Of a DNA stretch of 64,000 nt, positions 1 to 64,000 are shown piece by piece. The stretch lies in assembly GCF_002302635.1 (NCBI RefSeq), contig NZ_CP022387.1:2294001-2358000 (forward strand), in the 5' to 3' direction. Each line of letters opens with the position of its first letter. Positions within the stretch are counted from its first letter, which is position 1. The stretch is from Capnocytophaga stomatis (GTDB taxonomy: Bacteria; Bacteroidota; Bacteroidia; Flavobacteriales; Flavobacteriaceae). Both the position numbers and the translations under genes were made by a program. A model generated the notes under the pieces. It searched no databases. It was not told the DNA's origin and saw only the letters and a list, made by a program, of their open reading frames with translations.

Positions 1-2
1 AT

Positions 3-662
3 CAGCAAAAGAGCGATGTTATTATGATAACAGGCGACATTGTGAATAATTTGGCAAGCGAATTACTTCCTTGGAAAGATATTCTTAAGCAACTAAAAGC
101 TAAAGACGGAGTGTTTTCGGTTTTAGGAAATCACGATTACGGCGATTATTCTGCTTGGGAATCTCCTGAAGCAAAAGCAGAAAACCTTGAAAATCTGAAA
201 GATATACAGCGAGAAATGGGCTTTGATTTGATTTTGAATGACCATCGCTATATAGAAAAAAATGGGCAAAGAATTGCAATTGTAGGGGTTGAAAATTGGG
301 GATACGGACGATTTTCAAAATACGGAGATTTGGAAAAAGCAATGCAAAATGTTGCCGATGAGGATTTTAAAATTCTTTTAAGTCACGACCCAACACATTG
401 GGAATATGAGGTTTTACCGAAAAACAAAAATATTCAACTAACACTTAGCGGGCATACGCACGGAATGCAGTTAGGTATTGAAATAGAGGGTTTTATCAAA
501 TGGAGTCCGTCGGAATGGAAGTACAAATACTGGGGAGGAATGTACGATGAAGGAGGTAAAAAGCTGAATGTCAATCGTGGATTTGGCTATCACGCTTTCC
601 CCGGAAGAGTTGGAATTTGGCCGGAAATTACTGTGATAGAATTACGAAAAAAGAAAAGTTAA
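3..662 (+). CDS. Metallophosphoesterase, 5' end outside window
   Basis: C-terminal part of a calcineurin-like metallophosphoesterase (PF00149, YkuE-like), a hydrolase of phosphoester bonds using two metal ions. The frame is open to the left edge: the codons before the first ATG (position 24) read QQKSDVI and continue into MITGD, which is the metal-binding GD motif, so the true start lies upstream and any N-terminal membrane segment is missing. Further metal-ligand motifs are GNHD (about 35 codons downstream of the ATG at 24), SHDPTH and SGHTHG. Substrate is unknown; relatives act on cyclic nucleotides, lipids or UDP-sugars. It converges on dapA across a shared hairpin. Confidence 0.88.
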   Translation, partial: QQKSDVIMITGDIVNNLASELLPWKDILKQLKAKDGVFSVLGNHDYGDYSAWESPEAKAENLENLKDIQREMGFDLILNDHRYIEKNGQRIAIVGVENWGYGRFSKYGDLEKAMQNVADEDFKILLSHDPTHWEYEVLPKNKNIQLTLSGHTHGMQLGIEIEGFIKWSPSEWKYKYWGGMYDEGGKKLNVNRGFGYHAFPGRVGIWPEITVIELRKKKS

Positions 663-669
663 TAAAAAA

Positions 670-708
670 GTAGAGATTTGAAAATTATTCAAAGTTTCAA
701 ATCTCTAC
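670..708. terminator. Bidirectional hairpin terminator between metallophosphoesterase and dapA
   Basis: A perfect 14-bp stem (GTAGAGATTTGAAA at 670-683 with its complement at 695-708) and 11-base loop, flanked by A-rich and T-rich sequence on either side, between two convergent genes. Confidence 0.8.
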
Positions 709-728
709 TAAAAATTTATTTGAAATTC

Positions 729-1613
729 TTATAATTTACTGATAATTTGTATGTCTGCTTTAATTTCAGCTTTTAAAGCATTGGAAGCTTCTGCTAAAGG
801 TAAGCGAACATATGAGTTGCATAATCCTTTTTCTGCAAGTATAGCTTTGATTCCTACAGGGTTACCTTCTTTGAAAGCCAAGTGTGTTTGTTTCATCAGC
901 TGATAATGAATGGCTCTGGCTTTTTCTACTTCGCCTTTTAATCCAAGTCTTACCATTTCGGAAAATTCCTTCGGAAAGGCAATTCCTATTACGGAAATCA
1001 CTCCCGAACCGCCCATAAATACGGAAGGAAGCGTAGAAAAATCATCTCCTGAAATGAAGAGAAAATCTTCAGGTTTATCCTTTATTATTGCCATATTCAA
1101 AGATAAATCACCAGAAGCCTCTTTTACAGCGATTATATTTTCGAAGTTTTTGGCCAAACGATTTACCGTATCGGCACTCATTGAAACTCCCGTGCGTCCC
1201 GGTACATTGTACAAAATGACAGGAAGTGGAGAATTTTTTGCAATTTCGGAAAAATGCGCATATAGCCCATTTTGTGAAGGCTTGTTATAATATGGTGTAA
1301 CTGACAGAATCGCAGTGAATTCGGATAAATCAAAACTGTTTATTTCATCAATAACTGCTTGAGTATTGTTTCCGCCAATCCCGATAACCAAAGGTAAGCG
1401 TTTGTTATTGGCTTCGATAACGGTTTGGCAGACCAATTTTTTCTCGTCCTTAGTCAGAGTAGGAACCTCGCTTGTAGTTCCCAAAACTACAAGATATTCC
1501 ACTCCGCCATCAATTACATAGTTTACTATCTTGGTTAAAGCCTCTGTATCTACTTTATTATCAGATGTAAATGGAGTTATTAATGCAACTCCTGCTCCTT
1601 TTAGTTGTTCCAT
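729..1613 (-). CDS. dapA: 4-hydroxy-tetrahydrodipicolinate synthase
   Basis: Condenses pyruvate with aspartate semialdehyde in the cytoplasm, the first committed step of lysine and meso-diaminopimelate (peptidoglycan) synthesis. The 294-residue length is normal for the family. Visible motifs are GTTSE (residues 45-49, the substrate-binding GTTGE loop with G to S), Tyr135 in LYNVPGRTG and the Schiff-base lysine Lys164 in AVKEASGD. It lies 13 bp downstream of the DUF6913 gene and is probably co-transcribed with it from the promoter at 2169-2176. The DUF6913-dapA order next to the nucleotidase genes recurs in flavobacteria (family knowledge). Confidence 0.97.
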   Translation of the reverse strand: MEQLKGAGVALITPFTSDNKVDTEALTKIVNYVIDGGVEYLVVLGTTSEVPTLTKDEKKLVCQTVIEANNKRLPLVIGIGGNNTQAVIDEINSFDLSEFTAILSVTPYYNKPSQNGLYAHFSEIAKNSPLPVILYNVPGRTGVSMSADTVNRLAKNFENIIAVKEASGDLSLNMAIIKDKPEDFLFISGDDFSTLPSVFMGGSGVISVIGIAFPKEFSEMVRLGLKGEVEKARAIHYQLMKQTHLAFKEGNPVGIKAILAEKGLCNSYVRLPLAEASNALKAEIKADIQIISKL

Positions 1614-1626
1614 AATGATATTATTT

Positions 1627-2142
1627 TTATTTCAGCATTGTTGATAGTACCTTTTTAACTTCGGTGGTGAAAACGGCTTCATCTTCCAGTTTGCAGTTGA
1701 TAATCACATCGTTATATTCATCATCAATTCCTTCAAAGCCAATTCGTAATTTAGCTTTTATGGAAGAAGAAAGCAATAATAAAGGTAGTTTCGGACTTTT
1801 AAAATAATTGATTAAAATATCGTACTCTTGTTCCGAAAGCCTGTCGGCGTGATAGTTACGAATTTTTCCCTGCCAATTAATCTCTTTATCTATCAAAAAA
1901 GGCACTCCGTTTGTATGAGTCTCTTCCGATTTTTGTTTGTATCCTAAAAAAATGTAATTTTCAGGACGCAAATTGTAATATTTTACCAATTCCAAAAGAG
2001 GTTCAATGTCCTTAACAACATCCATATCAACGATGCAACCCACCTTTGAAATGGAGCTTCCGAGCCTTGCAGAGTATTTTTCTAAGGCTTTTAAATTCTT
2101 CTGAATTTGTTTTTTTAGAAAATAATTTTTTAGAAATTCCAA
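1627..2142 (-). CDS. DUF6913 family protein
   Basis: A 171-residue cytoplasmic protein without signal peptide or membrane segment, resembling the flavobacterial DUF6913 family (basic N-terminal helix, then a Rossmann-like alternation ending in a conserved PLLLLSSSIKAKLRIGF region). The function of the family is not known. It is the first gene of a two-gene unit with dapA, 13 bp apart, and is divergent from the nucleotidase pair. Start chosen because the -7 box lies 27 bases upstream and no longer start is available. Confidence 0.8.
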   Translation of the reverse strand: MEFLKNYFLKKQIQKNLKALEKYSARLGSSISKVGCIVDMDVVKDIEPLLELVKYYNLRPENYIFLGYKQKSEETHTNGVPFLIDKEINWQGKIRNYHADRLSEQEYDILINYFKSPKLPLLLLSSSIKAKLRIGFEGIDDEYNDVIINCKLEDEAVFTTEVKKVLSTMLK

Positions 2143-2168
2143 AATTTACTACTTTTACGGTCTGTTCG

Positions 2169-2176
2169 CAAAGATA
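2169..2176 (-). promoter_or_regulatory. -7 promoter box for DUF6913-dapA
   Basis: Read on the minus strand the sequence is TATCTTTG, an exact match to the Bacteroidetes -7 consensus TAnnTTTG, 26 bases upstream of the DUF6913 ATG. No clear -33 TTTG was seen. Confidence 0.6.
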
Positions 2177-2205
2177 AAGATAAAATTTATAAATAAGAAT
2201 CATTT

Positions 2206-2994
2206 ATGAAAAAGTTGTATTTAGGAATGAACTATTTTTTTGTTGCATTCGTAACAGTTTGTTGTTTTATTTCGTGTAAGCCTGCGAAAAATAATTTGAC
2301 CTTAATTCAGGCAAAGAATATAGAAATTGCAGCTGATAACCAGGGGAAAGATGATGAAATAGAGAAGTTTATACTTCCTTATCAGAAGCACGTTCGCAAG
2401 GAAATAGCAACGCTTTTGACTTACAATCCTGAGGCTTTGGTTAAGGAAACCAGCCAGTTAAACGCACCTATAGGAAATTTGTTAGCAGATGCTTCCTTTG
2501 AAATAATAAATCCTATTTATTCTCAAAAAACAGGAAAAAACATTGATTTTGTTTTGCTTAATTGGGGAGGGATTCGTTCCGATTTGCCGAAAGGAGATGT
2601 AACAGTAGGAACAGTTTACAACCTGATGCCTTTTGAAAATAAATTGGTAGTGTTGGAGATGAAAGGAGAAAAACTTTACGAAATGGTACAGTATTTAACT
2701 AAAACCAAAACGGCACATCCTTTGTCAAATCACGTAAAACTTCATATTACGCCAAAGGGAGATTTAGTGTTATTTACAATTAACGGAAAAAGCGTTGACC
2801 CTAATGCAACATATGTGGTTGCAACATCTGATTATTTGATGCACGGAGGCGACGGAATGATATTTTTTCACGATTCAATAAGTGTTTACGAAACAGATTA
2901 TTTGATACGAAATATACTAATGGATTATTTCAAAAAGATAGATTCTATAAAGGCGGAGAGAGATGACAGATTTATTTTTGTTGAAGATAAGTAA
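2206..2994 (+). CDS. 5'-nucleotidase C-terminal domain lipoprotein
   Basis: A 262-residue envelope lipoprotein: signal peptide with lipobox CFISC (Cys at about residue 24), followed by a 5'-nucleotidase C-terminal domain (PF02872), the part of UshA-type enzymes that binds the nucleoside base. Typical features are the N-x-x-x-D-A region (GNLLADASFE), NWGGIRSDLPKGDVTVG and the closing SDYLMHGGDG motif. The phosphatase half is encoded 22 bp downstream by a separate gene, so the two probably act together to hydrolyse nucleotides or UDP-sugars outside the cytoplasm. The order (C domain first) is the reverse of UshA. Confidence 0.92.
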   Translation: MKKLYLGMNYFFVAFVTVCCFISCKPAKNNLTLIQAKNIEIAADNQGKDDEIEKFILPYQKHVRKEIATLLTYNPEALVKETSQLNAPIGNLLADASFEIINPIYSQKTGKNIDFVLLNWGGIRSDLPKGDVTVGTVYNLMPFENKLVVLEMKGEKLYEMVQYLTKTKTAHPLSNHVKLHITPKGDLVLFTINGKSVDPNATYVVATSDYLMHGGDGMIFFHDSISVYETDYLIRNILMDYFKKIDSIKAERDDRFIFVEDK

Positions 2995-3016
2995 TTTAAA
3001 TTAATACATCAAGATT

Positions 3017-3925
3017 ATGGAAAGGCGAAGATTTATACAAAATATAGGAGCAACATCATTATTTGTGGGCTTGGGAGGTTTGTCTCTTTCGATGAAACCT
3101 CAAAATGCGAAAAAAATAACCATTTTGCATACCAATGATACACACAGTCACATAGAACCCATCTCCAAGAATGACCCAAGAAATCCTAATAAAGGAGGGG
3201 TGGCTCGGCGTGCTTACCTGATTGAGAAAATACGTCAGGAAAATCCGAATACGCTTTTGTTTGATGCGGGAGATATTTTTCAGGGAACGCCTTACTTCAA
3301 TTTTTACGGAGGCGAATTGGAGTTCAAACTAATGTCGATGCTGAAATATGACGCTGCAACAATTGGAAATCACGATTTTGATAACGGACTTGAAGGATTA
3401 CTTGCTCAGCTTCCTCACGCGAAGTTTGATTTTCTGTCAGCAAATTACGATTTCAAGAACACGATAATGGACGGACGCACAAAACCTTACAAAGTTTACG
3501 TTGTGGACGGAATTCGTGTAGGGGTTTTCGGTTTGGGAATCAGGCTAAAGAATTTAGTAAATAAAGATAATTACAAGGAAACAATTTACCTTGACCCGCT
3601 TGAAATAGCTCAAGATATGGAACGTAAACTACGAAATGAAGAAAAATGTGATTTGGTGATTTGTTTATCGCATTTGGGATATAAGTACAATACCGATGAA
3701 ATTATATGTGACCTGAAAATTGCTGAAGAAACCTCTGAAATAGACCTGATTATAGGAGGGCACACGCATACTTTCTTGCCTAAACCTACTTTGGTTTCTA
3801 ATAAAAAAGGAAACATAACGTTAGTTAATCAAGTGGGATGTTTTGGAATTAATTTAGGAAGAATTGATTTTTACTTTGAGCAAGGAAGAAACGTTCATAA
3901 TCGTGCGGTAAGCATAGAGGTTTAA
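3017..3925 (+). CDS. Metallophosphatase, 5'-nucleotidase N-terminal half, Tat-exported
   Basis: A 302-residue protein carrying only the metallophosphatase domain of 5'-nucleotidases (UshA/CpdB family). Motifs in order are HTNDTHSH, DAGDIFQG, GNHDFDNG, CLSHLG and GGHTHTF, giving all expected dinuclear metal ligands. The N-terminus (MERRRFIQNIGATS then a hydrophobic stretch) fits a twin-arginine signal, so it is expected to be exported folded. It follows the nucleotidase C-terminal lipoprotein gene by 22 bp and is almost surely in the same operon, forming a two-subunit enzyme. Confidence 0.92.
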   Translation: MERRRFIQNIGATSLFVGLGGLSLSMKPQNAKKITILHTNDTHSHIEPISKNDPRNPNKGGVARRAYLIEKIRQENPNTLLFDAGDIFQGTPYFNFYGGELEFKLMSMLKYDAATIGNHDFDNGLEGLLAQLPHAKFDFLSANYDFKNTIMDGRTKPYKVYVVDGIRVGVFGLGIRLKNLVNKDNYKETIYLDPLEIAQDMERKLRNEEKCDLVICLSHLGYKYNTDEIICDLKIAEETSEIDLIIGGHTHTFLPKPTLVSNKKGNITLVNQVGCFGINLGRIDFYFEQGRNVHNRAVSIEV

Positions 3926-4035
3926 AAATAAATAGCTTAATAAGAATTAGTTAGCAAAGTTTTGTTCTTTTATTTTGACTTATTTGTTAAGATACGTGTT
4001 TGTCGTATATTAACTAAACTTTATGTTATTCGTGT

Positions 4036-4066
4036 TTTGCTCACTTGGGAATATTTCGTTCCTTTG
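4036..4066 (+). promoter_or_regulatory. Bacteroidetes promoter for lipocalin-like lipoprotein gene
   Basis: TTTG at 4036-4039, a 19-base spacer and TTCCTTTG at 4059-4066 (one mismatch to TAnnTTTG). This favours the ATG at 4096 over an in-frame upstream start at 4045, which would lie between the two boxes. Confidence 0.65.
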
Positions 4067-4095
4067 CACCCGAGTTTTACAAAATTGAAATTATT

Positions 4096-4560
4096 ATGAA
4101 AAAAATCTTAGCATTTGCTGTGCTTGCATTTAGTTTATTGGTGATTTCTTGCGGGAAAGATGATGGAGGTGAAGTTAATAAACCTTCGGTTGATTCTTCT
4201 GATAATAATGGAGATAACAAAAACGAAACCCCTAAACAAAATCCTTTCGTAGGTACGTGGGAAATAATATCGATGAATGTTAATGGTAGAGAGCGTGTTC
4301 TTACCGATTGTGAAAAGAAAAGCCACGCTGTTTTTCAGGAAACTACACTCAAAACGTACATAAGTATGCTGGCAAGTGGTATCTGTATCGAAAAACCGAT
4401 AGATTGGACATACACAGTTTCAGACAGCAAAATATTCGGAAAAAGCGATGAAGGGCTTGTAGCTGAAATTCCTTTTGTTCTTAATGAAGGAACTCTGACG
4501 CTAACTTTCGTTATAGCAAATAAAAAGCTCGTAAGCACATACAAAAAACGACAAAATTAA
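4096..4560 (+). CDS. Lipocalin-like lipoprotein
   Basis: A 154-residue secreted lipoprotein: hydrophobic signal and lipobox VISCG (Cys at residue 19), then a low-complexity linker rich in Asp and Asn, then about 100 residues starting NPFVGTWEI, the typical opening of Bacteroidetes lipocalin-like domains (PF13648 type), which form small beta barrels. Ligand unknown. The start was chosen from the signal peptide and from the promoter, which overlaps the longer possible start. It stands alone between the nucleotidase operon and a strong terminator. Confidence 0.85.
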   Translation: MKKILAFAVLAFSLLVISCGKDDGGEVNKPSVDSSDNNGDNKNETPKQNPFVGTWEIISMNVNGRERVLTDCEKKSHAVFQETTLKTYISMLASGICIEKPIDWTYTVSDSKIFGKSDEGLVAEIPFVLNEGTLTLTFVIANKKLVSTYKKRQN

Positions 4561-4578
4561 TAAGAAATAACAACGAAG

Positions 4579-4611
4579 ACACTTGCTTTTTGCAGGTGTT
4601 TTTCTTTTTTT
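4579..4611 (+). terminator. Rho-independent terminator after lipocalin-like gene
   Basis: An 8-bp stem (ACACTTGC at 4579-4586, GCAGGTGT at 4592-4599, one G-T pair) followed by a run of 11 T with one C. Confidence 0.85.
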
Positions 4612-4637
4612 AAAAAGAATAAAAAAAAGCGATTAAA

Positions 4638-5024
4638 ATGCAAAATAAATTAAAATCAGTGGCGGAGTTCCATAAAGCTTTTGGGCTGGGAATGAGCCAA
4701 GAACCAACCATCAATTTAAGAGAAGAAATAACAAATTTGCGTTTTCGGTTAATGGCAGAAGAAAACGAAGAATATTTGGAAGCCGTTAAAAGCAAAAATA
4801 TGGTAGAGGTAGCAGATGCTTTGGGCGATATGCTGTACATCCTCTGCGGAACGATTATCGAACACGGAATGCAACATAAAATAGAAGAAGTTTTCAACGA
4901 AATCCATCGTAGTAATATGAGCAAACTTGATGAAAACGGAAAACCTATCTACCGTGAGGACGGAAAGGTAATGAAAGGAGCAAATTATTTCCCGCCCGAT
5001 ATTGCAAAGATTCTAAAAAAATAA
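4638..5024 (+). CDS. Nucleoside triphosphate pyrophosphohydrolase (MazG-like all-alpha NTP-PPase)
   Basis: A 128-residue cytoplasmic protein of the all-alpha NTP pyrophosphatase superfamily (MazG, HisE and dUTPase-2 relatives), which cleaves NTPs to NMP and pyrophosphate. Magnesium-binding acidic motifs are visible as AEENEEYLEA and EVADALGDMLY, separated by about 10 residues, the normal EExxE then ExxD layout. The C-terminal part (SNMSKLDENGKPIYREDGK) is typical of the subgroup often annotated as phosphoribosyl-ATP-pyrophosphohydrolase-like. Likely role is clearing abnormal nucleotides; the precise substrate cannot be read from the sequence. Confidence 0.85.
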   Translation: MQNKLKSVAEFHKAFGLGMSQEPTINLREEITNLRFRLMAEENEEYLEAVKSKNMVEVADALGDMLYILCGTIIEHGMQHKIEEVFNEIHRSNMSKLDENGKPIYREDGKVMKGANYFPPDIAKILKK

Positions 5025-5049
5025 CAAAACAGAAAGAAAAAGAGCAATA

Positions 5050-5079
5050 GTATTCTTTTTTATGCAAAAAAAAGAATAC
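5050..5079. terminator. Hairpin after NTP-PPase gene
   Basis: A 12-bp stem (GTATTCTTTTTT at 5050-5061 with its complement at 5068-5079) with a 6-base loop. It lies 25 bp past the stop codon. Confidence 0.5.
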
Positions 5080-5098
5080 AAAGAACAGCTAAATGTAA

Positions 5099-5139
5099 AA
5101 AGAACACTGTTGTAATTCACGATTATAACAGTGTTCTTT
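5099..5139. terminator. Strong bidirectional hairpin between convergent genes
   Basis: A 17-bp stem with one G-T pair (AAAGAACACTGTTGTAA at 5099-5115, partner at 5123-5139) and a 7-base loop, flanked by A and T runs. It sits between the NTP-PPase gene and the convergent DUF6261 gene and can end transcription from both sides. Confidence 0.8.
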
Positions 5140-5180
5140 GTGTTAAAGAGTCTGAAATATAGTCTCTTGTTACCGAGTTA

Positions 5181-5909
5181 CTATTCTACCGAATTATCTT
5201 TGTCCTTACCCGAGTTTTTTCGGCGTTTTACTTCACTGAGAGCTTTGTTAATTTCGTTGTTTATGCAGTCGGCTAAGTTTTTGTAAGGCGTTTCACCTTC
5301 CAAGAAGGCCAATGAATTAATTGTTTTTGCAAAATTGTTGAGTGTTTTCTGCATTTTTTCGCGTGCGTCTTTGGTAAGTCCCATTGTGTGGCTTGCCTGT
5401 TCTATCGAACGTTCTTTATAGAGCGTATCAAACTCGGTATTATAGGTTTCTAACGAAGTAACCCATAAAGACAGCCCTATCGAATCAATTAAAGCTTTGA
5501 TTTCGGGTGTTTTAAAATCTTGTGACAGATTGGTAATGGCAGCGGTTTCCTCTCTTAGAGGCAATCCGCTGATTTTTTTGCCGTATTTTTCAATTACAGA
5601 AAGAAGTTTTTGAGCTTTTTGAGCCTGTCCTTCTTCAGGAGAATGACAAAAAGCACGTACTGCGGTGGTTAGAGCCGAAATGGTTTTTCTGCGTTTGCCA
5701 CTAATCTTATTGAGTTTCTGAGTCTCAAATTTGGTAGAATCTCTTTTAAGGGCTTTATCCAGATTGTCCAAAGCGGTTTCATAATCTGTGAAAGAAGATG
5801 CCAATTTCAGTGTTTCTAAATTTTCTTTGCGTGCATAATGGGCAATGTTGCTGGCTACTTGAAAGAAATCCATCAGACGCAATTGGGCTAAATTTGTTTT
5901 CGGAATCAT
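5181..5909 (-). CDS. DUF6261 family protein (copy 1)
   Basis: A 242-residue, mostly helical, charged cytoplasmic protein with no signal peptide, resembling the Bacteroidetes DUF6261 family of unknown function. The C-terminus is lysine- and asparagine-rich. A paralogue lies about 11 kb away (16144-16863); both have the same overall layout: a short N-terminal helix, three to four long helices and a basic hydrophilic tail. ATG at 5909 was preferred over an upstream GTG at 5915. It is monocistronic, ending at the hairpin at 5099-5139. Confidence 0.75.
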   Translation of the reverse strand: MIPKTNLAQLRLMDFFQVASNIAHYARKENLETLKLASSFTDYETALDNLDKALKRDSTKFETQKLNKISGKRRKTISALTTAVRAFCHSPEEGQAQKAQKLLSVIEKYGKKISGLPLREETAAITNLSQDFKTPEIKALIDSIGLSLWVTSLETYNTEFDTLYKERSIEQASHTMGLTKDAREKMQKTLNNFAKTINSLAFLEGETPYKNLADCINNEINKALSEVKRRKNSGKDKDNSVE

Positions 5910-6140
5910 AATCACATATTTTTATAAGATTTACGTGTGCAATGTATAATATTTTTTTTGAAAAAACAAATAAATGAATACATTATAAAGTATTTTTCGA
6001 AGTCTATTTTTGTATTTATACTGAAAAATTAAAAATTTTACTGCCTAAAGATGATTTATTCCTTATTTTTAAGATTAATGTTTATGGAATTACTATTAAT
6101 ATGATAATATTTTTATGCAAAAGTTAAAATTAAATATAAG

Positions 6141-6170
6141 TTTGTTATATGAAAATTTATTCTATTTTTG
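6141..6170 (+). promoter_or_regulatory. Promoter for small ORF plus porin-like gene
   Basis: TTTG at 6141-6144, an 18-base spacer and TATTTTTG at 6163-6170, an exact match to the Bacteroidetes -33/-7 pattern. The start of transcription should be near 6175, giving a transcript that covers the 34-codon ORF at 6185 and the gene at 6289. Confidence 0.75.
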
Positions 6171-6184
6171 CCCCTGAAAATTTA

Positions 6185-6289
6185 ATGTACTTTAAAGATG
6201 AAAAAATGCTGTTTGGAAGAGCAAGCGAAAGTTTCCTAACACTTGGAAAGGAACAAGAATTAGAATTTCAAAATAAATTTAAAATATAA
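6185..6289 (+). CDS. Candidate 34-residue leader ORF overlapping the porin-like gene
   Basis: An ATG-started ORF of 34 codons (begins MYFKDEKMLFGRASE, ends EFQNKFKI) that lies just downstream of a consensus promoter and ends in TAATG, so that its stop overlaps the start of the next gene by one base. This fits translational coupling. The peptide is hydrophilic with no signal sequence. I do not recognise it. Part of it could instead be merely a transcribed leader. Confidence 0.4.
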   Translation: MYFKDEKMLFGRASESFLTLGKEQELEFQNKFKI

Positions 6290-6837
6290 TGAAGAAAATA
6301 TTTTACACTATCATTTTTTGTTTGCCGTTTTTGGGGCATAGTCAATCAACAGAGTTGAAAAAACAATTTGGTATAGAGGCTTCCATTCTTTCTTTGGGAG
6401 CATCATATGAATTGCCTGTTTCTACCAATATTTTAGCAGAGTTTTCTGCAGCAATGGGAGCAGCAAATATAAAGGATTACGGGCTTTCAATGGGAGTAAA
6501 TTTCGGAGAATACACACCTTATACTAAAATTGGGCTAAGACGTTATTACAACAGAGATAACCGAGTGCGAAAAGGGAAAGATATTTCCTATAACAGAGGT
6601 AATTTTGTTGGAATACAAAACAAAATTTTATACGGCAATGATGCTTTAAATGCCGTAACAATGATAAATGAGTTACATTGGGGGATACAAACCGAAATTG
6701 CTAAAGATTTACTTTTCAGTTTTCACGTAGGTTTAGGACATTATTACAGAAAATCGGATGTAAGAACAGATAGTAATAATTATTACAGCCCTATAGCTCC
6801 GACATTGGGCTTAAAAATTGAATATATACTGTTTTAA
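6289..6837 (+). CDS. Small outer-membrane beta-barrel-like protein
   Basis: A 182-residue protein with a clear cleavable signal peptide (MKKIFYTIIFCLPFLGHSQS, cut near residue 19). The rest is alternating polar and aromatic strands, with Tyr and Gly-rich turns and a C-terminal strand GLKIEYILF ending in Phe, which suggests a small outer-membrane barrel. No specific family recognised. It has its own promoter and terminator and follows the short ORF at 6185 with a one-base overlap. Confidence 0.7.
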   Translation: MKKIFYTIIFCLPFLGHSQSTELKKQFGIEASILSLGASYELPVSTNILAEFSAAMGAANIKDYGLSMGVNFGEYTPYTKIGLRRYYNRDNRVRKGKDISYNRGNFVGIQNKILYGNDALNAVTMINELHWGIQTEIAKDLLFSFHVGLGHYYRKSDVRTDSNNYYSPIAPTLGLKIEYILF

Positions 6838-6872
6838 TTTTAGCTCGGAAGTAAATTCTTTATTTCTATAAT

Positions 6873-6915
6873 AAAAAACTTTATCAAGGTTATTGATTTG
6901 ATAAAGTTTTTTGTT
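6873..6915 (+). terminator. Terminator after porin-like gene
   Basis: A 15-bp stem (AAAAAACTTTATCAA at 6873-6887 with its complement at 6898-6912), followed by further T. Confidence 0.8.
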
Positions 6916-7294
6916 TTTAATACATAATGTAACTGATTTTATCATTTTCTGAAAGTTAGAAAACTATGTTTTGAGTATATTTTATATTTTCTAATAGTCA
7001 GAAAATTATTTTAATCGATAAAAATTCGTTTCTGTTTATTTTTTATGTGTATAAATATGTATTTGTAAATTTTTTAAAGTAAAAATTGTATATATTCTTT
7101 GTGTTTGTAAAAGTTATATTGTTTTTTATTTCACAAACAGATTTTTTTGGATAAATGTATATTCATATCGGCTTTAACTTCCAATAAAATTTGTCTCGGC
7201 ATAATGGTTGCCTGAGTGTGGTCTCACTCACGGAAATTTATCCTTAATCTGTTGTGTGTTTTTTCTTGAAAATTCCGAAATCCGACGGAAAAAA
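6916..7294. other. AT-rich gene-free spacer upstream of gcvP
   Basis: About 380 bases with no credible ORF and very high A+T. The only notable structure is a GC-richer hairpin at 7211-7233 (stem TGAGTG / CACTCA closed by CC/GG with one bulged C). No glycine riboswitch aptamer motifs were recognised. Confidence 0.5.
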
Positions 7295-7327
7295 CTTGCG
7301 ATTTTTCAAATTTAATTCTAAATTTGT
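7295..7327 (+). promoter_or_regulatory. gcvP promoter
   Basis: CTTG at 7295-7298, a 21-base spacer and TAAATTTG at 7320-7327, 34 bases before the ATG at 7362. Because transcription starts near 7333, any longer in-frame start from 7254 is excluded. Confidence 0.6.
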
Positions 7328-7361
7328 ACATTTAATAATCAAAATTGATTTACATACAATT

Positions 7362-10208
7362 ATGAATACAGAAAAATTTGAATTGCGTCATATCGGGATT
7401 GCTCAAAATGACGTTCCGCAGATGCTCAGCGTAATTGGTGCTGATAGTTTAGACCAATTAATTGACCAAACCATTCCTAAACATATTCGTCTGCAATCGC
7501 CCCTAAATTTGCCAAAAGGCATTAGCGAATATCAATTCCTGCAACACGTAGGCGAATTGGCAGCTAAGAATAAAGTTTTCAAATCTTACATCGGGTTGGG
7601 GTACAATGAAGCAATTACGCCTTCGGTAATCAAACGAAACATTTTTGAGAATCCGGGTTGGTACACAGCCTACACACCATATCAGGCTGAAATTGCACAA
7701 GGACGATTGGAAGCACTCCTTAATTATCAAACCGTTATCCTCGACCTTACAGGAATGGAAATTGCCAACGCTTCTCTTTTAGATGAAGGAACTGCCGCCG
7801 CCGAAGCTATGGCAATGCTACTTGATTTACGCTCTCGCGAACAGAAAAAAAATAACGTTAATAAATTCTTTGTTTCTGAAACCATTCTGCCACAAACGCT
7901 TTCCGTATTACAAACCCGAGCCACTCCGTTTGGCATTGAGTTAGTGGTTGGTAATCACGAAACTATCACTTTGGATGAAAGCTATTTTGGGGCTATCGTT
8001 CAATATCCTTCGGGAATTGACGGAGAGGTTTACAATTATACTGATTTTGTAGCCAAAGCTCACAGTTTGGATATAAAAGTAGTTGTAGCAGCTGATTTGT
8101 TGAGTTTGGTTCTGTTAGAAGCTCCTGCAAAATTCGGTGCCGATGTGGTGGTAGGAACTTCGCAACGTTTTGGTATTCCGTTGGGTTACGGAGGTCCGCA
8201 CGCCGGTTATTTTGCAACACGTGATGAGTACAAACGTTCCATTCCGGGGCGTATCATCGGAGTAACTATCGATGCAGACGGAAATCCGGCTTTGCGAATG
8301 GCACTTCAAACTCGTGAACAACACATCAAACGCGATAAAGCCACCTCCAACATCTGTACGGCTCAGGTACTTTTGGCGGTAATGGCAGGAATGTACGCCG
8401 TTTATCACGGACCAAAAGGCTTGGAATTTATCGCCAGCAAAGTGCATAACGCCACCGCAACTTTGAAAAATAATTTGGAAAAATTAGGTTTCCAAGTAAA
8501 TAATAAAAATTTCTTCGATACGATTTCAGTAAGGGCAAATGCTGAAAAAATCAAAGCCATAGCCGAAGCAAACCAAATTAATTTCTACTATCCGAATGCC
8601 GAGAACGTACATATTTCGTTAAACGAAACTGTTGGTGTTGAGGAAATTAATGCTATTTTAGAAGTTTTCGCAACGGCGGAAGGAAAATCAAAAGTAACGG
8701 TAACGGCGTTGGAAGAAAAGAACGTTATTCCGGCAGAATTGCGTCGTCAAAGCGAATTTTTAACTGCTCCGGTGTTCAATTCGTATCACAGCGAAACGGA
8801 TATGATGCGTTATATCAAGAAGTTAGAAAGGAAAGACCTTTCTTTGAATCACTCAATGATTTCGCTCGGTTCTTGTACGATGAAACTCAACGCCGCAACC
8901 GAAATGCTTCCTTTGAGTATGGCTCAGTGGGCAAATATTCACCCGTTTGTGCCTAAAAATCAAGCAGAAGGCTATCACCAAATGCTTTCCGAACTCGAAA
9001 AAGCCTTGTCGGTCATCACAGGATTTGCCGCTACGTCGTTACAACCCAACTCGGGAGCTAATGGTGAATATGCGGGCTTGATGGTTATCCGTCAGTATCA
9101 CATTTCCAACGGGGAAGGGCATCGAAATATCTGCTTGATTCCGTCATCAGCTCACGGAACGAACCCTGCTTCGGCTGCAATGGCGGGAATGCAAGTGGTG
9201 GTTACTAAAACGGATGATAAAGGAAACATCGACGTTGCTGACTTGAAGGAAAAAGCTGAAAAACATAAAGATAACTTAGCTGCGGTGATGATTACTTATC
9301 CGTCAACGCACGGTGTATTTGAGTCGTCTATCGTTGAAATTATTGATATTATCCACAAAAACGGCGGACAAGTGTATATGGACGGGGCAAATATGAACGC
9401 TCAGGTGGGACTTACCAATCCGGGAACTATTGGGGCGGACGTTTGTCACCTGAACTTGCACAAAACCTTTGCTATTCCGCACGGAGGAGGCGGACCGGGC
9501 GTAGGACCTATCTGCGTTGCTAAGCATTTAGCTCCGTTCTTGCCTACTAACCCGATTGTTGCCACAGGCGGAAGCGAAGCCATCACGGCGATTTCTTCAG
9601 CTCCTTTCGGAAGTGCGTACGTTTGTTTGATTTCTTACGCATATATCAAAATGTTGGGAGGCGAAGGCTTGGCAAACTCTACAAGATTCGCTATTTTAAA
9701 TGCGAACTACCTAAAAGAAAGTTTGAAAAAACATTACGAAATTCTTTATACGGGAGAACAAGGCAGAGCTGCTCACGAAATGATATTGGATTGCCGTCCG
9801 TTTAAACAAAATGGGATTGAAGCTATCGATATTGCCAAACGTTTGATGGATTACGGCTTCCACGCACCAACGCTTTCTTTCCCGGTGGCAGGAACGCTGA
9901 TGGTGGAACCTACTGAAAGTGAGAGTAAAGCTCAATTGGATTTGTTCATCGATGCGATGATTTCTATCCGCAGAGAAATTGAGGAAGCCACACCAACCGA
10001 TGAAACTAACGTGCTGAAAGAGGCTCCGCATACCCAAGCAATGCTCACTGCCGATACGTGGAACTTGCCATACAGCCGACAAAAGGCAGCCTTCCCGTTG
10101 GAGTCCATCGCTGAAAACAAATTTTGGCCAACTGTCCGTAGGGTAAACGATGCCCACGGCGACCGAAACCTAATTTGCTCTTGTGTACCCATTGAAAGTT
10201 ATATGTAG
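7362..10208 (+). CDS. gcvP: Glycine dehydrogenase (P protein of glycine cleavage system)
   Basis: A 948-residue PLP-dependent glycine decarboxylase that releases CO2 from glycine and passes the aminomethyl group to lipoyl-GcvH. Both halves of the fused (alpha plus beta) type are present: the N-terminal half opens ELRHIGI and contains GYGGPHAGYFA and PGRIIGV; the C-terminal half carries GSCTMKLNA, the SAHGTNPASA loop and the PLP lysine, Lys701, in LHKTFAIPHGGGGPG. ATG at 7362 is set by homology to the normal N-terminus and by the promoter position. No gcvT or gcvH is adjacent, so the system is dispersed. Monocistronic with its own terminator. Confidence 0.97.
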   Translation: MNTEKFELRHIGIAQNDVPQMLSVIGADSLDQLIDQTIPKHIRLQSPLNLPKGISEYQFLQHVGELAAKNKVFKSYIGLGYNEAITPSVIKRNIFENPGWYTAYTPYQAEIAQGRLEALLNYQTVILDLTGMEIANASLLDEGTAAAEAMAMLLDLRSREQKKNNVNKFFVSETILPQTLSVLQTRATPFGIELVVGNHETITLDESYFGAIVQYPSGIDGEVYNYTDFVAKAHSLDIKVVVAADLLSLVLLEAPAKFGADVVVGTSQRFGIPLGYGGPHAGYFATRDEYKRSIPGRIIGVTIDADGNPALRMALQTREQHIKRDKATSNICTAQVLLAVMAGMYAVYHGPKGLEFIASKVHNATATLKNNLEKLGFQVNNKNFFDTISVRANAEKIKAIAEANQINFYYPNAENVHISLNETVGVEEINAILEVFATAEGKSKVTVTALEEKNVIPAELRRQSEFLTAPVFNSYHSETDMMRYIKKLERKDLSLNHSMISLGSCTMKLNAATEMLPLSMAQWANIHPFVPKNQAEGYHQMLSELEKALSVITGFAATSLQPNSGANGEYAGLMVIRQYHISNGEGHRNICLIPSSAHGTNPASAAMAGMQVVVTKTDDKGNIDVADLKEKAEKHKDNLAAVMITYPSTHGVFESSIVEIIDIIHKNGGQVYMDGANMNAQVGLTNPGTIGADVCHLNLHKTFAIPHGGGGPGVGPICVAKHLAPFLPTNPIVATGGSEAITAISSAPFGSAYVCLISYAYIKMLGGEGLANSTRFAILNANYLKESLKKHYEILYTGEQGRAAHEMILDCRPFKQNGIEAIDIAKRLMDYGFHAPTLSFPVAGTLMVEPTESESKAQLDLFIDAMISIRREIEEATPTDETNVLKEAPHTQAMLTADTWNLPYSRQKAAFPLESIAENKFWPTVRRVNDAHGDRNLICSCVPIESYM

Positions 10209-10235
10209 GATTTAAAAATAATCATATAATTACAG

Positions 10236-10288
10236 AAATCTCTCAGCTTGTAAAAGTAAAAATCTTTTCTTGCTGAGAGATTTTATTT
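10236..10288 (+). terminator. gcvP terminator
   Basis: A 12-bp perfect stem (AAATCTCTCAGC at 10236-10247, complement at 10272-10283) followed by a T-rich tract. Confidence 0.8.
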
Positions 10289-10322
10289 TGTATGTTATTG
10301 ATTGTTTTTTGATATCTGTGTT

Positions 10323-10352
10323 TTTGTAATTCGGATAAAATTTGTATCTTTG
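10323..10352 (+). promoter_or_regulatory. gyrB promoter
   Basis: TTTG at 10323-10326, an 18-base spacer and TATCTTTG at 10345-10352, 37 bases before the gyrB ATG. Confidence 0.75.
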
Positions 10353-10380
10353 TAAACTATTATTTTTTAGAACAGCGTAA

Positions 10381-12342
<1,962 letters not shown>

Positions 12343-12355
12343 TGACTTAAAACAC

Positions 12356-12391
12356 AAAACCACTATACAATCTGAGTATAGTGGTTTTTTT
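12356..12391 (+). terminator. gyrB terminator
   Basis: A 13-bp perfect stem (AAAACCACTATAC at 12356-12368, complement at 12376-12388) with a 7-base loop and a T run. Confidence 0.88.
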
Positions 12392-12411
12392 GATTGGAAA
12401 AACTGTAAATG

Positions 12412-12440
12412 AAAAGAGAGCTTTTTGGGCTCTCTTTTTT
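12412..12440. terminator. Second hairpin terminator, serving the phosphopantetheinyl transferase
   Basis: A 10-bp stem (AAAAGAGAGC at 12412-12421, GCTCTCTTTT at 12429-12438), with T runs on both strands. It directly abuts the stop codon of the minus-strand gene. Confidence 0.75.
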
Positions 12441-13054
12441 TAAGTTAAACAGTACGCTAAAACAAACTCTTCCTGAACGTTCAAAAATGAAACATTGTAA
12501 ACAGAATCTTCAATTTTAATTTTTGTTTTAGTGTCATTTGGAAAGAAGTCCTTAACCAAAATGTGATTTGCTGTAATTCCGGGCTTTCCGTGCATTTTGT
12601 AACCAGCTTCTTTGGCTGACCAAATCATAGTTAGTTTTTGAAGAACATTGTGAGCAGAAAACGACGCGTTACGGTAGTTCCACTGTGTGAATTTATCCGC
12701 AACATTGATGATTTTCTCTCTTTTTTTCTCAATGTCCACCCCAACTTGGCGTTCTCCAATGATAAGGGCAACCATATCAAATGAATGACTGATAGAAATA
12801 TTTTTCCCATCTTTCAAGAAAGGTTTTCCTTTTTCATCATAGAACAAATCTTCTGATGTGTATCCTAAAGAGCTTAAAATTTCACGAACAACTAAGAAAT
12901 TTTTCTTCCCTGTTTCAAATTTGATGGAATTGTATCTTGCTTGATGAATTCCCGTCAAATCAGCCCTTTCGATTAAATCACTAAGCGACTCTGTCACTTT
13001 CCAAACATAAAGATGAGTTTTCTCATCTACATTAATAGTCTCAAATAACGGCAT
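12440..13054 (-). CDS. 4'-phosphopantetheinyl transferase superfamily protein
   Basis: Transfers the phosphopantetheine arm of CoA to a carrier-protein serine, in the Sfp/AcpT superfamily (PF01648). With the start at 13054 it is 204 residues. Magnesium ligands are Asp107 and Glu109 in VGVDIEKK plus Glu149 in WSAKEAGYK (145-153). The preceding SISHS (87-91) is also a family hallmark. The upstream in-frame start at 13117 is rejected because the -7 box (13081-13088) lies downstream of it. The carrier-protein partner (fatty acid ACP or a secondary pathway) cannot be told from context. Ends at a shared hairpin with gyrB. Confidence 0.9.
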   Translation of the reverse strand: MPLFETINVDEKTHLYVWKVTESLSDLIERADLTGIHQARYNSIKFETGKKNFLVVREILSSLGYTSEDLFYDEKGKPFLKDGKNISISHSFDMVALIIGERQVGVDIEKKREKIINVADKFTQWNYRNASFSAHNVLQKLTMIWSAKEAGYKMHGKPGITANHILVKDFFPNDTKTKIKIEDSVYNVSFLNVQEEFVLAYCLT

Positions 13055-13080
13055 AATTAAATCATCTCTTTTAACGGACG

Positions 13081-13111
13081 CAAATTTACTCAAATTTTTT
13101 GTTGAAAGCAA
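13081..13111 (-). promoter_or_regulatory. Promoter for phosphopantetheinyl transferase
   Basis: On the minus strand: TTG (13109-13111), a 20-base spacer and TAAATTTG (13088 to 13081), 26 bases before the ATG at 13054. Confidence 0.65.
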
Positions 13112-13375
13112 TAGCATATTGCCATTCTGCTTTGTGAAATCATATTGAAAAGATAAAAATTAACAAAAAAATATTGTTAAGATATAAGGCGGAAAAGCTT
13201 TATGATTGCTTGTTTTTAATAAAAAAGGCTTGTTAGTAAGGTTAAAAATAGTTAATTTTAACGGTTTGTGAGTGATGTAAAAAGAGTAGATGTTCCAGTA
13301 AAAATTAACACAAATGATAGAAATTTTTATGATTTGCAAAAGAAGAATTTTTCTGTTAAAAGAGGAGAAATCAAA
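13112..13375. other. Gene-free AT-rich spacer
   Basis: About 260 bases between the phosphopantetheinyl transferase promoter and the pdhB terminator. No ORF, RNA gene or repeat was recognised; only weak AT-rich inverted repeats. Confidence 0.5.
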
Positions 13376-13415
13376 AAAATCTTTGTAAGAATAGCTTTTT
13401 TCTTACAAAGATTTT
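13376..13415 (-). terminator. pdhB terminator
   Basis: A 16-bp perfect stem (AAAATCTTTGTAAGAA at 13376-13391 with its complement at 13400-13415), ending 30 bp past the pdhB stop codon. Confidence 0.8.
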
Positions 13416-13445
13416 AAGATATTTAGTTACTTTAATAAGTTTATA

Positions 13446-14423
13446 TTACTTGTACATTACTTTTTTCACTGCTTTAATTACATCGTTGGCATTAGGTAAC
13501 CATTCTTCCAACAAAGCAGGGGAGTAAGGAGCAGGAACGTCAGCTGTTGTAATTCGCTGAATTGGTGCATCTAAGTAGTCGAAGATGTTTTCCTGAACTT
13601 GGTACGTAATCTCTGAAGCAACACTTGCAAAAGGCCAAGCCTCTTCCAAAATAACCAAGCGATTTGTTTTCTTAACAGATTCAAAAATGGTTTTGCTATC
13701 CATTGGGCGGACGGTACGCAAATCAATGATTTCACATTCAATTCCTTCTTTAGCCAAAGCCTCAGCGGCAGAGAATGCTTCTTTGATGATTTTTCCGAAA
13801 GAAACGATAGTAACGTCTTTTCCTTCGCGTTTTACGTCAGCAACTCCTAATGGCAAAGTGTATTCTCCTTCAGGAACTTCTCCTTTATCGCCATACATTT
13901 GCTCAGATTCCATAAAAATAACAGGGTCATTATCACGAATTGCCGATTTTAATAAACCTTTGGCATCGTAAGGGTTTGAAGGAACAACTACTTTAAGTCC
14001 GGGACAGTTTGCAAACCAATTTTCGAAAGCTTGAGAGTGTGTAGCTGCCAATTGCCCTGCAGAAGCAGTAGGACCACGGAAAACAATCGGGATGTTGATT
14101 TGCCCACCTGACATTTGACGAATTTTGGCTGCATTATTGATAATTTGGTCAATCCCAACCAAAGAAAAGTTGAATGTCATAAATTCAACAATTGGGCGAT
14201 TTCCGTTCATTGCGGCACCAACCGAAATTCCTGCAAAGCCCAGCTCAGCGATAGGGGTGTCAATCACACGTTTAGGTCCAAATTCATCTAACATACCTTT
14301 GGAGGCTTTGTACGCTCCGTTGTATTCGGCAACTTCTTCTCCCATTAGGTAAATTGATTCATCGCGACGCATTTCCTCGCTCATAGCCTCGCAGATAGCT
14401 TCTCTGAATTGTATCGTTCTCAT
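13446..14423 (-). CDS. pdhB: Pyruvate dehydrogenase E1 component, beta subunit
   Basis: A 325-residue beta subunit of the heterotetrameric alpha2beta2 E1 enzyme that decarboxylates pyruvate with thiamine diphosphate to feed acetyl-CoA. The transketolase pyrimidine-binding domain shows LMGEEVAEYNGAYKASKG, TPIAELGFAGISVGAA and FRGPTASAGQLAATHSQ. The C-terminal domain carries CEIIDLRTVRPMD and EEAWPFASVASEI. Annotation as pyruvate rather than branched-chain enzyme rests on close match to the flavobacterial type. The alpha and E2 genes are not adjacent. Divergent from smpB. Confidence 0.95.
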   Translation of the reverse strand: MRTIQFREAICEAMSEEMRRDESIYLMGEEVAEYNGAYKASKGMLDEFGPKRVIDTPIAELGFAGISVGAAMNGNRPIVEFMTFNFSLVGIDQIINNAAKIRQMSGGQINIPIVFRGPTASAGQLAATHSQAFENWFANCPGLKVVVPSNPYDAKGLLKSAIRDNDPVIFMESEQMYGDKGEVPEGEYTLPLGVADVKREGKDVTIVSFGKIIKEAFSAAEALAKEGIECEIIDLRTVRPMDSKTIFESVKKTNRLVILEEAWPFASVASEITYQVQENIFDYLDAPIQRITTADVPAPYSPALLEEWLPNANDVIKAVKKVMYK

Positions 14424-14465
14424 TTCTTATGAATATATTTTTATATCGTATGTAAAATTAAATCA

Positions 14466-14473
14466 CAAAAATA
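14466..14473 (-). promoter_or_regulatory. -7 promoter box for pdhB
   Basis: On the minus strand this reads TATTTTTG, matching TAnnTTTG, 42 bases upstream of the pdhB ATG. No good -33 box was seen. Confidence 0.5.
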
Positions 14474-14641
14474 CATATAATTATTGAATTTCATATTTTT
14501 TTGAGGAATATAATCAAAATATATTTGTATTTTATCTTTTATGATGTTGAAAAACAGTAGTTTGTTTTCTTTTGTAAAGATTTAATTTTTTACGAAATTT
14601 AATTTTTTGAGTTTTCATTTTTCATTGTTCGCCCTTTTCAT

Positions 14642-14649
14642 TACTTTTG
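14642..14649 (+). promoter_or_regulatory. -7 promoter box abutting smpB
   Basis: TACTTTTG ends only four bases before the smpB ATG at 14654, so the mRNA would have almost no leader. A -33 box at normal spacing was not found. Confidence 0.5.
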
Positions 14650-14653
14650 CCCT

Positions 14654-15112
14654 ATGATGCAGAAAAACATTAATATCCTCAATAAAAGAGCTAAGTTTGA
14701 ATACGAGATATTGGATAAGTATCTCGCTGGAATTGTGCTTGTTGGAACAGAAATTAAATCCATTCGGTTGGGAAAAGCCTCAATTGCGGAAAGTTTCTGT
14801 GAGTTTAATGAAAAGGGCGAGCTATTTGTCATCAATATGAATATTGAAGAATACGCTCACGGCACTCATTACAATCACAAACCCAAAAGCGAACGCAAAC
14901 TTTTACTTCAAAAGCGAGAACTTAAAAAACTTCATAAAGAGGTAAAAACTACGGGATTAACAATAGTTCCGCTACGGCTTTTCATCAATGAAAAAGGCTT
15001 GGCAAAGGTGGAAATAGCTTTGGTAAGAGGTAAAAAACTATACGACAAACGTGAAACCATCAAGGAACGAGACAATAAACGTAATTTGGACAGAATCAAG
15101 AAGATGCGATAA
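14654..15112 (+). CDS. smpB: SsrA-binding protein
   Basis: Binds tmRNA and delivers it to stalled ribosomes for trans-translation. At 152 residues it has normal length. Recognisable parts are the N-terminal [20 protein letters not shown], the tmRNA-binding [17 protein letters not shown] and the basic C-terminal tail ([17 protein letters not shown]) that reaches into the decoding centre. Two ATGs stand in tandem (14654 and 14657); the first was kept. The tmRNA gene itself is not in the window. Convergent with the glycosylase-like gene, with only 17 bp between stops. Confidence 0.96.
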
Positions 15113-15129
15113 TCTCGTTTTTCCTTTTT

Positions 15130-15798
15130 TTACTTGAAAAAAGCCTCGTACTGCATCACCCGAAAGTCAATTGTAGAGAAATTTGGGTGTTGTTTTTTTA
15201 ACTTTTTATATAACGGAATGCTCCCCACAGCTCTGTTTGCCGACCCCGACGGAGCGGTGAGCGATACAGTTTTTATAATCCGTTCGTGAAAAGAAAATTC
15301 GTGAATGCGGGGAGTTTCCTCCGAGAGCAATTCCATCGTTATGCCTTTACCTCTTAGGTATTTACGGAAGAAATATTCAGGAGAGTTTTGACTACTTCCG
15401 CCCGTGAAAAGAAGCATTTCTATCGACGGAAAAGCTTCCAAATATCTGAAAAAATCCCTCAGAACAACATCTTGCATTCCCAAATCAGAAGCATCAATTT
15501 TGGTTCTTCGGCAACTTTCTATAATATCACAAATCCCGATTTTATTTTCCGAAAGAAATTTTTTACGTTGATGTACGGCTTCTTGCGTATTTTCAAAAAG
15601 GAAATCGGTTTGAAAGATAATTCCCAAAATTTTCCACAACTGCCCGTCTCTGCTTCCGTAGCAAAAATCCACATCATCGGGTTTTAGAAGTCCGTATCCT
15701 GAAAAACGAGGCGGAGGCAACGTACCTACAATCAGTTTGGTAGTTCCCTCAGGAATAAACGGCGGATACGGATGTGTGTGAAGGAATTTTTCAGACAT
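15130..15798 (-). CDS. Uracil-DNA glycosylase superfamily protein
   Basis: A 222-residue protein of the uracil-DNA glycosylase fold. The N-terminal motif VGTLPPPRFSGYG and the DVDFCYGSRDGQLWKIL segment resemble the catalytic loop and N-x-FW region of the TDG and hypoxanthine-glycosylase branches, and the C-terminal TAPSGSANRAVG occupies the place of the DNA-intercalating loop. The expected role is base-excision repair, but the substrate base is unknown and activity is inferred from fold motifs only. The leader contains a palindrome (15816-15831). Neighbour smpB is convergent. Confidence 0.7.
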   Translation of the reverse strand: MSEKFLHTHPYPPFIPEGTTKLIVGTLPPPRFSGYGLLKPDDVDFCYGSRDGQLWKILGIIFQTDFLFENTQEAVHQRKKFLSENKIGICDIIESCRRTKIDASDLGMQDVVLRDFFRYLEAFPSIEMLLFTGGSSQNSPEYFFRKYLRGKGITMELLSEETPRIHEFSFHERIIKTVSLTAPSGSANRAVGSIPLYKKLKKQHPNFSTIDFRVMQYEAFFK

Positions 15799-15815
15799 TT
15801 TTTTAAATTGTAGGG

Positions 15816-15831
15816 GCGAAAAATTTTTCGC
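15816..15831. repeat. Perfect 16-bp palindrome upstream of glycosylase gene
   Basis: GCGAAAAATTTTTCGC, preceded by TAGGG and followed by a T run. It is self-complementary and lies 18 bp upstream of the glycosylase-like start codon, so it would form a hairpin in that gene's leader, or mark a REP-like insertion. Confidence 0.7.
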
Positions 15832-15870
15832 TTTTTTGTATAGCTCTCTTTATATAAATCATCTTTTTCT

Positions 15871-15896
15871 ATTCTTTTGTCTTGAAACAAAAGAAT
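15871..15896. repeat. Inverted repeat with 10-bp arms
   Basis: ATTCTTTTGT, a 6-base loop CTTGAA, then ACAAAAGAAT. A second partial echo (GAATCAAAAATTC) follows directly. Confidence 0.65.
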
Positions 15897-16143
15897 CAAA
15901 AATTCAAGACTTTGGATACTATGCTAAAAATCAATTTATTTCACTGAAAATATCTAACCTCGCTAACGCTCAAACAATAGAGATTTTCTACGTTCCATTT
16001 ATTGATTTTCTTAACGCTTCGTCTCCAAGGTCGTAAATCCACTCTTGAAAAAACATTGAAAAACACGATAAATCATATTAGGTTAGCTATATTCGATGTT
16101 TATTTTAGTCAAAAAATGTTTTGCTCCTACGTGATTTTGTAAA

Positions 16144-16863
16144 TTATTCGTTAGGCGTTTGGTTTTTATTGTTGTTTCTGCGTTTTATGGCAATGTTGGT
16201 AGCATCAATGGCTTGAGCCACCGCATTGGCAAGCGAACTATATTGGGCAGGATTGGCGATTTTCATTGCGATGAGATACGGAATGAGCTTTCCGTTGATG
16301 GCATTAAGCAATGGTTTTTTCAGCGATGAGGCAGAAGGTGCGTCTTTTTGCTCCGATACTGCTTTTTCGTATTCGGTGCGAATTTGAGTAAAGGAAGTTT
16401 GTGCGGTGCGAAGTTGCGAAATGATTTCTCCCACGCCCGTGAGTGACGCAATTGCCGGCTCCAACTCGGGGGCAGACAAATCCTTTAACAACGATTCAAT
16501 AAGCGATGATTCGACAGCGTACGCCTCCTTCGTAATTTTCACCCCATATTTGGAGAAGACAGCGAATAATTTCTCTCCGTTTTCTTTCAATTGAGGGATA
16601 GGCAACGCACAATAACCGAGCAATGCCGCATTGAGTGACCGCACCAAATTATCCCTACGCAAGTCGGCTTCTTCCTGTTTGGAGAGCGACACATCGCGTT
16701 TGATGGCTTCAGTAATTTCGTGGGAAAGCGTTTCGATTTCGGCAAAAGTAGATTTCAAAAAAGCCTCTTCTTGCAAGGCAGTTTCTTTTCGGTACAGCAC
16801 CAAAAGTCGTTCGGAAACATCATCGATTTCGGTAGTGCGTGCACGTGCGTCTAATTTTTTCAT
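16144..16863 (-). CDS. DUF6261 family protein (copy 2)
   Basis: A 239-residue helical cytoplasmic protein of the DUF6261 type, paralogous in layout to the gene at 5181-5909, with long amphipathic helices (for example residues 20-60) and an Asn/Lys-rich tail (RRNNNKNQ). Function unknown. An in-frame GTG at 16899 would lengthen it by 12 codons, but the G of that GTG is the last base of the -7 box TATCTTTG, so it should not be transcribed; the ATG at 16863 was chosen. It borders the repeat-rich patch 16.9-17.7 kb. Confidence 0.75.
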   Translation of the reverse strand: MKKLDARARTTEIDDVSERLLVLYRKETALQEEAFLKSTFAEIETLSHEITEAIKRDVSLSKQEEADLRRDNLVRSLNAALLGYCALPIPQLKENGEKLFAVFSKYGVKITKEAYAVESSLIESLLKDLSAPELEPAIASLTGVGEIISQLRTAQTSFTQIRTEYEKAVSEQKDAPSASSLKKPLLNAINGKLIPYLIAMKIANPAQYSSLANAVAQAIDATNIAIKRRNNNKNQTPNE

Positions 16864-16898
16864 AGCAAAATGATTTATATTTAATAAGTTAATTTCCA

Positions 16899-16906
16899 CA
16901 AAGATA
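16899..16906 (-). promoter_or_regulatory. -7 promoter box for DUF6261 copy 2
   Basis: The minus strand reads TATCTTTG, exact match to TAnnTTTG, 35 bases upstream of the ATG at 16863. It overlaps the alternative GTG start and so decides the start. Confidence 0.6.
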
Positions 16907-17029
16907 AAAATAAAAATGAAATGATATGATTTTTTAACATATAAGTTTTCATTTTTTATCTTTTAGTTAGAAGAAAAGGTAAAAAAGCTTCGATTTTTTC
17001 TCAAAAAGTTGGGAGTCATTTCAGGCGGA

Positions 17030-17064
17030 CATCCCCCCAGCCCCCTTCAAAGGGGGAGTTGTGG
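17030..17064 (-). repeat. Palindromic C/G-rich element, copy 1
   Basis: The core CCCCCTTCAAAGGGGG is a near-perfect palindrome preceded by CATCCCCCCAG. On the opposite strand it reads AACTCCCCCTTTGAAGGGG, the same family as copies at 17149, 17315 and inside valS at 20264. Confidence 0.8.
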
Positions 17065-17148
17065 AACGAAAAAAAATTTTATTTAAAAACTAACAGAAAA
17101 CGGACTTACTTTTTTTAAAGAAGATTTTAGGAAGTCTGTTTTTTGTAA

Positions 17149-17480
17149 GAATTCCCCCTTTGAAGGGGATAAGGGGGATGTTTTATGTGAAAATTTAGGC
17201 TTCGACTCCGATCAGCCTGACAGAATTGATAAAAATATGTTGCTTGTCTTCCTGAGCGAAGTCGAAGGATGATATAAATTATTTTTCTTTTGCTTATAAC
17301 GATTGTTTTCTACTGAATTTCCCCTTTGAAGGGGGATAAAGGAGGATGTTTTTATGTGAAAATTTAGGCTTCGACTCCGCTCAGCCTGACAGAAGAGACA
17401 AAAATATGTCATTTGTCTTCCTGAGCGAAGTCGAAGGATAATATAAATTATTTTACTTTTTATTTAAAACAACTATTTTA
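17149..17480. repeat. Tandem duplication of a 166-bp non-coding unit
   Basis: Two adjacent copies (17149-17314 and 17315-17480). Each starts with the palindromic element (GAATTCCCCCTTTGAAGG, GAATTTCCCCTTTGAAGG) and continues with GGGGGATG-like sequence, TTATGTGAAAATTTAGG, then a pair of inverted segments: CTTCGACTCCG(A/C)TCAGCC and, about 30 bases on, CTGAGCGAAGTCGAAGG, which can pair with each other. Identity is highest over the first 130 bp and fades at the end. A short ORF over it is not credible. Confidence 0.85.
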
Positions 17481-17486
17481 ATATTT

Positions 17487-17691
17487 CGGGGTCATCCCGA
17501 TTGCTAAAAATACTTGTTTTTTGTCATCGGGGTTTTCCCGATTATTGTTTTCTGATGTTTTGACATTTCGGGGTCATCCCGATTACAGAAAATGTATGTT
17601 TTCTTACAACGGGGTTTCCCCGAAAGCTATCTATAGATGTTTTGATATTTCGGGGTTATCCCGATTGTTAAAAGTATTTGTTTTGTCATAG
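17487..17691. repeat. Five hairpins in a 41-bp tandem array
   Basis: The core CGGGG-N4-CCCG (in R4 CGGGGTTTCCCCG) starts at 17487, 17528, 17569, 17610 and 17651, exactly 41 bp apart each time. Units 1, 3 and 5 share ATTTCGGGGT(C/T)ATCCCGATT and a following AAAA..TTGTTTT or TGTTTT tract. Units 2 and 4 share CGGGGTTT and a TGATGTTTTGA-like tract, so the higher-order period is 82 bp. The array ends 13 bp before the stop codon side of the minus-strand gene at 17704. Confidence 0.85.
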
Positions 17692-17703
17692 AAATTATTC
17701 TAT

Positions 17704-18726
17704 TTATTTTTCTATTCGAGCAAAAAAATCTTGTATTTTTTTTATAATAGTTTCCCGTGAGTATTGAAGTGCATTAAAATCTTTCATTGAAGTTATTTCT
17801 TTTATGAACTTATCTAATAATTCTCTTGGGGGCATTTTTTTATGTATTTCTACATAAAGCGAAATAAAAACTTTTTTCATTTCTGAAATAAGTGGTATTC
17901 CTTTATATTTAAGATGTAAATTTTCCCAAAATTGCAATCGTTTTTCATTTTGAAAAATATTGAATATAAATTTATTTTCTTTGTAGTTTATATACTTTTT
18001 GTAGGTTTCTCTATTATTTAGATTACAAAAATCAAAAAAAGTAGTATCATCAATACTCGTTTCATAAAATTGAATGATAAAATCATTCATCATTATCAGA
18101 TTTGGATTTGAATCATTTGTATATCCTACAAAATTCCCAGTATATGCCTCTTTTCCCCCTAATGTTTGTAAGTAAGTAATTGAAAGAGGGTATTGATTAA
18201 TATTATCAATATTTAATGACTTATAATTTAAGATGATATTTCTAAGAGTTTTGTTACATATTTCTGTAATTTTGAAACCATCACAGCAAACAGCAGTTCT
18301 CCACACCTGTAAATAAAAAAATAATCTTATGGTTTTGACATCTTCTAAAACAATTTCATTAAAATCTGTAAGATTTACTTCTCGAAACTTAGGAAGGATT
18401 TTTGTGATGAAATCTTCTTCAATACCTGTAAAGTGCTTTTCACACGAACTGCAAAAAGTATTATCAACGGAAAAAGGAATAGCTTTAGCTTTTTCTATTT
18501 CCTCATCTGTAATATTTCTTCCTAAGCGTTCTTCAAGTTTATCTACAGGGGCATTCCTTTGAAAGTTATACTCAATAGACAGAGTGCTATTAGACATATC
18601 AAAATAAAATCCCTTTTCTCTTTCATTACTCCCATCAAAATTCAAAGCTCCACGAATGATGCTATCAGTTAGATAATGTGTATTCTTTTTGTCAGCTTCT
18701 TGAGTTTTACATAATTTGCAAATCAT
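17704..18726 (-). CDS. Orphan protein with two CxxC motifs, HNH-like layout
   Basis: A 340-residue cytoplasmic protein that I cannot assign firmly. It opens MICKLCKTQEADKKNTHYLT, a CxxC followed about 13 residues later by His, and has a second CxxC (CSSCEKHFTGIEED) near residue 92. This pairing of an N-terminal C-x2-C...H with a later C-x2-C-E..., then an all-helical C-terminal region, resembles uncharacterised HNH-like zinc proteins found in accessory regions. The gene is visibly richer in A+T than valS beside it and is flanked by the 41-bp hairpin array, which suggests acquisition. A nuclease role is conjecture. Confidence 0.6.
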   Translation of the reverse strand: MICKLCKTQEADKKNTHYLTDSIIRGALNFDGSNEREKGFYFDMSNSTLSIEYNFQRNAPVDKLEERLGRNITDEEIEKAKAIPFSVDNTFCSSCEKHFTGIEEDFITKILPKFREVNLTDFNEIVLEDVKTIRLFFYLQVWRTAVCCDGFKITEICNKTLRNIILNYKSLNIDNINQYPLSITYLQTLGGKEAYTGNFVGYTNDSNPNLIMMNDFIIQFYETSIDDTTFFDFCNLNNRETYKKYINYKENKFIFNIFQNEKRLQFWENLHLKYKGIPLISEMKKVFISLYVEIHKKMPPRELLDKFIKEITSMKDFNALQYSRETIIKKIQDFFARIEK

Positions 18727-18820
18727 ATATGTGTGTTTAATTGTTGTTTTAAAAAAGAAGGAAAATAATTGCTTTCCAAACTAGTTGTTATTTTGTTTAT
18801 GTTCTATTTATTGTTTTTAC

Positions 18821-18853
18821 AAAAAAAGGCGAAAAAATCTTCCGCCCTTTTTT
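18821..18853. terminator. valS terminator
   Basis: AAAAAAAGGCG at 18821-18831 pairs with CGCCCTTTTTT at 18843-18853 (one bulged C), leaving a T run on the minus strand 31 bp past the valS stop codon. Confidence 0.6.
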
Positions 18854-18883
18854 AACTTTATCCTTTACACTTTTTCCTTTTCC

Positions 18884-21547
18884 TTACCCCCGCAGGTTTT
18901 TAAGGCTTTCCTGAATGGTTTCTATTTTCGCCAGTGCGTCGGAAAGTTTTTTGCGTTCCATTTCCACCACTTTTTCGGGAGCGGAGCTGACAAATTTCTC
19001 GTTGGAAAGTTTTTTCTCCACCGAAGCCAAAAAGCCTTGCGTATATTTGAGTTCCTCTTCGAGTTTTTTGATTTCCTCCTCTACATTGATGTTGCCCTGC
19101 ATCGGGATAAAATACTCGTTGGACTTCACTCGGAACGAAATCGCTCCCTCTACCTTTTGGCTAACATATTTCAGTTCGGACAAGTTGCCCAATTTGGCGA
19201 TAATTACATCAAAAGTCGTTGCCGTTTGTTCGTTGTTGAGTACCGAAAGTGGTATTTCTTCCTTAAACGGAATGTTTTTCTCTTTTCGCACGGTTCTGAT
19301 GCCCGAAATTACTTCGGCAGCGGTTTCAAATTCGGCTAAAATCCGCTCATCAAACGAAGTTATTTCAGGATATTTCGCCACCACGAGAGCCTCCTGAGGT
19401 TTTCGCTCGGTAATATGTTGCCAGATTTCCTCCGTGATAAAAGGCATAAACGGATGCAACAATTTGAGGTTATCCTCAAAAATGGCGATAATTTCCGCAA
19501 ACGTTTTTTGGTCAATCGGCTGACCGTAAGCAGGTTTTACCATCTCCAAGAGCCACGAACAGAAATCGTCCCACACCAATTTGTAGATTTTCATCAAGGC
19601 GTCGGAAATTCGGTATTTTGAAAAATCGTCTTCGGTTTCGGCAAGCACCTTTTGGAACTTATTTTTGTACCATTCTATGGCAATTCGGTTGTTTTCAGGC
19701 TGATTAGCTTCCGAAATCTCCCAACCTTTCACGAGTCGGAAGGCATTCCAAATCTTGTTGGCAAATCCGCTACCTTGTTGGCAAAGTGCCTCATCGAAAA
19801 GTAAGTCATTTCCTGCTGCGGACGACAATAAAAGTCCCACACGAACGCCGTCCGCACCAAAGTCATCAATCAATTTCAACGCATCGGGCGAATTGCCTAA
19901 TTGTTTGGACATTTTTCGTCCCTGTTTGTCGCGAACAATCCCCGTGAAATAGACATTCGTAAAAGGTTTTTTCCCTTTGAATTCGTACCCTGCCATAATC
20001 ATTCTCGCCACCCAAAAGAAAATAATATCAGGACCTGTAACCAAATCATTGGTAGGATAATAATAATTGTATTCTTCGTTTTCGGGGTCTAAAATTCCGC
20101 CAAAAACGCTCATTGGCCACAACCACGAAGAGAACCACGTATCGAGAGCGTCTTGGTCTTGTTTCAAATCAAATCCTCCTTCGATATTTGCCAATTCTGG
20201 GAATTTTTCGAGAGCCAATTTTCGTGCCTCTTCTTCATTTTCAGCGACTACATATTTGCCCTGAAACTCCCCTCCTTGGGAGGGGTTGGGGGAGGATATA
20301 TAATACGCCGGAATTTGTTGTCCCCACCAAAGCTGACGCGAAATGTTCCAATCACGGATGTTTTCCATCCAATGGCGATAGGTATTTTCATATCTTTTTG
20401 GGAAGAAATTGATTTCTTCACTTTCCAAAACTCCGCTGATGGCAGGTTTTACCAAATCTTCCATCTTCAAAAACCATTGGTCGAGTGGGCGTTGTTCGAT
20501 AACAGCCCCTGTACGTTCCGATGTGCCGACTTTATTAAGATAATCTTCCGTTTTCAGCAATAAATCTTTTGCTTCGAGCTCTTTAACTATCTCTTTGCGA
20601 ACTACAAATCGGTCTTTTCCTTCGTAATGCAATCCGTAATGATTCAGTTTGGCATCGTCGGTAAAGGCGTCGATGATTTCGAGTTTATGGCGTTCGCCGA
20701 TTTCGTAATCGTTTTTGTCGTGAGCCGGAGTGATTTTCAAAGCTCCCGTTCCAAACTCAATATCCACGTATTCGTCTTCGATAATCGGCACAATACGATT
20801 AACAATCGGCACGATTACTTTTTTGCCTTTCAGATGTTTGTAACGCTCGTCGTTGGGGTTGATACAAACGGCAATATCTCCAAAAATGGTTTCGGGACGC
20901 GTGGTAGCTACCAAAAGATATTCCTCTGAACCTTCAATTTTGTATTTCAGGTAGAAAAGTTTTCCGTTCTGTTCTTTATAAATAACCTCTTCATCCGAAA
21001 GAGTGGTTTTGGCTTCGGGGTCCCAATTGACCATTCGGTATCCGCGGTAGATGTATCCTTTATTGTATAAATCGATAAACACTTTTATAACCGAAGCATA
21101 AAGGTCATCATCAAGGGTGAATTTGGTTCTGTCCCAATCGCACGAACAACCGAGTTTTTTGAGTTGTTCAAGGATAACGCCACCATACTGATGCGTCCAA
21201 TCCCAAGCGTGTTTGAGGAATTCCTCACGCGTGAGGTTGGCTTTGTCGATGCCTTGTTCTTTGAGCTTTGCCACTACTTTGGCTTCAGTGGCAATAGAAG
21301 CGTGGTCGGTACCCGGCACCCAACAAGCATTGAAGCCTTTTAGCCTTGCACGGCGTATAAGTACATCTTGAATTGTGTTATTGAGCATATGTCCCATATG
21401 CAAAATTCCCGTAACATTTGGCGGGGGAATTACAATGGTGTAAGGTGTTCGCTCATCGGGAGTTGAGTGGAAGAAATTGTGTTTCATCCAGTATTCGTAC
21501 CATTTGCTTTCTACCGAATTGGGTAAATATTTTGAAGGGATTTCCAT
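18884..21547 (-). CDS. valS: Valyl-tRNA synthetase
   Basis: Charges tRNA-Val and edits mischarged threonine. With the ATG at 21547 it has 887 residues. The class I signatures are HMGH in [11 protein letters not shown] near residue 45 and KMSKQLGNS (KMSKS loop with S to Q, usual in this phylum); the C-terminal coiled-coil arm ([13 protein letters not shown]) is present. The TTG at 21586 that would extend it overlaps the -7 box and was rejected. Odd feature: residues about 417-428 ([11 protein letters not shown]) are encoded by a copy of the palindromic repeat found in the nearby intergenic region, inserted in frame before [12 protein letters not shown]. Confidence 0.96.
20264..20296. repeat. 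Palindromic repeat inserted in frame inside valS
   Basis: AAACTCCCCTCC followed by TTGGGAGGGGTTGGGGGAGG, 33 bases, a multiple of three. The palindrome CTCCCCTCCTTGGGAGGGG and the trailing GGGGG-AGGAT match the elements at 17030, 17149 and 17315. Confidence 0.75.
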
Positions 21548-21583
21548 AGTTTGGCTTGATTTTTGTCTGTTTGAATTATCGTG

Positions 21584-21591
21584 CAAATATA
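21584..21591 (-). promoter_or_regulatory. -7 promoter box for valS
   Basis: The minus strand reads TATATTTG, matching TAnnTTTG, 36 bases upstream of the ATG at 21547. Confidence 0.6.
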
Positions 21592-21710
21592 AGATATTTG
21601 TTTATTTTGAAGAAAAAAATTAATTTTGCACCCTGATTTTTTATTTAAATACGTATTTTGAAAATTCTTAAGTAGGATTTAGAAAAATCTTAACGATGAA
21701 AACTCAAAGT

Positions 21711-21726
21711 TGGCATAATTGTTGAG
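21711..21726 (+). promoter_or_regulatory. Possible sigma-54-type promoter before DUF1573 gene
   Basis: TGGCATAATTGTTGAG resembles the -24/-12 element TGGCAyrNNNNTTGCw, with GG and the GC position 10 bases apart but GA in place of GC. It lies 41 bases before the ATG. No TAnnTTTG box is seen in this leader. Confidence 0.3.
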
Positions 21727-21767
21727 AGTATATAAGGAGAATATAAAACTAATTTAATTTTTATACC

Positions 21768-22142
21768 ATGAAAAAGTTTTTAACATTTTTATTTGTAGCT
21801 ACATTCGGGTTGATTTCTTACGCACAAGAAACTGCCGAAATCACTTTCAAAACTGAAGAAATTGACTACGGGAAAATAAAAGTAGGAAGTGATGGAGTTC
21901 GAGTTTTTGAATTTACAAATACCGGAAAAGCTCCGCTTGTAATTACAAATGTTGCATCAAGTTGCGGTTGTACAGTGCCTTCTTGGACGAAAGAGCCAAT
22001 CGCTCCCGGAGCAAAAGGAAAAATTGAGGTGAAATACGATACAAAACGTGTAGGACCTATCAGTAAAACAGTGACGGTTACCTCTAATGCAAAGCAAAAT
22101 CCTGTTAAAGCATTGAGAATTAGAGGCGAAGTGCAGCAATAA
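21768..22142 (+). CDS. Secreted DUF1573 domain protein
   Basis: A 124-residue exported protein: signal peptide MKKFLTFLFVATFGLISYAQ, then one DUF1573 (ASPM/SPD-2/Hydin-like immunoglobulin) domain with the hallmark GKIKVGSDGVRVFEFTNTG and VASSCGCTVPSW, the Cys-Gly-Cys being conserved in this family. Function is unknown; such proteins sit in the periplasm or outer membrane of Bacteroidetes. It is a single gene ending at a strong hairpin shared with the convergent Smr gene. Confidence 0.9.
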   Translation: MKKFLTFLFVATFGLISYAQETAEITFKTEEIDYGKIKVGSDGVRVFEFTNTGKAPLVITNVASSCGCTVPSWTKEPIAPGAKGKIEVKYDTKRVGPISKTVTVTSNAKQNPVKALRIRGEVQQ

Positions 22143-22169
22143 ATCCATAACTATTTTATATTTAATGAG

Positions 22170-22211
22170 AAATAAGCCATCCCAAGAAAGGTGGCTTATT
22201 TCTTTTTTTAT
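22170..22211. terminator. Bidirectional terminator, DUF1573 / Smr genes
   Basis: An 11-bp stem (GAAATAAGCCA at 22170-22180, TGGCTTATTTC at 22193-22203) followed by seven T on the plus strand. Confidence 0.85.
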
Positions 22212-22218
22212 GGATTAA

Positions 22219-22755
22219 TTATTCTTTGTTGTTTTGAAAAATATAAACTTCTGTGGCACCAATGCCGTATTTGCTGTACTCGGCATCGTAGAATTTTACA
22301 TTGTATCGCCCTAAGAGATATTCCAATTCGGTACGAAGGACGCCCTCGCCAACGCCGTGGATAAAAACTACTCGCTGTATTCGTTTTTCGATGGCAAATT
22401 CCAATTGCCTTCGGGCGGTTTCAATTTGAAGTGTAAGCATTTCGTGATTGGTCATATTCTTAGTAGAAGCCACCAATTGATGAATATGCAAATCAACTTC
22501 CATAGGAGGAATTTTTTTATCTTTTTTGGAAATGATTTTTTTCTTTTTTTCGGTGTTTTTAAGAAGAGAATCATTATCCAAATCAAAGAAGTTAATCTTC
22601 AGGTTGTTACCCTTTTCGATTTTTACTACTTCCGATTTACCAAATGAAAGCTCGAACCCCTCCTGAGTTAAAATAGTTATTCTATCTCTGTTGATTTTAA
22701 CTACTTTACCTTGAATGGTTTCGTCTATAACTTCTACTAAATCACCAATTTCCAT
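22219..22755 (-). CDS. Smr-domain protein
   Basis: A 178-residue cytoplasmic protein with a small N-terminal beta domain (MEIGDLVEVIDETIQGKVV, resembling the DUF2027/Tudor-like start seen in Bacteroidetes Smr proteins), a lysine-rich linker, and a C-terminal Smr domain: VDLHIHQLV near residue 87 (catalytic DxH) and FIHGVGEGVLR near residue 130 (HGxG). Smr domains nick DNA or cleave RNA, so a repair or ribosome-rescue role is possible; it is not MutS2 itself. It begins the minus-strand run that continues from pncB. Confidence 0.88.
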   Translation of the reverse strand: MEIGDLVEVIDETIQGKVVKINRDRITILTQEGFELSFGKSEVVKIEKGNNLKINFFDLDNDSLLKNTEKKKKIISKKDKKIPPMEVDLHIHQLVASTKNMTNHEMLTLQIETARRQLEFAIEKRIQRVVFIHGVGEGVLRTELEYLLGRYNVKFYDAEYSKYGIGATEVYIFQNNKE

Positions 22756-22794
22756 TTTTGAAATACGAAAAATTGCTTAAATGAAAAATATAAA

Positions 22795-23025
22795 TTAACT
22801 CTCTGTTTTTTCTTTTTCTTCTGTGTTATCTTCCTCTTCTTTCGGAAAAATTCTCTCTTGAAAATCTTCTTCTCTTTTTGGGGGCAATGATTTTGAAATG
22901 GAGTAAATACCAATCATTAACAACATCATTCCTCCGATTAATAGAAATTGGTCATATTGCTCGAACCAAAAACGAAGCGAAGCTACCAAAACTCCGAGAA
23001 TTATGTAAATATAGGCAGGTCTCAT
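22795..23025 (-). CDS. Small two-helix membrane protein
   Basis: A 76-residue protein with two hydrophobic segments (about residues 4-18 and 27-45) and a charged tail (EDFQERIFPKEEEDNTEEKEKTES). No function recognised. It starts 5 bp after the pncB stop codon and is very likely translated from the pncB transcript. Confidence 0.75.
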   Translation of the reverse strand: MRPAYIYIILGVLVASLRFWFEQYDQFLLIGGMMLLMIGIYSISKSLPPKREEDFQERIFPKEEEDNTEEKEKTES

Positions 23026-23030
23026 ATTTT

Positions 23031-24218
23031 TTAATTGCTGATTCTTAAAATTTCTTTTGCAAGTTCAATCATTCGCGGTTCGCCGGTGTGTTTGTTAGGT
23101 TCATCGGATAATTTTACAGTCGGAACCCACTCATTATCACTGGTTAAAACTTCCGTTAGTTTCATAACAATATTCATCGGACGCAAACCTACGTCGTTAG
23201 TCAAATTCGTTCCAATACCAAATGAAATGCCTATTTTACCTTTGCACGCTTCTGTAATCAGCTTCACTTTTTCAGTGTTTAGTCCATCCGAAAAGATGAT
23301 GTATTTTGATAATGGATTGATTCCTAATTTTTTATAATGGTTGATTGTTTTTTCTGCAAAAATAATCGGGTCGCCGCTATCGTGACGAACACCGTCAAAA
23401 AGCTTGCTGAATTTTTTGTCAAATTGTTTGAAGAAAACATCTGTTGTGTAAGTGTCTGAAAGAGCGACTCCTAAGTCTCCACGATATACATCTACCCAAT
23501 GCTCTAACGACATCGCGTTCGACATTTTGTAACCGTACTCGGCGGCGTGGAACATAAACCACTCGTGGGCGTGCGTTCCGATGGGTTTTACTTGATATTT
23601 CATCGCCATATGCACATTGCTTGAACCTGAAAAGTTGTATTTTTTTGATTTTGTCAGCGTTCGCATTACGATGTCGTGCACGTGGTAAGAATGTCGGCGT
23701 CGCGTACCAAATTCTGCAAAAACAACACCGAATTCTTCGTAAAGCCTTACTTTTTCGATGGTATTTTCCATAATTTGCTCATCTGTCCATTGTTTGGCTT
23801 TGGTTAGTTTGTAAAAAAGTTCACTAATCATCGCAAGCAGAGGCACTTCCCACAAAATAGTACGATACCAAAAACCTTCAACTTCAACTTCTATGTCACT
23901 TCCGTTTTGCTTGATTTTTACTTCGGTAGGGTCGTAACGATATCCTTCCAAAAAGTCAATATAAGCCGGATTTAAGTACGGACAATTAACCGTTAAGAAT
24001 TCTTTTTCATCTTTGGTGAGTTTTAAATGAGCCATATCATTCACCGCTTGCTGCATTGCTTGAGCAAAACCTTCGGGAAATTCGTGTTTTCCTCGGTTTA
24101 TGAATTTGTAGCGACCTTTTGTGTTAGGAAATAATTTCAGGACGGCACATTGCATCGTGAACTTATAAAAGTCATTATCTAAAATGGAATTAAAAACTCG
24201 ATGATTTTCGTGTGACAT
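23031..24218 (-). CDS. pncB: Nicotinate phosphoribosyltransferase
   Basis: Converts nicotinate and PRPP to nicotinate mononucleotide with ATP hydrolysis, in NAD salvage. The 395-residue length fits the PncB subgroup. Motifs seen include DNDFYKFTMQ near the N-terminus, FAEFGTRRRHSY, SGSSNVHMAMKY, GTHAHEWFM and VRHDSGDP with FSDGLN at the phosphoribosyl-binding end. It leads a short operon with the 76-residue membrane protein (5 bp gap) and has an excellent promoter. It is divergent from the giant adhesin gene. Confidence 0.95.
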   Translation of the reverse strand: MSHENHRVFNSILDNDFYKFTMQCAVLKLFPNTKGRYKFINRGKHEFPEGFAQAMQQAVNDMAHLKLTKDEKEFLTVNCPYLNPAYIDFLEGYRYDPTEVKIKQNGSDIEVEVEGFWYRTILWEVPLLAMISELFYKLTKAKQWTDEQIMENTIEKVRLYEEFGVVFAEFGTRRRHSYHVHDIVMRTLTKSKKYNFSGSSNVHMAMKYQVKPIGTHAHEWFMFHAAEYGYKMSNAMSLEHWVDVYRGDLGVALSDTYTTDVFFKQFDKKFSKLFDGVRHDSGDPIIFAEKTINHYKKLGINPLSKYIIFSDGLNTEKVKLITEACKGKIGISFGIGTNLTNDVGLRPMNIVMKLTEVLTSDNEWVPTVKLSDEPNKHTGEPRMIELAKEILRISN

Positions 24219-24249
24219 AGTGTTTTAATAAAGAATGTTAAACATAAAG

Positions 24250-24280
24250 CAAAGATATAAAAAGAATTTATAAAAGCAAA
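24250..24280 (-). promoter_or_regulatory. pncB promoter
   Basis: On the minus strand TTTG (24280-24277), a 19-base spacer and TATCTTTG (24257-24250), a full match to the Bacteroidetes pattern, 31 bases before the ATG. Confidence 0.8.
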
Positions 24281-24519
24281 AAGATTACAAGTGTTTCATT
24301 ATCTGATGATGTTAAAAAAGAAGGTTGTTTTGTTAAATAAAATAGATAATTTAGTTAAAACATTTCCTGAAAAAACGATATATAATATTTAGAAAAGTAT
24401 GAATTTAATAATACTTTTTTTATGAATGTTGTTGATAATTAATAATTTATGTTTTTGTTTGAATAGTTGTATTAATGGTGGATATTTGTGATTTCTTTTT
24501 TGAGAGAAAAATGTTATAT

Positions 24520-24550
24520 TTTGTGAATAGTAAATTATTAAATACTTTTG
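24520..24550 (+). promoter_or_regulatory. Promoter of the giant adhesin gene
   Basis: TTTG at 24520-24523, a 19-base spacer and TACTTTTG at 24543-24550, a full match, 44 bases before the ATG. Confidence 0.8.
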
Positions 24551-24594
24551 TACGTTAAAGATTACTATACTAATTCTATAAAAAGAATCAAAGG

Positions 24595-27500
24595 ATGAAA
24601 AAGTTTTTATTTGTTTTCACATTTTTGATTACCACATTGGTAGTTAAAGGGCAACAATGTTTCGAGAATTTTACCACAACTACAACGTCGGGATTGTGTC
24701 TTTCGGATGCAACGCTAACGGTCAAAGTTCCTGATGGTTGTACAGGTACGTTTGCTGTGGAATTAATAGAACCTAATCAAATTGGGTTACCAAGCGTTCC
24801 CCTTTTGGATGCAAACGGAAGTTACACATTTACAAACTTAAAAGCGGGGACTTACACGGTTACCCTTATAAATCAAGGTAACTCTACTCGTTCAACTTCC
24901 AAAGCAGTTCAGGTTACTTCTACTTACAGAAACATAAACATAACTTCCCCAAAAATTACCGCACCTTCGCTTGCTGGAAATGACGGAAAAATACAGTTTG
25001 AAATCAGACCCAATGGGGGAATTGGTCCTTTCAAGGTTAGTATTGTAAATCCTGATGGGTCGCCTTTGAATCCACCAGTACCTCCACAACAAATAGCGAA
25101 ATCTACATCAAATGCATCTGTTGTTTTTCAAGGAAATGGAGCAGCACCGATAAAAACAGGAAATGTGGTGATTGTTGTCGAGGATTTGGCAAATAATAAG
25201 CCCGATTGTGGTGAAGTACGCAAAGAACCTGTCAGAATTCCTTCGCCAGTAGATACAGAATCAAGATTTGAGATATATAAGGAAGGAGCAAGTTCTCGTA
25301 TACGTATAAACGATCAGTGTAAGTATCAATTCTGGATACAGGTACGAAGAAAAGACGGAAAGCCGTATGATAGTCAGAATATTAATTTTTTAAGACAGAC
25401 AGGTAGAGCTATTATCCGAAATTTAACCACTGGTCACGAAGAGGATATATCCCATACTTTTGCTGATGGTAAAATTACTGAAGGTATGTCTTTCTACAGT
25501 GGCTGGAATTTTAATATTGGAGATAAGGTAGAATTAGTTATAGAAGGGGCTCTGAATACTATTAGAGAAAAATTTGTATTGGATGCTCAAAGTATGAATC
25601 CTTATTTTCAGCATCCTAAAAGTCCGCAAGTTGTTCGTTATCAGGTGCCTGTATGGTTGATTAACCAATCGCAAGTAGCTTGTGGTAATCAACTAAAGGT
25701 TAATGCGGGTGTGAATTGGATGTGGCGTCAGTTTGAAAATGAGGCAGATGCTAATACTCCGGCTATTTATGCTAAATATGAATGGTATCAAAATTTAGGA
25801 GAGTGGATAACGGAAGATCAAGCAAATGCTGGTAATGTAGGGTATTATTATGAGGTATATAAAGCATCAGTGGCAGGAACTCCTGATATTAATAACTCAG
25901 CTCATTGGACAAGAATTACACAAGCTTCAGGAGGTGTTAATATTAAAGACAGAACCAATATAGAAATAAACGCTGGAAATGGTTGGTACAAAGTGACGTA
26001 TAAGAACAATTCTTCTGTTGGTACTCCACCCAATTCTTGTCACGAAATTTCAAGGATGGCTTATGTTTCAAAAGATCCAAATAAACATTACTTAGATTAT
26101 ATTTTCGACGGATTCGAAATGAATAGAGGTGTGTATGAAAATACAGTTTCACTTCGAATTTATCTTTCAAGTAATAGATTTGTATATCCTGCCAAAATGA
26201 CAATTATGCCTGCAGATGGTAGTACTTCAAAAACATTCGCTACTTCTTTGCCTTTGGATGGAGTGGGAACATACGAGCGAACTATTAATTTCCCAATAGA
26301 AGAGGTAATTAATGATCCTACAAATCCTGCAATAAATCCTAAAAACTATGTTATCATAGGAGATTTTCCGCCTGGAGAATACAATGTTACGTTTAGTGAT
26401 GCCTGTGGTGATAGTAGAACAAGACGCATAAACTTCAGATATCCTGTAAAGTATGATGGAGACTTTATTGAAGTAGATCAAGAATGTAGATTTGGTAATG
26501 TTTCTTTTGATTTGGCAATGATTCATAAAGGAGCGATGCCTTATTTATCAGTTGGAATACAACGAAAAAATCCTAATGGCACTTGGAGTTCGGTAGGAGG
26601 ACAGCCAGGTTTCAGGTCAAAAACAGGAACATTCAATAATTTGCCGCCAGGTGAATATCGATTATTCGTAACGAATATGATTTATGCCAAGGCAGAAGTA
26701 TTAAGATGGAATAGTGCTGGTGACTATGACGTAAGAGATAAGGATAATGCAGGGACTCCTCTTGATGAACAAGGGGTAGACGGTTTTACTAAAATGCCAG
26801 ATTTTATAAATGCCATTAGGGGTAATGCTCAACCTTGGCAAAGAGGAATGGTGCGTTTTATCACAAATTATAAAGAGTTTACTATCAAAGAAACATCTGC
26901 TTTACAAACTGATGTCTCAGCAACATATTGTGATAGAACTAATGGTAATGGATTGGTAGTCATAGGAATAAAAAATCCTGAAGATATTCGATATCCGCTC
27001 ACTTTCAGGCTGAAGGATGCTACGGGTAACGTTATTTCAAAAACATACGACAAGGGTTCCGGAGCAACATCACACGTTTTTTCTAACGTTTCAGATGGGG
27101 ATTATGTTGTTGAAACAGAGCATACTTGCGGAAAATGGTACAATAATGTAACTGTAAAAGCAAGTAATTATGCAAATCCGAGAATGAGATATACTTTAGG
27201 AAATCTTGATCCGTGTTTGGGAGGGGAAGTTACGCTTATTTTTGGAGGTTCTGAACAGTTGTTTGATATTGAGTGGTTTAGATTAGATGCTGATGGCAAT
27301 GAAGTTCTTCCAAGTATAGGTATAGGAAAAACAGTTGTACAAACTATTTCGTCAACAACAACATTCCGAGCTAAATATAAAATTAAATCATTGGAAGGAA
27401 TATGCCCGGGAACCAAGTTAGATGGTGTTTTAGAAAATACAATTACCATAGAACCAGACAAAACAGCTCCGGTAATTACTGGTTGTCCTCCAACTCCAAT

Positions 27501-30500
27501 TGAGGTCAATGCTGCTGTGGGAGCTTGTTCTGCTATTGTTAATTGGGAAACAATCACAGCTACGGATAATTGTACTTGGACACACACGCAAACGCATCAA
27601 AGCGGTGACCGTTTCGATATAGGAACGCATACGGTAACTTATGTTTTCACGGACGCTCTGGGTAACACGAGTACTTGTACATTTAATGTTATCGTGAAAT
27701 CTAATGCTTTGAATTTGAGTGTAGATGCGTCGTATATTAACGGAACAGGTAACGTTCTTACTCAAGATTTGGCTTTGAATCAGCAGTTTCAATATAGAAT
27801 AGAATATAAAAATGTTGGTCAGGAGAATATTACAACATCCACGCTGACAATTAAATTTTCAGACAATCCTTATGTAACGATAGGTGAACCTGTTCTGACA
27901 GAAGCTTCGGTGGGTAATTATGTGCCTACATACACCAAACAAGATAGGACATATACTTTTGTACTGCCTAAAGAAACTTTGAGAGGCAACAGCGAGGAAC
28001 GTAAAATTTATATTCCGCTGACTGTCAATGGGGATTATTCAGAAATAGGAAAAGCTTGTATGAATTTCCTATCTACGAATTATGTATTTGAATATGAAGG
28101 AGGTAATCAAGATTGTTTGATTCCTAAACAAATAAAAACAGCTACAAACACCATAGTTATTTCCACAGAAAACAACGAGCGTTCAGAGCTTTTCTGTGCC
28201 GGTTCTTCTTTGGAATTAACTGCCACTGAAGGGTTTGATTCTTACAAATGGTATCTTGATGGAGTGTTAATACCAACATCAACATCTAACAAACATTTAG
28301 CAACAAGTCCGGGTGTTTACACTGTTGAAAAAATTAAAAATTGTGATGGTACTACACTGGTTAGCAAGGAAATAATCAAATTCCGAGAGCACGACGCTTC
28401 TGATGCGGACTTAATCAAGGCTCAAGCCAATGGAGGTGCGATTTGTGGAGCGGATGGAAGATGGACAAGTCACTTCATATTGTGTAACGAACCATCAAGA
28501 ACTATCAAAGTGAATTTCATTGATACAAAATTGGAATGGCAACGTTACAACGGAACAAGTACCAATAGCAAATGTCCTGATTACGGAGGTGATTGGCGTA
28601 TTGATGCAAACGGAGTGGGTAACACATTCACTGCCAATACACAAGGAAAATACCGATTGAAAGTAACTTCAAGCAATGGTTGTGAGGCTTATTATTATTT
28701 TGATGTATATGTGAATACTTTGGCAGGGGAAATCGTTCAGCCGGTGGGGCATATAACAAATTATCAACCAGGTAATTTCACTGTCAGAATGGTAACGGAA
28801 GGCATCACTTATCAATATACTTTGAGAGATGCTGCCGGGCAAATAGTTAACGGAATTAACAAAGCCACAGGTTCGCACGATTACAGAATTACAGGAATTT
28901 CAGAACCAGGCACTTATACGATTGAGGTTACTTCTCCGAATTTGGCAAATTGTTCAACAATTCTTACAGCAAAAATAGAAAAGCAAACTGAATTGACTGC
29001 CACTGCAACTCCAAAAGCGTGGACGGATTGTAACAAATTAAATGTTCTTTTCGAAGTTCAGGGAGGAAAATCTCCGTATGAATTTGCTATATGGAAAATC
29101 AACGGAGTACAGAAATATGCAGATTATGCCTCTATTCCTGCTTCAGAATTCAATATAGCTACAATCCCTGATGGACAAAGTTTTATTGAGAAAGAGATAA
29201 ACATCACGCAACCAGGAGAATACATTTTTGTTACCAAAGATGCCAATGGTGCTTATGCCGAAACGCCAAAAATAGATATTTATCCGGAAGGAGTTGATGG
29301 TTATACAATTGATACTAAGGATATTATTTGTGGTTTTGCTCCTAATTCAGGACAGATTTCTGTTAATTTCAATTCAAGATTACAAAACATCACTACGGAA
29401 CTTCACAAGTTGGATGCAACAGGAAATCGTGTGGAAACTTACACGCCAAATGCAACCGGCTTCTATGACGGATTGACAGCAGGAAAATATGAATTGGAGA
29501 TAAGCATCAAAAAAAGTGGAATAAAGATATGTCAATATATCAATCCGGTCCAAATATACGAAAATGAGAATACGTTAAAAGCTTTTGCGGGAGTAGTTGA
29601 GGACGAATCTTGTGATAATGTAAATACTCCAAGAAAATACAAAGTACACGTTAATAACGTAAGCGGAGGCTCTGGAACAGGGTACGTATATAGCTCTAAC
29701 GGAGTTGATTACGGAACATCGAATGTGTTGTATTTGAGTGGTTCCGGCAAGGTTTATGTGAAAGATAGCAACGGATGTCCGCTTGAAATAGATGTGAATA
29801 TTGCTCCTTTAGTACCGCCAACAGTTTCGGTAAGTAATGTAGAATATACTTGTAGCGGACAAGGAACATTTACCGTAACAGCAACGCCCGTAGGTGATTA
29901 TGAATATGAAGTAGTAGGAAATACAATTAGCGAGAGAAAGAAAACAAATGTTTTCACTCTTCCTATCGGAAATTACTCAGTTTTTGTTCATTACAGACCG
30001 GGAAGTTCGTTAGCGACCACGCCTAATTATCTGTTTAAGGAAGACTTTGGTCAGGGAGATGATACTTGCGACAATTCGGTGACTTATATGACTTGCAAGC
30101 CAAATGAAGTACTTGAAAGCAATCAGTATGTGATTACAAAACAAGTACAAGGAAGAACCGAGTGGGTAAGCCCTACGCCAACAGACGCATCTGCAATGGC
30201 AAATGGTCGTTATTTGGCTGTAAATGCGAATTCTAATCAAGGAAATTTAGGAATTATCTACAGAAAAGAGATTAAAGATGTAGTTCAAGGAACTGAGCTT
30301 AAGGTAAGTTTGAAATTGCATAATTTACTATCTCCTACTTATTCAGGAGGTAAAAATCCAAATGTTGATTTGGTAATCTTAAATGCAATAGGAGGAGCTG
30401 AAATTCAAAGAATTGGCTTGGGACAAATTCTGGCAACAGGGGCTTGGGAGTCAAAATCAGTAACTTTCAATGCGGCATCGATTACAACAAGTCAATTGAT

Positions 30501-33500
30501 TTTTGAAATTCGCAGTAAAGAGGGAACATCGGCTCAGGCTGGAAGCGATTTGGCAGTTGATGATATTGTGATTTGGCAAGATACCAAACTTTGCGATGTA
30601 AGGCTTGAAAGTCAATCGGTTTCGGTTGAGGAAAACAAAGCTTTCAAAATTACGGGAACTCCTGAAGATGCAAAATGCGGTAATTTAGGAAAACTTAACT
30701 TGAGAATAGAAAACCGAAACGGAGCAAATCTTTCATACTCAAGTGATAATGTAAATTGGGTGGCTTTGGCTGTTACGCCGGCTTCTGCTTCGGAAGACAC
30801 TGCTGTTATTAATGATTTGCCTGCAACAACCGGTGGTATAGTTTATGTCAGAAAAGATACCGACCATAGTTGTGTTGCGGAAGCGAACTACATTATTAAT
30901 GCTCCCGAAACTATTTCAGTTACAACAACTTTACTCCGAGGTGTAAGCTGTGATAATGCTAATGCTAATGCCGAAGTGAAGATAACAGCAACCGGAGGTA
31001 CAAAACCTTATCAAAGTTTCAGAATAGGAACAACCACTCAGCCAGCGGTAAATAATGAGGCGATATTCAGCTCAGTACCAGCAGGAACGTATGAGATAGC
31101 AGTGACTGATGCTAACGGATGTATCGTTACTTCAACATTGGAAGTGGCAGACAAATTGCCTTTAACATTGGAGGTAGAAAACCTTGAAGCTTGTTCGCTT
31201 GGAGGAGATACGGGAAGAATTCAGGTGACTGTAACCAATGGTAACGGAAATTATAGATTTAGCCAAAATGGCAGAGATTTCTATCCAAGTCCGTTTACTG
31301 ATGGAGCTTACTTTGTGTTTGAAAATCTGCCGGTAGGAAATCATACATTTACGGTGATCGATGCATTGAATTGTAAACAACAAATTTCTGCAGAGGTTTA
31401 TGAGCCATTGCGATTGAATGTGGAAGGACCAACTGAGCATTTAACTTGTCATCAAACAAGTAAATCTGTTTATAACTTGAAAGCTACGGGAGGCGACCCA
31501 ACCAAAGTGAAAGAATTTTTGTGGAGTAATGACGGAATCACATTCAACAGCGGAAACGCACCGGGGATTACCATTACAACAACAGCCGGTTCTGCAGTTT
31601 TTTCAACCACTGAAGAAGGAACTTATTATTTCAGAGTAAGATACGAATATGAAGCAGGTGAATATTGTTTGGCAACCAGCTTGAAACGAGAAATCAAAAT
31701 AACAAAACCGAAATTCAAAGGAGATGTCACTTCTACGAATATAACTTGCGGAGGTGATGCCTCAGGAAGGATAAATATTTCGGCAGATAATATTGAAGGA
31801 GGACAAAGTCCTTACGAATTGTTATTGTTCGACGGAACAGCAACAACTACACATTCTGTAGGAAACATCACAGGATTAAAAGCAGGTACTTACACCCTTA
31901 CCATTAAGGATGCAGGCGGATGTTTCTCTGAGCCAACTTCTGTAACTATTACAGAGAATCCTGCATTGAATGTGACTGTTACACCAAAAGAAGTGCATTG
32001 TAATGCCGGACAAGGAATGGATTTAGGTTCCGTAGCAATACAATTTGATAATGGCGGTACAGCTCCGTTTAGTATTGAGATAAGATATAAGGATGTAGTT
32101 CACGCAAACACTGTCCATACGGAGTCTAATATATCAATCGGAACAGTTGTGAGAAAAACTGGATTAATTCCGCACGATTATACCTATGTAATTACAGATG
32201 CTAACGGATGTAAAACCAAGGGAGAATTTACAGTAGCAGGAACATCTGATAGGCTTATTGCTTCCGTAACAGGAATTACGGCAGGTTGCGCAACGGCTTC
32301 AATTACAATATCCGCATATAACGCAGGAGGAGAGTCTATCGCGGCTGGTTCTCACTGGTTTGCAGTTTATACACTTGGATTGATGCCTCCTACAGGAACG
32401 CCTCCTACAACTGGAAATGTCTGGAACGTAGGTGGAACAACTTGGTATAGAGGGACTAAAGTGAAATTGATGAATCATTTAGGAGTTGAAGTAGATGGGG
32501 TAACGGCCACATTGCGTGACTTGATACCAGGGGCAACATATAAATTTATGGTATACGACAATACAACAAAATGCTATATCATAGAAGAAGCAGGTGAAGT
32601 TCCTCCGGCTCAATCGAAGTTAAAAATTTCTAAACCAGCCCCTAAGTCAACTACTTGCCACGATGCTAATGACGGAAAAGTAAACTTTACGTTATCCAAT
32701 TGGGATACGTCAACTACAGTTGTTGATTACGAGGTATATACATATTCAGATAACAGAGCTACTGCCTTTAAGGCTCCTGTACCTGTGGCAATGCCTATGA
32801 ACATAGAAATTACGGGCTTACCAGCCAATAAGTACTATGTTGTGTTTACAGAGAAAGAAACAGGATGTAAAAAAGCTTCCGAGCCGTTTGTTATTAAGAA
32901 ATCATTAACAGAACTAATTGTTGAGAATCCAACAACAAGTAATGACAATTGTAAAGGAGGTAACGGAAAGATTTCAGTAGATGTACGTGATGGTGTGGCT
33001 CCGTATAAGTATTATTACCATAATTTGGCTACGCCAGCTCCGATAATCGGTTCATCTGCTTTAACAACTCAATTGGATGCATCAACCGATACTTCATCTA
33101 AAAAAGTTGCTGCAGGACAGTGGATTGTATTTGTCAGAGATGTTTCAGGATGTATCAAAACAACTTCACCAATTACAGTTGGTATGGATAGTCAGCCGGC
33201 TATAAATTCAATTGAGGTTGAAGATCCTTGTGCTGATAACACCAGTTTTGCAGTGCGATTGAATCTCTCAAAAGTAGGAACAGGACAACACAGTTACCGT
33301 GTACTTATGGGGGCGACAGTTGTATCTACTTGGACTGATATTTCTATAGCTCAAGGAATTACCTCATTTACTTTGCCAATACGTTTGGCAGCAGGAAACA
33401 CTTACACAATTGAATTGAAAGACGGAAATGGTTGTGAAGCAAACGGAACGGTAGATGTACCTCTGCCAATGAGTTACAAAGTAAGTTCATTGCCAATGAC

Positions 33501-36500
33501 CTGTGGAACAAATGAAGTGAAAATAGTTCTTTCTGACATAAAAGGAGGTTCTGGTGGCTACGAATACAATTTGGATAAAATATATGAAGTAGATGAACAA
33601 GGAAACGAGTATGTAGTACCAATAGCTACATTTGCGAGAGTTGTGGGAGGAACGCACACTATAACAATAGGTAATGGAGAAGGCAAGTACAGAGTGCGTC
33701 TGTATGATGTAGCGAACAAGAAATGTTACATAACAAAAGAAATTCAAGTTGATGCTCCGGTACAGCCTCAAATAGAAGTAGTAAGTGTTACCAACCCAAG
33801 TTGTTTTGGAGGAGCAGGTTCACTACGAGTACAGGCCAAACCAAATACTGAGGCTCCGTTTACGTTCAAAATAATAGCATCAAATGGAACAACTGTGAAC
33901 ATCATTCCTGCAACTTCAGGAAACGATTATGCCGTATTTGATAATCTTCCAAGTAGTGATACTGGAATTGTTTACACCATAGAAGCTACATCTGTTAAAA
34001 ACTGTCCTGTGACAGCAACAGCAACAATTACATCACCAAGTGCATTGGCTATAACAACCGATGCTCTCAAAGTTGATAAATATCAATGTGTAGCTAACAC
34101 TAATATACCTACGTTACCTATTTTAAGTTTTGATTTGGGTAAAGTAAGCGGTGGAACGCAGACTTATACTCGTATAGAATTTTATGAGGTAGGTACGGCA
34201 GCAGCTTTGAGTACGCAGATAGTAACAACGGGCAAAACGATTTACACGTATCAATTGCCACAACACCTAACTGCTCAAAAGGTTTACAATGTAAAAGTAT
34301 ATGACGCAAACGGATGTTCAGCAGTTTCTTCAGATGAAACTGTTGCCCCTGCGTTGATACTGAACAATGTAACGATAAGAACAGATAGAGTAATAGATTG
34401 TGACACAAATCTGCAAGATATTACAGTAGAGTTAGTTACGGGAACGCCTTACAATAACGAGCCAATTGTTTACACTGTGATAAAACGTAATCAAAATGGT
34501 AGCGAAGCTGTACATACAACGAAAACATCAAATTCATTGACAGAATCGTTTAGTTTACCGGTAGGAAACTACACTATCGTGGCAGTTAACAGAGATACGG
34601 ATTGTGAAGTGAAAACATCATACGATGTTCATTCTCCACAAACCTTTATACTTACGGCAACAAATCCGATAAACGTAAAATGTCACAACGGCTCAGACGG
34701 AGAAATCACATTGACATTCACCGATACGAGACTTACCGACGGCGACCAAGCAGCTGACGGATTTACGTACGTAATAAGTCCGATTGCTCCATCAGCAGGT
34801 TCAACTAAAAACAGAACAGTAAATAACGGAACAACGGAAACTGTTACAGGATTGTTGGCAGGTAAGTATCAAGTAGAAGCGACTTCTATCAGAAATGGTT
34901 GTAAAGCTGTGACTTCGTTTGAAATCACACAAAACGAGCGTCCTATTTCTGCCACTGCAAATGAAACGTTTGGAGTTACTTGCTTGAATAACAAAGGAGA
35001 AGTTATGGTTACTGTCGATGGTGGAAAAGCTCCATATGATGTAGTTTTAACTTCTGCCGATGGCTCAGTGAATCAGACTAAAACAGGAGGAGACATAACC
35101 AATAATAGCGGACAATTCCTGTTTATAGGTTTGAAATCCGACCCGGTTTCAGGTTCGTTGGCTTACAATGTTTCAGTTACAGATGCTTCGGGCTGTGTAC
35201 AACCGAATATAACGACGGTAACGCTTACACATCCTACACCTGTTACGGCTACGGCAACCATCACACAGGAAATAACTTGTCCGGGAGCAAACGATGCGGT
35301 TATTACAATAAGCAACGTGTCAGGAGGTTCAGGTGCAGGAACTTATAACTATGTTCTGGAAGGTACGAAAACATCAATTACGCAATCATCAACGGTGTTT
35401 ACAAATCTTCCTCCGGATACATATACGGTGAAAGTAACCGATGCTTGGGATTGTGATGTTACGGTAGGAACATTAACTGTTGTTGATGCAACTCCGATGT
35501 CTGTAACAAGAACGGGAGCAGAATTAACTGTTTGCTATGCTGAAAAAACAGCTTGGATTAACGTGGAAATACAAGGAGGAACAGCCCCTTATGTGGCAGA
35601 GCTTCTGAGAACCGATGCCGTTGTGAGCATACATACACAGAATGTTACGGCGGCAGACCCTAACTTCCGAGTGCCAGCAATGTTAGGAGTTGGTGAATAC
35701 GAAATAAGAATCACAGATGCCAGAGGATGTACTTTATCGCCAACATATAAATTTGAAGTGAAGGAAGTACCTGACCTTACATCAAAAGCAACTCAGGAGG
35801 GAACTTGCGAATCGAACGTATATAAAACTTGGATTGAAGTGAAATTCAGAGGTAATATGAATTTCGATAAGTTAAGTTACCAATTGGGTACGGGGGCTAA
35901 GAGAACATTCTCCAGACATAGCGATAACATCGGTTACATTGATGAAAATGTATTTGAAAACTTAACTGGAACACAAACATTAACTATCTTCTATAACGAT
36001 GTTGATGTAGAAACTAGACTTCCTGTGGAATGTACATATGCATTAACAGAACCGATTCTTATTGAGAAAACAATACAATTAGGTGAGGTACAGGTAGTTC
36101 CAAATACAGCGATAAACACAATTGAGGTTAAAGGAAAAGACGGAGTTCAGCCGTATAGGTATGAATTCAATGGTCAAAATCAAGGCGAAAACGGAGTTTA
36201 TCAATTGAAATTTACCGATCCTGAAGAAATCATCAACGGAAAACGATATAAGGTGATTAATGTGGTTGTGTACGATTCGGCTGGATGTTCAAGCACAAAG
36301 GTTATAAAAGAGGAATATTTTGATATCACTATTCCGAATTTCTTCACTCCTGATGGAGATGGCGTAAACGATACTTGGAAACCTAAATATGCCGAAAATT
36401 ATCCTTATATGAGAATCTATATTTATGATAGATACGGAAGAAAACTCATAACTCTTTCTCAAGGCGAGGCGTGGGACGGAACCTATGAAAAGAGAGAGCT

Positions 36501-36588
36501 TCCAAGTGGTGATTATTGGTATATTATCGATTTGAACAGTAATATTGATTCACGTAAATTCAACGGAAACTTCACGTTGTATCGATAG
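24595..36588 (+). CDS. Giant T9SS type B cell-surface protein with SprB-like repeats
   Basis: A 3997-residue surface adhesin. Signal peptide MKKFLFVFTFLITTLVVKGQ; beta-rich domains to about residue 950; a HYR domain (957-1037: APVITGCPPTP to FNVIVKS); a DUF11-like domain (about 1040-1180); an Ig-like domain near 1205-1260; a jelly-roll-like module (about 1811-2002); then SprB-type repeats to about 3650, each with a Cys and a GG..PY core, for example ITCGGDASG near 2383, VKCHNGSDG near 3361, CLNNKGEV near 3460 and ITCPGANDA near 3560; and a type B sorting domain (3912-3997: IPNFFTPDGDGVNDTW, LPSGDYWY). Related to SprB of gliding flavobacteria. Single transcription unit, no sprF-like gene beside it. 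Confidence 0.92.
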   Translation: MKKFLFVFTFLITTLVVKGQQCFENFTTTTTSGLCLSDATLTVKVPDGCTGTFAVELIEPNQIGLPSVPLLDANGSYTFTNLKAGTYTVTLINQGNSTRSTSKAVQVTSTYRNINITSPKITAPSLAGNDGKIQFEIRPNGGIGPFKVSIVNPDGSPLNPPVPPQQIAKSTSNASVVFQGNGAAPIKTGNVVIVVEDLANNKPDCGEVRKEPVRIPSPVDTESRFEIYKEGASSRIRINDQCKYQFWIQVRRKDGKPYDSQNINFLRQTGRAIIRNLTTGHEEDISHTFADGKITEGMSFYSGWNFNIGDKVELVIEGALNTIREKFVLDAQSMNPYFQHPKSPQVVRYQVPVWLINQSQVACGNQLKVNAGVNWMWRQFENEADANTPAIYAKYEWYQNLGEWITEDQANAGNVGYYYEVYKASVAGTPDINNSAHWTRITQASGGVNIKDRTNIEINAGNGWYKVTYKNNSSVGTPPNSCHEISRMAYVSKDPNKHYLDYIFDGFEMNRGVYENTVSLRIYLSSNRFVYPAKMTIMPADGSTSKTFATSLPLDGVGTYERTINFPIEEVINDPTNPAINPKNYVIIGDFPPGEYNVTFSDACGDSRTRRINFRYPVKYDGDFIEVDQECRFGNVSFDLAMIHKGAMPYLSVGIQRKNPNGTWSSVGGQPGFRSKTGTFNNLPPGEYRLFVTNMIYAKAEVLRWNSAGDYDVRDKDNAGTPLDEQGVDGFTKMPDFINAIRGNAQPWQRGMVRFITNYKEFTIKETSALQTDVSATYCDRTNGNGLVVIGIKNPEDIRYPLTFRLKDATGNVISKTYDKGSGATSHVFSNVSDGDYVVETEHTCGKWYNNVTVKASNYANPRMRYTLGNLDPCLGGEVTLIFGGSEQLFDIEWFRLDADGNEVLPSIGIGKTVVQTISSTTTFRAKYKIKSLEGICPGTKLDGVLENTITIEPDKTAPVITGCPPTPIEVNAAVGACSAIVNWETITATDNCTWTHTQTHQSGDRFDIGTHTVTYVFTDALGNTSTCTFNVIVKSNALNLSVDASYINGTGNVLTQDLALNQQFQYRIEYKNVGQENITTSTLTIKFSDNPYVTIGEPVLTEASVGNYVPTYTKQDRTYTFVLPKETLRGNSEERKIYIPLTVNGDYSEIGKACMNFLSTNYVFEYEGGNQDCLIPKQIKTATNTIVISTENNERSELFCAGSSLELTATEGFDSYKWYLDGVLIPTSTSNKHLATSPGVYTVEKIKNCDGTTLVSKEIIKFREHDASDADLIKAQANGGAICGADGRWTSHFILCNEPSRTIKVNFIDTKLEWQRYNGTSTNSKCPDYGGDWRIDANGVGNTFTANTQGKYRLKVTSSNGCEAYYYFDVYVNTLAGEIVQPVGHITNYQPGNFTVRMVTEGITYQYTLRDAAGQIVNGINKATGSHDYRITGISEPGTYTIEVTSPNLANCSTILTAKIEKQTELTATATPKAWTDCNKLNVLFEVQGGKSPYEFAIWKINGVQKYADYASIPASEFNIATIPDGQSFIEKEINITQPGEYIFVTKDANGAYAETPKIDIYPEGVDGYTIDTKDIICGFAPNSGQISVNFNSRLQNITTELHKLDATGNRVETYTPNATGFYDGLTAGKYELEISIKKSGIKICQYINPVQIYENENTLKAFAGVVEDESCDNVNTPRKYKVHVNNVSGGSGTGYVYSSNGVDYGTSNVLYLSGSGKVYVKDSNGCPLEIDVNIAPLVPPTVSVSNVEYTCSGQGTFTVTATPVGDYEYEVVGNTISERKKTNVFTLPIGNYSVFVHYRPGSSLATTPNYLFKEDFGQGDDTCDNSVTYMTCKPNEVLESNQYVITKQVQGRTEWVSPTPTDASAMANGRYLAVNANSNQGNLGIIYRKEIKDVVQGTELKVSLKLHNLLSPTYSGGKNPNVDLVILNAIGGAEIQRIGLGQILATGAWESKSVTFNAASITTSQLIFEIRSKEGTSAQAGSDLAVDDIVIWQDTKLCDVRLESQSVSVEENKAFKITGTPEDAKCGNLGKLNLRIENRNGANLSYSSDNVNWVALAVTPASASEDTAVINDLPATTGGIVYVRKDTDHSCVAEANYIINAPETISVTTTLLRGVSCDNANANAEVKITATGGTKPYQSFRIGTTTQPAVNNEAIFSSVPAGTYEIAVTDANGCIVTSTLEVADKLPLTLEVENLEACSLGGDTGRIQVTVTNGNGNYRFSQNGRDFYPSPFTDGAYFVFENLPVGNHTFTVIDALNCKQQISAEVYEPLRLNVEGPTEHLTCHQTSKSVYNLKATGGDPTKVKEFLWSNDGITFNSGNAPGITITTTAGSAVFSTTEEGTYYFRVRYEYEAGEYCLATSLKREIKITKPKFKGDVTSTNITCGGDASGRINISADNIEGGQSPYELLLFDGTATTTHSVGNITGLKAGTYTLTIKDAGGCFSEPTSVTITENPALNVTVTPKEVHCNAGQGMDLGSVAIQFDNGGTAPFSIEIRYKDVVHANTVHTESNISIGTVVRKTGLIPHDYTYVITDANGCKTKGEFTVAGTSDRLIASVTGITAGCATASITISAYNAGGESIAAGSHWFAVYTLGLMPPTGTPPTTGNVWNVGGTTWYRGTKVKLMNHLGVEVDGVTATLRDLIPGATYKFMVYDNTTKCYIIEEAGEVPPAQSKLKISKPAPKSTTCHDANDGKVNFTLSNWDTSTTVVDYEVYTYSDNRATAFKAPVPVAMPMNIEITGLPANKYYVVFTEKETGCKKASEPFVIKKSLTELIVENPTTSNDNCKGGNGKISVDVRDGVAPYKYYYHNLATPAPIIGSSALTTQLDASTDTSSKKVAAGQWIVFVRDVSGCIKTTSPITVGMDSQPAINSIEVEDPCADNTSFAVRLNLSKVGTGQHSYRVLMGATVVSTWTDISIAQGITSFTLPIRLAAGNTYTIELKDGNGCEANGTVDVPLPMSYKVSSLPMTCGTNEVKIVLSDIKGGSGGYEYNLDKIYEVDEQGNEYVVPIATFARVVGGTHTITIGNGEGKYRVRLYDVANKKCYITKEIQVDAPVQPQIEVVSVTNPSCFGGAGSLRVQAKPNTEAPFTFKIIASNGTTVNIIPATSGNDYAVFDNLPSSDTGIVYTIEATSVKNCPVTATATITSPSALAITTDALKVDKYQCVANTNIPTLPILSFDLGKVSGGTQTYTRIEFYEVGTAAALSTQIVTTGKTIYTYQLPQHLTAQKVYNVKVYDANGCSAVSSDETVAPALILNNVTIRTDRVIDCDTNLQDITVELVTGTPYNNEPIVYTVIKRNQNGSEAVHTTKTSNSLTESFSLPVGNYTIVAVNRDTDCEVKTSYDVHSPQTFILTATNPINVKCHNGSDGEITLTFTDTRLTDGDQAADGFTYVISPIAPSAGSTKNRTVNNGTTETVTGLLAGKYQVEATSIRNGCKAVTSFEITQNERPISATANETFGVTCLNNKGEVMVTVDGGKAPYDVVLTSADGSVNQTKTGGDITNNSGQFLFIGLKSDPVSGSLAYNVSVTDASGCVQPNITTVTLTHPTPVTATATITQEITCPGANDAVITISNVSGGSGAGTYNYVLEGTKTSITQSSTVFTNLPPDTYTVKVTDAWDCDVTVGTLTVVDATPMSVTRTGAELTVCYAEKTAWINVEIQGGTAPYVAELLRTDAVVSIHTQNVTAADPNFRVPAMLGVGEYEIRITDARGCTLSPTYKFEVKEVPDLTSKATQEGTCESNVYKTWIEVKFRGNMNFDKLSYQLGTGAKRTFSRHSDNIGYIDENVFENLTGTQTLTIFYNDVDVETRLPVECTYALTEPILIEKTIQLGEVQVVPNTAINTIEVKGKDGVQPYRYEFNGQNQGENGVYQLKFTDPEEIINGKRYKVINVVVYDSAGCSSTKVIKEEYFDITIPNFFTPDGDGVNDTWKPKYAENYPYMRIYIYDRYGRKLITLSQGEAWDGTYEKRELPSGDYWYIIDLNSNIDSRKFNGNFTLYR

Positions 36589-36610
36589 ATAATAGTAAAT
36601 CAGAAGAATA

Positions 36611-36656
36611 AAAATGGAAAGTTGGGGAGTTTTTTCCTAACTTTCCATTTTTTTTA
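36611..36656 (+). terminator. Terminator of the giant adhesin gene
   Basis: A 13-bp stem (AAAATGGAAAGTT at 36611-36623, complement at 36639-36651) with a T run, directly abutting the next gene's -7 box. Confidence 0.85.
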
Positions 36657-36664
36657 TACCTTTG
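36657..36664 (+). promoter_or_regulatory. -7 promoter box for oligopeptidase gene
   Basis: TACCTTTG matches TAnnTTTG, 26 bases upstream of the ATG. Its upstream half would fall inside the preceding terminator hairpin. Confidence 0.55.
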
Positions 36665-36690
36665 GAACGTCAAACTAAAATTTTATAATT

Positions 36691-38853
36691 ATGCATAAAA
36701 AAATAACATTAAAAAACTTCGCAATTGCTGCGGTTTCTGTTATTTTTGCAACTTCTTGTAAAAATAATACCGAACAGCAAATGAAAAAAACACAATATCC
36801 GGATATTCAGCCTCCTACGGCGAAAAAAGTTCCGCACAAGTTGGAAAAATTCGGCAATGTACGCACCGATGATTATTTCTGGTTGAATCAACGTGAAAAC
36901 CAAGAAGTAATCGATTATCTCAATGCCGAAAATGAGTATTACCAAAAAATGACGGCTCACACTAAGGATTTTCAAAATTCGCTTTTCGAGGAAATGAAAT
37001 CCCGAATTAAAGAAGACGACTCGTCTGTGCCGTATTTCCGCAACGGATATTGGTACATTACCCGTTACGAAATCGGAAAAGACTATCCGATTTATGCTCG
37101 TAAAAAAGGAACTTTGAACGCTCCCGAAGAAATTATGTTCGATTGTAACGAAATGGCAAAAGGATACGCTTATTTCCAACTAAGCGGAATTTCGGTAAGC
37201 GATGACAATAAGTATGCATCTTTCGGGGTGGATACGGTTTCTCGCCGTCAGTATATGTTGCAAATCAAGAACTTAGAAACCGGTGAAATTCTTCCTGAAA
37301 AAATCGAAAATACCACAGGTTCAGCGGCTTGGGCAAGCGATAACAAAACGTTATTCTATACGAAAAAAGATTCTCAAACCCTTCGCTCGGACAAAGTTTA
37401 TCGTCACGAATTGGGTACAGATACTAAAAAAGACGCTCTTATTTTTCACGAAAAAGATGATACATTTATAACAGGAGTATATCGCGAGAAATCAAGAAAA
37501 TACATCGTTATTGGTTCGGGAAGTACGCTTACTTCGGAATATCAAATCTTAAAAGCGGACAATCCGAAAGGTAATTTCCAAGTATTCCAAAAACGTGTAC
37601 GTGGCTTGGAGTATGATATTTCGCACTATGGTGATGCTTTCTACATCGTTACCAACAAAGACAATGCAACGAACTTCAAACTGATGAAAACATCTGAAAA
37701 TGCGACTTCTGCCGAAAATTGGAAAGAACTTATTCCGCATCGCGAGGACGTATTTTTGGAAGGAATCGAGATTTTCAAAAATTTCTTAGTTGTGGAAGAA
37801 ACCTTCAACGGATTGAACAGAATTGAAATTCGTCCTTGGAACGGAGGCGAATCGTATTACTTGCCTTTTGAAAGTGAAACTTACACGGCTTACACTACGC
37901 AAAATGTTGATTTTGATACAGATGTACTTCGTTACGGATACCAATCGATGGCAACGCCTGCTTCGGTAATTGATTTCAATATGGTTACCAAAGAAAAAAC
38001 AGTATTGAAAGAGCAACAAGTTTTGGGCGGAAAATTCGATAAAAATAATTATGTAGAAGAGCGAATTTGGGCAACGGCAGCTGACGGAACAAAAATCCCG
38101 ATGTCAATGGTTTACCGCAAAGGAATGAAAAAAGATGGTAAAAATCCGTTGTTACTGTACGCTTATGGTTCGTATGGGCATACGGTAAGTCCGTATTTTT
38201 CTTCTTCTCGATTAAGTTTGCTTGACCGCGGATTCATTTATGTGATTGCTCACATTCGCGGAGGGCAATATTTAGGCAGAAAATGGTACGAAAACGGAAA
38301 AATGCTACAAAAAAAGAATACTTTTACCGATTTTATTGACTGTTCTAAGCATTTAATAGCTGAAAAATATACTTCTAACGAGCATTTGTATGCCGAAGGA
38401 GGTTCAGCGGGAGGACTTTTGATGGGAGCAGTGGTAAATATGGCACCTGAATTGTACAAAGGCGTGATTGCTGCGGTTCCGTTTGTAGATGTGGTAACTA
38501 CGATGCTTGATGACAGTATTCCGCTTACCACAGGCGAGTACGATGAGTGGGGTAACCCCAACGAGAAAGAATATTACGATTATATGCTTTCTTACTCGCC
38601 TTATGACCAAGTAAAAGCACAAAATTATCCGAATATGTACGTTTCTACCGGATTACACGATTCGCAAGTACAATATTGGGAACCAGCTAAATGGGTGGCT
38701 AAATTACGTCAAATGAAAACCAATAATAATTTGTTATTCTTGGATACCAATATGGATGCCGGTCACGGTGGAGCTTCCGGGCGTTTCGAAGCCTTGAAAG
38801 AAACCGCCAAAGAGTTCGCTTTTATGTTGGATTTGGAAGGCATAACTGAGTAA
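36691..38853 (+). CDS. Oligopeptidase B-like S9 family peptidase, lipoprotein
   Basis: A 720-residue serine peptidase of family S9A (prolyl oligopeptidase/protease II). The N-terminus has a lipoprotein signal (FATSCKNN, Cys near residue 27), so it is envelope-anchored. A seven-bladed propeller (about residues 50-430, beginning KVPHKLEKFGNVRTDDYFW) precedes the alpha/beta hydrolase domain. Catalytic residues by position: Ser572 in GGSAGG, Asp657 in LHDSQV and His692 in DAGHGG. Oligopeptidase B types cleave short peptides after basic residues; the exact specificity is inferred. Bounded by its own promoter box and terminator. Confidence 0.94.
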   Translation: MHKKITLKNFAIAAVSVIFATSCKNNTEQQMKKTQYPDIQPPTAKKVPHKLEKFGNVRTDDYFWLNQRENQEVIDYLNAENEYYQKMTAHTKDFQNSLFEEMKSRIKEDDSSVPYFRNGYWYITRYEIGKDYPIYARKKGTLNAPEEIMFDCNEMAKGYAYFQLSGISVSDDNKYASFGVDTVSRRQYMLQIKNLETGEILPEKIENTTGSAAWASDNKTLFYTKKDSQTLRSDKVYRHELGTDTKKDALIFHEKDDTFITGVYREKSRKYIVIGSGSTLTSEYQILKADNPKGNFQVFQKRVRGLEYDISHYGDAFYIVTNKDNATNFKLMKTSENATSAENWKELIPHREDVFLEGIEIFKNFLVVEETFNGLNRIEIRPWNGGESYYLPFESETYTAYTTQNVDFDTDVLRYGYQSMATPASVIDFNMVTKEKTVLKEQQVLGGKFDKNNYVEERIWATAADGTKIPMSMVYRKGMKKDGKNPLLLYAYGSYGHTVSPYFSSSRLSLLDRGFIYVIAHIRGGQYLGRKWYENGKMLQKKNTFTDFIDCSKHLIAEKYTSNEHLYAEGGSAGGLLMGAVVNMAPELYKGVIAAVPFVDVVTTMLDDSIPLTTGEYDEWGNPNEKEYYDYMLSYSPYDQVKAQNYPNMYVSTGLHDSQVQYWEPAKWVAKLRQMKTNNNLLFLDTNMDAGHGGASGRFEALKETAKEFAFMLDLEGITE

Positions 38854-38871
38854 AAATAAATAAGATATGTG

Positions 38872-38906
38872 AAAAATCTCCTTTTGTAAAAGAGGAGATT
38901 TTTTGT
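38872..38906 (+). terminator. Terminator of oligopeptidase gene
   Basis: A stem of AAAAATCTCC (38872-38881) with GGAGATTTTT (38894-38903), followed by more T. Confidence 0.85.
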
Positions 38907-39042
38907 TTTTTGAGAATATTACTTCATAAATATTTTCAGGAAATTTATAGAAATATTTTTTGCGATATAAAAAATATTAACAAAAATTTTTTATTTTATA
39001 AAATAAGTGGTAGATTTGGGGGGAATTAAAAGGTTTTGACTT

Positions 39043-39993
39043 GTGATACGTTCAACAAAAAGTAAAATACGAGTACTTTTGATAGATAGAAGAACATTTA
39101 AGGTGTTGATTTGTATATTTTTATCTATGTTTTTGTGGACACTCATTCGGTTGTCAAAAAATTTGCAAAGAGAATTTTCCATTGATATTTCAATTACGAA
39201 TGTCCCTGAAAATATGTTCTTGAAATCTTCACAAACGCATCAAATTAAAGTTCTTGCGGAGGGGAAAGGGTATGCGTTGTTCAAGTACTATTCCGGTGTT
39301 CAGTCGTTAAATGTAGATTTTAACGATTTGGAACATATCGAAGGAAAAAAATATAAACTTTCTACAAATATTGCAAATAAGCTAAATTCTTCTCACTTAT
39401 CTGAATTAAAAATACAAAATACATATTCAGATACCATTTACATAGATTTAGAGAAAAAATATACAAAAAAAATTCCTGTGGAAGTGAATTTAAATGCTGA
39501 TTTTCAGAAGGAATATCAACTTACGGAAATGATTGTGCAACCTGATTCGGTACTGGTTTCGGGAATTAAATCTGTTGTAGATACTTTGAAAACCATTTCC
39601 ATATCTTTTTCTCCTCAAAAAAATGTAAAATCCTCATTTGAAAAGTCTTATAATTTGAAGAACACGGATTGTGTGAAGTATGAGAGGAATAAAATAACTG
39701 TTAAAGCAATTGTTGATAAAATGAGTGAACAGCTTGTTAAAGTGCCGGTACAAGTACTTAACGTACCTGAAGGAAATCAGATTAAAATTTTTCCTTCGGA
39801 GGTAACTATTTTATGCTCAGGTGATTTGAATATATTAAAAAGGATAACTTCAGATGAAATTGCAGTGATAGCAGATTATAACGATGTTCAGAATAACACG
39901 CATTTGCCTTTAACTATTCGGACAAAGTTAAAACGTGTGAAATTGTCTTTTTTGAATGAAAATAAGGTTGATTTTTTAATTCGGAAAATATGA
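39043..39993 (+). CDS. YbbR-like (CdaR-type) membrane-anchored protein
   Basis: A 316-residue protein with one N-terminal membrane anchor (about residues 25-42, LICIFLSMFLWTLIRL) and an extracytoplasmic part of YbbR-type beta domains (for example KIPVEVNLNADFQKEYQL and VPVQVLNVPEGNQIKIFPSEV). In Firmicutes the homologue CdaR regulates the cyclic-di-AMP synthase; a similar role here is not shown. Translation starts at GTG. Its stop overlaps the coaE start by four bases (ATGA), so the two are translationally coupled, a common flavobacterial arrangement. Confidence 0.85.
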   Translation: MIRSTKSKIRVLLIDRRTFKVLICIFLSMFLWTLIRLSKNLQREFSIDISITNVPENMFLKSSQTHQIKVLAEGKGYALFKYYSGVQSLNVDFNDLEHIEGKKYKLSTNIANKLNSSHLSELKIQNTYSDTIYIDLEKKYTKKIPVEVNLNADFQKEYQLTEMIVQPDSVLVSGIKSVVDTLKTISISFSPQKNVKSSFEKSYNLKNTDCVKYERNKITVKAIVDKMSEQLVKVPVQVLNVPEGNQIKIFPSEVTILCSGDLNILKRITSDEIAVIADYNDVQNNTHLPLTIRTKLKRVKLSFLNENKVDFLIRKI

Positions 39994-40589
39994 TGGTGGT
40001 AGGCTTGACGGGGGGAATTGGCAGTGGAAAAACCACAATTGCCAAAATGTTTGAGGAATTGGGGATTTCCGTTTACATATCGGATACGGAAGCTCAAAAA
40101 TTAATAGAAACCGACGAAAATATCAAACGTAAAATAAAGTCTTCTTTTGGAGAATTAGCCTATGTTGATGGTAAATATAACCGAAAATACATTGCAGAAA
40201 TTGTTTTTAGAGATAGAGATAAATTGCGAATAATCAATGAGATAGTTCATCCTGAAGTGGCAAAACATTTTTCTGACTGGAAGACGAATCAAAATTCTCC
40301 TTATGTGATTAAAGAAAGTGCGATTTTGTTTGAAAGTGGAGCTTATCACGATTGTGACTATATTATAACGGTTACGGCTGACGAGCAAGAACGGATTCGT
40401 AGAGTGGTTGAAAGAGACGGAGTTACGGAAAATTCTGTACGAGAAAGAATAAAAAATCAATGGAATGACGAGAAAAAGATGAATTTGTCGGATGAAGTTA
40501 TAAATAATATTAATATTGAAAGCTCTTCGTTAAAAGTACGAGAAATACATTCTAAATTAATTAAAAAAATTGAGAAAACAATAATTTGA
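39990..40589 (+). CDS. coaE: Dephospho-CoA kinase
   Basis: Phosphorylates dephospho-CoA, the final step of coenzyme A synthesis, in the cytoplasm. At 199 residues it has normal length, with a P-loop VGLTGGIGSGKTT (residues 3-15), the ISDTEAQKL region (CoaE usually SDxxA), VHPEV and the C-terminal lid RVVERDG. The start overlaps the end of the YbbR gene by four bases. The gene ends 66 bp before a histidine kinase that has its own -7 box. Confidence 0.95.
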   Translation: MMVVGLTGGIGSGKTTIAKMFEELGISVYISDTEAQKLIETDENIKRKIKSSFGELAYVDGKYNRKYIAEIVFRDRDKLRIINEIVHPEVAKHFSDWKTNQNSPYVIKESAILFESGAYHDCDYIITVTADEQERIRRVVERDGVTENSVRERIKNQWNDEKKMNLSDEVINNINIESSSLKVREIHSKLIKKIEKTII

Positions 40590-40643
40590 CTTTTATTTAA
40601 GTTAAAATTTAGTTAAAAAATAAAATTAAGAAAATTTTTGTAT

Positions 40644-40651
40644 TAGTTTTG
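40644..40651 (+). promoter_or_regulatory. -7 promoter box abutting histidine kinase gene
   Basis: TAGTTTTG ends four bases before the ATG at 40656, so the predicted mRNA has little or no leader. No -33 TTTG at standard spacing. Confidence 0.5.
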
Positions 40652-40655
40652 TACG

Positions 40656-42227
40656 ATGAAAGGTAAATTGAGCACAATAGCCATTATTTTGATGAGTATT
40701 TCTTTGCTGGGAATAATCATCATTCAGGGGTATTGGATTAAGTCCGCCATTGATGATAGGGAAGAGGCTTTTATGCATTCCGTTCAGCAGGTGTTAAACT
40801 CCGTAACTAATGGATTGGAAGAGAGTGAGATAAGTAAATATGTTGCTCAAATTATCGATTTAAAAGAAAGGGATACTACATTGGTGCTGAAGGAGTCTTC
40901 TCTTCGGGAATTTATGTATGTCCAAGAGAATAAAAATACAAAAGAAACGTTCATTTACAAACACGGTATTTTAGAGGAAGATTATAGCTTGCCAACCAGT
41001 TTGGGAATAGCAGATTCACTATCAATTAAAAACTACATCAGCAGGCAATCCGAGCAGAGAATTACTTTCGGAAAAGAGATTGATAATCAAGTTGCTCCGA
41101 GTATTGAAACGTATGAAAAATTCAGCCGTTTGCCTGAAATAGAGCGATTAATGATTCAGGAATCTTTCAAAAATATTATTGAAAAATTGCCTATTATTGA
41201 CAGAGTTTCTCCCGAGCAGATTGAATATCTTGTAAAAAGAGAAATGAAAAGCAGGGGGTTGGATATTGATTTTGAGTTTGCAATTTACAATCGGAATATA
41301 CTGACCAATATCCGTTCAAAGTACTTTGACTCGAACGAAATGAAAGGATACAGAGCTCCTTTGTTTGCAAACAGTTCTGGAGATTTGATGTACGAATTGG
41401 CATTGATTTTTCCTCAGCGAGAGCGATTTGTTTTTTCATCGGTAATCGGAATAGCTTCATTATCAGTTATTTTTATGATTATCATTATTGGGGTTTTCAC
41501 AATTACGATGAACCAAATGGTAACTCACAGGCGGATATCTCAAATTAAAACGGATTTTATCAATAACATCACGCACGAGTTCAAAACGCCAATTGCAACC
41601 ACGAGTTTGGTGCTTGATGCTATCAGAAATCCTGTGACGATAAATAATCCTGAGAAAATTTTAACGTATGTTAATATGTTAAAAGATGAAAATAAGCGAA
41701 TGCACTCACAAGTTGAGAATATTTTGCAAATCTCTCGACTTGAAAAAGGGGAACTAAATATTGAAAAAGAACCTCTGGACGTTCATATATTGATAGAAAT
41801 GGCTATCGGACACGTACAAATGATGTTGAATGACAGAAAAGGAGTGATTCGCACGCATTTGATGGCAGAAAATGCAGATATATCAGCAAATGAATCGCAT
41901 TTTACGAATGTTTTGATAAATATAATCGAAAATGCAATAAAATATTCGCCGGAAGCTCCTGAGATTGATATTTATACCGAAAATATTAAGAATAATAAAA
42001 TTCTTATTCGTATAAAAGACAGAGGGCAGGGGATGAGCAAACAAGCCGTGAGGCAGGTTTTTCATAAGTTCTATCGTGAGCATACGGGTGATTTACATAA
42101 TGTTAAGGGACACGGATTGGGGCTTGCTTATGTGAAAAGCATCGTGGAAGACCACAACGGAACAATTTATGTAGAAAGCGAAAAAGGAAAAGGAAGTACA
42201 TTCTTTATTCAGCTTTCTGTTATTTAA
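40656..42227 (+). CDS. Sensor histidine kinase, RprX-like
   Basis: A 523-residue inner-membrane sensor kinase. Two membrane segments (residues 7-27 and about 263-288) bracket a periplasmic sensor of about 235 residues. The catalytic core has the H-box with His307 in NNITHEFKTPIATT, the N-box NIIENAIKYSP, and G-boxes DRGQGMS and GHGLGLAYV. Layout and length resemble RprX of Bacteroides. It pairs with the response regulator 84 bp downstream. The signal is unknown. Confidence 0.93.
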   Translation: MKGKLSTIAIILMSISLLGIIIIQGYWIKSAIDDREEAFMHSVQQVLNSVTNGLEESEISKYVAQIIDLKERDTTLVLKESSLREFMYVQENKNTKETFIYKHGILEEDYSLPTSLGIADSLSIKNYISRQSEQRITFGKEIDNQVAPSIETYEKFSRLPEIERLMIQESFKNIIEKLPIIDRVSPEQIEYLVKREMKSRGLDIDFEFAIYNRNILTNIRSKYFDSNEMKGYRAPLFANSSGDLMYELALIFPQRERFVFSSVIGIASLSVIFMIIIIGVFTITMNQMVTHRRISQIKTDFINNITHEFKTPIATTSLVLDAIRNPVTINNPEKILTYVNMLKDENKRMHSQVENILQISRLEKGELNIEKEPLDVHILIEMAIGHVQMMLNDRKGVIRTHLMAENADISANESHFTNVLINIIENAIKYSPEAPEIDIYTENIKNNKILIRIKDRGQGMSKQAVRQVFHKFYREHTGDLHNVKGHGLGLAYVKSIVEDHNGTIYVESEKGKGSTFFIQLSVI

Positions 42228-42311
42228 AAATGCAAATAATAACTATAAATATTTACTAACTTTACTACTGGCTTCTTGAAAAATAGAGCGTAACTTTAAA
42301 AAATAAATAAA

Positions 42312-43070
42312 ATGATGAGTGTAGGTGAAAATTCGTATGATATGAAAACAACAACAACTAGCAAAAAAATCCTTTTGGTTGAAGACGACCCCAATTTTGG
42401 AACCGTCTTGAGAGATTATTTGGTAATGAGCGGCTTTGATGTAGCTCTTGCCAAAAACGGAATGGAAGGTTTTGACAGATTCAGAAAAGAACCTTTTGAC
42501 CTTTGCATACTGGATGTTATGATGCCTTACAAAGATGGATTTACATTAGCAAAAGAAATTCGTGAAAAAAATGAAAAAATACCAATTATCTTTTTAACAG
42601 CACGAACAATGCGTGAAGATGTATTGAAAGGATACAAAGTAGGAGCTGATGATTATTTGAATAAGCCGTTTGACTCTGAAATCCTTTTGATGAAAATCAG
42701 ATCAATGTTGCAAAGAAAATCTATTGAAACAGTGGCTGATAGCAAAAAATTTGAGTTTGAAATCGGCGAATTTTTCTTAAATTCAAAATTGAGATTCTTG
42801 AAATACAAAGACGAAGAGCCGGTGAAATTATCTCCTAAAGAAAATGAATTGCTTCGTTTGTTGGCATTGCACGAAAATGATTTGATGCCGAGGGAGTTAG
42901 CACTTTCTAAAATATGGAAAGATGATAATTACTTCACTTCCAGAAGTATGGACGTTTATATAGCCAAACTAAGAAAATATCTTAAAAAGGACGAAAAAGT
43001 TGAAATCCTTAACATACACGGAGAAGGTTTCCGACTGATTACCAATCGGGAAGAAGATAGTTTTGTTTAA
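42312..43070 (+). CDS. OmpR-family response regulator, RprY-like
   Basis: A 252-residue DNA-binding response regulator. The receiver domain has the acidic pair in VEDDPN, the phosphorylation site Asp68 in CILDVMMPYKDG, the switch Thr in FLTAR and Lys in NKPFD. The C-terminal winged helix ends RSMDVYIAKLRKYLKK and GEGFRLI. Similar to RprY of Bacteroides. Several ATGs are possible (42312, 42315 and 42342); receiver domains usually begin close to the third, so the true start may be 42342. Partner of the kinase upstream. Confidence 0.93.
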   Translation: MMSVGENSYDMKTTTTSKKILLVEDDPNFGTVLRDYLVMSGFDVALAKNGMEGFDRFRKEPFDLCILDVMMPYKDGFTLAKEIREKNEKIPIIFLTARTMREDVLKGYKVGADDYLNKPFDSEILLMKIRSMLQRKSIETVADSKKFEFEIGEFFLNSKLRFLKYKDEEPVKLSPKENELLRLLALHENDLMPRELALSKIWKDDNYFTSRSMDVYIAKLRKYLKKDEKVEILNIHGEGFRLITNREEDSFV

Positions 43071-43098
43071 TAGGAATCGTTTTTAAAATATCAATCTT

Positions 43099-43125
43099 AA
43101 GGCTACTCGGAAGGTAGCCTTTTTT
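43099..43125 (+). terminator. Terminator of the two-component operon
   Basis: An 8-bp stem (AAGGCTAC at 43099-43106, GTAGCCTT at 43114-43121) followed by a T run, ending only 8 bases before the next ATG. Confidence 0.85.
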
Positions 43126-43132
43126 GTAATTT

Positions 43133-44014
43133 ATGAAGTTAAAATTAAAAGGATACATACTTGCATTTATATCGGCGGCTACTTACGGAATGATTCCGCT
43201 GTTTATGATACCGATAAAGAAAAGTGATTTTTCATTAGATGGGGCTTTGCTTTATCGTTTTTTGATAGCAAGTGTCTTTATTTTAGGGTATTTGTTGTAC
43301 ACCAAAGAAAGTTTAAAGCTAACTTTGAGAGAAATATACACATTCGCTTTTTTAGGACTTTTGTACGCTCTTTCGTCCGAGTTTTTATTTGCAGCTTATG
43401 ATTATTTGAGTCCGGGAATAGCTTCTACCATCTTTTTTATGTATCCTGTGGTTGTTGCGGTTATTTTGGGAACTTTTTTTAAAGGGAAGATTTCATTGCC
43501 TACAATTCTTTCTTTATTGATAGTTCTGATAGGAATATTTATCTTGAGTGTGAAAGATATTTCCTCTTTTTCAATTGATTATTTTGGGCTTTTTGTAGCT
43601 TTTATGGGAGCGTTTGTTTACGGAGTTTATATGGTTGTGGTTAATCAGACGCATCTTTCGGCTTCAGGAATCAAAATTGCCTTTTATTCGATGCTTTTCT
43701 CAAGTGCTTATTTCTTAGGAAAATCACTGATTTTGGAATCTAAAATTCCTGTTCCGGAAGGGACAATGTTTTTGCATCTTACAATTTTTTCATTGATTAC
43801 CACAGTACTTTCTGTTACAACTTTGATTTATGCTATTCGTTATATAGGTTCTACGCCAACGGCAATTATGGGAGCTATTGAGCCTGTTATTGCAGTAGGA
43901 ATCAGCGTTGGGCTGTTTGCAGAAGAGCTCACCACAACACTAATAATAGGAGTAATTCTGATTATCATCGGTGTACTGATTGATATTATTTTTGGGCAAA
44001 AAGAAAAACAGTAA
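43133..44014 (+). CDS. EamA/DMT-superfamily transporter
   Basis: A 293-residue inner-membrane protein with about ten hydrophobic helices and two EamA repeats (residues about 8-135 and 148-285). Conserved DMT features are the first-repeat Pro/Gly-rich helix ends (YGMIPLFMIP) and the second-repeat closing helices with GAIEPVIAVGISVGLFAEE. Expected to export or exchange small metabolites such as amino acids or nucleobases; the substrate cannot be read from the sequence. Only eight bases separate it from the preceding terminator, so its own promoter must overlap that region or it relies on read-through. Confidence 0.88.
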   Translation: MKLKLKGYILAFISAATYGMIPLFMIPIKKSDFSLDGALLYRFLIASVFILGYLLYTKESLKLTLREIYTFAFLGLLYALSSEFLFAAYDYLSPGIASTIFFMYPVVVAVILGTFFKGKISLPTILSLLIVLIGIFILSVKDISSFSIDYFGLFVAFMGAFVYGVYMVVVNQTHLSASGIKIAFYSMLFSSAYFLGKSLILESKIPVPEGTMFLHLTIFSLITTVLSVTTLIYAIRYIGSTPTAIMGAIEPVIAVGISVGLFAEELTTTLIIGVILIIIGVLIDIIFGQKEKQ

Positions 44015-44055
44015 AAAAACAGAGCTACTAATAAATTTCAGTAGCTCTGTTTTTT
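44013..44055. terminator. Bidirectional terminator between convergent genes
   Basis: A stem of AGAGCTACT (44021-44029) with AGTAGCTCT (44040-44048), extended by A/T pairs to 44014 and 44055, with T runs on both strands. Confidence 0.85.
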
Positions 44056-44068
44056 CAAAAGAATGATT

Positions 44069-44356
44069 TTATGTGAATTGCAGTCCTAAAATAACCAATG
44101 CTAACACAAACGAAGCCATCAAAACGCCTTTTGCCCTTTCATCACGTCCCAAACGAAGAAAAAGGAAGAAAGAAAGCAAATCGAGCAAACCTCCCAGACC
44201 TATCAAAGAACCCAAGTAGCCTTTTTGGTAAGCGTCTTGTAAGGTGGCTTCAATTCCATATTTTGAGAAAATAAGAACATATATCAGAATTCCTAATCCG
44301 TTGGCTATAAGCCCAACAAGAAAACCAATGAGAATTTCTTTTTGGTAAAACTTCAT
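44069..44356 (-). CDS. Small membrane protein downstream of nrdB
   Basis: A 95-residue protein with three predicted membrane helices (about residues 9-28, 50-66 and 76-93), opening MKFYQKEILIGFLVGLIANG. Function not recognised. ATG at 44356 was chosen because it sits 19 bp after the nrdB stop codon and the longer in-frame start would overlap nrdB. Probably co-transcribed with nrdB. Confidence 0.78.
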   Translation of the reverse strand: MKFYQKEILIGFLVGLIANGLGILIYVLIFSKYGIEATLQDAYQKGYLGSLIGLGGLLDLLSFFLFLRLGRDERAKGVLMASFVLALVILGLQFT

Positions 44357-44375
44357 AAGATAATTGATTTTTCTA

Positions 44376-45335
44376 TTAGAATAAATCGTGTTCGCTGATG
44401 CTTTTATCGTGTTTTGTATAGGCAGTTGGTCTTTTCGCGAAGAAATCATCTAACTCATTGCTAAACACCTCTTCTTCAAACCATAACATTGGTTTGGCTT
44501 CGGCACTTGTAATGCCAAAAGGTTTGCCCAATCCCAATTGCGTTAGTGAATCGTCAAGGCGGTAACGCATATAGTTTGCCAAGTCTTTTTTAGTGAAAAA
44601 GTCAATTTCTCCTTCTTCAAAAATCCAGTCTAACATTTTGTCTTCCAGAGTGATGTAATTTTGAATGAATTCAATGGCTTCTGCTTTTGCTCTTTCTTTC
44701 ATTTCCGGATTTTCTTCAAAGATTTTTTTCAGGATATAGATACCTGCATTGGCGTGTAATTGTTCATCAACTGACGTCCAAGCGATAATATTTGCCACAT
44801 TTTTCATATATCCTTTAAAACGCGTAAATGATAAAATGGTAGCAAATTGACTGAAAAGAGAAGCATTTTCAATGATTAGCGTGAAAAACAGAATGCGTTC
44901 CATCGCATTTTCTTTGTTTTTTGCCAAATATTCTTTCAAAATGCTATTTCTTTCCTTGAAAATAGGCACTTCAAGCAAATTTTCAAACTCGTTGTTGTAG
45001 CCAAGTACCTCTAAAAGACGTGAATAGGCTTCACTATGACGAAATTCACACTCGGCGAAGGTTGCACCCAAACCATTAAATTCAGGTTTTGGGAAAAGGT
45101 CATAAAGGTCGCCCCAGAAAGTTTTCACAGATACTTCCACTTGAGCAATACCGAGCAAAGCACGCTTAACGGCTTCCTTTTCTACGATAGATAAATCCGA
45201 CTTAAAATCTTGAATATCAGCTGTAAATTCAACTTCCGAATGCACCCAGAACGATTTGTGCATCGCCTCTACAAACTCCATAACTTCCGGATATTCAAAA
45301 GGTTTGTAGTTTTCACGTTTATCAAAAATTCCCAT
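44376..45335 (-). CDS. nrdB: Class I ribonucleotide reductase beta subunit
   Basis: Houses the di-iron centre and tyrosyl radical used by the alpha subunit to reduce ribonucleotides. The 319-residue length is usual for this lineage. Iron ligands are seen in ECEFRHSEAY (Glu and His, with the radical Tyr seven residues after the Glu, the same spacing as Glu115 to Tyr122 in E. coli), LIIENASLFSQFA and SVDEQLHANAG (ExxH). ATG at 45335 gives the normal MGIFDKRE N-terminus. nrdA is not adjacent. Confidence 0.94.
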   Translation of the reverse strand: MGIFDKRENYKPFEYPEVMEFVEAMHKSFWVHSEVEFTADIQDFKSDLSIVEKEAVKRALLGIAQVEVSVKTFWGDLYDLFPKPEFNGLGATFAECEFRHSEAYSRLLEVLGYNNEFENLLEVPIFKERNSILKEYLAKNKENAMERILFFTLIIENASLFSQFATILSFTRFKGYMKNVANIIAWTSVDEQLHANAGIYILKKIFEENPEMKERAKAEAIEFIQNYITLEDKMLDWIFEEGEIDFFTKKDLANYMRYRLDDSLTQLGLGKPFGITSAEAKPMLWFEEEVFSNELDDFFAKRPTAYTKHDKSISEHDLF

Positions 45336-45358
45336 ATTATACCTCTTTATTTTCTTGG

Positions 45359-45391
45359 CGAATATACGAAGAAATTTTACCAAAAAACAAA
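45359..45391 (-). promoter_or_regulatory. Weak nrdB promoter
   Basis: On the minus strand TTTG (45391-45388), a 21-base spacer and TATATTCG (45366-45359), one mismatch to TAnnTTTG, 23 bases before the ATG at 45335. Confidence 0.45.
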
Positions 45392-45583
45392 TCTGAAAAG
45401 AATCCAAATCAAAATAAATTATCTAACAGCAACATTATTAGGATTTATGAAAGATGTTAAAGTTTTGTTATTTTGCAATCCAAGATTTGTGATTATTTGC
45501 CTTTTACTGATTTTGAAATAATTGTGAAAAGCAGAAAAATCAAAAATAACAAGGTTTTGTTTTTCCCATTTCATATTTAAGTT

Positions 45584-45591
45584 TATTTTTG
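45584..45591 (+). promoter_or_regulatory. -7 promoter box for TRIC-family channel gene
   Basis: TATTTTTG matches TAnnTTTG, 19 bases before the ATG at 45611. The nearest TTTG is 24 bases upstream, longer than usual. Confidence 0.5.
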
Positions 45592-45610
45592 CTTTTCAAT
45601 TTTGATAGAG

Positions 45611-46222
45611 ATGGATTTATTCTATATTGTTGATTTAGCGGGAGTTTTCGTTTTCGCTATTTCGGGAGCATTGGCAGCACGTGAAAAAAAGTTGGATTTG
45701 TTCGGAGTATTTATCATTGCTTTTGTGACAGGGCTTGGCGGTGGAACGCTTCGTGATGTGATGATGGGAAGAACTCCTGTTTTTTGGATGCAAGCACCTA
45801 TTTATGTAGGAATGATTTTCGGTGGAACTTTCTTTGCAATTATTTTCCGAAAGAAAATGCATTATTTGCGTAAGTCTCTTTTGCTTTTTGATACTATTGG
45901 GATAGCGTTTTTCTCGATTATAGGAACCGAAATTGCTCTTTCTTTTTCGTACGATTTACATCCGATTATTGTAATTTCAATAGCTGCGATGAGTGCTTGC
46001 TTTGGAGGCGTAATTCGAGATATATTGTGCAATGAAATCCCAATAATTTTTCATAAGGAAATTTATGCAACTCCTTGTGTGTTAGGTAGTTTATTTTATT
46101 TAGGTTTGCGAGAAGTTAATTTTTTTGATGATTATATTTCCTCATTTGTGGCAATTGCTTTCATAATTGTTTTTAGGTTATTTGCAATCAAGCGTTCGTT
46201 GGAACTTCCGAAGATAAATTAG
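45611..46222 (+). CDS. Trimeric intracellular cation channel family protein (YadS-like)
   Basis: A 203-residue inner-membrane protein with two internally repeated three-helix units (UPF0126/TRIC, PF03458). The glycine-rich hallmarks GLGGGTLRDVMMGR and CFGGVIRDILCNEIP appear at equivalent points of the two repeats. Prokaryotic TRIC proteins form potassium-permeable trimers. ATG at 45611 is used rather than the TTG at 45602. Convergent with the next gene with only 5 bp between stop codons. Confidence 0.9.
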   Translation: MDLFYIVDLAGVFVFAISGALAAREKKLDLFGVFIIAFVTGLGGGTLRDVMMGRTPVFWMQAPIYVGMIFGGTFFAIIFRKKMHYLRKSLLLFDTIGIAFFSIIGTEIALSFSYDLHPIIVISIAAMSACFGGVIRDILCNEIPIIFHKEIYATPCVLGSLFYLGLREVNFFDDYISSFVAIAFIIVFRLFAIKRSLELPKIN

Positions 46223-46227
46223 TTTAA

Positions 46228-46722
46228 TTATTCAACTATTTCATCCAGAATGTTTTTCAGTTCGTACATTTGCGGAACGCCTTTAGTTCGGGTAATTCGG
46301 GCAAAAAAGTAAAGAGAAAACCATAAAATAACCATTAATCCCATCATCATAAGGTCAAAAATATAGCTTTCTTTCAGTAAATGATGTGAATATGCCGCTA
46401 TTGCAAAGAACATAAAGATTCCTGCAACGATAAAATGTAAAAACATAAAGAAAGTCCATAAGCCGGGGTCAGGACCAAAAAGAGCCCGAATGCGAGTGCC
46501 CTTTTCTTCAGGTTGAAGCTCTAAATTTAAATGTGGAGAGAAATATTTTCTTTGATTTCTGTGAATGTGAATCCAAATTTGTCTGTCAGAGATGACAATT
46601 TTATATTCATTTGCTAACTTAGTCTTTAGTTCTTTTGTGTGTTCAAGCAAAATTTCTGCGGATTTTTCACTTTCCACAACAAAACGCGGACGCAACGGAA
46701 TACTTTTGTTGAGTTGTTTCAT
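46228..46722 (-). CDS. Conserved membrane protein of unknown function
   Basis: A 164-residue protein: a soluble N-terminal part of about 85 residues (with WIHIHRNQRKYFSPHLNLEL), two membrane helices (about 90-112 and 122-145) and a short C-terminal tail. No known family recognised with confidence. It has its own consensus promoter and is convergent with the TRIC-family gene. Confidence 0.7.
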   Translation of the reverse strand: MKQLNKSIPLRPRFVVESEKSAEILLEHTKELKTKLANEYKIVISDRQIWIHIHRNQRKYFSPHLNLELQPEEKGTRIRALFGPDPGLWTFFMFLHFIVAGIFMFFAIAAYSHHLLKESYIFDLMMMGLMVILWFSLYFFARITRTKGVPQMYELKNILDEIVE

Positions 46723-46753
46723 AATATTTTGATTTTATGTATATTTCATCTCA

Positions 46754-46786
46754 CAAAGGTATAAAATTTTGGCATTGCTAAACAAA
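46754..46786 (-). promoter_or_regulatory. Promoter for conserved membrane protein
   Basis: On the minus strand TTTG (46786-46783), a 21-base spacer and TACCTTTG (46761-46754), 31 bases before the ATG. It abuts the terminator hairpin of the gene upstream. Confidence 0.65.
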
Positions 46787-46818
46787 GTTTCAAGTGAAAA
46801 ATCTTTTAGCAATGCCAA
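46769..46818 (-). terminator. Terminator of DUF4932-like gene
   Basis: A 14-bp perfect stem (TTGGCATTGCTAAA at 46769-46782 with its complement at 46805-46818) and a 22-base loop, ending in an A/T-rich tract on the minus strand. Confidence 0.7.
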
Positions 46819-46836
46819 TTTTTTAGCTACAAAAAT

Positions 46837-48243
46837 CTATTCTTTATCATTGATTTGCAAAGACCAGTACATCATATATTGGAATAAAGAATTCATACTC
46901 GCATCAGGATTTGTTTGGTAACGCTCCAAAAGTGCTCTGTTAAAATCTTTAAAACGAATGAATCCTCGTACATTTTCCATCATCGGTTCGTACATTGGCA
47001 AAAATTTCATCACATCTTCGTATGAATAATTATCAATGGCGTAAAGCGTAAATAAACCGAAAGTCATATATTCATTGAATACTGCGTAAGGGTCTGGGTA
47101 GGCCTTAGTTACGTCGCCTTGAGCCCATTTATCTCTGTTTGAAAATACTCGATTGATGTAATCTAAATTTTTATCCGAAACAGGATTTACATAATTATGG
47201 TCAATTTCGGTAAAAATAATCCAACTTGACAATAATTCATTGAGCGTAGGGGAATGTTCCTTATATTCAGGTGATTTACAGACAAACATAAAAGTTTGCT
47301 TAAAATTTCCCTTTTCAAATTGTGTGGCTGCTTGTGCCCCTTTGTTCAGCGGAGAGAAATAAATCATATAGGAGTCATATCCGAAACCGAATTTTTTATC
47401 CAACCATTGTTGCATTTTATCTATGGGACTTAGTCTGTGAAAAGTAGCCAAAAGTTCATTATAATATGGTTTGTTGTCGTTATAGAATTTTCTGAAATTT
47501 GATTTTTTTGCAAAATCCTCAAAAACAGTAACATCCTTCATCGGGTCGAAATCATTCCAAACTTTTCCTATTTCCCTAACTGTACCTTTGTGTTTAATAC
47601 GATTCTGATTATCAAATTCATAGGCACAAGCGTTCATTTTCAATGCATAGTAATACTTGTAAGCCGGTATCGGGAAGATATGCACATTCTGCTGAGAATT
47701 AAAAACAGGAGCTTGCATATGTTTGTGAATAATATCCAAAGCAGGATGATTGCGATAAGGCTCAAAATATTTTTTTACTTTCTGATAATAAGCTGTTTGT
47801 ATGTCAAACATATTGTGGTCTTTCTCTGCGTCCTTGTGTAAAACCAACAAGATGTTTACAAGTTCGCTAACTTCAGGAATTTCAACGAAATTTTTTCCTT
47901 TGTGAGCTTTGATATATTCATCGGAAAAATGAACATTCGGTTCAACTCCCACAAGCTGAATACGAACTATTTTTTTGTCAGTCGTATAAACGTCAAAGTA
48001 TAATTTTTGTCCTTTTTTTAAAGTAAATTCAGTTGTATTTTTATCATCAGAAAGTGTTCCTTTACTTTTGGCTTCAGGACATTCTAATTCTAAAATTAAA
48101 GGGCTTGCTTCAACTGAAAGTTCTAATTCTGTTTTAATTCCATCGAAGGTAATTACTACATATTTGGAATCAGTTTTGAAGATTTTTTGTGCAAATCCAT
48201 TGAAGGAGAGTGCAATAAGTACAAATGTTAAAAAAATTCTCAT
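46837..48243 (-). CDS. Secreted DUF4932-like protein
   Basis: A 468-residue exported protein with signal peptide MRIFLTFVLIALSFNGFAQ. The central and C-terminal region resembles DUF4932 of Bacteroidetes, seen in PEVSELVNILLVLH, TEIDHNYVNPVS and FNEYMTFGLF. The E-x-DH-x-Y and NEY segments are arranged like degenerate zinc-peptidase motifs, but a canonical HExxH is absent (IDHNY in its place), so catalysis is uncertain. Its N-terminal 100 residues form a beta-rich domain. Single gene with its own terminator. Confidence 0.7.
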   Translation of the reverse strand: MRIFLTFVLIALSFNGFAQKIFKTDSKYVVITFDGIKTELELSVEASPLILELECPEAKSKGTLSDDKNTTEFTLKKGQKLYFDVYTTDKKIVRIQLVGVEPNVHFSDEYIKAHKGKNFVEIPEVSELVNILLVLHKDAEKDHNMFDIQTAYYQKVKKYFEPYRNHPALDIIHKHMQAPVFNSQQNVHIFPIPAYKYYYALKMNACAYEFDNQNRIKHKGTVREIGKVWNDFDPMKDVTVFEDFAKKSNFRKFYNDNKPYYNELLATFHRLSPIDKMQQWLDKKFGFGYDSYMIYFSPLNKGAQAATQFEKGNFKQTFMFVCKSPEYKEHSPTLNELLSSWIIFTEIDHNYVNPVSDKNLDYINRVFSNRDKWAQGDVTKAYPDPYAVFNEYMTFGLFTLYAIDNYSYEDVMKFLPMYEPMMENVRGFIRFKDFNRALLERYQTNPDASMNSLFQYMMYWSLQINDKE

Positions 48244-48314
48244 TATTTTTCTATTTTAAAACTATTTTCGGCAAAACAAAACACGTGCCATTTTTTTAAT
48301 TGGAATAAAAAATT

Positions 48315-48363
48315 AAGTTGAGAAATCTTTTATTTTAGAAGAGTTAAAAGATATTCTCAACTT
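48315..48363 (-). terminator. Terminator of YD-repeat-like gene
   Basis: A 10-bp stem (AAGTTGAGAA at 48315-48324, TTCTCAACTT at 48354-48363) that can extend inward with a TCTTTTA/TAAAAGA second stem. Confidence 0.6.
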
Positions 48364-48387
48364 GGTGTCAATTTTATAGTTTCAGGA

Positions 48388-49197
48388 TTAATAATATTCA
48401 ACAAATTGTTCGGTTACTTTTGAAAGTTTTCCGTCGGTATATTCGTGTTTTTTGCTCCAATTTCCTCTTTTGTCATATTGATAAGAGAATGTTTTTTTGT
48501 AACTCAACGAACCATCGGGGTTATAACCTTCTTCCTGAATTTGGTTGTTGTGCTTATCATACAGATACGTATAATGCTCCATAACGTTACCTTGTTTGTC
48601 GTACGCAATGGCTTCTGTGCGATTTCCTTTTTTGTCGTATTTGCTTACAATTCGGTAATTTAAGGCATCTTGTGCATCGTAATTTTTTTCTTCCAGAGGG
48701 TTTCCTTTTTTATCGTTGGTATAAACGCTTTTCAAAGCATAATTACCGAACTGATGCATTTGTTTTTCAATTAGGAATCCTTTTTTGTCATAAATGAAAA
48801 TCGTTTTGATTACTTCCAGTCCGTCATCAGTAAATCCTTTTTCAAGCAAAGTTTTTCCTTTGGAGTCATTTTCCTGAACACTGTGATAAGTCATTTTTCC
48901 TTTTTCGTCATACGACTCAGTTCTTGTGGGAAAGCCGTTTTTGTCAAAAGCAATGACCAATTTGGTAACTTCTTCGCCTTGTTTCATTTGCATATCGGTA
49001 ATGTATCCTTTTTTGTTGAAGTTGGCTGAAAAGTTTTGCCCTTGCTGAATTAATTCACCTTTTTCATTAGGAACATACTCCACCTGTCCAGCAGTTTTTA
49101 CTTTGCATTTGAGGTTTGCTGATTGCCACCCATTTTTAGATTTTTGTGCGAAACTCACGGCACTTACCAGCGAAATTATTAAAAATAGCTTTTTCAT
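48388..49197 (-). CDS. Secreted YD-repeat-like protein
   Basis: A 269-residue exported protein with signal peptide MKKLFLIISLVSAVSFAQ followed by about nine imperfect repeats of roughly 22 residues centred on YDKKGN, FDKNGF, NDSKGK or YDKHNN, similar to RHS/YD-type beta repeats. These usually form elongated or spiral beta sheets. No toxin or enzymatic domain is attached, unlike true RHS proteins. Role unknown, envelope or surface. Has its own -7 box. Confidence 0.75.
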   Translation of the reverse strand: MKKLFLIISLVSAVSFAQKSKNGWQSANLKCKVKTAGQVEYVPNEKGELIQQGQNFSANFNKKGYITDMQMKQGEEVTKLVIAFDKNGFPTRTESYDEKGKMTYHSVQENDSKGKTLLEKGFTDDGLEVIKTIFIYDKKGFLIEKQMHQFGNYALKSVYTNDKKGNPLEEKNYDAQDALNYRIVSKYDKKGNRTEAIAYDKQGNVMEHYTYLYDKHNNQIQEEGYNPDGSLSYKKTFSYQYDKRGNWSKKHEYTDGKLSKVTEQFVEYY

Positions 49198-49227
49198 TAT
49201 TTAGTGATGTATAATTATGTTATGTGG

Positions 49228-49235
49228 CAAAGATA
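49228..49235 (-). promoter_or_regulatory. -7 promoter box for YD-repeat-like gene
   Basis: The minus strand reads TATCTTTG, an exact TAnnTTTG match, 30 bases before the ATG. Confidence 0.55.
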
Positions 49236-49338
49236 CAACTTTTTTGTATATCCGCATAATTTTTAGTTAAAATATCGTGCCGATAGCACATATTTTTTGT
49301 CCCATAAAATAAATGTCGAAAAAAAAACGTTTATATGC

Positions 49339-49368
49339 TTGCTGTTTGGAAAAATTTTATTTACTTTG
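49339..49368 (+). promoter_or_regulatory. susC-like operon promoter
   Basis: TTG at 49339-49341, a 19-base spacer and TTACTTTG at 49361-49368 (one mismatch), 28 bases before the first ATG. Confidence 0.5.
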
Positions 49369-49396
49369 CCTCTTTGTTTTTTAGATATAAGTAATT

Positions 49397-52387
49397 ATGA
49401 TGAAATTGCGTTTAATTTTAATTTTCGTGTTGTTTCTGGGGGCTTTGCACAGCAGTTTTGCCCAGAAGATAATGGTAAGCGGAACCGTAAAGGATGAAAA
49501 CGGAGTTGCTTTGATTGGTGCTACCGTTGCAATTAAAGGAACCCGCATTGGTGTAGCAACGGATTTTGATGGAGTTTACACCATTGGATTGGATGCGGGG
49601 CAAACATTAATTTTTTCCTTTATAGGAACACAAACACAGGAACACAAAATAACCAAATCAAACAACGCTTTGCATATCGTTTTGCAATACGAAGCGGAGG
49701 CATTGGACGATGTGGTGGTAGTAGGATACGGAAGTGCTAAAAAGATAGGCACTACCATAGGTTCGGTGGCAAAAGTAGCGGGAAAAGACTTGGCGGAATC
49801 GCCCACGCCGAACGTGTTGGACGCTTTGCAAGGAAAGGTAGCGGGGCTTACTATCAATGCTACTTCGGGCAAACCAGGCTCAGCACCCATTGTGTTACTA
49901 CACGGATTGGGAACGCTCAGTGATGTAAATGCTTCTGGTAAAGATGGGCTGGGAAGTACGCCTCTTTACGTGGTGGACGGACTGCCCGTAGATGATGGTT
50001 TGGTGGCCTCTTTGAATCCTGATGATTTTGAGAGTGTTACGGTTTTGAAAGATGCTTCGGCAACCTCCATTTATGGGGCCCGTGCGGCTTATGGGGTAAT
50101 TTACGTTACTACCAAAAAGGGAGGTTTTGAGCAGCCTACCGAAGTGTCAGTAAGTTCGCAAATCGGGTTTTCACAAATATCGTCTTACAAATTCTACGAT
50201 AATCTTTTGACCTCTTCGGAATATGTTGATTATATGCTGGATTTGGGGCATTTGCCCAATAAAGATGTTGCTGATATATTCCGACAACAATACAAAGGCA
50301 ATACACGTTGGGATAAAATTTATTTCAAACCCAATTCTTTAACAGCACAGAATAATGTGTCTGTTATGGGAGGAGGTAAAAAGGTATCTTATTATTTTTC
50401 AGGCTCAAATTTTAAGCAGGGAGGAAATCGATATGGTTCTGATTATGAGCGATATTCTTTGCGTGCGAATATTGATTCTCGTATAAAAGATTGGTTGTCG
50501 GCAGGGCTTAGTCTGTCAGTGGGGCATAGTATAAGCACCAGTAATGGCGGAAACAGAGGCAACTACGGTGGTGTGATGGCACTTCCCATTTACGAAGCCT
50601 ATGATGAAGAAGGCCGGCTTGTAGATTATGTAACCACCATATACGGAAATCGTTTTTATCTTCCTCAATATACGGCGTCAAAATTGCTTAGCAATGGTGG
50701 TAACACTAATATTGTACCAAATTTCTACGTAACTTTAAAACCGATAGATAATTTGATTTTTAAAACACAGGCAGGATTGCAATATTCTGTTTCTGTTGGA
50801 GAAAATAAAATTTTACCTTCGTATGATCAATCAGGAGGAATCGGACAGGTTTCGCGTACTTTCGGAGAACATATTAACAAGACACTGACCAATACGTTGG
50901 AATACAAATTTCGAATTGGGGATAAGAGTTTTTTCACGGCGTTGTTAGGGCAAGAGTCGGTTAGTAATGATTCTAAGGGTTTTTCGGCTTCTTCATCAGG
51001 ACAGGTTGCAGATGGACTGACAACACTCTTACAGGGAAAAAAAGAACCCCGAGTGGGGGATAGCAGAGACGTATCTACTTATAATTCATTCTTTTCAAGA
51101 GTAGATTATTCGTATGACGGGCGTTATTTCATAGATTTCTCTGGACGTAGAGACGGGTCTTCTACTTTTGGTAGAAACAATCGGTATGCCAATTTTTGGT
51201 CGGCAGGGTTGATGTGGAATGCTAAAAACGAGGCGTTTTTAAAAGACGTTTCGTGGCTTGACGAACTTCGCTTCAAAATCAGTACAGGAACTGCCGGAAG
51301 TAAAGGAGGGGCAGGAAGTTATGGTAGTTATTCAAGACTGGACTTCGGACAATACAGAGAGCAAGCCTCTTACCATTTGAGTAATTTGGGAAATCCGGAT
51401 TTGCGTTGGGAAAAACAAGACAAAACCACCATCGGTATGAACTTGGGCTTGTTCAATCGTGTTAAGTTGGAGGTAGATTTGTATCAACGTGTTATTAGAG
51501 ATATGTATTATACGTTGCCTCTCCCGATGATTAGTGGATTTGGTCGGTATCCTACGAATTTGGCAAAATTACAGAACAGAGGAGCTGACGTAACCTTGTA
51601 TTTAGACGTTATTAAAGATACTAAAAATAAATTGTATGTATCCCCTTACGTTAATTTTAACTATAACGATATGAGGATTTTAGAGCTTTTTGTAGGAAAT
51701 CAACAAATTCCTGAGGACGAGTACAGCACAGGTTACGAAGTCGGAAGCCAATTGATGATTTTTGCTCCTATTTTCAAAAGAGTAAATCCTGATAACGGAG
51801 ACCCAGAGTGGTATGTGCCTGGTGAAGATAAGATGAAAACCACCACTGATGACACTCAAATTACCACCAAGTTTGATCGGGTAACACTCAACCAAAACAC
51901 AGGTAAAACAGCCTATGCACCTTGGAATGGAGGTTTCGGACTTAATGCTTCTTATAAAGGGCTTTCTTTACAGATGGGATTTGCTTTTTCTTACGGAAAA
52001 TATCAGGCCAATCAGGATAGATACCATACAGAAAGTAGTTCCGCTTTTGCGTATAATGTAAGCAGAGAATCGTTAAATTATTGGAAACAACCAGGCGACA
52101 ATGTAAGTCTTCCACGTAAGGAACTGCAATTTGTGCAGTATGACTCACGCTTACTTGAAGATGCGTCGTTTATTCGCTTGAAAAACATAAATGTAGGGTA
52201 TTCACTTCCCAAAGAGGTTATGGAAACTATTCCTTTCTTCACGCATTTACGTTTCTTTGCGACAGGGCGTAATTTATTGACATTTACTAATTATACAGGA
52301 GCCGACCCTGAATTCGGTATATTGCTTTCACAGGGAGGTTACCCCAATACGCGTCAATACACCTTTGGGGTAGAATTCAAATTTTAA
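49397..52387 (+). CDS. SusC/RagA-type TonB-dependent outer-membrane transporter
   Basis: A 996-residue outer-membrane transporter. Signal peptide (MMKLRLILIFVLFLGALHSS), then a carboxypeptidase-D regulatory-like domain (VSGTVKDENGVALIGATVAI, about residues 26-95), the plug domain (DDVVVVGYGSAKK, then SPTPNVLDALQGKVAGL, YVVDGLPVDD and SIYGARAAYGVI) and a 22-strand barrel ending in the aromatic FGVEFKF. It imports a bulky nutrient with the SusD-like lipoprotein encoded 11 bp downstream. The substrate is not evident because no glycosidase or peptidase gene is in the operon. Start at 49397, or 49400 in the tandem ATG. Confidence 0.96.
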   Translation: MMKLRLILIFVLFLGALHSSFAQKIMVSGTVKDENGVALIGATVAIKGTRIGVATDFDGVYTIGLDAGQTLIFSFIGTQTQEHKITKSNNALHIVLQYEAEALDDVVVVGYGSAKKIGTTIGSVAKVAGKDLAESPTPNVLDALQGKVAGLTINATSGKPGSAPIVLLHGLGTLSDVNASGKDGLGSTPLYVVDGLPVDDGLVASLNPDDFESVTVLKDASATSIYGARAAYGVIYVTTKKGGFEQPTEVSVSSQIGFSQISSYKFYDNLLTSSEYVDYMLDLGHLPNKDVADIFRQQYKGNTRWDKIYFKPNSLTAQNNVSVMGGGKKVSYYFSGSNFKQGGNRYGSDYERYSLRANIDSRIKDWLSAGLSLSVGHSISTSNGGNRGNYGGVMALPIYEAYDEEGRLVDYVTTIYGNRFYLPQYTASKLLSNGGNTNIVPNFYVTLKPIDNLIFKTQAGLQYSVSVGENKILPSYDQSGGIGQVSRTFGEHINKTLTNTLEYKFRIGDKSFFTALLGQESVSNDSKGFSASSSGQVADGLTTLLQGKKEPRVGDSRDVSTYNSFFSRVDYSYDGRYFIDFSGRRDGSSTFGRNNRYANFWSAGLMWNAKNEAFLKDVSWLDELRFKISTGTAGSKGGAGSYGSYSRLDFGQYREQASYHLSNLGNPDLRWEKQDKTTIGMNLGLFNRVKLEVDLYQRVIRDMYYTLPLPMISGFGRYPTNLAKLQNRGADVTLYLDVIKDTKNKLYVSPYVNFNYNDMRILELFVGNQQIPEDEYSTGYEVGSQLMIFAPIFKRVNPDNGDPEWYVPGEDKMKTTTDDTQITTKFDRVTLNQNTGKTAYAPWNGGFGLNASYKGLSLQMGFAFSYGKYQANQDRYHTESSSAFAYNVSRESLNYWKQPGDNVSLPRKELQFVQYDSRLLEDASFIRLKNINVGYSLPKEVMETIPFFTHLRFFATGRNLLTFTNYTGADPEFGILLSQGGYPNTRQYTFGVEFKF

Positions 52388-52398
52388 ACTAAAACCAA

Positions 52399-53928
52399 AT
52401 GAAAATGAAGATTAAAAATATAATAGTAGGAGGTGTATCATCACTCTTGCTGGTGGGATGTTTCAATTTAGACCAGTATCCGCACGATTCGTTTGCCAAT
52501 GAGGATTCGTTCAACACGATAAACGATGCACGTTTTTGGATGAACGGGATGTACGAAAATTTGAGGGGGTCCACCCACGGGGTGTATATGACTTCTCCCG
52601 AACTACAAACCGATCTTATAGATATTAGTTTGGGAGCTTTTGGGGGCAATATATACACTTGGGAAGAATTCACCGCTTCTGAGCCTGTGGTTCAAAATAT
52701 TTGGAGAAAGTACTATCAGAACATAGCGAATATAAATAACTGCATCGAAGGTTTTAACCAAATCAAACTCGAATCGGAAAAGGAGCGAGAAGAACTTACT
52801 CTCTGTAAAGGAGAATTACATTTAACCAGAGCGTTATATTACTCCAAGTTGGCTACTCTATTTTGCAAATCGTATGACCCAGCGACTTCAAAAGCCGATT
52901 TGGGGTTGCCCTTGCAAAAGAATTTCTTGGTAAAACATACTGATTTGCCTGGTAGGAGTTCTTTGGAGGAGACGTATGATTTCATTTTGCAGGACATAAC
53001 CGAAGCGGAAAAGTATCTTCAAGGAAGCCAAAACGAAGAAGGCTCGCAGTATATGACCTCTGATGCAGCTTTGTTGCTCAAAGCTCGTATGTTATTATAC
53101 AAAAGGGAATGGAAGCAAGCCTATGATGTTGCCACTTCGCTTATTCAGTCAGGTAGCTATCCCTTGGTAAGTTCGGAGAATGCTTTGCGAAGGGTATGGG
53201 CAGACGATGCCAAACAAGAAACCATTGTGCAGCTGTATGCTTCTGCCACAGAGAGAGTTGATGATGGTGCTCGAAATGATTCATATACAGGGGAATACGT
53301 ATATACTTATCAAGGAACAGACTATCAAACCTTTACGCCTGCTTTTCTTCCTAATCAATGGGTATTGGATTTGTATGAAGATACCGATATCCGAAAATCG
53401 GCATATTATACGCAAAAACGAATCCGAAAAGGGGATACGGATGATTTGAAAGACCTCTACTTGGTGTACAAATATCCAGGGAATCCTAGATTACGTACGG
53501 CAAAAGCGGCAAAAGCAGAGCACGCACCAAAAATTTTCCGTATAGCAGAAGCCTACTTGATAGCTGCCGAAGCGGCGTATATGAACAACCAAGCAGACAA
53601 TGCTACTCAATATCTGAATTTGCTCAGAACGGCTCGTAAGGCAAGTAATATAACTGTTACAGGAGCAGAATTGTTGGAAGAAATCAAAAAAGAACGCGTA
53701 CGTGAATTGGCTTACGAAGGTTATCGCCTAATGGATTTAAAACGATGGAAGGAAGGGGTTGACCGTACAATCCGTCCAGCACAAGATATTGATTTTATTC
53801 GGAATAATCCGCCAGAGCAATACAAAATGCTTAAAAAATCGGCGGACGATTATCGAATGGTTTGGCCAATTCCTTCCGCAGAAATTGCACGGATGAAGAA
53901 CAAACTCAAACAAAATTCAGGCTGGTAG
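52399..53928 (+). CDS. SusD/RagB-type nutrient-binding lipoprotein
   Basis: A 509-residue surface lipoprotein that caps the SusC-like pore and captures its substrate. Lipobox LLVGC (Cys near residue 21). Family motifs are the N-terminal SusD-like domain (DQYPHDSFANEDSF, WMNGMYENLRG), the helical TPR-like part (GELHLTRALYYSKLATLF, DAALLLKARMLLYKREW) and the C-terminal RagB domain (RIAEAYLIAAEAAYMN, ERVRELAYEGYRLMDLKRW, WPIPSAEI). It is 11 bp after the susC-like gene and is followed by a terminator, so the operon is just this pair. Confidence 0.95.
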   Translation: MKMKIKNIIVGGVSSLLLVGCFNLDQYPHDSFANEDSFNTINDARFWMNGMYENLRGSTHGVYMTSPELQTDLIDISLGAFGGNIYTWEEFTASEPVVQNIWRKYYQNIANINNCIEGFNQIKLESEKEREELTLCKGELHLTRALYYSKLATLFCKSYDPATSKADLGLPLQKNFLVKHTDLPGRSSLEETYDFILQDITEAEKYLQGSQNEEGSQYMTSDAALLLKARMLLYKREWKQAYDVATSLIQSGSYPLVSSENALRRVWADDAKQETIVQLYASATERVDDGARNDSYTGEYVYTYQGTDYQTFTPAFLPNQWVLDLYEDTDIRKSAYYTQKRIRKGDTDDLKDLYLVYKYPGNPRLRTAKAAKAEHAPKIFRIAEAYLIAAEAAYMNNQADNATQYLNLLRTARKASNITVTGAELLEEIKKERVRELAYEGYRLMDLKRWKEGVDRTIRPAQDIDFIRNNPPEQYKMLKKSADDYRMVWPIPSAEIARMKNKLKQNSGW

Positions 53929-53971
53929 TTATAACGTACGGCAGACGTAATTCATAATCAATAAACTTTTG

Positions 53972-54005
53972 GCGACACCATTTGAAAAAATTGTGTCGCT
54001 TTTTT
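53972..54005 (+). terminator. Terminator of SusC/SusD operon
   Basis: A 7-bp stem (GCGACAC at 53972-53978, GTGTCGC at 53993-53999) and a T run. Confidence 0.85.
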
Positions 54006-54084
54006 GTTTATGGCCAATATATGGTTAATTCAGTAAAAAACAAATTCCTGTAACTTTCTCTTTTACGATTGTTTATAAATTTTG

Positions 54085-54123
54085 TATGTTTGTTTTAAAA
54101 ACCAAATCGTTTTTTTAAATTTG
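54085..54123 (+). promoter_or_regulatory. Two candidate -7 boxes before DUF4300 gene
   Basis: TATGTTTG at 54085-54092 and TAAATTTG at 54116-54123, both exact TAnnTTTG; the second is 17 bases before the ATG and has the first box's TTTG 23 bases upstream. Confidence 0.5.
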
Positions 54124-54140
54124 CCGAAAAATAATTTGGA

Positions 54141-55085
54141 ATGAAGAAGAGAAATTTTGTTATGACATTATTGGCAATCGGATTTTTAGGATGTCAAAAC
54201 CCGAAGCCCAAAGCATCGGAAAATGTTAATATTTCAACGGAAAACACCGAACAACCATTTTTAAAAAGTATGGAGTATTCCAACTTGGTGGATAAGGCCA
54301 CTCAGGAAGAAGTCGGAGAGGCACTCATTGCGGCTGGTATTGACAAGCAGTTGGTTAGTTCGTTTTTTGAAAACGTAAATACGTTTAACCAAACTGTGGG
54401 TGAAGTAGGTTTGGTAAAGGAAGGTTTTGCCACTTCTGATGATTTGATAATCAGCTATGATGAGGCTTCAATACAAACCCAATGGGACGAAAAAAATCCT
54501 GAATTTATAGGTTATAATTGTCGTATTACGTCCTTCGATATGTTTCGTGATTTGGTTTCGACAGGCAATCCGAAGGGGATAAATTCAAGTAATTTGTTCC
54601 TTGACAAAGATGCCCTTAACACAAACGCCAAAAAAGTGTTTTCCCAAGAGGAAAACGAACGTTTTCTGTGTTTGTTTTCGCGTGTGCTTACGGGATATCA
54701 CAAAGATGTTGCACAGCACTTGGAGAAGGTCAAACAGGCGTTTAAAGAGCGTGAAGTTCATTTTCCTTATAAAGGAGATACAAGTAAAGCCTCGCTTATC
54801 AGTATCTTTTTTCATTCGGCAATTACCGACGAACCCGATGATGTTTTCCTCTTCGTGGGGCACGTGGGCGTTTTGGTTCCGATGAAAGACGGAAAACTCT
54901 TGTTTGTTGAAAAATTGGCGTTTCAAGAGCCTTACCAAGCCATTAAATTTAACAATCGAACCGAGCTTAATGATTATTTGATGAATCGTTATGATGTTGA
55001 AAAAGGACAACCCACAGCCAAACCTTTTATTATGGAAAATGACGAACTAATGCAAGGTTATCGTCCTAATCCGAATAATGAATAA
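54141..55085 (+). CDS. DUF4300 family lipoprotein
   Basis: A 314-residue lipoprotein (lipobox FLGCQ, Cys near residue 18) with the DUF4300 signature: MEYSNLVDKATQEEVGEALIAAGI at the start, YNCRITSFDMFRDL in the middle, and FVGHVGVLVPMKDGKLLFVEKLAFQEPYQA near the end. DUF4300 is found in host-associated bacteria, including streptococci and capnocytophagas; its role is unknown, though the Cys-Arg and HVGVLV segments resemble a papain-like fold. Single gene with its own terminator. Confidence 0.85.
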   Translation: MKKRNFVMTLLAIGFLGCQNPKPKASENVNISTENTEQPFLKSMEYSNLVDKATQEEVGEALIAAGIDKQLVSSFFENVNTFNQTVGEVGLVKEGFATSDDLIISYDEASIQTQWDEKNPEFIGYNCRITSFDMFRDLVSTGNPKGINSSNLFLDKDALNTNAKKVFSQEENERFLCLFSRVLTGYHKDVAQHLEKVKQAFKEREVHFPYKGDTSKASLISIFFHSAITDEPDDVFLFVGHVGVLVPMKDGKLLFVEKLAFQEPYQAIKFNNRTELNDYLMNRYDVEKGQPTAKPFIMENDELMQGYRPNPNNE

Positions 55086-55106
55086 AACGTAAGAAAATAT
55101 GTATTT

Positions 55107-55132
55107 AGGGAGATGAAAATGCTCCCTTTTTT
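55107..55132 (+). terminator. Terminator of DUF4300 gene
   Basis: A 6-bp stem (AGGGAG at 55107-55112, CTCCCT at 55122-55127) followed by a T run. Confidence 0.75.
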
Positions 55133-55208
55133 ATTAATTTTTTGTGAAATTCGTATGTTTATCTTAAAACATAAATGTAATTGTGTGCCTTGATTGCGTA
55201 AAAAAGTG

Positions 55209-55216
55209 TAAATTTG
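55209..55216 (+). promoter_or_regulatory. -7 promoter box for metalloprotease 1
   Basis: TAAATTTG followed by CCCCCG, an exact TAnnTTTG match. It overlaps the longest possible in-frame start at 55214, so the ATG at 55274 is preferred. Confidence 0.6.
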
Positions 55217-55273
55217 CCCCCGAATTGTATTAATGTTACGTTTTCCCGTAAAACGAACAGATTAGACAGACCG

Positions 55274-58123
55274 ATGAAATATAAACTTACTATTGCTCTT
55301 TTTATTGTATGTCAATGGCTTTTTGCTCAGGAATCCTTTAAAACTTCACTGCGAGCAAGCGATGTGGCAACGTTTTTTTTGCAAGGGAAGGAAACATTCC
55401 GCTGGGAATTACCAATTTCACGACACGAAAAACAGGCTTTGCTCTGGCAACAACGTATAACTCCTTTTACCCAAACGGAAAATATCCGTACTTTTGTAGG
55501 GTATGAACAGACTGATTTTAGGGCAGTCATTTCCATTTCTAACGGAAATATTTTCGGAAATGTTTTTACCGAAAAAGGCGAATTGCGTATTGAAACTTCA
55601 AATGATGGCTTCCTAACACTTCATAGAGACGTAGCCCCAGAGTGCGGACTTTGCTGTCAATCCTCTGAAAATGCAAGCCTAACCGCACGTCCTATGGCAT
55701 CGGAAGAAAGTACACAGACGCCCAAAACCATTGTTAAGCCCGTTCCCGATGATAACGTACTGCGTGTGTATCGTTTGGCATTGCCAGTAGCTTATAATTT
55801 CTTCAAGACACAGTTTCAGAGTGATATCCAGCGTGTGAAAGCCTTTTGGGCGACGGCACAGGCGGGGCTTAACGAAATTTATATGCGTGATGTGGGAGTC
55901 CGCTTTGAATTGGTCAATGACGAGCGTCTGATATTGGACACACCTGAAAAGGAAGTATTTAACAATGTAGGTTCAAATTACATTATCAGTGTGGCAACCA
56001 ATGAGATAAATAAGCTCATTGGCAGTACAAGCTATGATATGGGGCTGTTCCTGTCGCAAACTACGGCGACTGCCCACGGACTGGCATACAAATCCTTTGG
56101 ATATTTCAATAAAAATAAGGCTTCGGCAACGGTGGCAAGTACCGATTTGCGTGCCATAGCCCACGAGTTAGGGCATTTGTTCGGAGCTTCGCACGTACAC
56201 GAGCAGGCGAGTAATACCTCTGGCTATTCGCACAAAACCGAAACAGGCTTGGGACAATCAGTAATGGGATACGGAACGCCTCAGAACTTTTTTTCTCTGG
56301 TAAGTCTGGTAGATATGCGTACCGAACTGCTTGGAATTCCCTACTATACCAACACTTATCGAAACAAAACTGCGGGTAAAAAAACGGTAGCTCCCAACTA
56401 CGACAATTTCCCTCTGGGGATAAAAACAGCCTCCCGAGCTCCGAGGCTCAATCCCTCTTCCGTTAAGGAAAGTTATAAAATTCCACCGAGTACTTTCTTT
56501 GCATTTAACATAGGGGCATCTCACCCTGATAAAAACCAACTTTTGTATATGGCACACCCTGCCGACAAGGCTATAAATCGGGTTTCGCGTGCCAAATTCC
56601 ATACGCACAAACCTTCCGAACATTCTCGTATCGCTTTTGAAGAGGTGTATGGCAGTTCGGGCTATTTGGAAACGCCTTTTCATACCGCTGTGGGCAATCG
56701 TTTTACCTTTTTGATAGGCGTAAGTACGGGAAAGGAGGCTCATTTACGCCCTGATGAAGTGGTACGCTATGATACACGTACATCGCAGATAGAAATAGTT
56801 GATGCTAAGCCTTTTCGCATTACTTCGCCTTTGAAGATATTATACAATGGCGGGGAGAAATTTACGCTTCGATGGGAGGCTGACCCTAAGGTTTTCGCAG
56901 GCACACGCGTACGCATAGTGCTTTCTGATGATTTTGGCAAAACATTCAACTATACATTGGCTGAAAATACTGAAAATGATGGGGAATGTGAACTGGTGAT
57001 GCCACATACTTCTTTTGGTTCGGTGGCTTATAAGAACAACACACGGAGAGTACGTGCGGGAGTTATCAAAGTGGAAGTCATTGACCATATTGCGTATGCA
57101 TTATCTGTAATTAATCCGCTTGATAATACGGGACGATTTGCAGGAGGTTTTGAGTTAGACCCCGCTACGGAAATTACCTTTACCGATGTGCCACAAAGCC
57201 GTGTGGTGTTGCCTTTCGAAAGTGAAATACCTTTAAAACACGAGGTAAAGGCGACCACCCAATGCCGAAACAAAGCCATAGAGCTTATATTTGAGGAATA
57301 TATTGATGAAAATACTTCACAATATAGCAAGGTTGTTACCCGCCAATGGACAGCAAAGGACAAATGCGGAAAAGAGTCCTCCTTTGTACAGTTGATTTAT
57401 GTAGAAAAGCAGGAAGAATCTTTTAAAGAAGAGATTGAAGACGATAATCAAGAGGAAGATTCTGACAGTCAAAATAATTCATCGGATGGAGAAAGGGGTA
57501 ACTCCGATAGCCAAAATAATTCATCGGATGGAGAAAGGGGTAACTCCGATAGCCAAAATAATTCATCGGATGGAGAAAGGGGTAACTCCGATAGCCAAAA
57601 TAATTCATCGGACGGAGAAAGAGGTCGCTCTGATAGCCAAAATAATTCATCGGATGGAGAAAGGGGTAACTCCGATAGCCAAAATAATTCATCGGACGGC
57701 GAAAGAGGTAACTCTGACAACCAAAACAATTCATCGGACGGCGAAAGAGGTCGCTCCGACAGCCAAAATTCTTTGCACGATGATAAAAATATTTTTGATA
57801 TTAATCAGCCGAAGTCGGAAAATGTGGAATGGATAGTTTACAACGGAGTTTCTGCTGAGGTAAGCTCGGAAAACTACTTGAAAATTGCCCCTATTGAACG
57901 TTATACGGACTTGTATATCGAAATTTTTAACGAATTGGGACAAAAAGTATTCCAAGCCAAAGACTATCAACGCAAAGGCGGCGTTTTCAGGGGGTATGCC
58001 AACGTGAAAGGCGTAGTAGGTAAGGGCAAACGCTTGCCGTCGGGTACGTATTTTTACGTGTTGAAATATAAAAACCAAGATAAAAAAATGCATCAAAAAT
58101 CGGGATACTTATATGTGAGGTAA
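55274..58123 (+). CDS. Secreted zinc metalloprotease 1 (reprolysin-like), T9SS type B
   Basis: A 949-residue secreted metzincin. Signal peptide MKYKLTIALFIVCQWLFAQ; prodomain with a CGLCC motif (124-128) then TARPMA; catalytic domain with HELGHLFGASH (297-307, three zinc His and Glu298) and Met-turn SVMGY; Ig-like region; HYR-like domain (about 650-720); seven full plus one partial copies of a 14-residue Ser/Asp/Asn-rich repeat (730-839); and a type B sorting domain with YNGVS, IEIFNELGQKVF and LPSGTYFYVL. Expected to be exported by T9SS and surface-bound or released. Paralogue of the next gene; the C-terminal DNA is nearly identical. Confidence 0.9.
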   Translation: MKYKLTIALFIVCQWLFAQESFKTSLRASDVATFFLQGKETFRWELPISRHEKQALLWQQRITPFTQTENIRTFVGYEQTDFRAVISISNGNIFGNVFTEKGELRIETSNDGFLTLHRDVAPECGLCCQSSENASLTARPMASEESTQTPKTIVKPVPDDNVLRVYRLALPVAYNFFKTQFQSDIQRVKAFWATAQAGLNEIYMRDVGVRFELVNDERLILDTPEKEVFNNVGSNYIISVATNEINKLIGSTSYDMGLFLSQTTATAHGLAYKSFGYFNKNKASATVASTDLRAIAHELGHLFGASHVHEQASNTSGYSHKTETGLGQSVMGYGTPQNFFSLVSLVDMRTELLGIPYYTNTYRNKTAGKKTVAPNYDNFPLGIKTASRAPRLNPSSVKESYKIPPSTFFAFNIGASHPDKNQLLYMAHPADKAINRVSRAKFHTHKPSEHSRIAFEEVYGSSGYLETPFHTAVGNRFTFLIGVSTGKEAHLRPDEVVRYDTRTSQIEIVDAKPFRITSPLKILYNGGEKFTLRWEADPKVFAGTRVRIVLSDDFGKTFNYTLAENTENDGECELVMPHTSFGSVAYKNNTRRVRAGVIKVEVIDHIAYALSVINPLDNTGRFAGGFELDPATEITFTDVPQSRVVLPFESEIPLKHEVKATTQCRNKAIELIFEEYIDENTSQYSKVVTRQWTAKDKCGKESSFVQLIYVEKQEESFKEEIEDDNQEEDSDSQNNSSDGERGNSDSQNNSSDGERGNSDSQNNSSDGERGNSDSQNNSSDGERGRSDSQNNSSDGERGNSDSQNNSSDGERGNSDNQNNSSDGERGRSDSQNSLHDDKNIFDINQPKSENVEWIVYNGVSAEVSSENYLKIAPIERYTDLYIEIFNELGQKVFQAKDYQRKGGVFRGYANVKGVVGKGKRLPSGTYFYVLKYKNQDKKMHQKSGYLYVR
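57461..57790 (+). repeat. 42-bp tandem repeat inside metalloprotease 1
   Basis: Seven complete 42-bp units from 57461, 57503, 57545, 57587, 57629, 57671 and 57713, and a degenerate eighth at 57755. Each encodes SDSQNNSSDGERGN or a one-residue variant (N to R at the last position in units 4 and 7; S to N in unit 7). Because 42 is a multiple of three, several other frames are also open across the array. Confidence 0.95.
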
Positions 58124-58141
58124 ATTCACGGTCGTGTTATA

Positions 58142-58225
58142 AAAAGTATGATAAAAGTTCTGATTGTCAGGCTGAGCGTAGTCGAAGCCTGACAGACGCT
58201 CTCTTTTTTAAGACATCATACTTTT
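58142..58225. repeat. Nested inverted repeats between the two metalloproteases
   Basis: The outer arms AAAAGTATGAT (58142-58152) and ATCATACTTTT (58215-58225) enclose an inner hairpin GTCAGGCT (58166-58173) / AGCCTGAC (58186-58193), whose loop contains GAGCGTAGTCGA. The inner part is a near copy of the GGCTTCGACTCCGCTCAGCC element at 17198 and 17367. Likely also ends transcription of metalloprotease 1. Confidence 0.8.
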
Positions 58226-58255
58226 TACATCACCTCCAAATTCACATTTTGTTTA

Positions 58256-61200
58256 ATGAAAAACTATAAATCAATGAGATATAATTTAATTACTATTTTA
58301 TGCTTTTTGTTTTTCCAGCAATTATTTGCACAGGTAAAAACATCGGAGGTTGTTCAACTATTTTCGAAAGGAGGCGAGGTTTCGTGGGAAATTTCAGTTG
58401 ATAACAGCCCAAAACAAACGTTGCTTTGGCAGGAACGCCCCAATTCTATCAAGGGGATAAAAACCTTTGTGTGCTATCAAAATGGCGAGATGATAGGCGT
58501 TTTGTCGGCTGATAATCAAGGAGTTTCGGGGAATTTGAAACTCTTGGGCAAGTCGTACGACATTACTTCGGAAGGCAAAAAAGTTATTGTCGCAGAAGAA
58601 AAAACCGAAAAGGACGGAAAATGTGGCACCTGCTGCGGTGGCGGAGAACATTCGCACACAGCACGCCCTATGGCACGTCCAGAAGGTCAATTGTCAGATA
58701 AAGAAAAGGAAATTCTTAAATTTCACAGCGTTCGCTCGGATGGTGTTTTACGGGAGTACCGCTTGGCGTTACTCATTACAAACAAATATTTTTCGGATAA
58801 ATTTAAAAGTAATGTACAAGAAGTGAAAAAATTCTGGGCAAGTACAGAGGCTTTTCTCAACGAATTATACCACAGAGATGTATCGGTACGATTTGAGATA
58901 GTCAACGATGAAAGACTTATTTACAAAACAGCAAGTACAGACCCATTTCATTACGCCCAAACCGCTCTTTTTATACACAATAACGGAACTACTGAAATTA
59001 ATAAGTTAATATCAGAGAATGATTACGATGTTGGGGTGGTTATTCACCCGCAGGTAGGAACTACACAAGGATTGGGAAGCACAGCAGGAGTTTATGAAAA
59101 ATTCCGTAAAGCCCAGTGTTTTGCTATGGCTGATGGAGCGGTTATTGCTCACGAGATTGGGCATTTGTTCGGTACGCTTCACACATTTACCAATGGAGGA
59201 AGCCAGACGTATTATTCCGAACCCAGTTTTGGGATGTCGGTAATGGGATATAATTCTCGTTCTTATCGTGATTATTTTTCATTGGTAAGTATCGCCGTTA
59301 TACGGGAAAAGTTAGCAAAGATAGGGTATTATACCGATAAAAATCGTACGCAGTTGGTGTCGGGTGAGTGGAATTCAAACATTACCAATATTCCTTACGG
59401 GATTAAGCTCAATAATACGGCTCCAATCATCAACACGGCAAAAATTAAAAAAGAATATACGTTGCCACAAAACACGTTTTTTCAGTTTTATATTCCGGCA
59501 CAGGATGCGGAGCAACAAAAACTGTACTACTACGCTCATCAAGTAGGCGGGTATGGTTTTCCGTATTTTACCGATGGTTCGGCAAAGTTTTTAGCTTTAA
59601 AATCCACGCAAACGGGTAGAGTTTCTTTTGAGAGAAGCTACTACCGAAAAGATTTGTACGAAATAGAAAATTCTTCTCCGACTGCTACGGGTACGTATCA
59701 TTTTTGGTTGGCGGTAAACGATGCCAATACGTCGGATAAAAATCACGGGGTTTATTACGACCAAGCATACACCAAAGTGAATATCGTAGCGGGAACCCCT
59801 TTTAAAATGACCAGCGGATATAAACAGAAGTATAATGCGGGTGAAAAGGTTACGTTTAAATGGAATGTAGATGCTAATATTTTTGGAGGAGACAGCAAAG
59901 TACGTATTTTAATGTCAGACGATTTTGGTGAAACCTATAAATATACGCTTTTGGCTTCTGCCCCTAACAACGGAACGGCAGAGGTAACCATTCCACATAT
60001 TTCGTTGGGAAGGAAAACCCAATTTGGGAGTACCACTTCTGGTTTAGGAATTATTAAAATTGAAGTAATTGACCATATTGCCCACGATATAACGAATAAC
60101 AACCCTAATAATGGAGGTTTTGAAATTCAGGCTTCGGCAATTACGTTTCAAAACACGCCCGAGCCTACCATTGAGGTAAAAAAAGGACAAGTGCCTGAAA
60201 AAGCCAATGTTATGGCGGTTTCTACCTGTGGAGGCGGTTCGCAGTCCATAACGCCCACTTATAAAGAAGAAGAAACCGACACGCTCATCATCCGTACTTG
60301 GACGGCTACGGACAGCTGTAATAATACGGCAGTTTTTATACAATATATTTATATTCAGGAAGATACAACCTCGCCAACTCCGCAGCTGAGTTTTGCCAAC
60401 TTCCCTGCTAATGTGAATTTACCTTGCACAAGTGCCAAACCCCAAGCGGAAACCAAGCTACAAATTTCGGGTTGTGAGGGAACTACTGAAATTTCGGTAA
60501 CCCATACCGACACCGAAACAGGCAATTGCAAAACAGGTAAAACCATCGAACGTACTTATACGGCTTCGGCTTGTGGGCAAACCATTTCACAAAAACAGAC
60601 CATTACCATTGCGGGGGACAATGAAGCTCCTATTTTTTCGGGTATGCTTCCACAAGATGTTTCTGTTGAAGAAGGAAAAATTCCCCTTCAAACCGACATT
60701 CTGGCAACCGACAATTGCACACAATCGCTTCAAATGGTTAAAAGCAGTGAAGAAATCATTGAAAACGGACAAAAAATCATCATTTATCGGTGGACAGCTA
60801 CCGATATCTGTGGAAATCAAGCCGAATATGTGCAAAGAATAACTGTTTTACCAAAAAATACAGGTGAAGGAAACAATCCTCCCAATGAAGGAGGCAATAA
60901 TCAAAGCGGAGGAAACAATTCTCCAAATGGAGGAGGCAATAATCAAGGTGGGGGAAACAGCTCTTCCAATGAAGATATTATCGTATATAACGGCGTTTCT
61001 ACCGAAAATACTTCTGAGAATTATTTGAAAATAGAACCCATTGAGCGTTATACGGATTTGCATATCGAAATTTTTAACGAATTGGGTCAGAAAGTATTCC
61101 AAGCCAAAGATTACCAACGCAAAGGCGGTGTTTTCAGGGGCTATGCCAACGTGAAAGGTGTGGTAGGCAAAGGCAAACGCTTGCCATCAGGTACGTATTT

Positions 61201-61270
61201 TTACATATTGGAATACAAGGACACAACAGGAAAAGAACATACTAAAAAAGGATATTTGTATGTAAGGTAA
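58256..61270 (+). CDS. Secreted zinc metalloprotease 2 (reprolysin-like), T9SS type B
   Basis: A 1004-residue paralogue of metalloprotease 1. Signal peptide (from MKNYKSMRYNLITILCF to LFAQ; a second ATG at 58274 is also possible); prodomain with CGTCC (123-127) and TARPMA; catalytic HEIGHLFGTLH (299-309) and Met-turn SVMGY; Ig-like region; two HYR-like modules (about 640-700 and 790-870); a Gly/Asn-rich linker (NNQSGGNNSPNGGGNNQGGG) in the place of the 14-residue repeats; and a type B sorting domain nearly the same as that of metalloprotease 1. Expected T9SS substrate. Target proteins unknown. Confidence 0.9.
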   Translation: MKNYKSMRYNLITILCFLFFQQLFAQVKTSEVVQLFSKGGEVSWEISVDNSPKQTLLWQERPNSIKGIKTFVCYQNGEMIGVLSADNQGVSGNLKLLGKSYDITSEGKKVIVAEEKTEKDGKCGTCCGGGEHSHTARPMARPEGQLSDKEKEILKFHSVRSDGVLREYRLALLITNKYFSDKFKSNVQEVKKFWASTEAFLNELYHRDVSVRFEIVNDERLIYKTASTDPFHYAQTALFIHNNGTTEINKLISENDYDVGVVIHPQVGTTQGLGSTAGVYEKFRKAQCFAMADGAVIAHEIGHLFGTLHTFTNGGSQTYYSEPSFGMSVMGYNSRSYRDYFSLVSIAVIREKLAKIGYYTDKNRTQLVSGEWNSNITNIPYGIKLNNTAPIINTAKIKKEYTLPQNTFFQFYIPAQDAEQQKLYYYAHQVGGYGFPYFTDGSAKFLALKSTQTGRVSFERSYYRKDLYEIENSSPTATGTYHFWLAVNDANTSDKNHGVYYDQAYTKVNIVAGTPFKMTSGYKQKYNAGEKVTFKWNVDANIFGGDSKVRILMSDDFGETYKYTLLASAPNNGTAEVTIPHISLGRKTQFGSTTSGLGIIKIEVIDHIAHDITNNNPNNGGFEIQASAITFQNTPEPTIEVKKGQVPEKANVMAVSTCGGGSQSITPTYKEEETDTLIIRTWTATDSCNNTAVFIQYIYIQEDTTSPTPQLSFANFPANVNLPCTSAKPQAETKLQISGCEGTTEISVTHTDTETGNCKTGKTIERTYTASACGQTISQKQTITIAGDNEAPIFSGMLPQDVSVEEGKIPLQTDILATDNCTQSLQMVKSSEEIIENGQKIIIYRWTATDICGNQAEYVQRITVLPKNTGEGNNPPNEGGNNQSGGNNSPNGGGNNQGGGNSSSNEDIIVYNGVSTENTSENYLKIEPIERYTDLHIEIFNELGQKVFQAKDYQRKGGVFRGYANVKGVVGKGKRLPSGTYFYILEYKDTTGKEHTKKGYLYVR

Positions 61271-61276
61271 TATTCG

Positions 61277-61302
61277 GAGGCATCATAATTTTATGATGCC
61301 TC
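61277..61302 (+). terminator. Hairpin after metalloprotease 2
   Basis: A 12-bp perfect stem (GAGGCATCATAA at 61277-61288, TTATGATGCCTC at 61291-61302). It lacks a T run, so termination is less certain. Confidence 0.55.
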
Positions 61303-61328
61303 TGTTACTTAAAAACGGAAAAACATTT

Positions 61329-61336
61329 TATCTTTG
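61329..61336 (+). promoter_or_regulatory. -7 promoter box for M1 peptidase
   Basis: TATCTTTG matches TAnnTTTG and is followed by CAC, 18 bases before the ATG. Confidence 0.55.
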
Positions 61337-61354
61337 CACAAACAATAATATCGT

Positions 61355-63814
61355 ATGAAATATATATTTTTAGCACTTATTTTACTGGGGTTTTCGCGGG
61401 GTTTGGCTCAGAGTGAAACTTCGGGCAGGGAAATTTACCGAGCCACTCCCGAGATGAAAACCCAATTAAAACACACCAAACTCAAAGTCTCGTTTAATTT
61501 TGAAAATCAAACCCTTGACGGAGAGGAATGGCTCACGGCATCGCCTTTTTTCTATGAGTCGGACAGCCTGATTTTAGACGCCAAAGCGATGATTATCCAC
61601 GAAGTAAAAATGGAAAACAAACCGCTTGCCTATCTGTATAAAGACGATTTTTTAAGAATAAAATTGGATAAAATCTACCGAAAAGGAGAAAATTACACGG
61701 TTTACATCAAGTACACGGCACAGCCCGAGAAGGTTACCAACAAAGGAAGCCAAGCCATCAATGATGCCAAGGGCTTGTACTTTATCAATCCGAAAGGCGA
61801 ACTTCCCGACGTTCCCACACAGGTTTGGACGCAAGGTGAAACAGAATCCTCATCGTGTTGGTTTCCAACTCTCGACAAGCCCAATCAGAAAACCACTCAG
61901 GAAATTTATATGACCGTTCCCGATAAGTTCGTTACGCTTTCCAACGGGATTTTAAAATCTTCCGAAAAGAAAACCAACAATTTACGCACCGATTATTGGG
62001 TAATGGACAAACCGCACGCTCCGTACCTGTTTTTTATGGGAGTGGGCGATTTTGCCGTAGTGAAGGATACGCCTTGGAGAGGCAAAGTCGCTGTGGATTA
62101 TTACGTTGAGAAAGAATACGAAAAGGTTGCCAAGCAAATTTTTGGTCATACCGCTGAAATGATTGAATTTTTTTCCAAAAAGTTTGGTTATGATTTTCCT
62201 TGGCAGAAGTATGCCCAGATGGTAGTACGTGATTTTGTTGCCGGAGCGATGGAAAATACTACCGCTGTAAGTCACGGAGAATCAGCACACCAAACCTCCG
62301 ATGTGTTGGCGGACAACAATTATTGGGAAGCCGTTATTGCTCACGAAATGGGACATCATTGGTTTGGAAATTTGGTAACGACCGAAAGTTGGGCAAATCT
62401 TACTATCAACGAATCGTTTGCCAACTATTCCGAATATTTGTGGTATGAATACAAATACGGAAAGGATGTCGCTGACCATCATCTTGCTAAGTCTGTGAAT
62501 CAGTACCACCATCGTCCGGGCGATTTTGTGAAAGATTTGGTTCGATTTGGATACGACGATAAGGAAGATATGTTCGATTTGGTGTCGTACAATAAAGGTG
62601 GAGGTATTTTGCATATGCTTCGCGATTATTTGGGCGATGAGGCTTTCTTTCAGGGAATTACGGACTTTTTAAACACTCACGAATTTGGCACGGGCGAGGC
62701 TCATCAATTGCGAATTTCCTTTGAAAAAATCAGCGGAAAAGACCTGAATTGGTTCTTCAATCAGTGGTTCTTCGGAAATGGAAATCCTGAGGTTCGGGTG
62801 GAAAAAAGTTATGATGCCAGTGCTAAACAGATACATTTGAAAATCGTTCAACGTCAGGAAGGAGCAGGTTTTTTTGAGTTTCCGTTGGAAGTTGATGTGT
62901 ATCAAAATGGAAAATATGAACGTCATCAGGTTTGGGTAAAGGCTCGTAAGGAAAATGAGTTTGTATTTTCAGCAGAAAAATCGCCTAATTTGGTGAATAT
63001 CAATCCAAGAGGTGTAATTTTGATGAAAGAAGACAGTTATAAAAATGCAGAAGAATATGCCTTTCAGTATCAGCACGCAAAAGATTTTAAGAGTCGTTCG
63101 CAAGCCATCGGATTTGCTGATTATAAGCAAGATAACCAAATACTTTTAATGGCGATAAAAGACCCTTATTTTCAACTTCGTATTGAGGCTTTAAATGCTT
63201 TGGCAGGACAAAAACTGACCTCAAAAGCACTTTCTGAAATTGAGAAAATCGCCAAAAACGACCCCAAAAATCTGGCAAAATCTGCTGCAATGTGGACACT
63301 TGCCGCTACAAAAAGTAAGAAATATTTGCCTATTTTTGAGAAGTCATTATCGATTCATTCCGCTTCGGTGAAAAACGCAGCTCTAAACGGAATTGCCACT
63401 ACCGACGCCAAACGTGCAAAACGATTTTTGGAATATTCTAATCCTGAGGATTTTACTTCTGACCAATTGGTGAGTTTGGCATCGGTAATTGTGGATAACA
63501 AAATGGAAAAATATTTGGAAAGCGTATTGCCAAACTTTGTGTATTATCCTTTTTTACAGCAAGATAGCCCCGAAAGAGCAAAAACATTCGAGAAAGGATA
63601 TCTGTGGGCAATGCAATTGGATAACACAAAATTGGTAGAAGCCGTAGCAGAATCCTTAAAGCAAATTGCTCCGTATTCCGAGAAAAATTCAGAAGGTAAC
63701 AAGCTCATCATCAATATTTTGGACAAGGCACTTTCTGTTAAAAAAACATTGAAAAATTCACCATCCGTACAACAACAGATTAATTTATTGGAAGAAGTTA
63801 AAGCATTGTTTTAG
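61355..63814 (+). CDS. Secreted M1 family aminopeptidase
   Basis: An 819-residue zinc aminopeptidase with signal peptide MKYIFLALILLGFSRGLAQ, so it acts in the periplasm or at the surface. An N-terminal beta domain precedes the catalytic domain with the exopeptidase motif GAMEN, then HEMGHHWFGN with His330, Glu331 and His334, and the third zinc ligand Glu353 in NESFAN. The C-terminal half is helical HEAT-like repeats (about 570-815) as in the cold-active/LTA4 hydrolase branch. Likely trims peptides released by the neighbouring metalloproteases (inference). Monocistronic. Confidence 0.94.
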   Translation: MKYIFLALILLGFSRGLAQSETSGREIYRATPEMKTQLKHTKLKVSFNFENQTLDGEEWLTASPFFYESDSLILDAKAMIIHEVKMENKPLAYLYKDDFLRIKLDKIYRKGENYTVYIKYTAQPEKVTNKGSQAINDAKGLYFINPKGELPDVPTQVWTQGETESSSCWFPTLDKPNQKTTQEIYMTVPDKFVTLSNGILKSSEKKTNNLRTDYWVMDKPHAPYLFFMGVGDFAVVKDTPWRGKVAVDYYVEKEYEKVAKQIFGHTAEMIEFFSKKFGYDFPWQKYAQMVVRDFVAGAMENTTAVSHGESAHQTSDVLADNNYWEAVIAHEMGHHWFGNLVTTESWANLTINESFANYSEYLWYEYKYGKDVADHHLAKSVNQYHHRPGDFVKDLVRFGYDDKEDMFDLVSYNKGGGILHMLRDYLGDEAFFQGITDFLNTHEFGTGEAHQLRISFEKISGKDLNWFFNQWFFGNGNPEVRVEKSYDASAKQIHLKIVQRQEGAGFFEFPLEVDVYQNGKYERHQVWVKARKENEFVFSAEKSPNLVNINPRGVILMKEDSYKNAEEYAFQYQHAKDFKSRSQAIGFADYKQDNQILLMAIKDPYFQLRIEALNALAGQKLTSKALSEIEKIAKNDPKNLAKSAAMWTLAATKSKKYLPIFEKSLSIHSASVKNAALNGIATTDAKRAKRFLEYSNPEDFTSDQLVSLASVIVDNKMEKYLESVLPNFVYYPFLQQDSPERAKTFEKGYLWAMQLDNTKLVEAVAESLKQIAPYSEKNSEGNKLIINILDKALSVKKTLKNSPSVQQQINLLEEVKALF

Positions 63815-63835
63815 AGAGCAAAGAAAATGAAAAAA

Positions 63836-63863
63836 TAGGCTGGAATTTTATATTTCCAGCCTA
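63836..63863. terminator. Bidirectional terminator after M1 peptidase
   Basis: A 10-bp stem (TAGGCTGGAA at 63836-63845, TTCCAGCCTA at 63854-63863) between convergent genes. Confidence 0.8.
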
Positions 63864-63875
63864 AAATGAACGATT

Positions 63876-64000
63876 TTATTTTGTAGCTTCATAGAGTAAT
63901 TCAGCGATGTCTAAAACTTCTATAGAACCTTCTTTTTCTTTGAATTTGATTCCGTCTGTGAGCATAGTATTGCAAAACGGACAAGCCGTAGCTATAATGT
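63876..64000 (-). CDS. Fe-S cluster-binding (CCG-domain) protein, only C-terminus in window
   Basis: The last 41 codons of a minus-strand gene whose start lies right of the window. The visible protein includes TACPFCNTMLTDGIK, the C-terminal Cys-rich CCG motif (CPFC) of heterodisulfide-reductase-like and glycolate-oxidase-like (Fe-S)-binding proteins, and ends IAELLYEATK before the stop at 63876. Such proteins shuttle electrons in respiration or lactate and glycolate oxidation; the partners cannot be seen. Confidence 0.75.
   Translation of the reverse strand, partial: IIATACPFCNTMLTDGIKFKEKEGSIEVLDIAELLYEATK

Follow-up and report, generated by a model that had tools for sequence, protein, structure and literature searches.

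Rickettsia palindromic elements, about 150 bp in length, lie in frame within unrelated protein genes and also between genes (PMC10969869). In PARCEL, palindromic coding sequence has spread across species as tandem amphipathic repeats of surface proteins (PMC2996958). REPIN-RAYT systems comprise inverted doublets of short palindromes, their solo remnants and a chromosomal enzyme gene (PMC3116915). Homing endonucleases of the EDxHD/DUF559 (Vsr-like) kind are also known, including an intein-borne DUF559 in Thermosynechococcus, and co-conversion is the expected footprint of their homing (PMC9403480 and PMC3943268).

The family to which a palindrome in valS of Capnocytophaga stomatis belongs resembles the Rickettsia elements in that it consists of short palindromes in frame within conserved genes whose sites are empty in relatives. 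It is set apart by length, the valS unit being either 33 nt or a pair of about 129 nt, and by its long members, which encode DUF559 between palindromes, whereas the Rickettsia elements are described without a nuclease. With the EDxHD/DUF559 homing endonucleases it shares the nuclease family label and an allele-like spread at conserved genes, but its long members are bounded by inverted palindromes, lack a surrounding intron or intein in the loci scanned and carry the nuclease domain only. Inverted palindrome doublets and solo remnants recall REPIN-RAYT; here, however, members lie inside coding sequence, DUF559 stands in the enzyme's place, and a search of the C. stomatis genome for RAYT/Y1_Tnp (PF01797) gave 0 matches, on which ground a RAYT-driven REP was rejected. 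Palindromic coding sequence and interspecies spread are common to this family and PARCEL, but our family forms single or paired inserts in housekeeping enzymes and includes a nuclease. In its workings the family resembles both a homing endonuclease element and a Rickettsia palindromic element, but as tested here it lacks defining features of Rickettsia elements, REPIN-RAYT, inteins and introns. We think it probable that the palindrome in valS is one remaining half of a mobile, protein-coding element; complete, such an element would consist of palindrome, DUF559 and inverted palindrome and would spread by homing.

The window, that is, the whole 64,000-nucleotide stretch of DNA analysed here, comes from a genome of one contig and 2,831,350 bases (G000) with a single full-length ValS match. 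This host gene, valS (valine--tRNA ligase), occupies 18884..21547 on the minus strand (coding 18887-21547, 887 amino acids plus stop). Within it and in frame, the 29-nt motif CTCCCCTCCTTGGGAGGGGTTGGGGGAGG lies at 20267-20295 on the minus strand and codes for 12 residues. The left palindromic unit, ATATCCTCCCCCAACCCCTCCCAAGGAGGGGAG in the sense direction, covers 20267..20299 (minus strand, 33 nt, 11 residues), with the 17-nt hairpin CCCCTCCCAAGGAGGGG at 20269-20285 (minus strand). The first-pass annotation had placed a 33-nt palindrome in frame here, and its presence and reading frame are confirmed; the gain, which it put at about 11 residues, is a net 10 relative to the sister genomes G016, G007 and G005. 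All six frames of the palindrome are free of stop codons. A scan of the window for the 17-nt hairpin with at most three mismatches returns the valS place only, where both strands match, against 0.05 in shuffles.

The insert site aligns to a variable-length stretch directly after WYCEDC in Thermus ValRS 1gax. At this site the three sisters, with 95-96% identical ValS proteins of 877 residues, have a shorter, unrelated loop, YGSGKEDF; G004 ValS (85% identical) is also 877 residues long, and across these four genomes the loop is of the YGSGKEDF or YGSDKNDF type. Among close relatives the sister species G008 (ValS 93% identical, 898 residues) alone shares the palindrome. An equal-length loop is not the rule in ValS proteins, the hairpin being carried by five (G000, G008, L162, L167 and G348) of 66 ValS loci, which comprise 62 distinct segments; this distribution, together with the shuffle expectation, led us to reject a chance GC-rich loop. 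Empty sisters and dispersed copies support the earlier proposal that a palindrome of a dispersed family invaded an essential synthetase gene in frame. The Rickettsia-like picture attached to that proposal holds for the invasion itself, but is exceeded by the inverted pair found at valS in distant Bacteroidota and by the DUF559-bearing members. Between G000 and G008, 32 of 33 palindrome nucleotides are conserved, while the adjoining segment is 67-71% identical, a contrast that would favour selection for a regulatory hairpin in synthetase genes, as an attenuator or as an mRNA stability element; since the RNA fold is no more stable than that of shuffles (z -0.63), the position is mid-gene, most relatives lack the hairpin, and RecG, urocanase, GH31 and others contain the same hairpins, we give this explanation almost no weight. 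As a separate observation on this enzyme, the last residue of the KMSKS motif in ValS is Q in G000, G016 and G011 (3 of 19 genus species examined) and S in the rest.

The left palindrome belongs to a two-palindrome unit of about 129 nt at 20171-20299 (minus strand). Next to it lie a divergent helix segment at 20204..20266 (minus strand, 21 residues, 50-58% DNA identity to G016 in the covering windows) and a decayed right, inverted palindrome at 20171..20203 (minus strand, TTCCCAGAATTGGCAAATATCGAAGGAGGATTT in the sense direction), whose counterpart in G348 and L162 is intact. The former is from another family of the class and the latter is a Bacteroidota MAG, and at this valS place both carry the left palindrome, the helix, the right inverted palindrome and GGFxLxQD; the right palindrome of G348, reverse-complemented, equals 27 nt of the G000 valS copy. 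The right palindrome of G000 and G008, although decayed, can still be aligned, with 26 of 57 columns (flanks included) invariant over the four sequences, and L167 valS has a palindrome pair at this site too. In 60-nt windows, valS of G000 and G016 are 92-100% identical, except for 58% and 50% beside the palindrome and 85% near the 3' end. A simple insertion that leaves its neighbours unchanged was rejected on the 58% and 50% windows, and the idea that the divergent 110 nt are a co-conversion tract only was dropped after the second palindrome appeared there in G348 and L162. The valS insert reads as the intact left half of a two-palindrome unit whose right half is decayed. The extent of 33 bp first given for the insert applies to the left palindrome, but the unit is about 129 nt long and the downstream side is also divergent.

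The best match in the class to the G000 valS segment is G348, with 98.4 bits against 86.7 for the next (339 matching genomes of 395), and when 395 phylum genomes are searched with the L162 segment, G000 alone passes E<=1e-26. With the palindrome left out, the G000 segment scores best with G008, L162 and G348, and the L162 segment with G348, G008 and G000, L167 standing apart in both cases. The 18-aa helix alone ranks G008, L162, G348 and L167 for G000, with L167 one point above the next sequence. Further donors did not emerge from the order of G348, where four of 247 genomes pass E<=1e-22, namely G348 and three without the palindrome peptide. The helix is closer to the G348 and L162 alleles than to those of the 95-96% identical sisters, which points to a module that probably moved between species. 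G000 and G008 are sister species, on IleS alone as well (100/99), and a single ancient acquisition can therefore account for the valS unit. Exchange of valS alleles between species by ordinary homologous recombination after natural uptake, with the palindrome carried along and no selfish mobility today, would suit a moved module that has sharp edges and includes real valS helix coding sequence, and between sister species one old event would be enough for valS. We nevertheless hold it to be unlikely, as it leaves unexplained the palindrome-centred transfers, the DUF559 content of the family and the clean leuS gain in G000, described below, with flanks 97-99% identical to G016.

A different situation is found in valS of G009, where the palindrome lies at another place, before ATTRPET, and is paired with a second palindrome. 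The first 41 nt of this copy equal the G008 copy at site A, including the TAT of the site A tyrosine codons, which the empty G016 site lacks, and in this one case the sequence looks like copying between valS sites at a shared TAC. Compared with the empty site of G016, G009 valS has inverted palindromes, about 15 nt replaced and no visible target duplication; for the family, we found neither a target duplication nor a defined target sequence.

Three intergenic relatives with CCCCCTT/AAGGGGG-type arms lie elsewhere in the window, at 17029..17060 (plus strand), at 17150..17181 (minus strand; the inverted partner of the first, with arms 84% complementary and 89 nt between) and at 17315..17348 (minus strand). 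They had been assigned to the same family as the valS insert, with which they share the layout, but their arms are of a different subtype. The 29-nt valS motif occurs once in the whole G000 genome at up to three mismatches; exact copies beyond valS are lacking in this genome but present in sister genomes. On these two grounds, the different arms and the single motif, a jump of the 17-kb repeat into valS was rejected; with the nearest intergenic copies being of a different subtype, a source 3 kb away is unsupported. With a looser hairpin pattern, G000 yields 28 distinct places (34 rows), the reversed control 0. Apart from valS, every one of them, the intergenic places at 17 kb among them, has arms of the TT/AA type, for example CCCCCTTCAAAGGGGG, and among the TT/AA-type places listed none is inside an open frame longer than 185 codons. 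A pattern of 7-nt C/T and A/G arms with a 3-nt loop occurs at two places, ileS and valS, a count that alone is not above chance because the reversed control gives three; in the ileS hairpin, one position is unpaired. Taking the valS and ileS palindromes together with the leuS DUF559, the in-gene members found in G000 are thus all in Ile-, Leu- or Val-tRNA synthetase. The window holds other repeats as well: an intergenic repeat unrelated to the palindromes at 17476-17721 (four copies spaced in a 41/82-nt register, with TTTCGGGGTCATCCCGATT-like hairpins as their basis), a 111-nt direct repeat (92%) at 17181-17291 and 17350-17460 with an inverted CTTCGACTCCG..CAGCCTGACAG / CTTCCTGAGCGAAGTCGAAGG motif, and CATCGGATGGAGAAAGGGGTAACTCCGATAGCCA four times at multiples of 42 nt at 57495-57663.

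Across the genus, copies of the valS subtype with at most three mismatches number 49, in 14 of 20 genomes. Fourteen of them are flanked on each side by 40 or more open codons, eight of these being in ValS, LeuS or IleS; the other six are in a DNA methylase ORF, a Mu-type portal gene, a molybdopterin-oxidoreductase-like ORF (two species), one unnamed ORF and one short and probably non-genic frame. The palindrome in the Mu-type phage portal gene (L068, G031:C11:3743) is in frame near the end of the gene, a possible intergenome carrier. In LeuS of G002, G005, G006, G009 and G013, more palindrome peptides stand shortly before KMSKS, a second insertion place.

In LeuS the long form is seen. Seven of 19 genus species carry, immediately ahead of FTTRPDT, an in-frame DUF559 domain (PF04480) enclosed by inverted palindromes; in G000 the single DUF559 match is inside leuS, and the valS copy there is without a nuclease. 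DUF559 occurs in 13 of 20 genus genomes at 17 places (7 in LeuS, 7 free-standing, 1 broken and 2 weak in other proteins). Near six of the seven free-standing genes (L131-L134, L136, L137), at a distance of up to about 350 nt, there is a perfect family hairpin; the remaining one (L130) has imperfect hairpins only among the matches listed. In the DUF559 tree, the free-standing genus members make up a distant clade. In the 90-nt windows nearest to the G000 leuS element, identity to G016 is 97% (5') and 99% (3'). At the empty site, one filler is common to G008, G016, G007 and G005, and because they share it we place the gain of the element on the G000 branch. Presence of DUF559 in LeuS is patchy, as scattered among species as shuffled labels: on a 19-species ValS+IleS tree the trait requires 7 changes, at least 5 of them forced by well-supported branches, against a shuffled mean of 6.0. 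The catalytic acidic and His residues E25, D66, H70 and D79 are invariant in 7/7 LeuS copies. The dN/dS ratio of DUF559 is 0.12-0.25 in ten genus pairs, with dS saturated except for G002-G006 (0.14), and 0.06-0.27 in nine pairs outside the genus, after exclusion of 5 of the 14 outside pairs with implausible pN of 0.48-0.68, which we attribute to out-of-register ungapped comparison. The DUF559 part of LeuS (1.5e-5) and that of RecG (9.4e-6) are both hit by a homing-endonuclease model.

A scan of named genomes of the phylum with the seven LeuS DUF559 domains returned at least 544 relatives, of which the best 80 were kept; the host-gene sample is therefore biased, these loci being the best of at least 544 relatives of a LeuS-derived query. 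In 67 of the best 80 loci, DUF559 is flanked on each side by 80 or more open codons, and the hosts assigned by motif are RecG (21), LeuS (15), IleS (9, two sites), ValS (7), UvrD-like (6) and others (22), the last including L146, UvrD-like by sequence, and L170, LeuS by Pfam. For 19 of the best 80, Pfam places DUF559 inside or at one end of host domains, and it adds urocanase, GH31, MiaB-like, ABC, MazG, GcpE, guanylate kinase, IspF-type, DegT, epimerase and RNase H hosts; a Pfam/NCBIfam search gave no name to the host at L254. The records carrying DUF559 relatives include many isolates besides MAGs. A family-model search finds DUF559 in 72 of 149 class genomes at E<=1e-15, and 150 listed rows from class genomes divide into 55 in frames of at least 300 aa and 95 in shorter ones. 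One IleS ORF of 1442 aa (L213) has two DUF559 domains. The RecG, LeuS, ValS and one of the IleS sites (e.g. L162, L194, L205, L197) lie a few codons before T[TA][TR]P, possibly a shared target signature.

Hairpins accompany the nuclease domain in most of this sample. Counting perfect, GC-rich hairpins within 150 nt of DUF559 at 79 loci (one was dropped at a contig edge), we find them on the left at 58, on the right at 53, on both sides at 45 and on either side at 66, against 62 of 3055 control windows (2%) drawn from those loci; 13 of the 79 loci have none by this criterion. The left hairpins of RecG (21, of which 20 distinct) are 97.9% paired with compensatory changes at 5 of 7 pairs, figures to be read with the choice of each by best hairpin fit within 110 nt, which favours pairing. 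Their covariation is 0.438 against 0.219 shuffled (0/500) and at most 0.200 in slid controls. In a DUF559 tree of 90 rows and 116 columns, host-site labels change 12 times against 56 when shuffled; the seven UvrD copies form one clade (99%) within the LeuS group and urocanase lies within the RecG group, while 45 of 87 inner branches are weak. By their sequences, DUF559 domains group by host-gene site, a grouping also compatible with vertical descent plus loss.

Such recurrence bears on whether DUF559 is merely a frequent passenger between two short coding palindromes of the Rickettsia type whose mover lies elsewhere. Solos and pairs without a nuclease are common (valS of G000, G008 and G009; LeuS of G005, G006 and G013; G000 ileS; intergenic pairs), and Rickettsia elements too sit in frame in unrelated genes (PMC10969869), but the same nuclease recurs between palindromes at many sites of the phylum, its catalytic residues conserved and its dN/dS low, and G000 has no Y1-type (RAYT) transposase match. 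We consider the passenger role possible, though doubtful. Translational bypass elements in other systems are hairpins, and a hairpin-forming insert in an essential gene might be removed from the product by bypass or as an intron or intein. This we judge very improbable: no Rfam family matches in 8 loci, no intein (Hint) family appears among the Pfam matches of 22 proteins, and the insert is open in frame, the valS palindrome being stop-free in every frame. No added DNA-binding domain stands beside DUF559 in the Pfam matches. A link of DUF559 to palindromes or synthetase inserts was not found in the open-licence literature searched.

The mobile, nuclease-encoding element that we favour builds on the in-frame insertion, the inverted-pair anatomy, the association of hairpins with DUF559, the grouping by host site, the patchiness and the shared valS module. 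As a plausible mechanism, the full element would sit in frame at variable loops of housekeeping proteins, the host protein being made with the insert inside. The Vsr/EDxHD-like nuclease would cut an empty allele of the host gene, and repair from the occupied allele would copy the element together with flanking gene sequence. Pairs and solos without a nuclease, as in valS, may be deleted or non-autonomous forms, copied likewise or moved in trans; the candidate nuclease in G000 is the DUF559 inside leuS. Translation through the insert, cutting, homing and action in trans are what we infer from sequence, in which the long form looks like homing without splicing. Whether this amounts to a new mobile class, a splicing-free, translated homing unit in essential enzymes across Bacteroidota that seeds non-autonomous coding palindromes in paralogues and unrelated genes, is in our estimate evenly balanced; in that reading the unit would persist since its excision would disrupt the host protein.

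Inteins spare their host by splicing out. If homing without splicing is true, translated palindromes would serve as hydrophilic linkers free of stops, through which an essential enzyme could accommodate a nuclease, and the small coding palindromes of several bacteria would gain a candidate mover enzyme. It would also account for extra domains and loops in Bacteroidota synthetases and helicases that annotation pipelines have passed over.
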